43,584 nucleotides of DNA, from NCBI GenBank assembly GCA_023475265.1, contig JAMCWE010000254.1, positions 1 to 43,584 on the forward strand. The letters run 5' to 3'. The stretch comes from Bacteroidota bacterium. GTDB lineage: Bacteria; Bacteroidota; Ignavibacteria; Ignavibacteriales; Ignavibacteriaceae. The notes under the pieces are model-generated. The model did not search any database. It worked only from the letters and a program-made list of their open reading frames with translations, and was not told the origin of the DNA. Shown piece after piece: positions 1-43,584 of the stretch. The position numbers were made by a program, and so were the translations under genes. The first letter of the stretch is position 1. Each line of letters opens with the position of its first letter.

Positions 1-302
1 AATATATCGGGATGAACCTGCTCAATACCATCCGGGAATTTTTTATTGAAATAATTTATAATGTGAATAAATTTTTCATCCCTTCTTTCCAATAAATCGG
101 CAATACAGTCAAAAGCTAATTCTTCTAATGTGCAGTCTAGCTTAAAAAGAATTTCTTTTTTAATCAGTTCATTCTTTTTTAAGCATAGAGTTGCGATAGA
201 AAAATTTCTGCAAATCTCACAAAGTTTTTGAGAAGTAAAATGATTGGTTGGGGGATTCAGAACGCAGAGTAGTACCCTTTTAACAGTCTCACTATCGTTC
301 AT
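1..302 (-). CDS. Unidentified protein, N-terminal part only (runs off the left edge)
   Basis: An open frame starts at an ATG at 300-302 on the minus strand and stays open for 100 codons to the window edge. The start reads MNDSETVKRVLLCV. The visible part is rich in charged and hydrophobic residues with helical character, has three cysteines in the first 40 residues (LCEICRNF around residues 26-33), and a stretch LAFDCIADLLERRDEKF near residue 70. There is no signal peptide or membrane segment. I do not recognise the family. The smooth open frame and codon use like its neighbours make it a likely real gene, the last one transcribed leftward in this block. Confidence 0.6.
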   Translation of the reverse strand, partial: MNDSETVKRVLLCVLNPPTNHFTSQKLCEICRNFSIATLCLKKNELIKKEILFKLDCTLEELAFDCIADLLERRDEKFIHIINYFNKKFPDGIEQVHPDI

Positions 303-396
303 TTAACCGAGTAATTATATTAAATAGAATAACTTGGAATAATTATAAACATCACGCTGTTAAATTGCAATAATTCGATTAAAGAAAAAACTAAAA

Positions 397-858
397 TTAC
401 TGCACTACATTTTCTTGAGCATTCACTGCTTGCCACTTGCCATACCGTTTTACAAAAACATCTGTAAAAATAGATTTCCTTATTGATTTTCCATTCGGAT
501 CAAATGTTTCGACAATTCCATTTGCAATACCAACATTACCATAAATTCTCACCTGAAGAGTATCGAACTTTTGAGTAATCCCCGCTGGAAGAGGATGGGA
601 TTTAGCCCAATTTATATGCTGAGTTTTAGTGAGAAAAATTTCCTGGGAAACAGGATGAATAAAGTCCGGAGCTAAAATTGTGTCTAGTGAGACTACATTA
701 TGCAAATCGCTTAGCCATTTATTTTCCAAATCAATGATTTGCTGTTTTTCATTTTTTCCATTTTTTTTATTTGAAGTTTGCGAAGATGATGGGAATATAA
801 AAGAGGTTTGCAACAAGAAGAAAATAGAATAGGTTACAAAATAGAACTTTAGCTTCAT
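397..858 (-). CDS. Secreted NTF2-like (SnoaL/DUF4440-type) protein
   Basis: A 153-residue protein with an N-terminal hydrophobic segment (about residues 5-25) that looks like a signal peptide. The mature part begins with a helix (IIDLENKWLSDL), then DTILAPDFIHP, and ends with strands carrying VGIANGIVETF, SIFTDVFVKRYGKWQAVNAQ. This order of helix, 'L..DF' turn and a closing 'F.D.F....GKWQ...AQ' strand is typical of DUF4440/SnoaL-like NTF2-fold proteins. Members of that fold bind small ligands or act as minor enzymes, and the specific role cannot be told. It stands alone, separated from the amidase-like gene upstream by about 135 bases. Confidence 0.7.
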   Translation of the reverse strand: MKLKFYFVTYSIFFLLQTSFIFPSSSQTSNKKNGKNEKQQIIDLENKWLSDLHNVVSLDTILAPDFIHPVSQEIFLTKTQHINWAKSHPLPAGITQKFDTLQVRIYGNVGIANGIVETFDPNGKSIRKSIFTDVFVKRYGKWQAVNAQENVVQ

Positions 859-994
859 AGAAATATTCCACTAATTTGTTCAATAATTTTTATTGATCAA
901 TCCAATGTTAATAATAGGATTAACTAAGAAGACATCCGCATCTTAAGGATAAAGAATAATATTTAATTGATCAAAGCCGCTATAATGCCTTCTG

Positions 995-1849
995 CTATGG
1001 CTCCAGAGCACGAAGAACAATAATTCCAGTATCTGTCTTGACTTTTGCAAGATAATCCGCCAAGGGAATTTCTGTTATTTGAACTTTGTAACCAACATTC
1101 GGTGCATGCATAAAATGAATTCTGCCGTCATCCATTTTAACAGCAATTCCAACATGGTTAATATCCAAACCTTTTACGTTTGATGTAATCGCAATTAAAT
1201 CACCATTATGAATTCCCTTTTCAACTTGAGCAACTTTTTCTTTCGGTATATAAAAATATTCCCGGCTGTTTATCGATTCTTCTTGCTTCCTTATTACAGG
1301 AATAAACTTTGGATTCTCTTTTAATTCAACATACGAATCAGGATGAGTTGACATAAAATCCACATTAAACCTTAATGGTTCACCGCCAATTTTTTTTGAA
1401 ATATTTTCAACTATTCCTTTTTCTTCGTTATTAAAAATCCAGTCTGAAAAATAATGAAGACGTGAAGGATATTGATCGATCTTTCCATTGCGATACCTAA
1501 TCTTAGTCAATTCTTTTTCATAATCATCGAATGATGTTTTCTTTTCTTTAATGCATCTGGCAAATACTAGATCATTCTCCAAGAAAGTTGTACAATCTAG
1601 TCCGGTTAAATTAATTACAAGAGTTTCTGTTTTACCTTTTTCAAGAGTATGTGCAACATATTCGGTTCCTAAAAATGATTTACCAATTGATGCAATAACA
1701 TCACCGATAGATTCATTCTCCAGATTTTTATCAACAGCTAATTTAAATTTTGATCTACAAACTTCTACATCTTTGTCTGAATAAATCTGCGGATAGCTTA
1801 CATTCAATAACAATAAAGCAGCTACTAAACTAAAAATTAAATTTTTCAT
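995..1849 (-). CDS. DUF1460 family amidase-like (NlpC/P60-fold) secreted protein
   Basis: A 284-residue protein with a signal peptide (about residues 1-20). The core carries a probable nucleophile in LTGLDCTTFLEN (Cys86) and a later LDINHVGIAVK (His232) followed by HFMHAPNVGYKVQITEI. This Cys...His arrangement and the length fit the DUF1460 family, which has an NlpC/P60-like papain fold and includes peptidoglycan-related amidases of Bacteroidota. It probably acts in the periplasm on cell-wall fragments; the substrate is inferred from the family only. The start overlaps the end of dnaB by four bases (ATGA), so the two are probably translationally coupled, although no functional link to the helicase is evident. 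Confidence 0.8.
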   Translation of the reverse strand: MKNLIFSLVAALLLLNVSYPQIYSDKDVEVCRSKFKLAVDKNLENESIGDVIASIGKSFLGTEYVAHTLEKGKTETLVINLTGLDCTTFLENDLVFARCIKEKKTSFDDYEKELTKIRYRNGKIDQYPSRLHYFSDWIFNNEEKGIVENISKKIGGEPLRFNVDFMSTHPDSYVELKENPKFIPVIRKQEESINSREYFYIPKEKVAQVEKGIHNGDLIAITSNVKGLDINHVGIAVKMDDGRIHFMHAPNVGYKVQITEIPLADYLAKVKTDTGIIVLRALEP

Positions 1850-3276
1850 ATTATGTCTTCTTCTGTTGGATAAGTTGTGTATTCCTCAATTTGTTTTGCA
1901 TGAGCAAGATTTTCAAATCTGGCGTATTCTTTTATAAATGCTAATCGAATTTCTCCAGTTGGACCGTTTCTCTGTTTACCAATTATGACTTCGGCAATTC
2001 CTTCCGTCGGGCTGTTATCATCTGAGAATGCTTTAATGCCATAATATTCAGGACGATTTAAAAACAAAACAACATCTGCATCTTGTTCGATTGAACCAGA
2101 TTCTCGGAGATCTGAAAGCTGCGGGCGTTTATCATTTCGTGTTTCGACTGCTCTATTCAACTGTGCAAGCGCAATCACCGGAATATTTAATTCTTTTGCT
2201 AGAGATTTTAATGATCTGGAAATATGGGAAATCTCACGCTCACGACTTTCTGACTTAGCCGGTCCCTGCATTAACTGCAGGTAATCAATAATTATCATTC
2301 CTATATCTTTTTCTGATTTCAGCCTTCTTGCTTTTGCCCTTATTTCAAGCACACTTTGAGCTGGCATATCATCGACATAAACAGGAGACTCAATTAATTT
2401 ATGAGCATTCTTACTGAGTTTTACACCTTCTTCATGCGGAAGCTTACCAGTTCTTACAAGATGCGCGTTCAATCTTCCTTCAGCACAAAGTAAGCGAATA
2501 ACAAGCTGCATAGTCGACATTTCAAGACTAAAAATTCCAACCGGTATTTTATGATCGATTGCTGCGTTGCGGGCAAGCGTAAGTGCGAAGGCTGTCTTTC
2601 CCATTGAAGGACGAGCGGCAATAATAATTAAATCTGATTTTTGAAATCCGCCGAGCATTTCATCAAGCTCATAAAATCCTGTTGGTACAGAAAATTTTTG
2701 TTGAATGTTGGAATGAATAGCTTCAATATATTCAAGCGCATCTCTTACTGCTCTATCCATTCCCTGAAAAGATTTTTTTAGATGCGTTTCTGTAATTTCA
2801 AAAATTTTCCTTTCGGCTTCATCAAGAATATCGAACGCATCTTCAGTTCCTTCATATGCTGCTTGAGCAATTTGATGAGAACTGGTTATCAATCCACGCA
2901 GAATCTGTTTTTCCAAAATTATTTTTGCATGATATTCTATATTTGCCGCTGAAGAAATATTCTGAGATAGCTTGCTTAAATAAACTGCTCCGCCAACTTC
3001 CTCAATATGATCTCTCTTCTTTAACTCTTCATACAAAGTAACAGTGTCAATCGGCTCGCCGGAATCAAAAAGAGAAAGCATTGCTTCAAAAATTAATTTG
3101 TGCTCTTTCAAATAAAAGCAATCCGAATTTAGCAATTCAATCGCTTTGGGTACAGCTTCCTTTTCAATCATCATAGCACCGAGAACAGATGCTTCTATTT
3201 CAGGCGCTGCCGGTGGTTTAACATCAGCAGGGACAATACTTTCTAATGCAATTTTTAGTCTTTTAGTCTTTGTCAT
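1846..3276 (-). CDS. dnaB: Replicative DNA helicase DnaB
   Basis: A 476-residue protein of normal DnaB length. The N-terminal domain (about 20-160) begins with the usual 'PPAAPEIEASVLGAMM' type segment; the C-terminal RecA-like domain contains Walker A in ARPSMGKTAF (about 221-230), the catalytic Glu in FSLEMS (E252), Walker B in IIIDYLQLM (about 330) and the 'SDLRESGSIEQDAD' segment followed by the arginine-finger region. It unwinds DNA at the replication fork as a hexamer. Its start overlaps the end of the uracil-DNA glycosylase gene by 14 bases and its end overlaps the DUF1460 gene, giving a tight three-gene operon. No intein or unusual insertion is seen. Confidence 0.97.
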   Translation of the reverse strand: MTKTKRLKIALESIVPADVKPPAAPEIEASVLGAMMIEKEAVPKAIELLNSDCFYLKEHKLIFEAMLSLFDSGEPIDTVTLYEELKKRDHIEEVGGAVYLSKLSQNISSAANIEYHAKIILEKQILRGLITSSHQIAQAAYEGTEDAFDILDEAERKIFEITETHLKKSFQGMDRAVRDALEYIEAIHSNIQQKFSVPTGFYELDEMLGGFQKSDLIIIAARPSMGKTAFALTLARNAAIDHKIPVGIFSLEMSTMQLVIRLLCAEGRLNAHLVRTGKLPHEEGVKLSKNAHKLIESPVYVDDMPAQSVLEIRAKARRLKSEKDIGMIIIDYLQLMQGPAKSESREREISHISRSLKSLAKELNIPVIALAQLNRAVETRNDKRPQLSDLRESGSIEQDADVVLFLNRPEYYGIKAFSDDNSPTEGIAEVIIGKQRNGPTGEIRLAFIKEYARFENLAHAKQIEEYTTYPTEEDII

Positions 3277-4114
3277 TACTTAAAATTAAATCGTCATATA
3301 ATTTTCTAAACTTTTTAACATCTTCCCAGCAGTCTCTTTTCCAATTTGGATTTCTTAGTAAAGCAGCCGGATGAAAAGTAACCATTACTTTTGCATTTTC
3401 AAATTCGAAAACTTTACCCCGCAAGTTTGTAAGCGAATCTTTTTTCTTTAATAATCCATGAGCTGCTGTAAGTCCCAAACCTAAAATTAATTTTGGTTTA
3501 ATCAATTCAATTTGTTTTTTCAAATACGGAAGACAAGCCTCCATTTCTTGAGGCAACGGTGTTCTGTTTCCCGGTGGTCTGCATTTGACAATATTTGCGA
3601 TATAAACTTCTTCACGTTCAAACTTGATTGCTTTTAATATGTCAGTTAGAAGCTTCCCGGCACGTCCAACAAACGGCAAACCCTGGGCATCCTCATCCGC
3701 ACCAGGACCTTCGCCAATTATCATTACATCGGCACTGGGGTTTCCGGATCCGAACACAAATTTATTTCTTGTTGCACCAAGCGGACATTTCTGGCAATTA
3801 CAAATTAGGTTGTTTAGTTCATCAAGATTTTGTGAATGTTCCCAATCTTCTTCGGCTTCAAAAATTGATTGTTCTTCAGTTGCCGCTCTTTTCGTTTCCG
3901 GTATAAAAATTAATGGATCTGACTTAGAACTTGTTGAGCCGACAGGTTCATTAACTTTTAATTGAGAAACTGGTTCTTTATATGCTTTTTGTTTATCCTC
4001 TTTATTTACAACTGTTCTTCGCTTCAATAATTTATCCTGAAAAAGTTCGTCTCCAAAAATTTCTTTTTGATCTTTAATCGCTTCTATAATTCTTTTTTTT
4101 AAAGTGTCTTTCAT
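3263..4114 (-). CDS. Family-4 (4Fe-4S) uracil-DNA glycosylase
   Basis: The last ~190 residues match type-4 uracil-DNA glycosylases: C107xxC110 (CQKCPLG), the catalytic-loop motif GEGPGADEDAQGLPFVG (about 134-150), further cluster cysteines in NIVKCRPPGNR (C178) and MEACLPYL (C194), and the HPAALLRNP loop near the end. It removes uracil from DNA in base-excision repair, with an iron-sulfur cluster as a structural element. About 95 residues precede the domain and are charged and low in complexity (KDQKEIFGDELFQDKLLKRR, then Ser/Thr-rich), longer than in minimal archaeal forms but common in Bacteroidota and other bacteria. The gene overlaps dnaB. Confidence 0.93.
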   Translation of the reverse strand: MKDTLKKRIIEAIKDQKEIFGDELFQDKLLKRRTVVNKEDKQKAYKEPVSQLKVNEPVGSTSSKSDPLIFIPETKRAATEEQSIFEAEEDWEHSQNLDELNNLICNCQKCPLGATRNKFVFGSGNPSADVMIIGEGPGADEDAQGLPFVGRAGKLLTDILKAIKFEREEVYIANIVKCRPPGNRTPLPQEMEACLPYLKKQIELIKPKLILGLGLTAAHGLLKKKDSLTNLRGKVFEFENAKVMVTFHPAALLRNPNWKRDCWEDVKKFRKLYDDLILSNDKD

Positions 4115-4264
4115 ATTAGAAAATCTTTAATTGCATTTAATATTTTGAATCCATTCCCGGTAAAATTAACTTCGTGCAAAATATAATACAACTAATTTTT
4201 AAAATTTAATATTATGATATGAAATTGATTTTAGAAGAACGAGGATTTCTGTTTGATTCTTTTC

Positions 4265-5494
4265 TTAAAATACAATTTTTTGATTTTTAATTTTGATGAT
4301 CTCAGTCAGAATTTTGTTCGCAGCTTGAAACTTAGACATTAAAGGAAACTTTATTTGCTTACCAGTTTTTTTAATAATCGTTATCTTATTCGTATCGACT
4401 TCAAATCCACTCTTCATATCTTTTAATGAATTTAAGACTATCATATCAAGATTTTTAGATATTAATTTTTTGGAAGCATTCTTTAGTTCGTTATCAGTTT
4501 CTAACGCAAATCCAACAACAATTTTATCCTTCTTTTCAATTGAAGCTAAAATGTCCGAAGTTTCTGTAAGTTTTATTGAAGTAAGTTTATCTTCTTTTTT
4601 AATTTTTTTATTAGAAACAGTTGAAGGTTTATAATCAGCGACAGCAGCAGACATAATTAAAACTTCATTTCCTTTTAATTCTTTCTCAACTTCTTTTTTC
4701 ATTTCGTTAGCAGATCTTACTTTAATAAAATTTATTTCAGGATATATTTTTTCTCTAACCGGACCGGAAATCAAAGTAACATTAGCTCCTCTTAAAAATG
4801 CCGACTTTGCAATTTCAAATCCCATTTTCCCTGAAGAACGATTTCCAATAAATCTTACCGGATCAATATCTTCATAAGTCGGGCCTGCAGTGACGAGAAT
4901 TTTTTTTGCTGCTAAATCTTTTTTATAGCCTGAAAGAATTAATTCAGAAGCATCAATTATTTTATCTATTTCAGGAAATCTTCCTTTACCGGAAAGCCCG
5001 CTGGCTAATTCTCCTTCTTCTGCATGAATAATATAAATTCCGTTTTCTTCTAACGTATAAATATTCTGCTGCGTAATTTTATTTTCATACATGTCAACAT
5101 CTGCAGCCGGTGCTATTAACAAAGGGCACCTTAAAGCTGAGACTAAAGTTGTTAAAGCATTATCGGCAAAACCGTGAGCAATTTTTGCAATTGTGTTTAC
5201 GGTTGATGGTGCAATAATCATTAAGTCTGCCCAAACCGCATAGTCAATATGCCAGGTAGAAAGGGCAGTTCCGTTTTTTTGAGATTGTGGGAAAATATTA
5301 ATTATAACTTCATGCTTAGAAAGAGTTGAAAGAGTTAAAGGCGCTATAAATTCCGTGGCAGAAGGAGTCATTACAACTTTCACATCTGCGCCCCTTTTAA
5401 TTAATTCTCTTAAAAGAATTGCAGATTTATAAGCAGCGATGCAACCGGTTATGCCAAGAATTATTTTCTTACCGGAAAAAATATCATCGCTCAT
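4265..5494 (-). CDS. coaBC: CoaBC, phosphopantothenoylcysteine synthetase/decarboxylase
   Basis: A 409-residue fused enzyme for two steps of coenzyme A synthesis. The flavoprotein decarboxylase domain (about 8-185) has GITGCIAAYKS, the conserved WHID (His82) and NALTTLVSAL; the synthetase domain (about 192-400) has VTAGPTYEDIDPVRFIGNRSSGKMG, SAAVADYKP and the late VGFALETDN. Two positions that are catalytic in E. coli Dfp differ: the PAMN motif reads PAAD (129-132) and the active-site Cys of 'LACG' is Ser165 in GELASGLSG. I recall related substitutions in Bacteroidota CoaBC, so this is probably a lineage form rather than decay. It follows yicC-gmk-rpoZ, a common gene order. Confidence 0.93.
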   Translation of the reverse strand: MSDDIFSGKKIILGITGCIAAYKSAILLRELIKRGADVKVVMTPSATEFIAPLTLSTLSKHEVIINIFPQSQKNGTALSTWHIDYAVWADLMIIAPSTVNTIAKIAHGFADNALTTLVSALRCPLLIAPAADVDMYENKITQQNIYTLEENGIYIIHAEEGELASGLSGKGRFPEIDKIIDASELILSGYKKDLAAKKILVTAGPTYEDIDPVRFIGNRSSGKMGFEIAKSAFLRGANVTLISGPVREKIYPEINFIKVRSANEMKKEVEKELKGNEVLIMSAAVADYKPSTVSNKKIKKEDKLTSIKLTETSDILASIEKKDKIVVGFALETDNELKNASKKLISKNLDMIVLNSLKDMKSGFEVDTNKITIIKKTGKQIKFPLMSKFQAANKILTEIIKIKNQKIVF

Positions 5495-5576
5495 TTTATA
5501 CTCAAGAAATTATTGGAAAATATTCCGCTTATAAAATTAATTTTCATCCCCTTTAGCATCCAAAATTTATTTAATT

Positions 5577-5870
5577 TTATTTTTCCTTATATCTATATTC
5601 AACTTTACCTTCTAACAATTCATTAAGGGCTTGAATATGTGGTTTTTCTCTTTTTTCAAATTCAAATGCAATTTTTAATTGAGCCGGATTTATTATATCC
5701 TCGCTCTCATCTTCGTTTCCAGTAGTTGGAATCGTGCTAATCAGTGCATTGAATTCGATTTTATTGTCGTCATTTATCTTACGAGCTTTTTTTGATACGA
5801 CAATAATTCCTTCATAAATGTTGGCAGCTTTTGCATCTATAATTCGTAAATCAACCGGTTGTATTGCCAT
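5577..5870 (-). CDS. rpoZ: RNA polymerase omega subunit
   Basis: A 97-residue protein with the omega core near the N-terminus: LRIIDAKAANIYEGIIVVSKKARKIND corresponds to the conserved 'N.YE.V.V..KRARQIN' helix of RpoZ/Rpb6. The middle is acidic (GNEDESEDIINPAQ) and the C-terminal helix contains FEFEKREKPHIQALNELLEGKVEYRY, as in the omega subunits of Bacteroidota and Chlorobi. It helps assemble and stabilise RNA polymerase. The assignment is strengthened by its position three bases after gmk and before coaBC, the classic gmk-rpoZ-coaBC order. Confidence 0.87.
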   Translation of the reverse strand: MAIQPVDLRIIDAKAANIYEGIIVVSKKARKINDDNKIEFNALISTIPTTGNEDESEDIINPAQLKIAFEFEKREKPHIQALNELLEGKVEYRYKEK

Positions 5871-5873
5871 TAA

Positions 5874-6449
5874 CTATTCTCCTTGATTAATTATTTTACC
5901 AATTAAATTTTTTGTTTCCAATAATGCTTTTTCTAAATCTTTATTTTCTATAAGATAATCAAATTTAGGCTTAAGACTCAATTCCATTTTTGCTCTCTCA
6001 ATACGTTTTTTATAATCTGCTTCATCTTCGGTATTACGCTTTTTAAGTCTATTTTTTAATTCCTCAAAACTAGGAGGATAAATAAAAATTAAAATTGATT
6101 TGGGATAAATCTTTTTTAAAGATAAAGCACCATTAACATCAATTTCAACTATAACAGATTTACCTTTATCGATATTACCTTCGATAAAACTTTTATAAGT
6201 ACCATAATAATAATCATAAAATTTTTCCCATTCTACAAATTCACCGTTGTCAATTTTCTTTTTAAATTCATTCTCGGTGATAAAGAAATAATCAACTCCT
6301 TCAATTTCATTATCTCTCTTCTGGCGCGTTGTTGCTGAAATGGAAAAAACCAGATCCGGAAATTCCTCCAGAATTTTTTTTACTATTGTTGTTTTGCCAG
6401 TTCCACTAGGCGCCGAAACCGCAATTATTACTCCTTTACGGTTACTCAA
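5874..6449 (-). CDS. gmk: Guanylate kinase
   Basis: A 191-residue enzyme converting GMP to GDP with ATP. The P-loop is SAPSGTGKTTIVKK (about 12-25), the GMP-binding part is SISATTRQKRDNEIEGVDYFFITENEF and the Tyr-rich YYYGTYKSFIE follows; VIVEIDVNGALSLKK is the Walker B-like strand and the lid carries IFIYPPSFEELKNRLKKRNTE. Length is normal. It sits four bases after yicC and just ahead of rpoZ, a conserved arrangement. Confidence 0.96.
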   Translation of the reverse strand: MSNRKGVIIAVSAPSGTGKTTIVKKILEEFPDLVFSISATTRQKRDNEIEGVDYFFITENEFKKKIDNGEFVEWEKFYDYYYGTYKSFIEGNIDKGKSVIVEIDVNGALSLKKIYPKSILIFIYPPSFEELKNRLKKRNTEDEADYKKRIERAKMELSLKPKFDYLIENKDLEKALLETKNLIGKIINQGE

Positions 6450-6452
6450 TTA

Positions 6453-7328
6453 TCACTCAATATTTTGAATTTGTTCACGAATTTTTTCAATTTCTTCTTT
6501 AATTAAAACAGTATTGTGTGTAATTGAAGTTGAAATTGTTTTAGAAGAAATTGTATTTGTTTCTCTATTCATTTCCTGGCAAAGAAAATTTAATTTCCTT
6601 CCGGGTTCATTATCTTTTTCAATACTTTCTGTGAAAAATTTTATATGACTTTTTAGTCTAACGCATTCTTCGGTTATATCGGCTTTATCCGCTATTATTG
6701 CAAGCTCCAATTCAAGTCTATCATTGTCAAACTTTGCATCATCAACTATTAATTTAACTTTGTCTTTTAATTTTTGATAATATTCTTTTACACTAGTAAG
6801 AGTTTCAGCTTCAATCTCGGCAAGTTTTTTCTCAATAATTTCTATTCGTTTTCGAAGATCTTTTACTAATTCTTTTCCTTCATTTAATTTCATTTTAAGT
6901 AAGGCATCTAAAGCAGCATTGATAGCCTTTTTAATAACTTCAAATTCTTCCTCTGATAAATCTAAATCGTTACCCTCAAATAATTCCTTGTTATAGAGAA
7001 GATGTTCAAGTTTGATTTTTTCATTAATCTTTGCGGTTTTTTTTAATTGTTTAATTAATGAAAGGTAACCTTTAAGTTTATCGTTATTAACAGAAATAAT
7101 TTCTTCTTCAGAATTGTTACTTTTTATTTGAATAAGAACAGTTAGCTTTCCTCTGCTAATTTTACTTTTTATTTGTTCTCTAATCTCATATTCTTTATTG
7201 ATTAAAGACGAAGGCGTTTTTAAAATAATATCCAAATATCGGCTGTTAACGCTTTTTGTCTCTACTTCAACTTTTATTTTCGGGCTTTCGGCTAATCCTT
7301 TGCCGTACCCTGTCATGCTGTAAATCAT
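6453..7328 (-). CDS. yicC: YicC/YloC family endoribonuclease
   Basis: A 291-residue protein that starts MIYSMTGYGKGL and has VEVETKSVNSRYLDIILKTP, both hallmarks of the YicC/YloC N-terminal domain, and ends with the DUF1732 domain (EECVRLKSHIKFFTESI, GRKLNFLCQEMNRETNTISSK, VLIKEEIEKIREQIQNIE). YicC from E. coli has been described as an endoribonuclease acting on small RNAs; activity here is inferred from the family. The middle (about 120-190) is strongly helical and likely coiled coil. It heads the yicC-gmk-rpoZ-coaBC group, with four bases to gmk. Confidence 0.93.
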   Translation of the reverse strand: MIYSMTGYGKGLAESPKIKVEVETKSVNSRYLDIILKTPSSLINKEYEIREQIKSKISRGKLTVLIQIKSNNSEEEIISVNNDKLKGYLSLIKQLKKTAKINEKIKLEHLLYNKELFEGNDLDLSEEEFEVIKKAINAALDALLKMKLNEGKELVKDLRKRIEIIEKKLAEIEAETLTSVKEYYQKLKDKVKLIVDDAKFDNDRLELELAIIADKADITEECVRLKSHIKFFTESIEKDNEPGRKLNFLCQEMNRETNTISSKTISTSITHNTVLIKEEIEKIREQIQNIE

Positions 7329-7434
7329 AAAATCCTATTAAAAAAGAAAATAAAAATAACAATTTTAAGTTTGGTATACAAAAATCAGAATCTTGGAATA
7401 TTATCGATTTAAGGAGGAATAAACTGCAGGTTAA

Positions 7435-9429
7435 TTAGAAAGCTTCGCCAAGTCCAAAATTTAACTCAATATTATTAAAAAAATGTTGATTCCAGTTTTG
7501 CCAAATAAATGATTTGTTTTTAGGATCATAAAACTTTACAGCAAGATCAATCCTAAAAGGTGCCACAGGTGTGTAATATCGAAATCCCAAACCTGTCGCA
7601 ATTGCTAATCCATTCCATGAAAACTGGTTATAACCAAGCCATGTATTTCCATAATCAGTGAACAAAGCAAATCCTAAATTTTCTAAAAATCTATGTCGAT
7701 ATTCGAATGAACCCTCAATTAAAAAAGAACCTCCGACAAAACTAGTTCCTTGAATTCCACTTACAATTTGACTTCCTTCCGGTACTAATTCATTTGACCG
7801 CCAACCGCGGATTGAAGTGCTTCCGCCGGCATAAAATGTTCTGTTAATTGGAACACTAGAAAAATTTCCATAAAATACTTGAATGTTTCCCAACTTTAAC
7901 TTGAATGCCGCTATAGAGTTTAGGGTTCGATCGAGGGAGATATAATATGAACCACCAATTTGAAGTTTATAAAATCCTGCTGCACCTGAATTTTTTTGAC
8001 GAAACGAATTACCTTCCTCAACATGAAAAGAGAGGTTATAACCACGTGTAGGAAAGAGTATATTATCAGCAGTAGTCGAAGCTGCATCGGCTGCAATATC
8101 AGAAATTAATTTTGTGGACAAACTATCATTATAAGTTCTGTATACTTCATTGGATTGTTCAACAGTATATGAAGTGCTAAGATGATTTATAAAAGTGTAT
8201 GTTGGAAGCTCGAACTCCAACGTAACTTTAGAACCATAAACCGTATTGTTATAATCCTGCTGCTTATTTATTGTAGCATAAGTTTCCCAAGTTCCGAAAA
8301 TCGGCTTTTCAAAAACGTACGGTTGATCAATGATAATTCTTGAATCAACATACCCAAGCAAAGTTGTATCACGGAATGAAAATTTTCTCACAAAATTATT
8401 AAAGTCTGCTCTGAAAATATCTTGAACACCAAATGACGAACTAATTGTAAGTTTTCTTGCATCACCAAGAAAATTTTTTCTGATATATGAAAAACCAAGA
8501 CCAACATTAAACGCACTTTGCTGGTTATTCAAAATTACTTCAGGGGAAAGTTCATTCATTAAACCGATGGTTCCATCTAATCTGATTGGTACTTTACTAT
8601 CTGTTGTATCATTTTCCGCTCCAGATAATAAAACCGAATTAAATAATCCAGTACGATATAATCGGACAGTGCTTCTTCTTAATTCGTCAAGATCATATGT
8701 CTCGCCGGATTTAATTCCAGAAATATCTCTAAGCAAACCATCCTCAACCAGATGAGCTCCTTCTCCAGTTTTATTAATTAGAATTGTATCAATCACATAA
8801 TTATTGCCTAAAGAAAAGAAAATATCTACGTCGGCTTTCAGATGTGCAGTATCCTTTATAATTATTGTTGTGTCGTTATATTTCGCGAACATATAACCGT
8901 TATTTCTCAAATCACTTATAACTTTATTTGTATTGTCTTGAATAATTCTTTCAGAAAATCTTTTTGTTGTATCAAGAGATATATCACCATAAATATTGTC
9001 GTAAAGAATTCTTGGAAGATTATCCAAACCAGTCAGCTTTAATTTTCCAAAAGTGAATGGCCTGTTTTCATAAATTAAATATGCAAGATCTACTTTTTTA
9101 TGTGCAGTATCTATTTCATATTTATAACTGAACGAAGCATTAAAAAAACCATTGGAATTGTAATAATCTCGAAGTGCATTTAAATCGATTTGAATATTTG
9201 TTGAATCAAAATAAACCGGTTCTTTGCCTAAGCTGGTAAATGAATTTAAAAATTTCCAGAACCACCATGGAGTTGGCTGGGAATAAATTACATCCTGTAG
9301 AGTTGAACTGGAAAATGAATTATTACCGCTAAACTTTATAGAATTTAGTTCGAACTGCATGCCCGATTGAGCAAACATTTGAATGCTGAAAACAAAGATA
9401 AAAACAAGAATATTCTGCTTAAAGGACAT
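7435..9429 (-). CDS. BamA/TamA-family outer-membrane protein (Omp85)
   Basis: A 664-residue protein with a signal peptide (about 1-20), about three POTRA-like repeats (roughly residues 26-285; for example FTFGKLKLTGLDNLPRILY and YVIDTILINKTG), then a C-terminal 16-strand-type barrel. The Omp85 signature corresponding to 'RG[FYW]' is visible as GSTSIRGWRSNELVPEG, and the protein ends in a Phe after a beta strand, as expected for a barrel recognised by the BAM machine. It inserts or translocates outer-membrane proteins. With three POTRAs and 664 residues it is closer to TamA than to canonical five-POTRA BamA; the housekeeping BamA may lie elsewhere. Confidence 0.88.
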   Translation of the reverse strand: MSFKQNILVFIFVFSIQMFAQSGMQFELNSIKFSGNNSFSSSTLQDVIYSQPTPWWFWKFLNSFTSLGKEPVYFDSTNIQIDLNALRDYYNSNGFFNASFSYKYEIDTAHKKVDLAYLIYENRPFTFGKLKLTGLDNLPRILYDNIYGDISLDTTKRFSERIIQDNTNKVISDLRNNGYMFAKYNDTTIIIKDTAHLKADVDIFFSLGNNYVIDTILINKTGEGAHLVEDGLLRDISGIKSGETYDLDELRRSTVRLYRTGLFNSVLLSGAENDTTDSKVPIRLDGTIGLMNELSPEVILNNQQSAFNVGLGFSYIRKNFLGDARKLTISSSFGVQDIFRADFNNFVRKFSFRDTTLLGYVDSRIIIDQPYVFEKPIFGTWETYATINKQQDYNNTVYGSKVTLEFELPTYTFINHLSTSYTVEQSNEVYRTYNDSLSTKLISDIAADAASTTADNILFPTRGYNLSFHVEEGNSFRQKNSGAAGFYKLQIGGSYYISLDRTLNSIAAFKLKLGNIQVFYGNFSSVPINRTFYAGGSTSIRGWRSNELVPEGSQIVSGIQGTSFVGGSFLIEGSFEYRHRFLENLGFALFTDYGNTWLGYNQFSWNGLAIATGLGFRYYTPVAPFRIDLAVKFYDPKNKSFIWQNWNQHFFNNIELNFGLGEAF

Positions 9430-9482
9430 ATTTTCGAATAGTTACTTCCTAGTCTAAATTCTTAAAATAATGGAAGAAAGTT

Positions 9483-10139
9483 TTAATATTTCAACTCTAT
9501 ATCTTTAGAAACAATTTGAACCGATGGATAATCTCTTTTAAATATGCTAATGAAAAAATTTTTTACTTCCGGAAAATCTATATTACTGGAGAGATACAAT
9601 GAAACATTGCTGCCTGGCTGCGTAATCAGATGAGCAAAATAAGTTTTTCCCTCATTGTAATTAACAAGGTAAGAATATACTTCACCGCCGCCGCTTCCTA
9701 AAAAATAATCCTGTGAATTATAATATATCAGCTCATAATCAAAAACTGGAAATTTAATTTTTTGAACTAAACATTGTTTGAATGAGCCACTTAACAATGA
9801 AGTTTGATAAGTAACTTTTAACTGATCACCATCTCGTTTTAATAACAGGAATTTTATTCCCCATTGTTTTGGGCTTTGAATTTCAGTGCCCGTTGCAATT
9901 TCTATCGTTGTATCTTGATCAAATTTACCTTTGTAAGCAAATTTAACTTCATTACCCAATACATTTTTTGCTTGCTGAAGAACCACTTCAGGATTCTCAT
10001 AATCAATTGCGTTATTATCGACATCTGATTTATTCTTTGAACATGAAAAAAAGAGCAAGCTAAAAAAAATAAGAATTGAAATATTTTTACTTGATAACAA
10101 CTTTTGTCCCTTTCTTAACAACTGTATAAATTTCATCAA
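9483..10139 (-). CDS. Putative lipoprotein, unknown function
   Basis: A hydrophobic segment followed by LFFSC|SKNK (Cys33 from the ATG start) is a lipoprotein signal. The mature part is about 185 residues of mixed strands, with VLQQAKNVLGNEVKFAYKGKFD and YLSSNIDFPEVKNFF; I do not recognise a family. The ATG at 10139 overlaps the upstream gene by 53 bases. A TTG at 10098-10100, preceded by an AAGGGA box, would give a more usual 20-residue lipoprotein signal and overlap the upstream stop by only 14 bases, so the true start may be there. It is co-transcribed with the L,D-transpeptidase-like gene and could be its partner, which is inference. Confidence 0.7.
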   Translation of the reverse strand: MMKFIQLLRKGQKLLSSKNISILIFFSLLFFSCSKNKSDVDNNAIDYENPEVVLQQAKNVLGNEVKFAYKGKFDQDTTIEIATGTEIQSPKQWGIKFLLLKRDGDQLKVTYQTSLLSGSFKQCLVQKIKFPVFDYELIYYNSQDYFLGSGGGEVYSYLVNYNEGKTYFAHLITQPGSNVSLYLSSNIDFPEVKNFFISIFKRDYPSVQIVSKDIELKY

Positions 10140-10782
10140 TGCTTTCGTTACTAATTGCTACTGAACCGTCCGTCCAATTATAATTAAATGGTAAATATCT
10201 GAAAATAAAATTTAATCTTCCTATTCCCTGTATTCCAATATTTCCTCCGAGAAGAGTATTTGAATCAGGACATTGGCCATAATTATACTCAAAACTTATA
10301 CGATCATATTCATCTTGAGTTATCCATCCCTTCTTTAAAGCTTCAGCAGCATCTTTTTCATTTGGATAATTTATTTTAAAAAATTTATAATATTTATCTA
10401 CCGTGTCAATTTCACAAATTTGATAATCGCCAACAGGAGTTGCGAGATCACCAGCTTTAGTCTTCGGAACATTAACGTTTCTTCCAAAGTTGGCACGATA
10501 TGATTTTATTAGCACAGTATCTTCATACAAATTTAAAGTATAAGATTGCCGGTTTATAACTATGTTCGGATCATCGAGTTTTGAAAATCCTTTTTCAATA
10601 ATATCCTGGCTTAAAGGAACATCTCTCAAATTTAAAATTACTCCATATGCGATACAGCCTATAATAAATAAAATTATTCCTCCGCTGAAAAAAGCCACAT
10701 TTCTTATCAAGTTAGAGTTTAGATAAGATAGATAGCTCTCAATTCTTTTTTTATTTAAATATGATTTTTTTTTATTCATCAA
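10087..10782 (-). CDS. YkuD-fold (L,D-transpeptidase-like) membrane protein lacking the catalytic Cys
   Basis: A 231-residue protein with one membrane segment (about 29-51) and a periplasmic YkuD-like domain: YTLNLYEDTVLIKSYRANFG (81-100), TKAGDLATPVGDYQICE (about 108-124), GGNIGIQGIG (179-188) and WTDGSVAISNESIDEIY (203-219). The last block aligns with the family motif [ST].GC.R.....D, but the catalytic Cys is Ser207 (codon TCA) and the conserved HG before it is QG (Gln185). L,D-transpeptidases crosslink peptidoglycan or attach proteins to it. With both residues changed, this one is either inactive or uses a different chemistry. It lies upstream of and overlaps a lipoprotein gene. Confidence 0.82.
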   Translation of the reverse strand: MMNKKKSYLNKKRIESYLSYLNSNLIRNVAFFSGGIILFIIGCIAYGVILNLRDVPLSQDIIEKGFSKLDDPNIVINRQSYTLNLYEDTVLIKSYRANFGRNVNVPKTKAGDLATPVGDYQICEIDTVDKYYKFFKINYPNEKDAAEALKKGWITQDEYDRISFEYNYGQCPDSNTLLGGNIGIQGIGRLNFIFRYLPFNYNWTDGSVAISNESIDEIYTVVKKGTKVVIK

Positions 10783-10887
10783 TAAAATAAATGAATTACC
10801 GGGAATAACTTTAATCTATACTTTAGTAATATAAAAATTAAATAAAAATAACCTAATTATTAAATTAAGTATTGTCAAAAATGGAAT

Positions 10888-10924
10888 AAAAAAAAACCCA
10901 ACTTCAATAAAGAAATTGGGTTTT
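10888..10924 (-). terminator. Rho-independent terminator after frr
   Basis: Inverted arms AAAACCCAA (10893-10901) and TTGGGTTTT (10916-10924) with a further short TTC/GAA pairing. On the minus strand the hairpin is followed by a long T-run (the A-run before 10897 on the plus strand). It lies 20 bases past the frr stop. Confidence 0.85.
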
Positions 10925-10943
10925 CTTGAGTATAGGAAGAAAC

Positions 10944-11498
10944 TTATACTTCCATAATTTCTTTTTCTTTGTGTTTTAAAATATCTTCAACTTTAGTGAT
11001 ATGTTCATCAGTCAATTTCTGAATTTTGTCTTCTGCTTCTTTTAATTGGTCTTCAGATATCTTTTTATTTTTTTCTTCTCTTTTCAGATGTTCATTTGCA
11101 TCTCTTCTTACATTCCTAACAGCGATCTTAGTATCTTCTCCAAATTTTTTAATTAGCTTTACTAACTCCCTTCTACGTTCCTCATTTAATGGCGGAACAG
11201 GAATCTTTAAATTTGTTCCGTCACTAACAGGATTAAATCCGATGTTAGCTTCTAGAATTGCTTTATCAATTGCCATCAAAACAGATTTATCCCACGGAGT
11301 AATTGAAAGCGTATGTGAATCTAAAACCGTGACATTGGAAAGTTGATTTATTGGAGTTTGTGTTCCATAATAATCAACTTTAATTCCATCTAGTAATGCT
11401 GTAGTAGCTTTACCAGATCTAATTTTTGCAAGCTCGTTCCTGAGGGCATCAAGTGATTTGTCCATTCGGGATCTAGCATCTTTTAGTGTTTGTTCCAT
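10944..11498 (-). CDS. frr: Ribosome recycling factor
   Basis: A 184-residue protein of typical RRF length. Recognisable parts are the N-terminal helix with RSRMDKSLDALRNELAKIRSGKAT, the DYYGTQTPINQLSNVTVLDSHTLSITPWDKS segment (domain II and hinge), NIGFNPVSDGTNLKIPVPPLNEERRRELVK, and a long charged C-terminal helix. It splits post-termination ribosomes together with EF-G. A GAGGA box lies seven bases before the ATG. It follows pyrH by 68 bases and is closed by a clear terminator; pyrH-frr is a conserved pair. Confidence 0.97.
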   Translation of the reverse strand: MEQTLKDARSRMDKSLDALRNELAKIRSGKATTALLDGIKVDYYGTQTPINQLSNVTVLDSHTLSITPWDKSVLMAIDKAILEANIGFNPVSDGTNLKIPVPPLNEERRRELVKLIKKFGEDTKIAVRNVRRDANEHLKREEKNKKISEDQLKEAEDKIQKLTDEHITKVEDILKHKEKEIMEV

Positions 11499-11566
11499 AA
11501 ATTCCTCGCTGTTTGTTAATAAAAATTAAACGAGCAATCTTAATATTTTTTAAACAAAAAATTTAT

Positions 11567-12286
11567 TTATTGTCCATGTACAATAGTTCCGACATTCTCA
11601 CCGGATACAAGTCTTAATAAATTATCAGGCTCATCCATTTTAAACACAACCATAGGCAGGTTATTTTCCTGGCAAAGGCTTACCGCTGTTAGATCCATAA
11701 CCCTAAGATTTTTTTTCAAGATATCTAAATAAGTAATTTTTTCAAATTTAAAAGCATCAGGATTTTTTTCAGGATCTGAATCAAATACACCGTCAACTCG
11801 GGTGCCTTTAATAATTACATCTGCTTCTATTTCAACAGCCCTTAAAGAGGCGGCTGTATCTGTACTGAAATATGGATGACCAGTTCCGGCTCCAAAAATA
11901 ATTACTCTTCCTTTTTCTAAATGACGAATTGCACGACGCCTAATATAAGGTTCTGCTATTTCTTCCATGTGGATTGCACTCATCAATCTAGTATGAATGC
12001 CTTTACGTTCAATTGCATTTTGCAAAGCTAAAGAATTTATCATAGTTGCCAACATGCCCATTTGATCGCCGGTAACTCTGTCTATTCCCTGATCGCTTGC
12101 ACTTAATCCTCTATAAATATTTCCGCCTCCAATTACCAGACCTACCTGCACACCAATATCATGAATCTTCTTAATCTCGGTTGAAAAAAAATTAAGGACA
12201 TTATGATCAATGCCAAATCCTTTTTTCCCCATCAAAGATTCGCCGCTTAATTTTAGTAATAGTCTTTTATATTTCACTTCAGCCAT
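11567..12286 (-). CDS. pyrH: Uridylate kinase (UMP kinase)
   Basis: A 239-residue amino-acid-kinase-fold enzyme that phosphorylates UMP. It shows [15 protein letters not shown] at the start, [10 protein letters not shown] for the phosphate site, [20 protein letters not shown], the [16 protein letters not shown] loop for [28 protein letters not shown], and [16 protein letters not shown] near the end. It sits after the tsf terminator, so pyrH-frr probably has its own promoter in the 12287-12418 gap. No strong Shine-Dalgarno is visible before its ATG. Confidence 0.97.
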
Positions 12287-12418
12287 AAAAATCTTTCAAG
12301 ATTACAATGTTGTTATTTTCAAAAAATATTTACAAAATTCACAAAAGTTCAAATCCAAATGTTATGCTCTTATCAAGATCATTAAAAAAAATTTTGTAAA
12401 AACAATGAGATAATATAA

Positions 12419-12449
12419 AAAAAGGTCTTAAAATTATTAAGACCTTTTT
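12419..12449 (-). terminator. Rho-independent terminator after tsf
   Basis: A perfect 8-bp stem, GGTCTTAA (12424-12431) against TTAAGACC (12437-12444), loop AATTA, flanked by A and T runs on both sides. It lies just beyond the tsf stop on the minus strand. Confidence 0.88.
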
Positions 12450-12457
12450 AATAAAAT

Positions 12458-13312
12458 TTATTTTTTCTCGTCCCCGAGATGAAACCGGCGGAATAGAGAA
12501 ATTTTAATTTGCGTTACGTGCTTAGTATTAAATTCTTTTAGCAAATCACCAACTGTCTTTGTATTATCTTTAATAAAAGCTTGTTCAACAAGACAATTTT
12601 CCTGATAGAATTTTGTTAAGCGGCCTTGAGCAATTTTTTCAAGAATTTGTTCGGGCTTTCCTTCCTTACGAGCTAATTCTTTGTAGATGTCCATTTCCTT
12701 ATCAATAATTTCCTTTGGAACTTCTTCTCGGTAAACACAAATTGGTTTCATAGCAGCTATCTGCATTGCTATATCTTTTCCGATTTCTGCAAAATCATTT
12801 TTACCGTTTCCAATATTTTCGTACTTAACTAGAACACCTAATTTTGATCCAAGGTGGACATAATCAACAATGAATCCATTGGGGGAGTTTTCAATTGCAA
12901 ATCTTGAAATTTCAATTTTCTCACCAACTTTGCCCATAATATCAGTAAGTAAATTTTGGGTGGAGTTATTTTCAATAAGTTCATTAACATTGGCAGGTTT
13001 TGTATTATAAACTACTTGTAAAATTTCGTTTGCAAATGTTACGAAGTCTTGACTCTTTGCAACAAAATCTGTTTCGCAATTTATCTCAACTATTACGCCT
13101 GTTTCTTTATCATCAGATACTTTAGTTAATACCAAACCTTCATTAGTAGCTTTCTCAGCTCGTTTAGAAGCAACAGCTGCTCCTTTTTTACGAAGTATCT
13201 CAATCGCTTTTTCAAAATTTCCATCGGCTTCGGTTAGGGCTTTTTTACAATCCATCATTCCCGCGCCGGTCTTTTGTCTTAATTCATTAACTTGTGCTGC
13301 AGTTATAGCCAT
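12458..13312 (-). CDS. tsf: Translation elongation factor Ts
   Basis: A 284-residue EF-Ts. The N-terminal UBA-like domain and first signature are clear in VNELRQKTGAGMMDCKKALTEADGN and AIEILRKKG; the second signature region is VIVEINCETDFVAKSQDF (about 73-90). The core and dimerisation domains follow, with DIAMQIAAMKP. It exchanges GDP on EF-Tu. It is 20 bases downstream of rpsB with a GAGGA box before its ATG, the universal rpsB-tsf pair, and is followed by a terminator. Confidence 0.97.
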   Translation of the reverse strand: MAITAAQVNELRQKTGAGMMDCKKALTEADGNFEKAIEILRKKGAAVASKRAEKATNEGLVLTKVSDDKETGVIVEINCETDFVAKSQDFVTFANEILQVVYNTKPANVNELIENNSTQNLLTDIMGKVGEKIEISRFAIENSPNGFIVDYVHLGSKLGVLVKYENIGNGKNDFAEIGKDIAMQIAAMKPICVYREEVPKEIIDKEMDIYKELARKEGKPEQILEKIAQGRLTKFYQENCLVEQAFIKDNTKTVGDLLKEFNTKHVTQIKISLFRRFHLGDEKK

Positions 13313-13332
13313 ATCAATTACTTTCCTCTTTT

Positions 13333-14175
13333 TTATTTTCCACCAGGGATATTTTCTTCCTTAGTTCTTTTTGGTTTTTTATCTATCATTTTTTTACCAG
13401 TATTTTCTTCTGTTTCTTGAACTTTCAATTCTTCTTCATTTTCTTTTCTTTGTCTTTCATTATCGGCAGCTTCCTGAGCCTTTAATTCTTTAGCTTTTGC
13501 TTCGCCTTCGATAATAGCATCAGCCATGTATTTAACTATGAGTTCAATTGTTTTAACTGCATCATCATTTGCAGGAATGACACTGTCAATCAGATCTGGA
13601 TCGCAGTTAGTATCAACAATTGCAAAGACAGGAATGTTTAATCTTTTTGCTTCTTTAACAGCAATAGATTCTTTTTTTATATCAACCACAAACATCGCCC
13701 CGGGTAATCTTGATAATGTCTCAACACCTTCAAGGACTTTTTTCAGTTTGTCTTTTTCTCTGGATAAAGTTAGTCTTTCTTTTTTAGTAATTTTATCAAA
13801 AGTTCCGTCGGTTTCCTGTTTCTCAATGTTATTAAGTCTCTTAATACTTTTTCGAATTGTAGAAAAATTTGTAAGCATACCGCCTAACCATCTTTCACTT
13901 ACCCAATTTGAATCGCATCTTCTTGCTTCAGTATCAATAACATTTTTTGCTTGTTTCTTAGTCCCGACAAATAAAACTTTTTTACCTTCAGAAACTAAAT
14001 TTGAAAGATTTTCGGCAGCTTCAGACAATAAAATTTGAGTTTTCTTTAAATCAATAATATGAATACCGTTTTTTTCCATAAAGATATATGGTTTCATTTT
14101 AGGGTTCCAACGGCGTGTTAAATGTCCGAAATGTGCCCCTGCTTCAATCAGCTGGGATATATCCATTTTTTTCAT
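13333..14175 (-). CDS. rpsB: 30S ribosomal protein S2
   Basis: A 280-residue S2. It begins with [29 protein letters not shown], followed by [50 protein letters not shown] and [19 protein letters not shown]. The last ~50 residues are a charged Glu/Lys-rich tail ([20 protein letters not shown] and on), longer than E. coli S2. A clean AGGAG box lies six bases before the first ATG, which supports the MKKMDIS start. It heads the rpsB-tsf pair, 104 bases after rpsI. Confidence 0.97.
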
Positions 14176-14279
14176 GTATTACTCCTGTTTTTATCTTCTA
14201 CTTTCTTCGCCTTTACCTTTAATCCCATTTTAAGCCGGGACACAGGGGGTAAATCTGAAAGTATGAATGATTAAATAAA

Positions 14280-14666
14280 TTAACGTTTAGAAAATTGAAA
14301 TCTTTTTCTTGCTTTTGGCTGACCATATTTTTTACGTTCAACCATTCTAGGATCTCTAGTTAGAAAACCTTCCGCTTTCAGAGCTGGTCTAAAATCTGGA
14401 TTTATACTGCACAATGCTCTAGCAATACCAAGTCTGATTGCCTGAGCTTGACCAGTTGTACCGCCTCCAGCAACTTTTGTAATTACATCATAATGTCCAA
14501 GTGTATCAGTCACTTTAAAAGGATTTATGATATCCTCTCGGCTTAACAGTTCAGGAAAGGCATTCTCAAATTCTTTACTATTAACTGTTATTTTACCGTT
14601 GCCAGCTCTTAAAATTACTCTTGCTACAGAAGTTTTTCTTCTACCTATAAAAATTTGATCTGCCAT
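14280..14666 (-). CDS. rpsI: 30S ribosomal protein S9
   Basis: A 128-residue S9. [20 protein letters not shown] at the start, [19 protein letters not shown] in the middle, and the basic tail [27 protein letters not shown] whose last residues reach the ribosomal P site. Its start overlaps the rplM stop by one base, the standard rplM-rpsI pair. Confidence 0.97.
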
Positions 14667-15115
14667 TATTTCTCCGCTAAACTAATTAGTTCAGGTTTTT
14701 GAGCTTTATGTGGGTGGGTATCCCCAGCATATACTTTTAATTTTTTAATTAATTTTCTTCCTAATCTATTTTTCGGAAGCATACCTTTAACAGCGCTTTC
14801 AATAACAAACTCAGGTTTCTTAGCTATTAATTCTTCAAAGCTTCGAATTTTTAGTCCGCCCGGATAACCAGAATAATGATAATAGTCTTTTAATAATTCA
14901 CGTTTTCCGGTAAGTTTAATTTGGGAAGCGTTTATTATTACTACAAAATCACCAGTGTCTGCATTAGGAGTAAATATTGCTTTATTTTTCCCCCGGATAA
15001 TTCTGGCAACTTTTGTAGCTAACCTTCCAAGAACCTGGTCTTTTGCATCAACAATATACCACTTCTTATCTACTTCATCCGTACTAAAAAATTTCGTTAT
15101 TTTTTCTTGTTTCAC
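14666..15115 (-). CDS. rplM: 50S ribosomal protein L13
   Basis: A 149-residue L13. [28 protein letters not shown], then [30 protein letters not shown] and [34 protein letters not shown] are all standard L13 blocks. A GAGGA-type box precedes the ATG. It is the first gene of the ribosomal-protein pair rplM-rpsI and is followed by rpsB-tsf. Confidence 0.97.
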
Positions 15116-15231
15116 GCTATTTTCCTCCGAAAACCAAAAATCATTTCAAATAAAGAGAACAAATTTAGTTTGATACAATTATAAAGTCAAGAAATGCCAT
15201 ATTAATAAAACGGCTATCTCAATGGAAAATA

Positions 15232-15990
15232 TCAAAATATTGCACTCCCAAATTTGAAGGATTTAATCATGCCAAAAAATATTGGTTGAAATGATTTAAA
15301 AGCATCTTCCCCTTCCATAATCAACTTAAAGCTGAAATCTTGATCTGAATTAGTTCTTATATAAAAAATCTGAGTAACCTGTCCTTCCAGGCTATCCGGA
15401 TCGTTATAATAAATTGTATAGCCGCTCATTTTTGAATTATACTTGAACCTGCCTGCGCTAAATAAATCTTTGTCCTTAACATCTAAATGAATATATGGCG
15501 GAGGAGAATAATTCCCACTAACAGACCAAAATGTAACGCCGTCCAGTTTATTTTTGACGTCTTGATCAACAAAGGTCCATCCGGCAGGATATTTTAATGT
15601 AACATTTAATGTTGACTCATGATAAGTTTGATCCAAACCGGCAGTATCGGCATTAACATTTGAAAAGTTATAGAATTCATCATTACCCGATTTTATAACT
15701 TTATCCTTATTTGATTTCATTTCACTTTTCAATTCAGATGTTTGAAGATCATTTCCGGGATTACTTTCATTGGTTTTCGATTCTTGCTTAAGCTTTTCGC
15801 TCGAGTTATTTGATGTTAGATTCATCTCTTGAGATAAGACTTGCACAAAAGAAGAATTTAGCTTCATCCTATTGTCATAAATATTCATGACTGATAAAAT
15901 GCCGATAAAAATTAAAACATGAATTAAAATAGAAGCCGAGTAGCTGAAAACAGTTTTATTATCTCTTTCTATTTGTAATTTTAATTTCAT
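15232..15990 (-). CDS. Unknown membrane-anchored protein with TonB-like N-terminus
   Basis: A 252-residue protein with one N-terminal membrane segment (about 19-40) in the context SYSASILIHVLIFIGIL, which resembles the inner-membrane anchor of TonB-type energy transducers. A Ser/Asn/Lys-rich linker follows (about 60-110) and then a globular periplasmic domain with LNVTLKYPAGWTFVDQDV, SPPPYIHLDVKDKDLF and a final strand FGMIKSFKFGSAIF. The C-terminus does not look like TonB. I do not recognise the family. It is transcribed divergently from the epimerase, with a 195-base gap that probably holds both promoters, and may read into the ribosomal-protein genes. Confidence 0.7.
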   Translation of the reverse strand: MKLKLQIERDNKTVFSYSASILIHVLIFIGILSVMNIYDNRMKLNSSFVQVLSQEMNLTSNNSSEKLKQESKTNESNPGNDLQTSELKSEMKSNKDKVIKSGNDEFYNFSNVNADTAGLDQTYHESTLNVTLKYPAGWTFVDQDVKNKLDGVTFWSVSGNYSPPPYIHLDVKDKDLFSAGRFKYNSKMSGYTIYYNDPDSLEGQVTQIFYIRTNSDQDFSFKLIMEGEDAFKSFQPIFFGMIKSFKFGSAIF

Positions 15991-16185
15991 TTAAATCGAT
16001 TTAATTTTATAGTTAAATTTAAGCAACAAGATGGTTTTTAACTACATATTGAATTATTCCTATCCGCGATAGTATTCGGTTTTCAAAATTATTCAACTGT
16101 ATATTTTGCAATAGAGAACTTGGAGACCTATATCAAAATTACTAATTTTGCATGCTTCTTTTCTCGTTAATTCTGGAAGGTGAAA

Positions 16186-17223
16186 ATGAATTTTCTTATT
16201 ACCGGAGGTGCCGGATTCTTAGGAATAAATTTAGTTAGATATTTGCATTCAAAAGGACACGAAGTCTATTCCTTTGATATTGTTCAATTCGATTACCCAG
16301 ATATGAATGATAAGATTAAAATTATCACAGGTGATATCAGGAATAAGGAATTAGTTGATAAAAGTTTAGCAGGAATTGATATTGTTGTTCACACTGCGGC
16401 TGCGCTGCCATTATATAAGCCGGAAGATATAATTTCTACGGACATTAACGGGACAAAAAATTTACTTGAAGCAAGTGAGAAAAATATAGTAAAAAGATTT
16501 ATTCATATATCTTCAACTGCAGTGTATGGAATTCCAAATCATCATCCTCTAACAGAAGATGACAAACTTGATGGTGTTGGTCCTTACGGAAAAGCTAAAA
16601 TCGCAGCAGAAGAAGAATGCCTAAAATTCAGATCGAAAGGAATGTGCGTCCCGATTATCCGTCCAAAATCTTTTGTCGGTCCCGAACGACTTGGTGTTTT
16701 TGATTTGTTATATGATTGGGCAAAAGACGGGAAGGGCTTCCCGATGATCGGGAATGGAAATAACCGTTATCAGCTTTTGGATGTGGAAGATCTTTGTGAT
16801 GCAATTTATTTGTGCGCCACTCTGGATGGAAATAAAGTAAATGATACTTTTAACATTGGTGCAAAAGATTTTACAACTATGAAAGAAGATTATCAAGCTG
16901 TACTTGACTATGCGGGATTCAATAAGAAAATTGTTGGGCTTCCGGAAAAACCGATTATTTTAACGCTTCGAATTCTTGAGTCATTGAATCTTTCGCCTTT
17001 ATATAAATGGGTTTATGAAACTGCTTCCAAGGATTCATTTGTATCAATTGAGAAAGCCGAAAAGATTTTAGGATATAAACCAAAATATTCTAACAAAGAT
17101 GCGCTGGTTAGGAATTATAAATGGTATGTAGAGCATCAGAATGAATTCAAAAACAAAAGCGGTGTTTCACATCGTGTTCCGTGGAAGCAAGGAATTTTGA
17201 GAATAGCAAAAGTGTTTTTCTAA
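16186..17223 (+). CDS. NAD-dependent epimerase/dehydratase (extended SDR)
   Basis: A 345-residue Rossmann-fold protein. The cofactor loop is [16 protein letters not shown], an acidic residue at the end of the second strand (FDI) indicates NAD, then VVHTAAALP, the catalytic HISSTAVYG and the [11 protein letters not shown] Tyr-Lys pair, and PKSFVGP. It probably changes or oxidises a nucleotide sugar; the exact substrate is not readable. I start at the ATG at 16186 because GGAAGG at 16175-16180 sits five bases before it; a GTG at 16180 in the same frame falls inside that box. It precedes the deoxyhypusine-synthase-like gene by 61 bases. Confidence 0.9.
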
Positions 17224-17284
17224 TCAATTTAAGTTTTAAGAAAAAAATATATTTATAATAATTTGAATTAATAAGGAGCTTGAA

Positions 17285-18328
17285 ATGGCAACTAAAAAAG
17301 ATTTTCTAAAAGAAACTATTAAACATATCGATATAAAAGAGCACAATGTTGTTGAACTTGTTGATGCAATGGAGAAGATGGCTTTTTCTGCCCGCGATTT
17401 GAGCCGAGCAGCAAAGATTTATGAAATGATGCTTCGTGATAAAAACTGCGGCGTCATATTAACTTTAGCCGGAAGTCTGTTCAGCGCGGGATTAAAGAAA
17501 GTTGCTTACGATTTAGTAATGAATAATATGGTTGATGCAATTGTTTCTACCGGCGCTGTTATGGTGGATCAGGATTTCTTTGAAGCTCTCGGATTTAAAC
17601 ATTATAAAGGAACCCCATTCAGCGATGACAATTTGCTGAGAGACCTTCACATCGATAGAATTTACGATACTTATATCGACGAAGATGAATTAAGAATTTG
17701 CGATGAGACAACGGCAAAAATTTTCGACAGCCTTGAACCAAAGCCATATTCATCAAGAGAACTTCTTTGGGAATTTGGAAAATATTTAGATCAAAATGGC
17801 GGACCAAAAGTTGAGGATTCTGTAATTTATGCTGCTTACAAAAAGAATGTTCCGATTTTCGTACCGGCATTTTCAGATTGCTCTGCAGGCTTTGGATTTG
17901 TAATGCATCAAACTAAGCATCCGGATAAGCATGCTTCAATAGATTCAGCAAAAGATTTTCTTGAACTTACAAAAATAAAAATGCACTCCAAAGAAACTGG
18001 AATCTTTATGATAGGCGGCGGCGTTCCAAAAAACTTTACTCAGGATATTGTTGTAGCAGCAGATATTTTACAGGAAGATGCACCAATGCATAAATACGCC
18101 GTTCAAATTACAGTTGCTGATGTTCGCGATGGTGCATTATCTAGCTCAACTTTGAAGGAAGCAAGTTCCTGGGGAAAAGTTGAAACTACATTTGAACAGA
18201 TGGTTTATTCGGAAGCAACAATTGCAATGCCTTTAGTTGCTGGTTACGCATACAACAAAGGTGCTTGGAAAGAAAGAAAGCCGAGAGAATTTCAGAAGAT
18301 ATTTGCAGAAGAAAAAGCTGTTATATAA
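17285..18328 (+). CDS. Deoxyhypusine synthase-like protein
   Basis: A 347-residue protein of the DHS family: VILTLAGSLFSAGLKKV, IVSTGAVMVDQDFFEALG, VPIFVPAFSDCSAGFG, FMIGGGVPKNFTQD and, near the end, the lysine segment LKEASSWGKVE with the intermediate-forming Lys (K298) retained. Eukaryotic and archaeal DHS transfers the aminobutyl group of spermidine to eIF5A; bacteria lack that target, and bacterial relatives are thought to use other amine acceptors (homospermidine-type reactions). Substrate here is unknown. A strong AAGGAG box lies seven bases upstream, and a terminator follows the gene. Confidence 0.88.
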   Translation: MATKKDFLKETIKHIDIKEHNVVELVDAMEKMAFSARDLSRAAKIYEMMLRDKNCGVILTLAGSLFSAGLKKVAYDLVMNNMVDAIVSTGAVMVDQDFFEALGFKHYKGTPFSDDNLLRDLHIDRIYDTYIDEDELRICDETTAKIFDSLEPKPYSSRELLWEFGKYLDQNGGPKVEDSVIYAAYKKNVPIFVPAFSDCSAGFGFVMHQTKHPDKHASIDSAKDFLELTKIKMHSKETGIFMIGGGVPKNFTQDIVVAADILQEDAPMHKYAVQITVADVRDGALSSSTLKEASSWGKVETTFEQMVYSEATIAMPLVAGYAYNKGAWKERKPREFQKIFAEEKAVI

Positions 18329-18349
18329 AAGCAATTGTAAAAGGAGTTA

Positions 18350-18384
18350 AACCCAGTTCCTATTGAACTGGGTTTTTATTTTTA
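18350..18384 (+). terminator. Rho-independent terminator after the deoxyhypusine-synthase-like gene
   Basis: A perfect 10-bp stem, AACCCAGTTC (18350-18359) against GAACTGGGTT (18365-18374), loop CTATT, followed by TTTATTTTTAT. Confidence 0.92.
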
Positions 18385-18452
18385 TAGAAACGATAATTAA
18401 TTATATGCGGAAAAAGAATTGTTTTTGTCTTATATTATAAAAATATAAATTG

Positions 18453-20591
18453 ATGAAAATTATGCTGGGCAAAGAATTACTAAAAAAATATAACGATCCT
18501 AAAAATTTCTTTAACCGGGATCTTAGCTGGATCGAGTTCAACAGAAGAGTTTTGGAAGAAGCGCTCAACCCTGAACTGCCGCTTCTTGAAAAAGTAAAAT
18601 TCATTTCAATTTTTCATTCCAATCTTGATGAATTTTACATGATAAGAATTTCCGGATTGAAAGAACAAATTGCAGCTAACGTATCGGAACCAACTATCGA
18701 TGGATTAACGCCACAAGCTCAACTTCAAAAAATAGAAAAGCTTTTGCAGCCGATGCTCAAACAGGTAATGGATCTTTGGTTAGAAGAAGTTGTACCTGCT
18801 TTAAGAGAACAGAAAATTGATATTACTGATTACAATAAACTTCCTGAAAATGAAAAAAGTATTCTAACAGAATATTTTAAAAAAGAAATCTTTCCAATAC
18901 TTACACCGCTAGCTTTTGATCCGGGAAGGCCATTTCCGTATATATCTAATTTAAGTTTAAGCCTTGCGCTGCTTGTTAGAAAGCCTAATGGTGAAAATCA
19001 TTTCGCACGCGTAAAAGTACCTAATATTCTCCCTCGATTAATGCAGATAGATCAGATAATTAATCCGAATAAAAAAATTCAAACTAATGGATTATTCAGT
19101 GCAAGGTTTATTTGGCTGGGAGATCTTATAAAAGCCAACCTCCATTTATTATTTCCAGGCATGGAAGTTTTGGAAGCTCACAGATTTAGAATAACCCGCG
19201 ATACCGATATTGAATTGCAAGAAGATGAAGCCGATGATCTTCTCCGGGTAATTGAAGAGAACATTCGCCAAAGAAGATTCGGCACCGTTGTTCGTTTGGA
19301 AGTTGAAAAGCAAATGCCGGAATTTATGCTCGAAACTTTAATGGAAAATCTTCAAATAACAAGAGAAGATGTTCATGTTTTTGATGGACCGCTTGGATTA
19401 AGTGATATTATTTCTCTTTATGATTTACCTGTTCATCATTTAAAATTAAAACCATTTTATCCTGTAATTCCAAAAATATTCGATGAAGATGAAAATATTT
19501 TTTCTACAATTAGGAAGCAGGATATTTTACTTCATCATCCGTATCATTCTTTTACTCCGGTTATTGATTTCATTAAGCAAGCCGCAAAAGATCCCGATGT
19601 ACTTGCCATAAAACAAACGCTATACCGAGTCGGCACAGATTCGCCAATAATTAAATATTTAGTTGAAGCTGCTGAACGCGGGAAACAGGTTGCAGTGCTT
19701 GTAGAATTAAAAGCAAGATTCGATGAACAAAATAATATCTTCTGGGCAAGAGAGCTTGAGAAGGTTGGAGTGCATGTTGTCTATGGATTAGTTGGATTAA
19801 AAACACACGCAAAGATGACTTTGATTGTGCGCCGGGAATCCGATGGAGTAAAAAAATACGTCCATGTTTCTACAGGGAATTATAACGTTACTACCGCAAA
19901 GCTGTATACCGATCTTGGGTTGTTTACTTGCAATGAAGAAATCTGTTCAGATATTTCGGATATTTTTAATTATCTCACCGGTTATTCAAAACAAATAGAA
20001 TTTAAAAAACTTTTTGTTGCCCCAATAAACATGCGAGAAAAAATACTTTCATTGATAATGAGGGAAATTGAAAATATAAAATCAGGTAAAGAAGCCAGAA
20101 TTATTTTGAAGTTAAATGCTTTGGTCGACCCGATTATTATTAGCTGTTTATATGAGGCTTCAAATGCCGGCGTTAAAATAGATTTAATAGTACGAGGCAT
20201 TTGCTGCCTAGTACCAGATGTTCCGAATTTAAGCGAGAACATCAGAGTTATCAGCATTGTTGGAAGATTTTTAGAGCATAACAGAGTATTTTATTTTCTT
20301 AACAACGGTGAAGAAGATATTTATCTAAGCAGCGCAGATATGATGCAAAGAAATTTAGACCGCCGTGTTGAGATTGCTTTTCCCATCGAAGATCCAAAGC
20401 TTAAAAAGGAAATTCAAAAAACATTGCTAAATTTTTCAATGAAAGACAATGTAAAAGCTCGCAAATTGAATTCTGATATGAGCTATACTTTTTGTAAATG
20501 TAAAGATGGAGATATAAAAATTGATTCGCAGGATTGGCTGATTAACCACGCAATAAAATCAGTCGGGAAATTTGTAAAACCAAAACTTTAA
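18453..20591 (+). CDS. ppk1: Polyphosphate kinase 1
   Basis: A 712-residue PPK1 that makes inorganic polyphosphate from ATP. The N domain has NRDLSWIEFNRRVLEEA and HSNLDEFYMIRISGLKEQ; the head domain follows; the two catalytic PLD-like halves contain LKTHAKMTLIVRR (first His, equivalent to E. coli H435) and VHVSTGNYNVTTAKLYTDLG (equivalent to H454), ALVDPIIISCLYEA, and FLEHNRVFYFLNNGEE with YLSSADMMQRNLDRRVE. All are intact. No good Shine-Dalgarno precedes the gene; the ATG at 18453 is chosen, with 18462 also possible. Confidence 0.96.
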   Translation: MKIMLGKELLKKYNDPKNFFNRDLSWIEFNRRVLEEALNPELPLLEKVKFISIFHSNLDEFYMIRISGLKEQIAANVSEPTIDGLTPQAQLQKIEKLLQPMLKQVMDLWLEEVVPALREQKIDITDYNKLPENEKSILTEYFKKEIFPILTPLAFDPGRPFPYISNLSLSLALLVRKPNGENHFARVKVPNILPRLMQIDQIINPNKKIQTNGLFSARFIWLGDLIKANLHLLFPGMEVLEAHRFRITRDTDIELQEDEADDLLRVIEENIRQRRFGTVVRLEVEKQMPEFMLETLMENLQITREDVHVFDGPLGLSDIISLYDLPVHHLKLKPFYPVIPKIFDEDENIFSTIRKQDILLHHPYHSFTPVIDFIKQAAKDPDVLAIKQTLYRVGTDSPIIKYLVEAAERGKQVAVLVELKARFDEQNNIFWARELEKVGVHVVYGLVGLKTHAKMTLIVRRESDGVKKYVHVSTGNYNVTTAKLYTDLGLFTCNEEICSDISDIFNYLTGYSKQIEFKKLFVAPINMREKILSLIMREIENIKSGKEARIILKLNALVDPIIISCLYEASNAGVKIDLIVRGICCLVPDVPNLSENIRVISIVGRFLEHNRVFYFLNNGEEDIYLSSADMMQRNLDRRVEIAFPIEDPKLKKEIQKTLLNFSMKDNVKARKLNSDMSYTFCKCKDGDIKIDSQDWLINHAIKSVGKFVKPKL

Positions 20592-20686
20592 TCTTAAACA
20601 GAATTCTTTTAACTAAATTAGTTTTTTTATTAAAATAGAATTATTTACTTTTGAATAAATATTTTTAACAAGTTATAAGGTTCAAA

Positions 20687-20740
20687 ATGCGAGACTCTGA
20701 CGAGCCTGGCGCTAATATAGAAAATTCAAAAATACAATAG
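20687..20740 (+). CDS. Candidate acidic leader peptide (17 aa)
   Basis: Reads MRDSDEPGANIENSKIQ and stops at TAG. An AAGG box lies six bases before the ATG. The early run of acidic residues followed by Pro (D-S-D-E-P) is the type of sequence reported to destabilise translating ribosomes at low Mg2+, as in the enteric MgtL leader peptide. It ends 17 bases before the helix that covers the next Shine-Dalgarno. Too short for statistical support on its own. Confidence 0.45.
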   Translation: MRDSDEPGANIENSKIQ

Positions 20741-20811
20741 CCTTCTTTAGGGATTAACCACCTCTTTCTTCATTGGTTCATCTCCAAGGAGGGAAACTTT
20801 AGGAGGTGACA

Positions 20812-20868
20812 ATGATTCATATCTTCATCATTCAACCGACAATTATAATTAATAAGCAATTGCATTAG
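20812..20868 (+). CDS. Candidate second leader ORF (18 aa) with perfect Shine-Dalgarno
   Basis: Reads MIHIFIIQPTIIINKQLH and stops at TAG. It is preceded by AGGAGGTGA with two bases before the ATG, the strongest ribosome-binding site in the window, although the spacing is short. Very hydrophobic with a single Pro. Its ribosome-binding site can pair with CCACCTC upstream, so its translation is probably conditional. Confidence 0.45.
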   Translation: MIHIFIIQPTIIINKQLH

Positions 20869-20922
20869 CTCTATTTCTTTAATCTTATTAACTAACATTT
20901 AATCTAGAGCAAAGAGAATAAT

Positions 20923-23583
20923 ATGGTAAAATCCATCTTTTCCAAAATTTCGCCTTCAATATTTACTAAAGAAGCTAAAACACCGCATAGCGCTACTCTT
21001 GATGAGCAACGTTTGATGGAAATTTGTAAACTCTCACATCAGGAAACAATTACAAAATTAAATAGCCGCGACAATGGCATAACTTCAGAAGAAGCTGAAA
21101 CTAGATTGGAAGAATATGGCAGAAATGAATTAGCACACACAAAAAAAATTGGGATATTGCAGGATATATTTAACCGTTGTAAAAGTCCATTGGTTATACA
21201 GCTTCTTATAATTGCTATAATTTCCGGTTTAATGGATGATGTGAAATCAGCAATTGTTGTAGGAACTATGGTGCTGCTAAGTGTAGGCTTGTCTTTTATT
21301 TTAGATCGTAAATCGAGCAGCGCAGTTGAAGCATTAGGAAAAAGGGTTCAATCTCACACAGTTGCCTTGCGGGATGGAAAAGAAGTTGAAATTCCAATTT
21401 CGGATGTAGTTCCTGGTGATATAATTTTTTTACAAGCTGGTTCGATTATTCCGGCAGATATACGACTGCTTACTGTAAAAGATTTTTTTGTTAGTCAATC
21501 GGTTCTAACGGGTGAGTCTCTGCCGATTGAAAAAAAATCAGAACCGCAGCAGCTTAGCAATGGATTTGTTTTTGAACTTTCAAATGCTTGTTTTCAAGGA
21601 AGCAACGTACTAAGCGGTACTGCTCGTGGAATTGTTGTAAACACTGGTATTCATACTTATTTCGGTTCGATATCGGAACGACTCGTTGAGAGCAGGCCAA
21701 AAACAAGTTTTGATATTGGAATAAAATCTTTCACGTGGCTGATGATCAGGTTTATGATAGTGATGGTCTTTGCGGTTTTTATGATTATAGGCTTAACGAA
21801 AGGTAACTGGATTGAAGCTCTTTTATTTGGGCTATCTATTGCTGTTGGATTAACTCCTGAAATGCTGCCGATGATTGTTACGGTAAATCTTGCAAAAGGC
21901 GCTTTAACAATGTCGAAGAAAAAAGTTATTGTTAAGCAGCTTACTTCAATTCAAAATTTTGGCGCGATAGATATTTTATGCACAGATAAAACCGGAACGC
22001 TTACACAAGACCGCGTTGTTCTGGAAAAGCATGTAGATATAACCGGGAAAGAAAGCCGGGATGTTTTGCTTTACGCTTATTTAAATAGTTTTTATCAAAC
22101 CGGTTTAAGAAATCTTCTTGACCGTGCGGTTATTTCCCGCATCGATTTGAAAGTTGAAGCCAAATGCCAGCTCGTAGATGAATTGCCATTTGATTTTCAA
22201 CGCAGGCGAATGTCCGTAGCGGTAGAATATGAAGGAGACCACGTTTTAATTTGCAAAGGAGCCGTTGAAGAAATTTATTCAATTTGCAATTTCTATCAAA
22301 TCGATGATGAAGTTTATCCGTTAATTCAAATGATTCATGATGATTTATATGAAGATGTTGAAGATTTGAATAATGAAGGTTACAGAGTTCTTGCTATTGC
22401 TTACCGTGAGTTTCCAAAAACAAAAACCACTTTTACTGTTGCTGATGAATCAAATATGATTTTGTTAGGCTATATCGCATTCTTCGATCCTCCGAAAGAT
22501 TCTGCTGCTCAAGCGATTGCCAGCTTACAAAATGTTGGCGTCAAGGTTAAGATATTAACGGGCGATAATTCACTCGTTACAAAAAAAGTTTGCAATGATG
22601 TCGGATTACATATTGATAAAATTATTACGGGTAATGAGCTTATCAATTTATCCGATGAAGAATTTTTGAAAGCCGCTTTAGAAGCAAATGTTTTCGCAAA
22701 GCTGTCGCCGGTTCAAAAAGAAAGAGTAATTCATTCATTACGTCAAGCCGGGCACGTTGTCGGTTATATGGGCGATGGAATAAATGATTCTCCATCCTTG
22801 CGTGCCGCTGACGTTGGTATTTCTGTGGACAGCGCCGCCGATGTTGCTAAAGAAGCTGCCGACATTGTTTTACTTGAAAAAAGCCTTCTTGTTCTTGAAG
22901 ACGGAATAAAAGAAGGCAGAAAAGTTTTTGCAAATATAATTAAGTACATCCGGATGGGTGCGAGTTCAAATTTCGGAAATATGTTTAGCGTCATTGGTGC
23001 AAGTTACTTAATTCCATTTTTGCCAATGAAGCCGATACAAATTCTTTTAAATAATCTTCTATATGATTTTTCACAAACAGGTATACCAACTGACAATGTT
23101 GATTCTGAGCTTGTGGAAAAGCCCTTGAAGTGGAATATTAATAATATAAAAAGATTTATGATCTTCATCGGACCGATGAGTTCAATTTTTGATTATGCTA
23201 CATTTGGTTTGATGTGGTTTGTATTTAAGTCGAGTGATTTTCTAAATCCTCTAATTAGTTCCGGAGATAAAATTTATAAACAAGATTTGTTTCAAACAGG
23301 TTGGTTTGTTGAATCATTATTAACACAAACTTTAATTGTGCACATAATCAGAACTCGTAAAATTCCATTCTTCGGAAGTATGGCTTCGCTATCGATGACA
23401 TTAACTACATTATTTATTATGGTTGTCGGCGCATGGCTTCCGTATTCTCCTTTTGCTTCAACATTTGGCTTTGTGCCTTTGCCGCATATATATTGGCTGT
23501 GGATAGCAGGTTTTCTTGTTTTATACAGCATCCTAACTCATTTTGTAAAAACATGGTTCTTCAAAAAATATGGAGACAATTAA
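20923..23583 (+). CDS. mgtA: Magnesium-translocating P-type ATPase (MgtA/MgtB type)
   Basis: An 886-residue P3B-type ATPase. Visible motifs: TGES in the actuator domain (196-199), the TPEMLP intramembrane motif (311-316) typical of Mg2+ importers, CTDKTGTLTQ with the phosphorylated Asp (D355), LTGDN, and the hinge MGDGINDSPSLRAADVG. About ten membrane segments fit the family, and the C-terminal half has NLLYDFSQTGIPTDNVD. It imports Mg2+ across the inner membrane using ATP. The gene is preceded by an unusual leader and followed two bases later by a PTS-IIA-like gene. Confidence 0.95.
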   Translation: MVKSIFSKISPSIFTKEAKTPHSATLDEQRLMEICKLSHQETITKLNSRDNGITSEEAETRLEEYGRNELAHTKKIGILQDIFNRCKSPLVIQLLIIAIISGLMDDVKSAIVVGTMVLLSVGLSFILDRKSSSAVEALGKRVQSHTVALRDGKEVEIPISDVVPGDIIFLQAGSIIPADIRLLTVKDFFVSQSVLTGESLPIEKKSEPQQLSNGFVFELSNACFQGSNVLSGTARGIVVNTGIHTYFGSISERLVESRPKTSFDIGIKSFTWLMIRFMIVMVFAVFMIIGLTKGNWIEALLFGLSIAVGLTPEMLPMIVTVNLAKGALTMSKKKVIVKQLTSIQNFGAIDILCTDKTGTLTQDRVVLEKHVDITGKESRDVLLYAYLNSFYQTGLRNLLDRAVISRIDLKVEAKCQLVDELPFDFQRRRMSVAVEYEGDHVLICKGAVEEIYSICNFYQIDDEVYPLIQMIHDDLYEDVEDLNNEGYRVLAIAYREFPKTKTTFTVADESNMILLGYIAFFDPPKDSAAQAIASLQNVGVKVKILTGDNSLVTKKVCNDVGLHIDKIITGNELINLSDEEFLKAALEANVFAKLSPVQKERVIHSLRQAGHVVGYMGDGINDSPSLRAADVGISVDSAADVAKEAADIVLLEKSLLVLEDGIKEGRKVFANIIKYIRMGASSNFGNMFSVIGASYLIPFLPMKPIQILLNNLLYDFSQTGIPTDNVDSELVEKPLKWNINNIKRFMIFIGPMSSIFDYATFGLMWFVFKSSDFLNPLISSGDKIYKQDLFQTGWFVESLLTQTLIVHIIRTRKIPFFGSMASLSMTLTTLFIMVVGAWLPYSPFASTFGFVPLPHIYWLWIAGFLVLYSILTHFVKTWFFKKYGDN

Positions 23584-23585
23584 TT

Positions 23586-24368
23586 ATGGATAGTTTATTA
23601 GATGCCTTGCAAGAAGGCCGTTTAATCGAATTACCGGATAATGATAAACAAGATTCGCTTCAATTGCTCGCTCATATTATTGAGGCTATTCCATCCGTAC
23701 CAACCGATACTGATGTTGCAGGACTGGTTTTAAAAAGAGAAGAAACTTATAATACTTCTTTGGGAAAAGGATTTGCTGTTCCGCATGCCAGGGCATCTTT
23801 CGACGGCGATCTTTATTGTGCGGTTGGCTGGAGCCCTTCCGGAATTGCTTACGGTGCACCAGACGGTAATCTTGTGCACATTGTAATTATGTTTTTAGTT
23901 CCCGATAATCAGAGGAATTATTATCTAAAAGAAGTTTCGAATATTGCCAAAGCATTAAATGAACTTCATAATGAGGATACATTAAAAACAGCTGAGGATT
24001 TAAACACCGTTCGTAATTATTTACTTGATCTTGTCACCTCGGCAAAAAGTATTGTCGGCCCGGAAGCACGGGCCCGGATGATTCAGCTTGAAGTTAGAGA
24101 AAGCATTCCGCAGCTCGATTTAAAAGATATTGCAAATTTAGTCATTGAACCTTTATCAATAATCATATCTTCAAACATAAAGCCGATAACTTTAAGTCAG
24201 AATAAAGAGCTGATTGATGTTCTAGACGGCTCGCAGAATTTGACTGAGTTCCTGAACAACAATAATAAATTTTTTGATTACTCCGGCTGGAGAGTATTAA
24301 AAAGAAATTCATCAAATTACCAGGGCGGAAGAGTAATGTTCGATTGCCTTGCTATCAAGATTAAATAA
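23586..24368 (+). CDS. PTS-IIA (fructose/nitrogen type) domain protein with extra C-terminal domain
   Basis: A 260-residue protein. Residues 1-150 resemble a fructose/Ntr-type EIIA: REETYNTSLGKGFAVPHARA with the phosphorylatable His67, then VHIVIMFLVPDNQRNYYLKEVSNIAKAL. The remaining ~110 residues (LDLKDIANLVIEPLSIIISS onwards) form an additional domain I do not recognise. The start is the ATG two bases after the ATPase stop (23581-23583); an upstream extension of the frame lies inside the ATPase gene. No sugar permease, HPr or EI is nearby, so a regulatory role linked to ion transport, like EIIA-Ntr with K+ systems, is a reasonable inference. Confidence 0.85.
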   Translation: MDSLLDALQEGRLIELPDNDKQDSLQLLAHIIEAIPSVPTDTDVAGLVLKREETYNTSLGKGFAVPHARASFDGDLYCAVGWSPSGIAYGAPDGNLVHIVIMFLVPDNQRNYYLKEVSNIAKALNELHNEDTLKTAEDLNTVRNYLLDLVTSAKSIVGPEARARMIQLEVRESIPQLDLKDIANLVIEPLSIIISSNIKPITLSQNKELIDVLDGSQNLTEFLNNNNKFFDYSGWRVLKRNSSNYQGGRVMFDCLAIKIK

Positions 24369-24383
24369 TTATACAAGTATAGA

Positions 24384-24445
24384 GGTATAAAGGTATAACG
24401 GGTATAAAGTAATGTTAATCATCTATACCATTATACCTTTATACC
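24384..24445. repeat. Large AT-rich inverted repeat built from GGTATAA units
   Basis: GGTATAAAGGTATAA (24384-24398) is a perfect inverted match to TTATACCTTTATACC (24431-24445); inside it GGTATA (24401-24406) pairs with TATACC (24424-24429). Each arm is itself a direct repeat of a 7-9 bp GGTATAA unit. It follows the IIA gene by 15 bases and could act as an RNA hairpin or terminator, though no clean T-run follows. Confidence 0.8.
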
Positions 24446-24549
24446 TTATACCGAAGCTGGAAGAGCAATCAGATATTTTATTAGGATTCAATTTAATTTT
24501 TAATTTTACTAAGTTTGAGTCCGATTTTTATTATATATAAGGAACACAA

Positions 24550-25659
24550 ATGACTGATTTGACAAAAAGCGGAATACTTAACGCTTTAAAGAAAGTTGAT
24601 GATGCTGGTTTTAATAAAGATTTATTAATTCTTAATTCTATAAAGAAATTTGAAGTTAAAGATAACCAGCTTATTGTTGATGTGTCTCTTACCCTGCCGC
24701 CGTCTTCAAACGTTGATGGTTTAGAAAATAAATTTAAAGATATATTGAAAAAAGAATTCCCTCAGTTCAAAAAATTACAAGTTAATATCGACGTGAAAGT
24801 AACTACTCATCATGACCAGAAAAAAAATTCACTTCTGCCCGGAGTTAAAAATACAATTGCAATAGCAAGCGGTAAAGGCGGTGTTGGTAAAAGCACTGTT
24901 GCTGTTAATCTTGCTGTTGCGCTTGCAAAGGATGGCGCTTCGGTTGGATTGATTGATGCCGATATTTATGGACCGAGCATTCCTTTAATGCTTGGACTTA
25001 AAGAAAAACCAAAAGTTTATCAAGATCAGCAAACGATGAAAATTATTCCTTTGGTTAATTACGGTGTAAAAGTAATTTCTATCGGCCTGTTAGTTGACGA
25101 CAATGCACCGGTTATTTGGCGCGGACCAATGGCAAGCGGTGCGGTTAAACAATTTATGACCGATGTTGATTGGGGTGAACTCGATTATTTAATTTTTGAT
25201 TTGCCTCCGGGAACCGGCGACATTCAATTGACTTTGGTTCAAACTATTCCGTTAACCGGAGCTGTCATTGTAACAACTCCTCAAGAAGTTTCACTTATCG
25301 ATGCCCGGAAAGCACTGAAGATGTTTACAAGAGTAAATGTTCCTGTTCTCGGCGTAGTTGAAAACATGAGCTACTTTATTGCACCGGATACCGGAATTAA
25401 ATATGATATTTTCGGTACAGGCGGCGGTTCAAAAATTGCTGTTGAGCTTGATACTCCTTTTCTTGGCGGTATTCCAATTGATCCGAGAATTAGAATTGGC
25501 GGCGATAATGGAATACCAATTGCGTATGATAATCCGGATTCCGAACATGCTAAAATTGTTACTCAAATTTCAAGAAATTTTGCTGAACAAGTTCATGTTA
25601 GAAATTTGCGAGGAGATTCGGCATCGAAAATGGAAATTCTTTTAGGCGATGAAAATTAA
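24550..25659 (+). CDS. mrp: Mrp/NBP35-type P-loop ATPase (iron-sulfur carrier family)
   Basis: A 369-residue protein with an N-terminal DUF59 (MIP18-like) domain (about 5-90) and a ParA-like ATPase: SGKGGVGKSTVAVNLAVAL (107-125), LIDADIYGPSIPLMLG, WRGPMASGAVKQF, DYLIFDLPPGTGD and VTTPQEVSLIDARKALKMF. Family members carry and transfer Fe-S clusters. The usual CxxC pair that bridges a cluster between two subunits is absent: ENMSYFIAPDTGIKYDIFG has Ala278 and Thr281 at those places. A good AAGGA box precedes the ATG. It is followed by an NFU-type scaffold gene, which supports an Fe-S role. Confidence 0.93.
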   Translation: MTDLTKSGILNALKKVDDAGFNKDLLILNSIKKFEVKDNQLIVDVSLTLPPSSNVDGLENKFKDILKKEFPQFKKLQVNIDVKVTTHHDQKKNSLLPGVKNTIAIASGKGGVGKSTVAVNLAVALAKDGASVGLIDADIYGPSIPLMLGLKEKPKVYQDQQTMKIIPLVNYGVKVISIGLLVDDNAPVIWRGPMASGAVKQFMTDVDWGELDYLIFDLPPGTGDIQLTLVQTIPLTGAVIVTTPQEVSLIDARKALKMFTRVNVPVLGVVENMSYFIAPDTGIKYDIFGTGGGSKIAVELDTPFLGGIPIDPRIRIGGDNGIPIAYDNPDSEHAKIVTQISRNFAEQVHVRNLRGDSASKMEILLGDEN

Positions 25660-25784
25660 TATTTTTCTTAATCTTACTTTCATCAACTCGATTAAGATTA
25701 GGTACTGTAAAAAAAACTGATTGGAAAAAATGAATAACCGATTCTTAAGCAGTAGATTATTAATAATTGTGGGATAAAATTTAA

Positions 25785-26009
25785 ATGAGAGAAGATGTTT
25801 TAAAAGCACTGGATACAATCAGGCCGTTTCTGCAAGCTGATGATGGAGATATTGAGTTAATTGAAGTAACCGAAGATGCAATCGTCAAAGTGAAATTGAC
25901 AGGCGCTTGTGCAATCTGTCCAATGTTTTTAATGACACTTCGAGCCGGCGTTGAGAGATCTCTTATGCGTCAGGTTCCCGGAATAAAAAGGGTTGAAGCT
26001 GTCAATTAA
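25785..26009 (+). CDS. NifU-like C-terminal domain (NFU) protein
   Basis: A 74-residue single-domain protein: VLKALDTIRPFLQADDGDIELIEV, then VKVKLTGACAICPMFLMTLRAGVERSL. The CxxC (CAIC) that holds a transient 4Fe-4S cluster is kept, although the following residues (PMFLMT) differ from the usual PSST/ASST. It probably works as an Fe-S scaffold or carrier. It lies 125 bases after mrp and just before a permease gene; mrp and nfu are frequent neighbours. Confidence 0.9.
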   Translation: MREDVLKALDTIRPFLQADDGDIELIEVTEDAIVKVKLTGACAICPMFLMTLRAGVERSLMRQVPGIKRVEAVN

Positions 26010-26060
26010 AAATATTTTCTTCTTGTATAAAATATATTTTTGTATTACTATTTAACCAGT

Positions 26061-27113
26061 ATGACAGAAAATATTTCTAAAAAAATATTAAAGCCGTTTA
26101 TTTGGTTTGCCGGTATTGTTATTCTACTTTATCTCTTATACTTATTGTCAGATGTCTTAATAATACTCGCATTCTCAATTCTGCTTGCGTTCATCTTAGA
26201 ACCATTCGTTTCAATGCTTGAGAGAAAAGGAATCGACCGGCTTGCATCTACCATTGTTGTTTTTGCTTCAATTGTTATTTTGCTTTACTTAATTATTTCA
26301 TACCTTGTGCCAAATCTTATCCTACAAATGAAGCAGTTCACAAACACTCTTCAAGTAATATCGCTGCATGAACAAATTCTTTCCGTTGAAAAAGTAATTT
26401 ATCAATATCTTCCCTTTTTTACGCTCGGCGAGCTTTCAAAACGGTTTGAAGAATTTATTAGATCGGGAATAATTAATTCAATTGACAGGCTTTATTCTGT
26501 TCTGTCAAGTATAATTTCAATCGTTATTTTAGTTGTAATAATTCCATTCATTACTTTCTTTTTATTGAAGGACAGTAAATTAATACTTCATGGAATTCTA
26601 CAAGTCCTGCCTAACAATTATTTCGAAATGTCTTATTGGATAATGAAGAAAGTTACAATTCAGCTTGGCAGATTTGTACGTGGATGGATTTTTGATGCGG
26701 CATTCGTAGGAATTGCATGCGGGTTTGGTTATTACGTTTTAGGAATTAATAACGCTTTACCTCTAGGATTAATTTCGGGCCTTGGACATCTTGTTCCGTA
26801 TTTCGGCCCGATCATTGGCGGCATACCTGCAATTATTATTTCAATTATTCAGTATGGAAATTTTTCTCAAGTTCCGTTTATAATTATTATGATTCTTATC
26901 GTCTATATAATTGATAACGGCATTGTTCAGCCATATGTTTTTTCAAAAAGCGTTGACATGCACCCGATCATTATAATTCTATTAATTTTAATCGGAAGTC
27001 AATTATTTGGTGTAATAGGAATGCTGCTTGCCGTTCCGTTTGCTTCCGTTGTAAGAACGGCAGCAAAAGAAATTTATTTCGCATTTAAGAATTATAAGAT
27101 TGCAAGGCTGTAA
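26061..27113 (+). CDS. AI-2E family transporter (UPF0118 membrane protein)
   Basis: A 350-residue protein with about eight membrane segments and a central soluble part. ILAFSILLAFILEPFVSMLERKG at the N-terminus, IPFITFFLLKDSKLIL, FVRGWIFDAAFVGIACGFGYYVLGI, LGLISGLGHLVPYFGPIIGGIPAIII and DMHPIIIILLILIGSQLFGVIGMLLAVPFASVVR are the standard family blocks. Members include autoinducer-2 exporters and Na+/H+ antiporters, so the substrate is not certain. I use the ATG at 26061; a TTG at 26040 extends the frame by seven residues but overlaps a poor upstream context. Confidence 0.9.
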   Translation: MTENISKKILKPFIWFAGIVILLYLLYLLSDVLIILAFSILLAFILEPFVSMLERKGIDRLASTIVVFASIVILLYLIISYLVPNLILQMKQFTNTLQVISLHEQILSVEKVIYQYLPFFTLGELSKRFEEFIRSGIINSIDRLYSVLSSIISIVILVVIIPFITFFLLKDSKLILHGILQVLPNNYFEMSYWIMKKVTIQLGRFVRGWIFDAAFVGIACGFGYYVLGINNALPLGLISGLGHLVPYFGPIIGGIPAIIISIIQYGNFSQVPFIIIMILIVYIIDNGIVQPYVFSKSVDMHPIIIILLILIGSQLFGVIGMLLAVPFASVVRTAAKEIYFAFKNYKIARL

Positions 27114-27343
27114 TTGAAATCTATCATCATTCACCAATGCTGGATTTTAGATTCAAGATATTGTGAAACAAGCTTTTTTTAAGTATTCATTATCGTGTAT
27201 CTATCCTACTTTTTCTGCAAATCTGCAATAAGTCCGGTTTTTTTTATATAAACGATCTTCCTTGTAAAGTTTTTCTTTAAAATGTGATTTTTTGGTCCCA
27301 AAAGCGGCTTTTATTGGGGTAAATAGGGGTTAAGTAAGGTCCC
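27114..27343. other. Non-coding stretch after the AI-2E gene
   Basis: AT-rich, no open frame of note and no clear hairpin terminator. I see nothing identifiable until the tandem array that begins at 27344. Confidence 0.6.
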
Positions 27344-27469
27344 TTTGTGATTGGGAAGGGTTGTTTTGTTTTCAGGAAGAGTCGGTTTGCTTTCGGGAAG
27401 AGTTACTTTGTGATTGGGAGGTGTTACTTTGTGATTTAGAAGTATCCAGTTGTTATGGGGAAGGGTTGC
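27344..27469. repeat. Degenerate 21-bp tandem array, six units
   Basis: Six units of exactly 21 bp start at 27344, 27365, 27386, 27407, 27428 and 27449, and a partial unit TTTGCTCTCTT follows at 27470. The first 15 bases of the unit are close to TTTGTGATTGGGAAG, with six more variable bases (often GGTTGT or AGTTAC). Conserved positions are the TTTG start and the GGGAAG block. The plus frame is broken by TAG in the fifth unit and the open minus frame has no start, so it is not coding. Confidence 0.9.
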
Positions 27470-27495
27470 TTTGCTCTCTTAAAAAGTTTGAAATA

Positions 27496-27677
27496 GCCGC
27501 CGGATATTTACATCCCGTAAATTGGTTAACACAGGCGTAAGGCATGAAAACAAGGATGAAAATCCTCCAGCAACTGACGGTACCACACCGCAGTATTAAT
27601 TAAAAAAGATACCCGTCTTTTTCAAGAAGTTGTGTATCTAAGCTACACCTGGTTCCATAGGAAGGAGATCATACCTT
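27496..27677 (+). ncRNA. Candidate structured RNA (run of hairpins) upstream of a 32-codon ORF
   Basis: Successive pairings: GCCGCC (27496-27501) with GGC at 27534-27536 and 27541-27543; ATTTAC/GTAAAT (27506-27511, 27517-27522), which competes with CGGAT/ATCCCG-type pairing; AGGAT-GAAA-ATCCT (27553-27566) with a GNRA loop; ACTG-A-CGGT/ACCG-CAGT (27573-27594); AAAAAGA/TCTTTTT (27603-27622); GTGTA/TACAC (27632-27648); TTCC/GGAA (27653-27663); AAGG/CCTT (27662-27677), which overlaps an AAGGAG box. GGATGAAAATCC and GCAACTG faintly recall parts of cobalamin riboswitches, but the conserved B12-box order is not present. Confidence 0.55.
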
Positions 27678-27718
27678 GAATAAATAACAATAACAAATTT
27701 TTCTATTATGGTGGAACT

Positions 27719-27817
27719 ATGAAAGACAAGGAAAACATAAGACTAAAAAAAGAAGGGGCATTATTGGCTTTTCTCCAATCGATGAAAACTAAAAAAATTT
27801 TTGCTCCTACTGCCTAA
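27719..27817 (+). CDS. Small ORF, 32 aa, after the structured RNA
   Basis: Starts MKDKENIRLKKEGALLAFLQ and ends KKIFAPTA. The N-terminal half is highly charged; residues 13-21 are hydrophobic. There is no signal peptide. A GGTGG stretch lies five bases before the ATG, and a four-codon ORF (ATG GTG GAA CTA, 27708-27719) ends in a TGA that overlaps this start as ATGA, which would allow coupled translation. Its stop overlaps the stop of the convergent gene (27814). It could be a regulated small protein, a peptide precursor or the remnant of a lost gene. Confidence 0.35.
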   Translation: MKDKENIRLKKEGALLAFLQSMKTKKIFAPTA

Positions 27818-28359
27818 TTGTCAAATAAGGGATTGAGAGAGTCTTCATAAGCTTTTTTATATGAATCGTTAAAATTCTTTATGAATGATTTCACAAATCT
27901 TAAATGAGGGCGAAATGGAATTGGCGGAAGTTGTTCCAGTTTCTTTCTACATTTTATTAAGTCATTTAACCTTTTTTCTAAAAAAGCTATGGTAGCACTA
28001 ACATATACATTCCATACTTGTTCGGAATTGTTTTTAGGATCAGAATAAAAACATTTATAGAAAAATTTTAAGGAACTTTCATCATCATTATTAAAAGCTA
28101 ACATTTGTCCTGTGTGAAAGTTAAGGTATATTAATTGTTCTGTTGATAATCCTGCTTTATTATTAATATAATATATAATAGACTCTGCGCTTTCTTTATA
28201 TTTATTTCCATCACTCAAACTTCTCCAGCCTTTATGAAAGGTCTGATCAAATTCATCATAATCTAATTCCAAGAATCCAGAATAAGGATTACAAGATATA
28301 TTCAATAATGGAACTATGAAAAAGATAAAAATACAAAACCTGAATTTAGACACAGTCAT
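27814..28359 (-). CDS. Lipoprotein of a TPR-like conserved family, copy 2 of a tandem pair
   Basis: A 181-residue protein with a lipoprotein signal (Cys23 in LLNISCNPY). The mature part starts with LELDYDEFDQTFHKGWRSL and continues with repeated helices: YKESAESIIYYI, LIYLNFHTGQMLAFNND, VWNVYVSATIAFLEKRLNDLIKCRKKLEQ and FVKSFIKNFNDSYKKAYEDSL. The order FDQ..GWR, HxGQMLA, W..YV.ATIAFL is shared with the next gene and with widespread hypothetical proteins of helical-repeat type; function is unknown. It is probably co-transcribed with its paralogue, 16 bases away. Confidence 0.75.
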   Translation of the reverse strand: MTVSKFRFCIFIFFIVPLLNISCNPYSGFLELDYDEFDQTFHKGWRSLSDGNKYKESAESIIYYINNKAGLSTEQLIYLNFHTGQMLAFNNDDESSLKFFYKCFYSDPKNNSEQVWNVYVSATIAFLEKRLNDLIKCRKKLEQLPPIPFRPHLRFVKSFIKNFNDSYKKAYEDSLNPLFDN

Positions 28360-28375
28360 AAATTTTTATAAAATT

Positions 28376-28918
28376 TTATAAATTGAATGCCCTTTCATAA
28401 GCTTCTTTATATGTCTTATTAAAGTTAATAATGAAAGAATTAACAAAAGGAAGGTTAGGGTAATAACCATCGACTGGGGGAGGAGTCTCTAATTCTTTTT
28501 TATATTTTAATAATTTGGGCATATCTTTATCTAAGAATGCAATTGTTGCATTTACATATGCATTCCATTTAATTTGTTTATTAGACTCAGGTACACTATA
28601 TAAAGCTTTTTTGAAATGTTTCAGGGCTTCAAAATAATTATTATTCGATGCAAGCATTTGTCCGGCATGATGATTTAATACCATTTTTTGATATTCATTT
28701 AGCTCCTTTTTATTATCTATATAATAAATTATTATGTCTGCAGCTTCTTGATAATTATCTAAAAATCTAATGTGCCTCCATCCTTTATCAGATTGATCAA
28801 ATGTATCAAAATCCATTTGTAGGTATTCACTATTAATATTGCATCCTAAATTTGTGCAAAGCAAAATCAAAAAGATAAGGGATGTTATATTATAACGATT
28901 TGTAAATGATTTAATCAT
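28376..28918 (-). CDS. Lipoprotein of the same TPR-like family, copy 1 of a tandem pair
   Basis: A 180-residue paralogue of the downstream gene. The lipoprotein Cys is C26 (NLGCNINS). It keeps LQMDFDTFDQSDKGWRHI, YQEAADIIIYYIDNK, LNHHAGQMLASNNNYFEALK, KWNAYVNATIAFLDKDMPKLLKYKKELE and the last helix FIINFNKTYKEAYERAF. By eye about 40 percent of positions match the other copy, so the duplication is not recent. Cell-envelope location is expected; role unknown. Confidence 0.75.
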   Translation of the reverse strand: MIKSFTNRYNITSLIFLILLCTNLGCNINSEYLQMDFDTFDQSDKGWRHIRFLDNYQEAADIIIYYIDNKKELNEYQKMVLNHHAGQMLASNNNYFEALKHFKKALYSVPESNKQIKWNAYVNATIAFLDKDMPKLLKYKKELETPPPVDGYYPNLPFVNSFIINFNKTYKEAYERAFNL

Positions 28919-28985
28919 ATAATTGAATTATCTAATCTATATTAATTTATTGTTTTGATTTAATAATTTCAATTATTTTAGTTTT

Positions 28986-29013
28986 GTATAGATGCATAGC
29001 AATGCGTCTCTAC
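28986..29013. repeat. Imperfect palindrome, short REP-like element
   Basis: Left arm GTATAGATGCAT (28986-28997) pairs with right arm ATGCGTCTCTAC (29002-29013), with a few mismatches and G-T pairs. Similar GTAGAGACGCA..TGCGTCTCTAC palindromes are dispersed in several bacterial groups (from memory). It lies in the 200-base gap between the lipoprotein pair and moxR. Confidence 0.55.
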
Positions 29014-29118
29014 TAAGATTATCATTTGAGCAATTACAACTTAAGAATTCTGTCTTGGTGGGATCATGACAGCCGAAGGAAAGGATTCAGACTATGATTA
29101 AACGGAGTTATGCTTTAA

Positions 29119-30120
29119 TTAGACTGCTTCATTTAACAATTTCTTAATCACCTCAACAGAATTTATTCCATCTGCTTCGGCGCTGAAGTTTGTAATTATT
29201 CTATGGCGAAGAACCGGAAGCATTGCGGCTTTAACGTCGTCAATATTCGGCGTAAATCTACCGTGCGTAACGGCTCTTGTTTTAGCGGCAAGAATTAAAT
29301 ACTGAGAAGCCCGTGGCCCGGCGCCCCAGCTTATCCAATTTTTAATAAACTGAGGAGAACCGTCTAAATTTGGCCGTGTTTTCTTTACTATGTTAACTGC
29401 AAATTGAATTACGTTTTCTGCAACCGGAACTTTTCTGATTAAATCCTGAAAGCCGATTATCTCCTCTGCCGATATCACTTTCGAAAGTTTCGGTGCATAC
29501 TCGCTTGTGGTTGATTGAACAATTTTTATTTCTTCATCAAATGATGGATACTCAAGCCAAAGGTTGAACATAAAACGGTCAAGCTGAGCTTCCGGCAATG
29601 GATATGTTCCTTCCTGCTCGATTGGATTTTGCGTTGCCAGAACGAAGAAAGGTTCGGCTAATGTATATGTTGTTCCGGCAACTGTTACTTTGTGTTCCTG
29701 CATTGCTTCAAGAAGTGCCGCTTGAGTTTTAGGCGGGGTTCTGTTTATTTCATCGGCTAAAATTACATTTGCAAAAATCGGCCCGGAAATAAATCTAAAA
29801 TTTCTTTTCTTAGAAACAGGATCTTCTTCGATTAATTCCGTGCCCGTAATATCGCTCGGCATTAGATCAGGAGTAAATTGGATTCTGCTGAATTTTAGAT
29901 CCAAGACTTCTGCAAGGGTTTTTATTAGAAGAGTTTTTGCTAATCCAGGCACGCCGACCAGCAGGCAATGCCCGCGAGATAATAATGATATTAAAAGCTG
30001 ATCAATAATTTCATCCTGACCAACGATTACTTTTCCAATTTCGCTTTTAATTTTTTTAACTGAATCATTTAGTTTCTCAACTAATTGAACATCCTCCGGA
30101 ACAGCTTCAACACTCTTCAA
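29119..30120 (-). CDS. MoxR family AAA+ ATPase
   Basis: A 333-residue AAA+ protein: IVGQDEIIDQLLISLLSRGHCLLVGVPGLAKTLLIKTLA (Walker A around 56-63), LMPSDITGTELIEE, FANVILADEINRTPPKTQAALLEAMQE (Walker B), FVLATQNPIEQEGTYPLPEAQLDRFM (sensor 1) and SWGAGPRASQYLILAAKTRA (sensor 2). MoxR ATPases act as chaperones for assembling complexes, usually with VWA and DUF58 proteins. Those partners are absent here; instead the gene is last in a series with three parvulin-type foldases, 47 bases after the SurA-like gene. Confidence 0.93.
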   Translation of the reverse strand: MKSVEAVPEDVQLVEKLNDSVKKIKSEIGKVIVGQDEIIDQLLISLLSRGHCLLVGVPGLAKTLLIKTLAEVLDLKFSRIQFTPDLMPSDITGTELIEEDPVSKKRNFRFISGPIFANVILADEINRTPPKTQAALLEAMQEHKVTVAGTTYTLAEPFFVLATQNPIEQEGTYPLPEAQLDRFMFNLWLEYPSFDEEIKIVQSTTSEYAPKLSKVISAEEIIGFQDLIRKVPVAENVIQFAVNIVKKTRPNLDGSPQFIKNWISWGAGPRASQYLILAAKTRAVTHGRFTPNIDDVKAAMLPVLRHRIITNFSAEADGINSVEVIKKLLNEAV

Positions 30121-30167
30121 TATATTTTCCTATAATTTTGAATTTTTAATTTCTAATTTTTAATTGT

Positions 30168-31439
30168 TTAGATCATTATCTTCCAATAAATAGTTTTCTT
30201 TAGCTGGTTGATCCAATCATCATACAATTTTTGTTTCTTGTATTGATCTGCTAATTTCTTAATCTCAGGGTAATCCGTATCAAGGCTTGCCTGGTGCTGC
30301 GGAATTTTCTTCTCAAGCAGAACTATATGATATCCGTAATTACCTTTTCCGTAATCAAGGCGTTTAGGAAAGCTTATTTCACCTGGTTTTAGCTTGGTAA
30401 CTATATCAAGTAAATTCTGATCGAGCTGGCTCAAGTAAAAAGTTCCTAAGTCGCCTCCGTATGCGTTTGACTCTTTATCTTCACTATATTTCTTTGCAAA
30501 TTCGGCAAAAGTTCCGTCGCCTTTAACAATGCTGTCTCTTATGCTCGATAAAGTTTCTATTGTTGCTAAATCTGCTGCATCGCCTTTTTGAATTTTTATT
30601 AGAATGTGCCTTACGTGAATTTTGTCTCCGCGTTTTTCAATCATCTGGATAATGTGGAAACCAACCGGCGACTCAACAACATCAGAAAGCTCGCCCGGCT
30701 TTAAAGCAAATGCTGCCGCTTCAAACTCAGGATAAAATACGCCTTTACCAACCCAGCCAAGATCACCGCCGGCAGCAGCGCTTCCCGGATCCTCGGAATA
30801 TTTTTTGGCCATCTCCGCAAAATCGGCTCCATGCTTTAATGAATCTAAAATTGCTTCAGCTTTCTCTTTATATTTTTCTTTCATCTTTTCGGTTGCTTTG
30901 GGAATCATAAAGATGTGAGCTATCTGAACTTTTTCAGGAATTACGCCGATTGTATCTTTATAAGTTTGGAAGAATTTTTCTACTTCTCTTCTGGATGCAT
31001 CTACATCGCCGAATTTTTTTTCTTCAAGCTTCTGAACCATAATTTGTTTTTTAACTGGGTCTTCAAGTGCACGCCTAATTTTTTCGAGGCTCATACCGTA
31101 TAGTTGTTCAACCTTTTCCTGCGAGCCGTATTGCTGTTCAAAATATTGAATTTGATAATCAATTCTTTGTTTAACTTCTTCATCAGTAACTTGAATTGAA
31201 TCGATTTGCGCCTGTGCATAAGCAAGCTTATCCTCAATCATCTGGTTTAGAACTTTTTGTTCAAGTCCGGGAGTAGAGGGATCTATTTTTTGCTGTGCGG
31301 CAGTTTGTATTACCTGATAATTGAGTTCGCTTTTCAAAATAATTTCGTTATCAACAACAGCAGCAATTTCATCCACTGTTTGTTGAGCATAAATATTACA
31401 TGCGATGATAAGTGAGAACAAAAACAATTTAAATTTCAT
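30168..31439 (-). CDS. surA: SurA-like periplasmic chaperone / peptidyl-prolyl isomerase
   Basis: A 423-residue protein with a signal peptide (about 1-18), a SurA N-terminal chaperone region (TVDEIAAVVDNEIILKSELN, QKVLNQMIEDKLAYAQAQ) and two parvulin domains: first about 175-275 (VQIAHIFMIPK, ADFAEMAKKYSEDPGSAAAGGDLGWVGKG, VVESPVGFHIIQM), second about 278-385 (IHVRHILIKI, AEFAKKYSEDKESNAYGGDLG, GNYGYHIVLLEKK). It helps outer-membrane proteins fold on their way to the BAM machinery, one copy of which type is encoded at 7435-9429. Seven bases separate it from the upstream foldase gene. Confidence 0.92.
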   Translation of the reverse strand: MKFKLFLFSLIIACNIYAQQTVDEIAAVVDNEIILKSELNYQVIQTAAQQKIDPSTPGLEQKVLNQMIEDKLAYAQAQIDSIQVTDEEVKQRIDYQIQYFEQQYGSQEKVEQLYGMSLEKIRRALEDPVKKQIMVQKLEEKKFGDVDASRREVEKFFQTYKDTIGVIPEKVQIAHIFMIPKATEKMKEKYKEKAEAILDSLKHGADFAEMAKKYSEDPGSAAAGGDLGWVGKGVFYPEFEAAAFALKPGELSDVVESPVGFHIIQMIEKRGDKIHVRHILIKIQKGDAADLATIETLSSIRDSIVKGDGTFAEFAKKYSEDKESNAYGGDLGTFYLSQLDQNLLDIVTKLKPGEISFPKRLDYGKGNYGYHIVLLEKKIPQHQASLDTDYPEIKKLADQYKKQKLYDDWINQLKKTIYWKIMI

Positions 31440-31446
31440 TTTACAC

Positions 31447-32262
31447 CTAGTTCCTAACTTCTATCTCGTTATTTGAATATAATTCTTTTATATAATTTGA
31501 TAACAATTCTTCTTTTTTCTGTGCTACAAATCTGCTTTCCACAACCGGCTTTATAGCTTCATAAGGCGGAATCGATCCTTGATCAAACTTTTGAATTTCC
31601 TGCACAACAGTATATAGCCCGGGACCAGTATTGATAACTATACTAACTTCATTCGGATTAAGATCAGAAACAACCCTGAATAAAGTGACCGGATGAATTT
31701 CGTAATTATAAAGAAGCTCATTCGACTTGTTTTGAATTATTGAAGAATCGCCTTTAAAGACATTCAGCGCTTTTTCCCAATCACTTTCCAATACTGTTGA
31801 TCTAAATTTAATTGCTTTATCTTCATCGTTAAAAGTAATAGCATTGATCATATAAGAATCGTAGAAACGTTTGAAATCATCTTTATGCTGATTATAAAAC
31901 TCTTCCACTTCCGCCGGTTCATAATCAACTTTTTCGTCATCATAATATTTTTTTACAAGCATGGATGCTGCCAGTTCTTTTTTTGCATCACTTATTAAAC
32001 GATTAAATTCATCTTCTTTAAGAATGCCTTTTTTCAATGCTGTTTGATAAAGCAATTCCTTGTTAATCCAATTTCTTATTACTTCATTTTTATAAAAATT
32101 GTTCACAGAGTCTGTGTCAATCAGTCTTGATAAATCTTCTCGTGTCAGATAAGAGTCATTTACTCTTGCAACAAAATTTTTCTTGGGTGATTCTTTACTG
32201 CATCCACCTAAGATGAATGCAGTAAAAAGAAAAATGCTAATTGGATTTAAATGCTTTATCAA
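31447..32262 (-). CDS. SurA-N-type foldase lipoprotein
   Basis: A 271-residue lipoprotein (Cys21 in LGGCSKES). VARVNDSYLTREDLSRLIDTD and NWINKELLYQTALKKGIL are typical of the SurA/PrsA N-terminal chaperone domain; VEEFYNQHKDDFKRFYDSYMINAITF and a degenerate parvulin-like part (NEVSIVINTGPGLYTVVQEIQKFDQG) follow. The parvulin active-site residues are not convincingly present, so it may act as a holdase only. Its start overlaps the upstream foldase gene by 26 bases, indicating an operon. Confidence 0.85.
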   Translation of the reverse strand: MIKHLNPISIFLFTAFILGGCSKESPKKNFVARVNDSYLTREDLSRLIDTDSVNNFYKNEVIRNWINKELLYQTALKKGILKEDEFNRLISDAKKELAASMLVKKYYDDEKVDYEPAEVEEFYNQHKDDFKRFYDSYMINAITFNDEDKAIKFRSTVLESDWEKALNVFKGDSSIIQNKSNELLYNYEIHPVTLFRVVSDLNPNEVSIVINTGPGLYTVVQEIQKFDQGSIPPYEAIKPVVESRFVAQKKEELLSNYIKELYSNNEIEVRN

Positions 32263-34198
32263 GTTCGTTATAATAAATTTTCGGATGATATAAATTATCT
32301 AACCGGTCAATGTAATCTTTTTCCAGTTGTTTGCTTTCAGCTTCCTGGAAAGCGCCGGAAACTTCAGCTTTAGCTTCATCAAAAGATTTAACATGAGAGG
32401 GGTCTTTGGAAATTAATTCTACAATTGAAAATCCATTTTCATAAGCAAATGGTTTTGAAAAATCTCCCGGATTGCTCAGCTTAAAAGCGTGTGAAGCTAG
32501 ATCGGAAGAATTAACATCCTGAAGTCCCCAGATTCCGTTTTTCTCTTTGTAACCTGGTCTTTCGGTAGATTTAGCTGCAAGTGAATCGAAGTTAGCGCCT
32601 TGTTTCAGCAGTTCATAATACTGCGTAATAGCCGAATCGCTGCCGGCAAATATTTCACCAAAATTAACTCTGTCCGGCCATCGATAATTATCTTTTGTCT
32701 TACCATAATAATTACTGAGATCAGTAGAATCAACTTTTATTTTATTCCATACTTCATCTTCTTGAAGTTTGAAGATATAAATTCCATCCTTATAATTTTC
32801 CATCAAGTCCGCAAATTTAGGATCATCTTTATCCAGATTCATAGCATCTGCTTCTATTAAAGATTCTGCGCTTATTTGTTTAACAGCTTGATTAAGAAAA
32901 TCCGGAGTAATTTGTCTTCCATTATATTCAAAACGTTTATAAGCATTGTCTAAAAATTCACCGATAGTAACAGAACCGCCGGTAAAAGTATACAATACGT
33001 CGCCTTTGATTTTATCGTATTTTGGATTTTGCTCACCAACTTTTGTTGTATCCGTGTTAGCAACGATAGCATCGAAGGCATCTTTATTCAGCTTATAATC
33101 GTACTTCTTTCTGAGTCTGTCTGCTAAACTATCATACTGAATTTGATACCGCTGATTTTTATACATCTTCTTTAAGTTTTCTTTATCCTCATCAAAAGTA
33201 GGAATCGGTTTTCTTCCGGTAAGTTTTATAATATGATATCCATATTGAGATTGTACAATGCCTGAGATATCGCCAATATTCTTCAAAGAGAATGCGGCTT
33301 CCGCAAAAGGCCTTACCATAGTATAAATATTAAAGAAGCCAAGATCACCGCCTTGCTGCTTTGATCCGGGGTCATCTGAATATTCTTTAGCAAGTGCTGC
33401 AAAATCAGCACCGGCTTTTAACTTTTGCATTACGGTATCTACTCTGGCTTTTGCTGCAGCAGAATCAATTTTTCCATGACTACTAAAACTTATCAAAATA
33501 TGGCTTGCTCTTATTTCAGGAACACGCAACCTCTTATCAACAACTTTAATTATATGATAGCCGTATTTTGTTTGAACAACTTCAGGATAAACATGTCCGG
33601 GTTCAGTTGCATAAGCGGCATCCTCAAATTCAGAAGGAAGCATTCCGGCAGTAATATAGAAGATGTCTCCACCGGCTGGCGCTGAGAATCTATCGGTGGA
33701 ATATTTTTTTGCGAGCGAGGCAAAATCTGCGCCGTTCTTTACGCTGTCTAAAAGCTCATCTGCTAATTTTTTTCCGTCAGGGCTTAGCTTAAGCATTATG
33801 TGGCTCACTCGTATTTCCCATTTTCTTCTATCATATAACTGATGAATTGCCGGATCAACAAGCTGAGTTTCTAATAAATATGAAACGCCAACTTTCTTTT
33901 TATAATCAAGCAATTCTTTTTGCATTGAAGAATCTTGATCGAATCCCCTGATTTCAGCGTCTCTCAATTTCATCCTGAAGTCAACGTATAGATTTAAAAA
34001 ATTTTTTAATTTAGATAAGCTGTCTTTTTTAGCAACTTCAACTCCGCCGGAGTTGTTAGCATAAGCGTTTTCAAAATCTTTCATTGTAATTTTCTGATTG
34101 CCGAAATCTGCTAAAACGATTTGGGAATTTTCAGGCGCGCAAGAAGAAAAAATGAAAGCTAAAACAAAAGTAAAAAGTGCTGCAATCCTTAAAAGCAT
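32237..34198 (-). CDS. Multi-domain parvulin-type peptidyl-prolyl isomerase lipoprotein
   Basis: A 653-residue lipoprotein (Cys20 in FSSCAPEN). After an N-terminal SurA_N-like region it has two well-kept parvulin domains (about 125-225: WEIRVSHIMLKLSPDG, AGGDIFYITAGMLPSEFEDAAY, YGYHIIKVV; about 228-330: IRASHILISF, DDPGSKQQGGDLGFF, YGYHIIKLTGRK) and a third, degenerate one near 500-600 (VNFGEIFAGSD, KEKNGIWGLQDVN, ENGFSIVELIS). It probably assists folding of periplasmic and outer-membrane proteins. It starts the foldase-foldase-SurA-MoxR series. Confidence 0.9.
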   Translation of the reverse strand: MLLRIAALFTFVLAFIFSSCAPENSQIVLADFGNQKITMKDFENAYANNSGGVEVAKKDSLSKLKNFLNLYVDFRMKLRDAEIRGFDQDSSMQKELLDYKKKVGVSYLLETQLVDPAIHQLYDRRKWEIRVSHIMLKLSPDGKKLADELLDSVKNGADFASLAKKYSTDRFSAPAGGDIFYITAGMLPSEFEDAAYATEPGHVYPEVVQTKYGYHIIKVVDKRLRVPEIRASHILISFSSHGKIDSAAAKARVDTVMQKLKAGADFAALAKEYSDDPGSKQQGGDLGFFNIYTMVRPFAEAAFSLKNIGDISGIVQSQYGYHIIKLTGRKPIPTFDEDKENLKKMYKNQRYQIQYDSLADRLRKKYDYKLNKDAFDAIVANTDTTKVGEQNPKYDKIKGDVLYTFTGGSVTIGEFLDNAYKRFEYNGRQITPDFLNQAVKQISAESLIEADAMNLDKDDPKFADLMENYKDGIYIFKLQEDEVWNKIKVDSTDLSNYYGKTKDNYRWPDRVNFGEIFAGSDSAITQYYELLKQGANFDSLAAKSTERPGYKEKNGIWGLQDVNSSDLASHAFKLSNPGDFSKPFAYENGFSIVELISKDPSHVKSFDEAKAEVSGAFQEAESKQLEKDYIDRLDNLYHPKIYYNELDKAFKSN

Positions 34199-34335
34199 CT
34201 AAAGTGTCTCCTGTCTTTAAGTTTAGATAAATTTAGCCGGTTAGTTTAGTTATTGAACCTTTGAAAATCAAGGTAAATGGCTGAATTAATAAAACGATTT
34301 TATAAGATAACATTAGTTAATAATAATTTTGATTT

Positions 34336-36378
34336 CTATTTTACTCTAGTCCCCCTTTTAACAGAATTTTCAACAGTCAAAACTTTGAGTCCACCTAATT
34401 CATCTTCAACAGCGAGTATCATTCCCTGCGATTCCAATCCCATCAATTTTGCGGGTTTAAGATTTGCAACAACTACAACTTTTTTATTAATCAAATCTTC
34501 CGGCTTATAACTTTTAGCAATACCCGCAATCACCTGACGTTCTTCATTATCTATTTTTACTTTCAACTTTAACAGCTTCTCACTTTTTTCTAGTTTTTCA
34601 GCTTCAATTACTTCGGCAACTTTTAATTGAATTTTCATGAATTCATCATACGAAACAAGTTCATTCTGTTTCGCTTCGATTTTTTCTTCGGTTTTTCCTA
34701 GACTTTCCATTTGTTTTTCAATTACCTCGTCTTCAATTTTTGGAAAAATAATTTCCGGTTTATTTAATTGATGTCCAACCTTTAAATTTTCTTTGCCGCA
34801 TTCATCCCAGCTTGTCTTTTCTGCATTCAACATCTTAAAAACTTTTTCAGACGAAAACGGGATAACCGGATTCATAAGTTCTGCCAGAGTATAAATTGCC
34901 TGCATGCAAACATACAAAGTTGTTGCGCACTTTTCCTTATCTGATTTAATCGTTTTCCACGGTTCGGAATCATTAAAATATTTATTTCCGGCACGCGCCA
35001 GGTTCATTATTTCCAATACACCATCGCGAATTTTATAAGCTTCAAATAATCCGGATACTTTTGACGGATACTCGGAAATTAAGTTCAGCATTTCGCTGTC
35101 AATTTTTTCTAAATTGCCTTTTGCGGGAACTTTTCCATCAAAATGTTTATGAACAAAAGTTAATGTACGGTTGATGAAATTACCCAAAATATCAGCAAGC
35201 TCGCTGTTGTTTCTTAATTGAAATTCTTTCCAATAAAAATCGGTATCACGGGTTTCCGGAAGATTTGCAGCCAGTGTATATCTTAAAGGATCGGCTGGAA
35301 AAATTTTAAGAAAATCAATTACATCTATTCCCCAATTTCTGCTTTTGGAAAATTTCTTTCCTTCGAAATTTAGAAATTCATTTGCAGGAACATTTTGTGG
35401 TAGGCAATATTTTTCTTTTTCACCGTCATTCCAAGCCATCAAAAATGCAGGGAAAACTATACAATGGAATACGATATTATCTTTTCCAATAAAGGCAATA
35501 TATTTTGTTTCGGAATCATGCCAATATTTTCGCCAAAGATTTTCATCGCCCTTTTGTTTTGACCATTCCTTAGTAGATGAAATATATCCAAGCACCGCTT
35601 CAAACCAAACGTAAAGAACTTTTCCTTCGGCAGAATCAATCGGAACTTTAATTCCCCAATCCAGATCGCGAGTAATTGCACGGTCGCCTAAACCATCTTT
35701 AAACCAGCCGCGGCAATACTGAAGAACATTATCTTTCCATCCATACCTTTCGTTCATTTCGTTAACATATTCTTCAAGCCGTTTTTGGTATTTGCCCAAA
35801 GGGAAAAACCAATGTGATGTTTCTTTCAGAACAGGCATATCACCTGTTATTTTACTTTTAGGATTTTTTAATTCGGTTGGCTGGTAAAGTGAACCGCAGT
35901 TTTCACATTCATCGCTGCGTGCTTCTTCGTATCCACAAACAGGACATGTGCCTTCAACATATCTATCCGGCAAAAACATTTTTGCTTTTTCATCGTAAAA
36001 CTGTTGAGATTTTTTCTCGACGAGAATTCCCCGGTTATAAAATTCCAGAAAAAATTCTTTCCCGGTTTCATGGTGAATCGGCAGGCTTGTTCTGGAATAA
36101 TTATCAAAGCTCACTCCGAATTGAGTGAATGCATCTTTATTTATTTTATGGTAGCGGTCAATTATTTCTTTTGGTTTAACACCTTCTTTGTCTGCGCTGA
36201 TCGTAATCGGAACTCCGTGTTCGTCGGAACCGCAAATAAAAACAATATCGGTTCCTTTTAATCTTTTGTATCTCACATAAATGTCGGCGGGAAGATAAGC
36301 TCCGCTCAAGTGTCCTAAATGAATCGGTCCGTTCGCATATGGAAGAGCAGCTGTAACTAAAATTTTTTCGTGAGACAA
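34336..36378 (-). CDS. metG: Methionyl-tRNA synthetase with C-terminal tRNA-binding domain
   Basis: A 680-residue class I synthetase. VTAALPYANGPIHLGHLSG contains the HIGH-type motif (H20-L-G-H23), two zinc pairs are in CPVCGYEEARSDECENCG (about 145-162), FLNFEGKKFSKSRNWGIDV holds the KMSKS-type loop as KFSKS, and the anticodon helix bundle follows. The last ~110 residues (YDEFMKIQLKVAEVIEAEKLEKSEKLLKLKVKID, RQVIAGIAKSYKPEDLINKKVVVVANLKPAKLMGLESQGMIL) form an EMAP-II/Trbp111-like tRNA-binding dimer domain. A possible small RNA or attenuator lies about 120 bases upstream. Confidence 0.97.
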   Translation of the reverse strand: MSHEKILVTAALPYANGPIHLGHLSGAYLPADIYVRYKRLKGTDIVFICGSDEHGVPITISADKEGVKPKEIIDRYHKINKDAFTQFGVSFDNYSRTSLPIHHETGKEFFLEFYNRGILVEKKSQQFYDEKAKMFLPDRYVEGTCPVCGYEEARSDECENCGSLYQPTELKNPKSKITGDMPVLKETSHWFFPLGKYQKRLEEYVNEMNERYGWKDNVLQYCRGWFKDGLGDRAITRDLDWGIKVPIDSAEGKVLYVWFEAVLGYISSTKEWSKQKGDENLWRKYWHDSETKYIAFIGKDNIVFHCIVFPAFLMAWNDGEKEKYCLPQNVPANEFLNFEGKKFSKSRNWGIDVIDFLKIFPADPLRYTLAANLPETRDTDFYWKEFQLRNNSELADILGNFINRTLTFVHKHFDGKVPAKGNLEKIDSEMLNLISEYPSKVSGLFEAYKIRDGVLEIMNLARAGNKYFNDSEPWKTIKSDKEKCATTLYVCMQAIYTLAELMNPVIPFSSEKVFKMLNAEKTSWDECGKENLKVGHQLNKPEIIFPKIEDEVIEKQMESLGKTEEKIEAKQNELVSYDEFMKIQLKVAEVIEAEKLEKSEKLLKLKVKIDNEERQVIAGIAKSYKPEDLINKKVVVVANLKPAKLMGLESQGMILAVEDELGGLKVLTVENSVKRGTRVK

Positions 36379-36496
36379 TTTTTACCCGTATAATTTGAAT
36401 TTTGTTTACAAATATACAGATTTTTTATAATGGAATTAAAGCTAAAGATTAGGTGTGTGAATAATTTGATTTTGTAAGAATAGATATGTTTGGTTT

Positions 36497-36596
36497 AAAA
36501 AAAGATTGGGCTGTTGTTTGTTGTCGAAGCTACTTGGAAATTCAAAAATTTCTTACTCAATAAAGAGACTTCAAGTAAATCACCAAACAACAGCCC
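36497..36596 (-). ncRNA. Candidate small RNA or leader attenuator upstream of metG
   Basis: Read on the minus strand: a perfect 13-bp closing stem GGGCTGTTGTTTG (36596-36584) with CAAACAACAGCCC (36520-36508), an inner stem TACTTG/CAAGTA, and two short hairpins inside (CTC-TTTATT-GAG and GAAAT-TTTTGA-ATTTC). Right after the closing stem the minus strand reads AATC then seven T, a Rho-independent end. No gene on this strand lies directly upstream to be terminated, so a free-standing small RNA or a metG leader is more likely than a simple terminator. It does not show SRP or tmRNA signatures. Confidence 0.5.
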
Positions 36597-36600
36597 TTAT

Positions 36601-36860
36601 AATGCAAACTAACGTACAACTCCCATGCCATTCATCAATATAAAAAACATTCCCGCTATTTAACTTTATTATCGTATTATTCTGAAAAAAGTTTAGAGAA
36701 TAGTTCCATTCTAATACAAAAATTATTCGTATCGCGCAAATTATTTACATTGTTTTACCGGTAGAATTCAATCCTTTACCGATTATTTATTTTCAAATGA
36801 CTTCAAAAATTTTAGTTTTGTTTCGAATAATTAAATTCTTAGTAACCAAAGGTGGTTAAA
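36601..36860. other. Non-coding stretch between metG and the LiaF-like gene
   Basis: About 260 AT-rich bases with no open frame or strong hairpin. It must hold the promoter of the plus-strand LiaF/LytS/LytR group and probably part of the metG promoter. I see nothing further that I can name. Confidence 0.5.
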
Positions 36861-37577
36861 ATGCATGATAGAAATAGTTCACCAAATTCCAGAATTCTTC
36901 TGGGCATAATTTTAATTTTAATAGGCGGATTGTATTTATTAGAAACTCTCAATTTAATCAGCATGAACATTCCGAACATAATTTTTTCATTCCCATTTAT
37001 TTTGTTTATAGTAGGAATAATAATTTTGTTTAATTCCAGGAATAAAGTCTTCGGCGCTTTATTGGCGTTTATTGGAGCGCTCACGCTTGTCCCGCGGATT
37101 TTTCCGAATGTTCATTTTGACAGCGACATTATTTGGCCGGTTATTTTAATTGCAATCGGATTAATGATTATTTTCAAACGCAGAAGTTTTCACGGCTGTT
37201 ATAGAAGCTTTCACGGTCAAAAGATTGATAAGGATTTCATTGAAGATGTTGCAGTTTTCGGCGGCGGACATAAGGTCATTCATTCTGAAAACTTTAAAGG
37301 CGGAAATATTACCGCAATATTCGGCGGTTCGGAAATTGATCTTACCCAATGTAAATTAGCCGAAGGTGAAAATGTAATTGATGTTTTATTGCTGTTCGGC
37401 GGAACAACAATGATTCTTCCAAAAGATTGGGATGTTAGGTTAAACGTAACCCCGATCTTCGGCGGCTTTTCTCATAAAGGAAGAAAAGATCCGGGCATCC
37501 CTTATGATTCAACTAGAACATTAATTATAAAAGGTGTAGCCATTTTCGGCGGCGGCGATATAAAATCATATTTCTAA
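36861..37577 (+). CDS. LiaF-like membrane protein (cell-envelope stress type)
   Basis: A 238-residue protein. The first half has four membrane segments (LLGIILILIGGLYLLETL, IIFSFPFILFIVGIIILF, VFGALLAFIGALTLVPRIF, WPVILIAIGLMIIF); the second half is a beta-rich domain with four FGG-type turns (VAVFGGGHKVI, AIFGGSEIDL, LLFGGTTMILP, VTPIFGGFSHKG, VAIFGGGDIKSYF), typical of LiaF/DUF2154 proteins and the related Bacteroidota families. In Bacillus LiaF inhibits a two-component sensor; here a LytS-type sensor and LytTR regulator follow directly, 14 bases downstream. I start at ATG 36861, with AAAGGTGG just upstream. Confidence 0.85.
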   Translation: MHDRNSSPNSRILLGIILILIGGLYLLETLNLISMNIPNIIFSFPFILFIVGIIILFNSRNKVFGALLAFIGALTLVPRIFPNVHFDSDIIWPVILIAIGLMIIFKRRSFHGCYRSFHGQKIDKDFIEDVAVFGGGHKVIHSENFKGGNITAIFGGSEIDLTQCKLAEGENVIDVLLLFGGTTMILPKDWDVRLNVTPIFGGFSHKGRKDPGIPYDSTRTLIIKGVAIFGGGDIKSYF

Positions 37578-37591
37578 TTTTATAGATAGAT

Positions 37592-38638
37592 ATGCTGATA
37601 AATCCGATCATAAATAATTTGAGGAGTATTTTCATTTACTTCCTCTTATGGATTATACTAAGCGCCGTTTATATTGCTATGCTTATCTTTAGTTTAAGAG
37701 TTAATACTGAAGTGGCGGCATACGATCTTATCTTTATTTTACTTCTCTTCGGCTTTGGGATAATTCTTTGGTACCCGATAAGTTATTTAAACTATGGAAA
37801 TGATAAATTATCCTGGCTAGTTGTAAGTCATCTTTTCAGCGGAATAGTAGCATCTGCTTTGTGGCTGGGATTAGGTTATTTCATCATTACAAGCATAATT
37901 CCGAACCCCGACAGCTATATTAAATTTTTCAAAGAGACAATAGCATGGCGATATCTTATTGGATTAATGTTTTACTTTCTTGTTACATCATTCTATTATA
38001 TAATAAAATATTATACTAATCTTCAGGAAAGAATTACCAGAGAAGCTGAACTTAAAAATTCGATTACCGAAGCGGAGCTTAGAACATTAAAATTCCAGAT
38101 CAATCCGCATTTTATTTTTAACAGCTTAAACTCGATGAGCGCTTTAACAACGATTGATCCTGAAAGCGCCCGCAACATGATTCTGAAGCTTGCGGATTTT
38201 CTTCGTTACACACTTGCAAATAATGAGAAGCAAAAAAACCTTTTGAGCGATGAATTAAAAAACATTAAACTTTACCTGGATATTGAGAAGATAAGATTTG
38301 AAGATAAGTTTGAATACATTGAAGAAATTAACGATAATTGCCTCGACGTTCAGATACCGAATATGATTCTTCAGCCATTATTTGAAAATGTTATTAAGCA
38401 TGCAGTGTATGAATCATTCAACAAAATTATTTTAAAGATGAAATGCTGTAAAGAAAATTCATTTCTCAAGATTACTTTAGAGAATAACTACGAACAAAAA
38501 TCAAGTTCACCAAAAGGAAACGGAATCGGTTTGCAAAATATTAAGAAAAGATTAGAGCTCATTTACCGGTACCCGGATTTGCTTGAAGTAAAAAACGAAT
38601 CAAATCTATTTACGGTTAACTTGTTTATTCCTGTGTGA
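37592..38638 (+). CDS. LytS-type sensor histidine kinase
   Basis: A 348-residue kinase with four membrane segments in the first ~140 residues, then the His_kinase domain: LRTLKFQINPHFIFNSLNSMSAL (phosphorylated His173), MILKLADFLRYTLAN, and an ATP-binding part with IPNMILQPLFENVIKHAV (N box) and PKGNGIGLQNIKKRLELIY (G box). There is no recognisable extracellular sensor domain, so signals may come through the LiaF-like neighbour. It is followed by the LytTR regulator after about 86 bases. Confidence 0.93.
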   Translation: MLINPIINNLRSIFIYFLLWIILSAVYIAMLIFSLRVNTEVAAYDLIFILLLFGFGIILWYPISYLNYGNDKLSWLVVSHLFSGIVASALWLGLGYFIITSIIPNPDSYIKFFKETIAWRYLIGLMFYFLVTSFYYIIKYYTNLQERITREAELKNSITEAELRTLKFQINPHFIFNSLNSMSALTTIDPESARNMILKLADFLRYTLANNEKQKNLLSDELKNIKLYLDIEKIRFEDKFEYIEEINDNCLDVQIPNMILQPLFENVIKHAVYESFNKIILKMKCCKENSFLKITLENNYEQKSSSPKGNGIGLQNIKKRLELIYRYPDLLEVKNESNLFTVNLFIPV

Positions 38639-38724
38639 GCTTTATTTTATTTTGGGAAATTTATTGCTAGTGTTTTGGGAATAACCGTTAAACGAAATAT
38701 CTATTAAAATAAATCGTGCTAAAA

Positions 38725-39474
38725 ATGAAAAAGATTATGTCAGTAATTATCGATGATGAAAAGCTTGCAAGAGAAATTATAAAAAATTATTTGAAAGATA
38801 ACGATAATATTGAATTAGTGAGCGAATGTTCGAACGGTTTTGACGGAATAAAAATTATAAATGAATCAAAACCAGATCTGATTTTTCTTGATATTCAAAT
38901 GCCGAAAATAAACGGCTTCGAAATGTTAGAACTTCTTGACGATCCGCCGGTAATTATTTTCACTACCGCATTCGATCAGTATGCATTAAAAGCATTTGAA
39001 GTAAGCGCAGTTGATTATCTGCTAAAACCATTTTCGCGCGAAAGGTTTGATGAAGCTCTTGATAAAGCTTATTTAAGAATAAAAGATAAATCAAAAAATG
39101 CAGGCGCAATCAAGAATCTCATTGCACAAAATGAATCAAGAATAGAATATCTTGAAAGGATTGTAATTAAAGACGGTCCCAAAATTTCAATCGTGCCTGC
39201 CGCAAGCATTAAATACCTGGAAGCACAAGATGATTATGTTATGATTTATTCCGATGAAGGGAAATTCCTAAAACAAAAAACGATGAAGTATTTTGAAGAA
39301 CATTTAAATCCCAAAGACTTTGTAAGAATTCACCGGTCTTTTATTGCTTCCGTAAAACGAATCAAGAAAATTGAATTGCTGGAGAAAGAAACTTACCAGG
39401 TTATTTTAGATGATAAATCATCTCTGCCGGTAAGTAAAAGAGGGTACGATAAGCTGAAGGAAATATTAAGATAA
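38725..39474 (+). CDS. LytTR-type response regulator
   Basis: A 249-residue regulator: receiver domain with IIDDEKLAREIIKNYL and LIFLDIQMPKINGFEML (phospho-acceptor Asp56), ITF/TAFDQYALKAFEVSAVDYLLKPF, then a LytTR DNA-binding domain (about 145-249: IVIKDGPKISIVPAASIKYLEAQDDYVMIY, FVRIHRSFIASVKRIKKIE, LPVSKRGYDKLKEIL). It pairs with the LytS-type kinase just upstream and may control the LiaF-like gene. The ATG at 38725 starts the receiver in the usual place; a GTG at 38716 is in frame. Confidence 0.93.
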   Translation: MKKIMSVIIDDEKLAREIIKNYLKDNDNIELVSECSNGFDGIKIINESKPDLIFLDIQMPKINGFEMLELLDDPPVIIFTTAFDQYALKAFEVSAVDYLLKPFSRERFDEALDKAYLRIKDKSKNAGAIKNLIAQNESRIEYLERIVIKDGPKISIVPAASIKYLEAQDDYVMIYSDEGKFLKQKTMKYFEEHLNPKDFVRIHRSFIASVKRIKKIELLEKETYQVILDDKSSLPVSKRGYDKLKEILR

Positions 39475-39587
39475 GATTAACCTTTGATGAAATATTTCCA
39501 TTTTTTCGTTAGTCAAGAAATTTATTAATCATTGAACATATTAGATGGAATGACTAAATTGTAAAGAGGATTTTTGGTGGAGTCAAA

Positions 39588-39833
39588 ATGATTATAAAAA
39601 ATTATTTAGAAACTGCAATTAAAAAAGCTGAATATAAAAAATTAAAAGACGGCACTTGGTTTGGGGAAATACCAAGTTTGAAAGGTATCTGGGCTAATGG
39701 TAATTCAGTGGAAGAATGCAGGAATGAACTTCTCGAAGTTTTAGAAGAATGGCTGCTTCTTAAAATTAAGGACAATGATACAATTCCTATTATTTCGGGC
39801 GTGAATATTTCATTTCGAAAATTAGCCGGTTAA
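39588..39833 (+). CDS. hicB: HicB-type antitoxin
   Basis: An 81-residue protein with the partial-RNase-H fold of HicB: IKKAEYKKLKDGTWFGEIPSLKGIWANGNSVEECRNELLEVLEEWLLLKI. The C-terminus (NDTIPIISGVNISFRKLAG) is short and carries no full DNA-binding domain. It should neutralise the HicA toxin encoded five bases downstream. Here the antitoxin comes first, the reverse of the classic hicAB order but common in this subgroup. A GGTGGAG box lies before the ATG. Confidence 0.9.
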   Translation: MIIKNYLETAIKKAEYKKLKDGTWFGEIPSLKGIWANGNSVEECRNELLEVLEEWLLLKIKDNDTIPIISGVNISFRKLAG

Positions 39834-39838
39834 TAAAT

Positions 39839-40054
39839 TTGGAAAATGCAATTTCCCGAAAAAAACTTATACAAAAATTTCGGTCTCTTGGTTTTGAAGG
39901 ACCTTTCTCCGGAGGGAAACACCAGTTTATGATAAAGGGAGAATTTAAAATTAGAATTCCAAATCCACATAAATCTAAAGAAATTCATATTAGTTTACTG
40001 AAAGAGATTCTTAAACAAGCTGGGATTGATGAAGAAGAATGGAACAATGCATGA
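39839..40054 (+). CDS. hicA: HicA-type toxin (mRNA interferase)
   Basis: A 71-residue protein with the double-stranded-RNA-binding-like HicA fold: KKLIQKFRSLGFEGPFSGGKHQFMIK with the catalytic His28 in GGKHQF, then KIRIPNPHKSKEIHISLLKEILKQAGIDEEEW. HicA cleaves mRNA when free of HicB. No ATG is available in frame before the domain; TTG at 39839 is the likely start, which would keep toxin synthesis low relative to the antitoxin. The catalytic His is present, so the toxin is probably functional. Confidence 0.9.
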   Translation: MENAISRKKLIQKFRSLGFEGPFSGGKHQFMIKGEFKIRIPNPHKSKEIHISLLKEILKQAGIDEEEWNNA

Positions 40055-40151
40055 CTATGTATTTTTAGCTGCAAATAATGATGTTAAAAATCTATCTAAT
40101 AATAAAAGTTAATGACAATGGGAAACCAAACTTTAAGACAAAGGGTTTGAT

Positions 40152-41759
40152 ATGATTTTAGACAAGGACCTTCAATCTGTTCAGGAAGCACGCGATTTGG
40201 CAAGAGCAGCCAAAGAAGCACAGTTAGAATTTCAGCATTTCAATCAGGAACAAGTTGACCGTGTAATTAAAGCAATGGCTGAAGCTGGTTACAATGAATC
40301 GGAACGGCTTGCTAAAATGGCTTGTGAAGAAAGCGGATTCGGCAAATGGCAGGATAAGGTCATTAAGAATCAATTCTCGACTAAGAATGTTTATGAATCA
40401 ATTAAAGATTTAAAAACAGTCGGAGTTATTGCAAGCGAAGCAAACGGAAAAGTAATTAAAATTGCCGTACCGATGGGAGTTGTCTGCGCATTAATTCCCT
40501 CTACAAACCCAACATCAACAGCAATGTTTAAAGCAATAATTTCTTTGAAGTGTAGGAACGGAATAGTCGCCAGCCCCCATCCACGAACACCTAATTGTAC
40601 AGCGGAAGCTTTAAGAATTTTATCAGAAGCAGCAGAAAAAGCAGGCGCGCCAAAGGGATTAATTCAATGTATAAGCGTACCGACAATCGAGGGCACAAAT
40701 GCTTTAATGAAAGATAAGAACATTGCAGTTATACTTGCTACCGGAAGCAATCCAATGGTTAAAGCGGCATACAGCTCCGGCACACCGGCTTATGGAGTAG
40801 GCTCCGGAAATGTTCCGGCGTTTATAGAAAAAACTGCGGACTACAAAAAAGCTGTTGCCGATATTGTTTACGGAACAACTTTCGATAACGGAACTTTATG
40901 CTCATCCGAACAGGCAATGATTGTTGACAGGCCGCTCCGCGAAAAAGTAATTGAAGAAGCAAAGTCGATCGGCTGCTATTTTGTTAATGAAGAGGAAAAG
41001 AAATTATTAGGCAAAGCAATTCAAAATGATTTTAAAATTAATCCGGAAATTGTCGGACAGTCTGCAGCATTCATAGCAAAATATGCCGGGTTTAGCGTTC
41101 CGGAAAATACAAAGGTTTTAGTAGCTGAATGTTCTCAGGTTGGGAGAAGCGAGCCATTGTCTATGGAAAAGCTTTCTCCAATTCTAGCATTTTATTCTGC
41201 CGACGGATGGCTCGACGGCTGCCATCGAAGCATCGAACTTTTGCGCTTCGGAGGAATCGGGCACACAATGGTAATTCATTCAAACGATCAAGAAGTAATA
41301 ATGAAGTTCGCAATTGAAAAACCTGCGTTCCGGATTTTGGTAAATACAGTCGCATCAATCGGCGCAGTTGGATACACTACTGCTTTAGCACCATCAATGA
41401 CTTTGGGACCGGGAACAATGGGCGGCTCAATTATTTCCGACAACGTTACGGCAAAACATCTGATGAACATAAAGAGCCTTGCATTTGAAACTAATCCTAT
41501 TAATCATGGACAAACAGTTTCTTCATTTAAAGCATCACCGGCATCCTCCTACACAGCGCCTCAAGGAAATTTTATGAAGGAAATTGAAGAGCGCTTAAAG
41601 GCAAGAGCCGGCAATTTTCCTTTGAAGGATTCTTATTTGCCTAAAAAAGGAAACATCACAACGGAACAATCTTCTAAAACGCAAAAATCTAAAACTTTCG
41701 GCAGCGGAATTAAAGAGGAAGAAATACAGAGAATTATTAAAGAATTTAGAAAAAGATAA
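40152..41759 (+). CDS. CoA-acylating aldehyde dehydrogenase with microcompartment-type C-terminal tail
   Basis: A 535-residue enzyme converting an aldehyde, NAD+ and CoA to acyl-CoA. GVVCALIPSTNPTSTAMFKAI, NAVI-type ILATGSNPMVKAAYSSGTPAYGVGSGNVPAF and the catalytic FDNGTLCSSEQ (Cys250) match the EutE/PduP/AdhE-N group. After the domain comes a Thr/Ser/Lys-rich linker and a final amphipathic helix IKEEEIQRIIKEFRKR (520-535). Such linker-plus-helix tails are encapsulation peptides in bacterial microcompartment enzymes. No shell-protein genes are in the window, so the compartment would have to be encoded elsewhere. Confidence 0.92.
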   Translation: MILDKDLQSVQEARDLARAAKEAQLEFQHFNQEQVDRVIKAMAEAGYNESERLAKMACEESGFGKWQDKVIKNQFSTKNVYESIKDLKTVGVIASEANGKVIKIAVPMGVVCALIPSTNPTSTAMFKAIISLKCRNGIVASPHPRTPNCTAEALRILSEAAEKAGAPKGLIQCISVPTIEGTNALMKDKNIAVILATGSNPMVKAAYSSGTPAYGVGSGNVPAFIEKTADYKKAVADIVYGTTFDNGTLCSSEQAMIVDRPLREKVIEEAKSIGCYFVNEEEKKLLGKAIQNDFKINPEIVGQSAAFIAKYAGFSVPENTKVLVAECSQVGRSEPLSMEKLSPILAFYSADGWLDGCHRSIELLRFGGIGHTMVIHSNDQEVIMKFAIEKPAFRILVNTVASIGAVGYTTALAPSMTLGPGTMGGSIISDNVTAKHLMNIKSLAFETNPINHGQTVSSFKASPASSYTAPQGNFMKEIEERLKARAGNFPLKDSYLPKKGNITTEQSSKTQKSKTFGSGIKEEEIQRIIKEFRKR

Positions 41760-41873
41760 TCAATAAATTGATTGAGCTTGTTAAGCTTGTTTTCCATGCA
41801 CAGATGATTCAATACGATAATTAAGAATATTTGGATCCTTTTTAAGAAGTTCTAATAACACCTTAGTTGATAG
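41760..41873. other. Non-coding stretch after the aldehyde dehydrogenase
   Basis: Contains the direct repeat AGCTTGTTAAGCTTG just after the stop (from about 41775), otherwise AT-rich and without open frames. Together with the following repeats it begins an 840-base gene-free region up to the YceI gene. Confidence 0.5.
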
Positions 41874-41957
41874 GCTGTGTGAAAATTAGTTTCTAAAGAA
41901 TAAATAATAATATGGTATATAATTCCGTTATTTAAGTCATTTGAATTTTCACACAGC
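41874..41957. mobile_element. MITE-like element with 14-bp terminal inverted repeats
   Basis: GCTGTGTGAAAATT (41874-41887) is a perfect inverted match to AATTTTCACACAGC (41944-41957); the 56 bases between them are AT-rich and non-coding. GGCTGTGTGAAAA-type ends are common in insertion sequences, so this may be a small non-autonomous derivative. No target duplication is evident. A tight hairpin AGCTTC-TTGC-GAAGCT (41955-41970) overlaps the right end. Confidence 0.5.
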
Positions 41958-42111
41958 TTCTTGCGAAGCTCCGGGCTATCAAAAATTAAACTTCTGTGTA
42001 ATGTGACTTACTTAATCCCATTTGGTCGTCAGATATTTAGAATCTCATTAAAACTTCTTTTTTTAGTTATTTTCTTTATTTGTGATAGCTCCTCACATAT
42101 TTTCCTCTTTT

Positions 42112-42301
42112 CCAGCTTTTTTTGATATTTTTCCAGCTTCCATTCATCTCTTTCCAAGTTTTGCTGATGTCTTTCCGCCTTCCGCTGATCTTTTTCCAGA
42201 TTCCTCAGATTCCTTTCCACTCTCCGCTGATGCTTTTCCAATGTTTGCGAATACTTTTCCTGTTTTCCGCTAATCTTTTTCCAGCTTTTTCTGTGACTTT
42301 T
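42112..42301. repeat. Degenerate 21-bp tandem array, nine units
   Basis: Units begin with CC at 42112, 42133, 42154, 42175, 42196, 42217, 42238, 42259 and 42281; all are 21 bp except the eighth (22 bp). The unit is close to CCAGCTTCCGCTGATC followed by five T. Most conserved are CC at the start, GAT near position 13 and the closing T-run. Because 21 is a multiple of three, both strands stay open for about 190 bases and spell heptad repeats (Glu/Lys-rich on minus, Phe-Pro-rich on plus), but neither frame has a convincing start. Confidence 0.92.
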
Positions 42302-42596
42302 CTGTACAAAAAGGCATTAAAATTATTTGGAAAATGTTCAGAGAAATGCTGTAAGCAATCTACAAATTTCGAAATAGTCTTAAAAAATTGAAAACCTAGT
42401 TCAGTATTTCGATGATAAATAATAATATTCCTTAAAATTCATTTCGAGCAATTCAAAAGGACAATAACAAAATTGAAATTGAATTATACAATTCAAGAAC
42501 AACAAGCAATTTCATATGATTAGAATATTTCCGACAAAAAAATATGATCTACAAAAGGAAGAGAATAAATTGAAGACAAAAGTTAGAAAAAGAATC
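42302..42596. other. Non-coding stretch between the array and the YceI gene
   Basis: About 295 AT-rich bases with short repeats of AATTGAA/TTCAA character (for example GAATTGAAATTG-like segments near 42470-42505). No open frame with a ribosome-binding site and no clear terminator hairpin for the YceI gene are visible. Confidence 0.5.
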
Positions 42597-43262
42597 TCAT
42601 TTCCCGATTAAAGTATTTTGTTGAGCAGCTTTAGCAACATTGTTTTCGCGCCCTGCTAATAAATCGAAACGAACAATTAAATTTTTATTTGCGCGTATAA
42701 GCCCGAAGAAATGTGTAGGAGGAACAATCCCATAATCAAGCATTGATAGAGGGATACCGCCAAGCAATCTAAAATTACCGTTATGAAGTTTTTCAACTTT
42801 GAATTTTATATCAACAACATTTTTTTCTCCGGCAATATATAATGTTCCGTGAGTTTGCATTGAGAACCAATTTGTTGAATCAGGCCTGGATGAAAGATGA
42901 GCTTCGATTAATTCATATTTAATATCCGGGAATTTATCCGCCTTCATTGCATTGTACATATCTTCATTCATCATGTCTTTTCCGCAGTCTAAGGTATGAA
43001 CCAAAACAGTAACAACAACTTTATCCTTCTTTAATGTGCCCGGATTTAATTTCTGATCATTGAAAATTTCAGCAAAACCGTTTACTTGATGAGTGGAACA
43101 AGTGAACTCGTCAATATTCGAAGTTCCTTCAAACCAAAGCTTGCTGCCGGGTAATGTTACATAGCGGATTTTGCTGGTGTCCTGTGCTTTTACCAAACTA
43201 AAGAATGGGACGAAAATAATAACAATAGAAAAGTGAGTTATTATTTTTTTATTTAATTTCAT
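42597..43262 (-). CDS. YceI-family secreted lipid-binding-type protein
   Basis: A 221-residue protein with a signal peptide (about 1-26, ending VKAQ). The mature part follows the YceI pattern: YVTLPGSKLWFEGTSNIDEFTCSTHQVNGFAEIFND, VTVLVHTLDCGKDMMNEDMYNAMKADKFPDIKYELI, THGTLYIAGEKNVVDIKFKVEK and IPLSMLDYGIVPPTHFFGLIRANKNLIVRFDL. The fold is a lipocalin-like barrel that binds isoprenoid-type lipids in characterised members. Two cysteines (in FTCST and LDCGKD) are present. It is a single gene flanked by repeat-rich sequence on both sides. Confidence 0.9.
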   Translation of the reverse strand: MKLNKKIITHFSIVIIFVPFFSLVKAQDTSKIRYVTLPGSKLWFEGTSNIDEFTCSTHQVNGFAEIFNDQKLNPGTLKKDKVVVTVLVHTLDCGKDMMNEDMYNAMKADKFPDIKYELIEAHLSSRPDSTNWFSMQTHGTLYIAGEKNVVDIKFKVEKLHNGNFRLLGGIPLSMLDYGIVPPTHFFGLIRANKNLIVRFDLLAGRENNVAKAAQQNTLIGK

Positions 43263-43486
43263 TTGCTCTGAGCAAAGATTAAGTTATTAAAATTATTTTA
43301 ATCTAAATCGTTTGTAAAAAAAATAAATATAATTTATTTGAAGAATAGTGCTGTCGGTAACTTTCAGAAAGGAACTTATACTTTTAAAACCCGTTGTTCG
43401 AAACTAAAAACAGTTGTGCAAAGAAGTTGGCTTAAAAGTTGTTTAAAGATGGTTGCAAAATCACTTACAACAACTAGGAACTTACA
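43263..43486. other. Non-coding stretch with weak short-period repeats
   Basis: The part from about 43355 to 43480 contains many variants of AAAG.AGTTG.C at 12-14 base spacing (GTTGTTC, GTTGTGC, GTTGGC, GTTGTTT, GTTGC at 43393, 43413, 43426, 43438 and 43452). The spacing is irregular and may be chance in AT-rich DNA. It should also hold promoters for the two divergent flanking genes. Confidence 0.35.
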
Positions 43487-43584
43487 ATGCACAACATTAA
43501 AAAAACTTTCGATAAAATTTATATGATTATTAGAAATTTACTAAAAGATTCAGTTGATAAAAACGGTAATTTCCACAAAGTTGG
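43487..43584 (+). CDS. Unidentified protein, N-terminal part only (runs off the right edge)
   Basis: An open frame of 32 codons to the window end, starting MHNIKKTFDKIYMIIRNLL and continuing KDSVDKNGNFHKV. An AGGA box lies seven bases before the ATG. No signal peptide is obvious and the family cannot be told from this much. It may also be chance, but the start context is good. Confidence 0.4.
   Translation, partial: MHNIKKTFDKIYMIIRNLLKDSVDKNGNFHKV

Follow-up and report, generated by a model that had tools for sequence, protein, structure and literature searches.

A conserved candidate leader-peptide attenuator upstream of the Mg2+ transporter genes mgtA and mgtE in Ignavibacteria

Introduction

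The question raised by this locus is whether the gap between the polyphosphate kinase 1 gene (ppk1) and mgtA holds a leader that controls the transporter gene and, if it does, how such a leader would work and what it would sense. To our knowledge, destabilization of the ribosome by an acidic nascent peptide is known as a Mg2+ sensor only from enteric bacteria, in the form of mgtL. In E. coli at low Mg2+, ribosome dissociation is reported to be favoured at the EPDP motif of MgtL, after which mgtA is expressed, and acidic residues that are adjacent or one apart are reported to cause pausing early in synthesis (PMC11282234). The window analysed here is the whole 43,584-nt stretch of DNA in which ppk1 is the 5′ neighbour of mgtA, and the gap between the two genes contains, in this order, a short open reading frame (ORF1), a pyrimidine-rich stretch, the ribosome-binding sequence AGGAGGTGA (20801-20809) and a second short frame (ORF2). 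The first-pass annotation had read this arrangement as an MgtL-like leader with a different sequence and an added second ORF, and the reading is upheld by conservation of ORF1 at the codon level beside both MgtA and the non-homologous MgtE.

Results and Discussion

Organization of the locus

The features of the leader, which is single copy in its own genome, are collected in Table 1. Both short ORFs described earlier were found as described, with 17 and 18 codons, ORF1 running from ATG to TAG and ORF2, also closed by TAG, following AGGAGGTGA; the ribosome-binding site ahead of the ATPase start is indeed weak (AGAG). Since Shine-Dalgarno-like sites are scarce in the window, preceding 4 of its 16 long ORFs when a simple pattern and mechanically called starts are used, the perfect AGGAGGTGA stands out.

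Table 1. Positions of the leader features and mgtA in the window.
Feature	Position	Strand	Evidence
Shine-Dalgarno-like AAGG of ORF1	20677..20680	+	sequence, alignments
ORF1, leader peptide MRDSDEPGANIENSKIQ (MRDSDEPGAN...)	20687..20740	+	conservation in relatives, codon test
ORF1 codons 3-9, DSDEPGA, proposed ribosome-destabilizing stretch	20693..20713	+	codon test, literature
Helix A 5′ arm, directly after the ORF1 stop	20741..20760	+	helix A −21.9 kcal/mol here; z < −1.5 in 22/22 leaders
Helix B strand masking the ORF2 start region	20770..20789	+	helix B −19.7 kcal/mol in the window
Helix A 3′ arm, partner of 20741-20760 and largely shared with helix B	20774..20793	+	pairing tests
ORF2 translation start region (AGGAGGTGA + ATG), other helix B strand	20797..20815	+	pairing, sequence
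ORF2, MIHIFIIQPTIIINKQLH, proposed relay ORF	20812..20868	+	sequence; ends 54 nt before mgtA
mgtA, Mg2+-translocating P-type ATPase, 886 aa	20923..23583	+	TIGR01524 equivalog, 1088.6 bits (cut-off 610.75)

A known riboswitch was rejected because nothing in Rfam matched: no family reached its gathering score anywhere in the window, the M-box (RF00380) included, and at E ≤ 10 the region 20400-21300 gave only two weak matches, to unrelated families. Similarity to distant plasmid DNA was also set aside, as none of the 13 records covered 80% or more of the query and the five listed have E values of about 10.

Two neighbouring genes are worth recording. A protein with a PTS EIIA type 2 domain (PF00359) is encoded directly 3′ of mgtA at 23586-24368, and co-transcription is possible. 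At 17285-18328 lies a gene of the deoxyhypusine-synthase family, scored as 1,9-bis(guanidino)-5-aza-nonane synthase, which would place an unusual polyamine-like chemistry near the Mg2+ locus.

Conservation of the ORF1 peptide

The conserved part of ORF1 is its acidic-Pro N-terminus. In 25 leaders (L152 was excluded for its degenerate ORF1, and L166-L169 were found afterwards), codons 3-9 differ by 669 synonymous and 188 non-synonymous changes and codons 10-15 by 103 synonymous and 1516 non-synonymous changes, these being pairwise counts over related sequences and not independent events. At the residue level S4 is present in all 25 leaders, D3, D5, E6, P7 and G8 are each present in 24, and A9 in 22. 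By this codon test ORF1 behaves as a coding sequence, and its conservation exceeds chance. Beside MgtA the N-terminus varies as MTGSDEPGAC, MNDSDDPGAE, MSDSDESGPD and MQDSDEPGAF, with MLDTDELSPK also found there (MgtA identified by tblastn); the natural variants DSDEP, GSDEP, DSDDP, DSDES, DSKEP and DTDELSP form a set in which the Mg2+ response of different acidic-Pro patterns could be compared. Ahead of the start, most relatives carry AAGG, GAGG or TAGG as a Shine-Dalgarno-like site, with none in L102.

Codons 7-8 (20705-20710) are nearly fixed as nucleotides as well, with CCT in 23/25 and GGC in 24/25 leaders, while across 16 ORFs of the window CCT accounts for 30% of Pro and GGC for 25% of Gly codons. 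A small hairpin within ORF1 or another RNA contact may explain the fixation of CCTGGC. At the other end of the peptide, ORF1 often finishes in Pro-stop (NLP, IFP, IQP, VMP) or in PRK- or PWK-stop, and slow termination at such ends could lengthen occupancy of the 5′ arm.

Two mutually exclusive helices

The first-pass annotation had also proposed a helix between CCACCTC (20758-20764) and GAGGTG (20803-20808) that would hide the ORF2 ribosome-binding site. Both strings are where it placed them, but the helix is not conserved: a six-pair match, with G-U allowed, occurs in only 5 of 30 leaders, and we rejected it as a conserved element. Pairing of the loop segment with the Shine-Dalgarno sequence is no better than with shuffled loops (mean z −0.03, species-swap p 0.76), falling below z −1.5 in 3/30 leaders, the window and L003 included.

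Two other pairings, helices A and B, are conserved, and because they have nucleotides in common they are mutually exclusive. In 22 mgtA leaders, a set picked by the ORF1 pattern in which the segments were placed using the window sequence as a guide, helix A has a mean energy of −14.6 kcal/mol, compared with −10.7 when the arms are swapped between species and −6.0 when they are shuffled; the corresponding values for helix B are −16.0, −13.0 and −6.6. Helix B falls below z −1.5 in 21/22 of these leaders, one fewer than helix A, and the swap p is <1/20000 for each helix, as against 0.75 for a control pairing of the 5′ arm with the start region. Reduced to 13 non-redundant leaders, the native A and B arms beat all 50000 random pairings and the control did not. 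Eight later leaders (five of mgtE and three of mgtA, with L149, L152 and L167 from a single genus) gave mean z values of −4.6 for A and −4.7 for B, with arms chosen by best pairing in the same sequence, a choice that favours the native state in the swap test. When segments were set by their distance from the next start rather than chosen by energy, species swaps gave p 0.0013 (A), 0.0009 (B) and 0.49 (control) for these eight, and over all 30 leaders 0 of 40000 permutations were as good as native A or B (control p 0.97). A search of the whole region for partners of the start gave z ≤ −2.09 in 25 of 26 leaders; L100 shows no clear helix B (z 0.13).

The ORF1 stop lies at the 5′ arm in 30/30 leaders, from −6 to +17 nt from the arm start in the 22 and from −3 to +14 nt in the eight, and in each of the 30 the next start follows the ORF1 ATG at a distance of 117 to 130 nt. 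Helix B is computed to cover the Shine-Dalgarno sequence and start of the next ORF. By computation, then, the leader would adopt two mutually exclusive conformations that are tied to ORF1.

Alignment-based methods gave a mixed picture. RNAalifold returned helix B as the consensus on one alignment of the 22 leaders and neither helix on another alignment (A1) of the same leaders, and no further conserved fold was seen on the leader alignments. Column covariation of helix B was not above shuffles: on the MAFFT alignment four pairs changed on both sides, and 104 of 500 shuffles scored as high. On that alignment 81% of cells in helix B pair, compared with 36-52% in slid registers. Because the register shifts between species, we judged pairing within each sequence against shuffled arms and arms swapped between species.

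In equilibrium folding the start region is mostly paired, with a mean of 0.77 in the free RNA and 0.83 when the region of the ORF1 stop is masked as by a ribosome, and the open-start and masked-arm states have, on average, nearly equal free energies (0.5 kcal/mol apart in the mean, −7.1 to 8.6 kcal/mol across the 30 leaders). Equilibrium folding alone shows no switch, and the model therefore needs an order of folding during transcription; when the transcript stops short of the start region, upstream pairing of the 3′ arm has a mean probability of 0.57.

Distribution of the leader

ORF1 is kept upstream of MgtA in several families of Ignavibacteria, the class being judged from named relatives. 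Of 391 genomes of the class, 11 carry the motif ATGCSNGAYTCNGAYGARCCNGG, every time upstream of MgtA, and its reversed control had no match in the table of the same search of 391 genomes. A search of a contig database with the ORF1 pattern gave 22 matches, comprising 14 with MgtA downstream, two leaders without a testable gene and six unrelated sequences. The conserved leader is present in L059 and L060, where the sequence ends before the mgtA position. Matches L044, L046, L055, L058, L062 and L064 and the viral L065 were discarded as chance occurrences of the pattern, having no MgtA downstream and lying mostly inside longer frames. Among the named records with the leader are Ignavibacteriales and Melioribacter MAGs and Stygiobacter electus (Ignavibacteriota, Ignavibacteria, Ignavibacteriales, Melioribacteraceae); G306, which belongs to the same order as the window, has a leader identical to that of S. 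electus.

A covariance model (R1) was built from the 22 mgtA leaders; it is sequence-heavy, with 7 base pairs. With strict filters, and in class and phylum sets that are samples, so that absence elsewhere is not proven, R1 matched 20/391 genomes of the class at E ≤ 0.05 (17 of these at E ≤ 1.2e-7) and 7/395 genomes of the phylum, where only two weak matches fell outside the class. In the order it matched 26/164 genomes at E ≤ 0.02, four times before mgtE and otherwise before mgtA. The 17 strong class matches likewise precede MgtA or MgtE genes; the exception is G012, whose contig ends near the mgtA start. Weak matches in G198, G393 and, on the reverse strand, G394 from the class search and in G440 and G598 from the phylum search were dropped; the one in G440 precedes an EF-G-like gene (by eye).

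R1 matched in 14 of the 72 class genomes with an MgtA match. Three MgtA orthologues of the same subclade that are close to the window's (G044, G143 and G309) have no DSDEP-like ORF1 upstream, and most of the other anchored orthologues share about 50% identity or less with the MgtA of the window. Among the 39 upstream regions fetched, 20 had no tblastn MgtA anchor, and their genomes were covered by the R1 search alone. In L098 (G309), about 276 nt before mgtA, a GTG-initiated ORF (MEDSVGDVSSS...) follows AGGAG and is perhaps a different acidic leader.

The same leader ahead of mgtE

Four genomes, and a fifth as a weak case, carry this leader immediately in front of a second copy of MgtE, a Mg2+ channel unrelated to MgtA. 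R1 found leader-bearing mgtE genes in G295, G371, G227 and, weakly, G338, none of them among the 72 genomes with an MgtA match, and G720 provided a further one. The TIGR00400 scores (cut-off 232.75) are 383.8, 401.2, 387 and 396 bits for G295, G371, G227 and G338, respectively. The G338 match (E 0.032) has an ORF1 of MKESSSYINL... without DSDEP and was retained because it precedes mgtE and carries both helices.

Each of these five genomes has two MgtE matches, and the other copy (L184-L188) has neither such an ORF1 nor helix B; one copy with the leader and one without make an internal control. A further 37 MgtE start regions, selected from among the MgtE matches, were examined, and in this set only the second copy of G048 (L175) has an ORF1-like sequence, MHSQDEPGARV..., together with a weak helix B (z −1.6), and the remaining 36 serve as controls. 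The lowest z for a helix-B-type pairing in the 37 is −2.3, at an alternative start. In the mgtE leaders the start at the position of ORF2 is that of mgtE itself, and it is this start that helix B masks. At E ≤ 1e-60 MgtE had no match in 13 of 13 genomes of the window's genus, where MgtA may consequently be the main importer.

ORF2 as a relay

ORF2 stands in a variable relation to mgtA. In 25 mgtA leaders (counting L012 and L102, which lack an ATG where the ORF2 start aligns) it overlaps the mgtA start in 10 (TAATG, TGATG, ATGA or longer), ends within 20 nt in four and lies farther away in 11. Its ribosome-binding site is kept in most relatives, and coding constraint is not clear, with 21 synonymous and 169 non-synonymous differences in nine members of the genus. 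ORF2 looks like a relayed target and not a second sensor, and is best seen as a relay that would be coupled by translation to mgtA in some species and perhaps act through Rho in others. A gene for Rho is present (699 bits, cut-off 509.45), and a search for the EttA family found ABC-F proteins, none of which scored above the curated cut-off. In one relative (L006, G005) the gap between ORF2 and mgtA carries TCACCTTATGCGTAAGGTGA followed by a T-rich run, which by eye resembles an intrinsic terminator.

Proposed mechanism and alternatives

The peptide is conserved, the two helices exclude one another, and the leader is linked to two unrelated Mg2+ transporters, all as computed here. Taken as comparative sequence evidence, this strongly supports the view that Mg2+ transporters of Ignavibacteria are under a conserved leader-peptide attenuator. 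We think it probable that this attenuator is mainly translational, with failure to translate ORF1 at low Mg2+ opening the next start and the effect being relayed to mgtA. Mg2+ as the signal, drop-off of the ribosome, the direction of the switch and the relay to mgtA are what we infer, and Mg2+ sensing by ribosome destabilization is the most likely reading.

The proposed sequence of events is as follows. The ORF1 N-terminus, M-x-D-S-D-E-P-G-A, would be difficult for ribosomes to translate under low Mg2+. With Mg2+ high, the ribosome would reach the ORF1 stop and cover the 5′ arm of hairpin A, and the freed 3′ arm would pair with the Shine-Dalgarno sequence and start of the next ORF (helix B), closing it. 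At low Mg2+ the ribosome would drop off or stall at DSDEP, hairpin A would form first on the growing RNA and use up the 3′ arm, and the next ORF would be translated. In mgtE leaders the ORF opened would be mgtE, and in mgtA leaders the short relay ORF2, whose translation could pass to mgtA by coupling (many species have the ORF2 stop overlapping the mgtA start) or by keeping Rho off the RNA.

Rho could have a larger part than this. If translation of ORF1 and ORF2 set the access of Rho to the transcript, as reported for enteric mgtA and corA, the leader would be transcriptional and start masking secondary. The Rho gene noted above, the long gap between ORF2 and mgtA in the window species and a mycobacterial M-box reported to control a small ORF together with Rho termination (PMC12810186) would all suit this, but in mgtE leaders the start covered by helix B is the transporter's own, and in 10 of the 25 mgtA leaders ORF2 and the mgtA start overlap, and we regard a primarily transcriptional leader as unlikely.

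It is also rather unlikely that the same attenuator answers another signal, such as polyamines, prolyl-tRNA supply, another divalent metal or general translation stress, by stalling and not by drop-off. Its conserved stretch does extend into Gly-Ala past the acidic-Pro run, much like that of an arrest peptide, Pro, PRK or PWK precedes the stop in several ORF1s, and Salmonella mgtP is reported to answer proline limitation (PMC3641672). Against this, the genes controlled would be those of two unrelated Mg2+ transporters, and the motif belongs with the acidic ones reported to destabilize ribosomes (PMC11282234).

A metal-binding riboswitch with ORF1 as an incidental passenger strikes us as highly improbable; two exclusive conformations near a Mg2+ transporter and the strong nucleotide conservation of CCTGGC would fit it, but the lack of any Rfam match, M-box included, a conserved block that is kept as codons with third positions mostly free, and the lack of any other conserved fold on the alignments speak against it. 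That ORF1 and the pairings arose by chance in an AT-rich intergenic region, as the folding of the window alone, only slightly better than shuffles (z −1.41), might suggest, is already refuted by the conservation of ORF1 codons, the R1 matches, the helix swap tests and the position of the ORF1 stop.

Comparison with known systems

In erm-type attenuators, translation of a leader ORF decides which of two hairpins forms, one of the pair sequestering a downstream ribosome-binding site, and the trigger is stalling in response to an antibiotic. The leader described here would share the choice of hairpin by translation of a leader ORF, and differs in having an acidic peptide and a target that moves Mg2+.

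A close parallel in logic is mgtL/mgtA of Salmonella and E. coli, which likewise has acidic and Pro codons early in a short ORF before mgtA and two exclusive RNA states, and in which failed elongation at low Mg2+ is reported to switch mgtA on (PMC11282234, PMC11552253). As a conserved acidic/Pro short ORF upstream of a Mg2+ transporter gene, ORF1 would belong to the MgtL kind, and by analogy its D3-S-D5-E6-P7 is of the acidic pausing kind described for E. coli. No homology to the enteric leader was apparent in peptide or RNA: the peptide is unrelated to E. coli MgtL when compared by eye, and R1 had no match in the E. coli mgtA region (L174) at E ≤ 10. Unlike in mgtL, the 3′ arm here would mask a ribosome-binding site, a second ORF intervenes, and mgtE is served as well.

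The use of short-ORF logic on a second, unrelated Mg2+ transporter recalls enteric corL/corA, and for both mgtL and corL, transporter expression is reported to fall as translation of the leader ORF rises, and two mutually exclusive structures are described (PMC11552253). CorL is reported there to have a single proline and Rho termination as its output, whereas here one family of peptide and hairpin serves both mgtA and mgtE. Two short ORFs also occur in the leader of the Salmonella Mg2+ operon mgtCBR, where mgtM and mgtP are both reported to be sensors, of ATP and proline (PMC3641672); here, by contrast, ORF2 has a masked start and a peptide without clear conservation. The mycobacterial M-box is an RNA switch reported to govern a small ORF before a Mg2+-responsive operon (PMC12810186), but it is a metal-sensing RNA, of which none was found here, and the sensor we propose is a translated ORF.

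A search of the open-access literature found nothing on such a leader in Ignavibacteria or on leader peptides of mgtE. On balance we lean towards a separately evolved sensor in Ignavibacteria, in which the ribosome would read Mg2+ through DSDEPGA and one module would be placed on both MgtA and MgtE, with ORF2 as the relay for mgtA. If this is true, an unrelated leader in another phylum, serving two Mg2+ transporters, would mean that the principle known from mgtL arises repeatedly, and would provide a compact and testable translational version of it.
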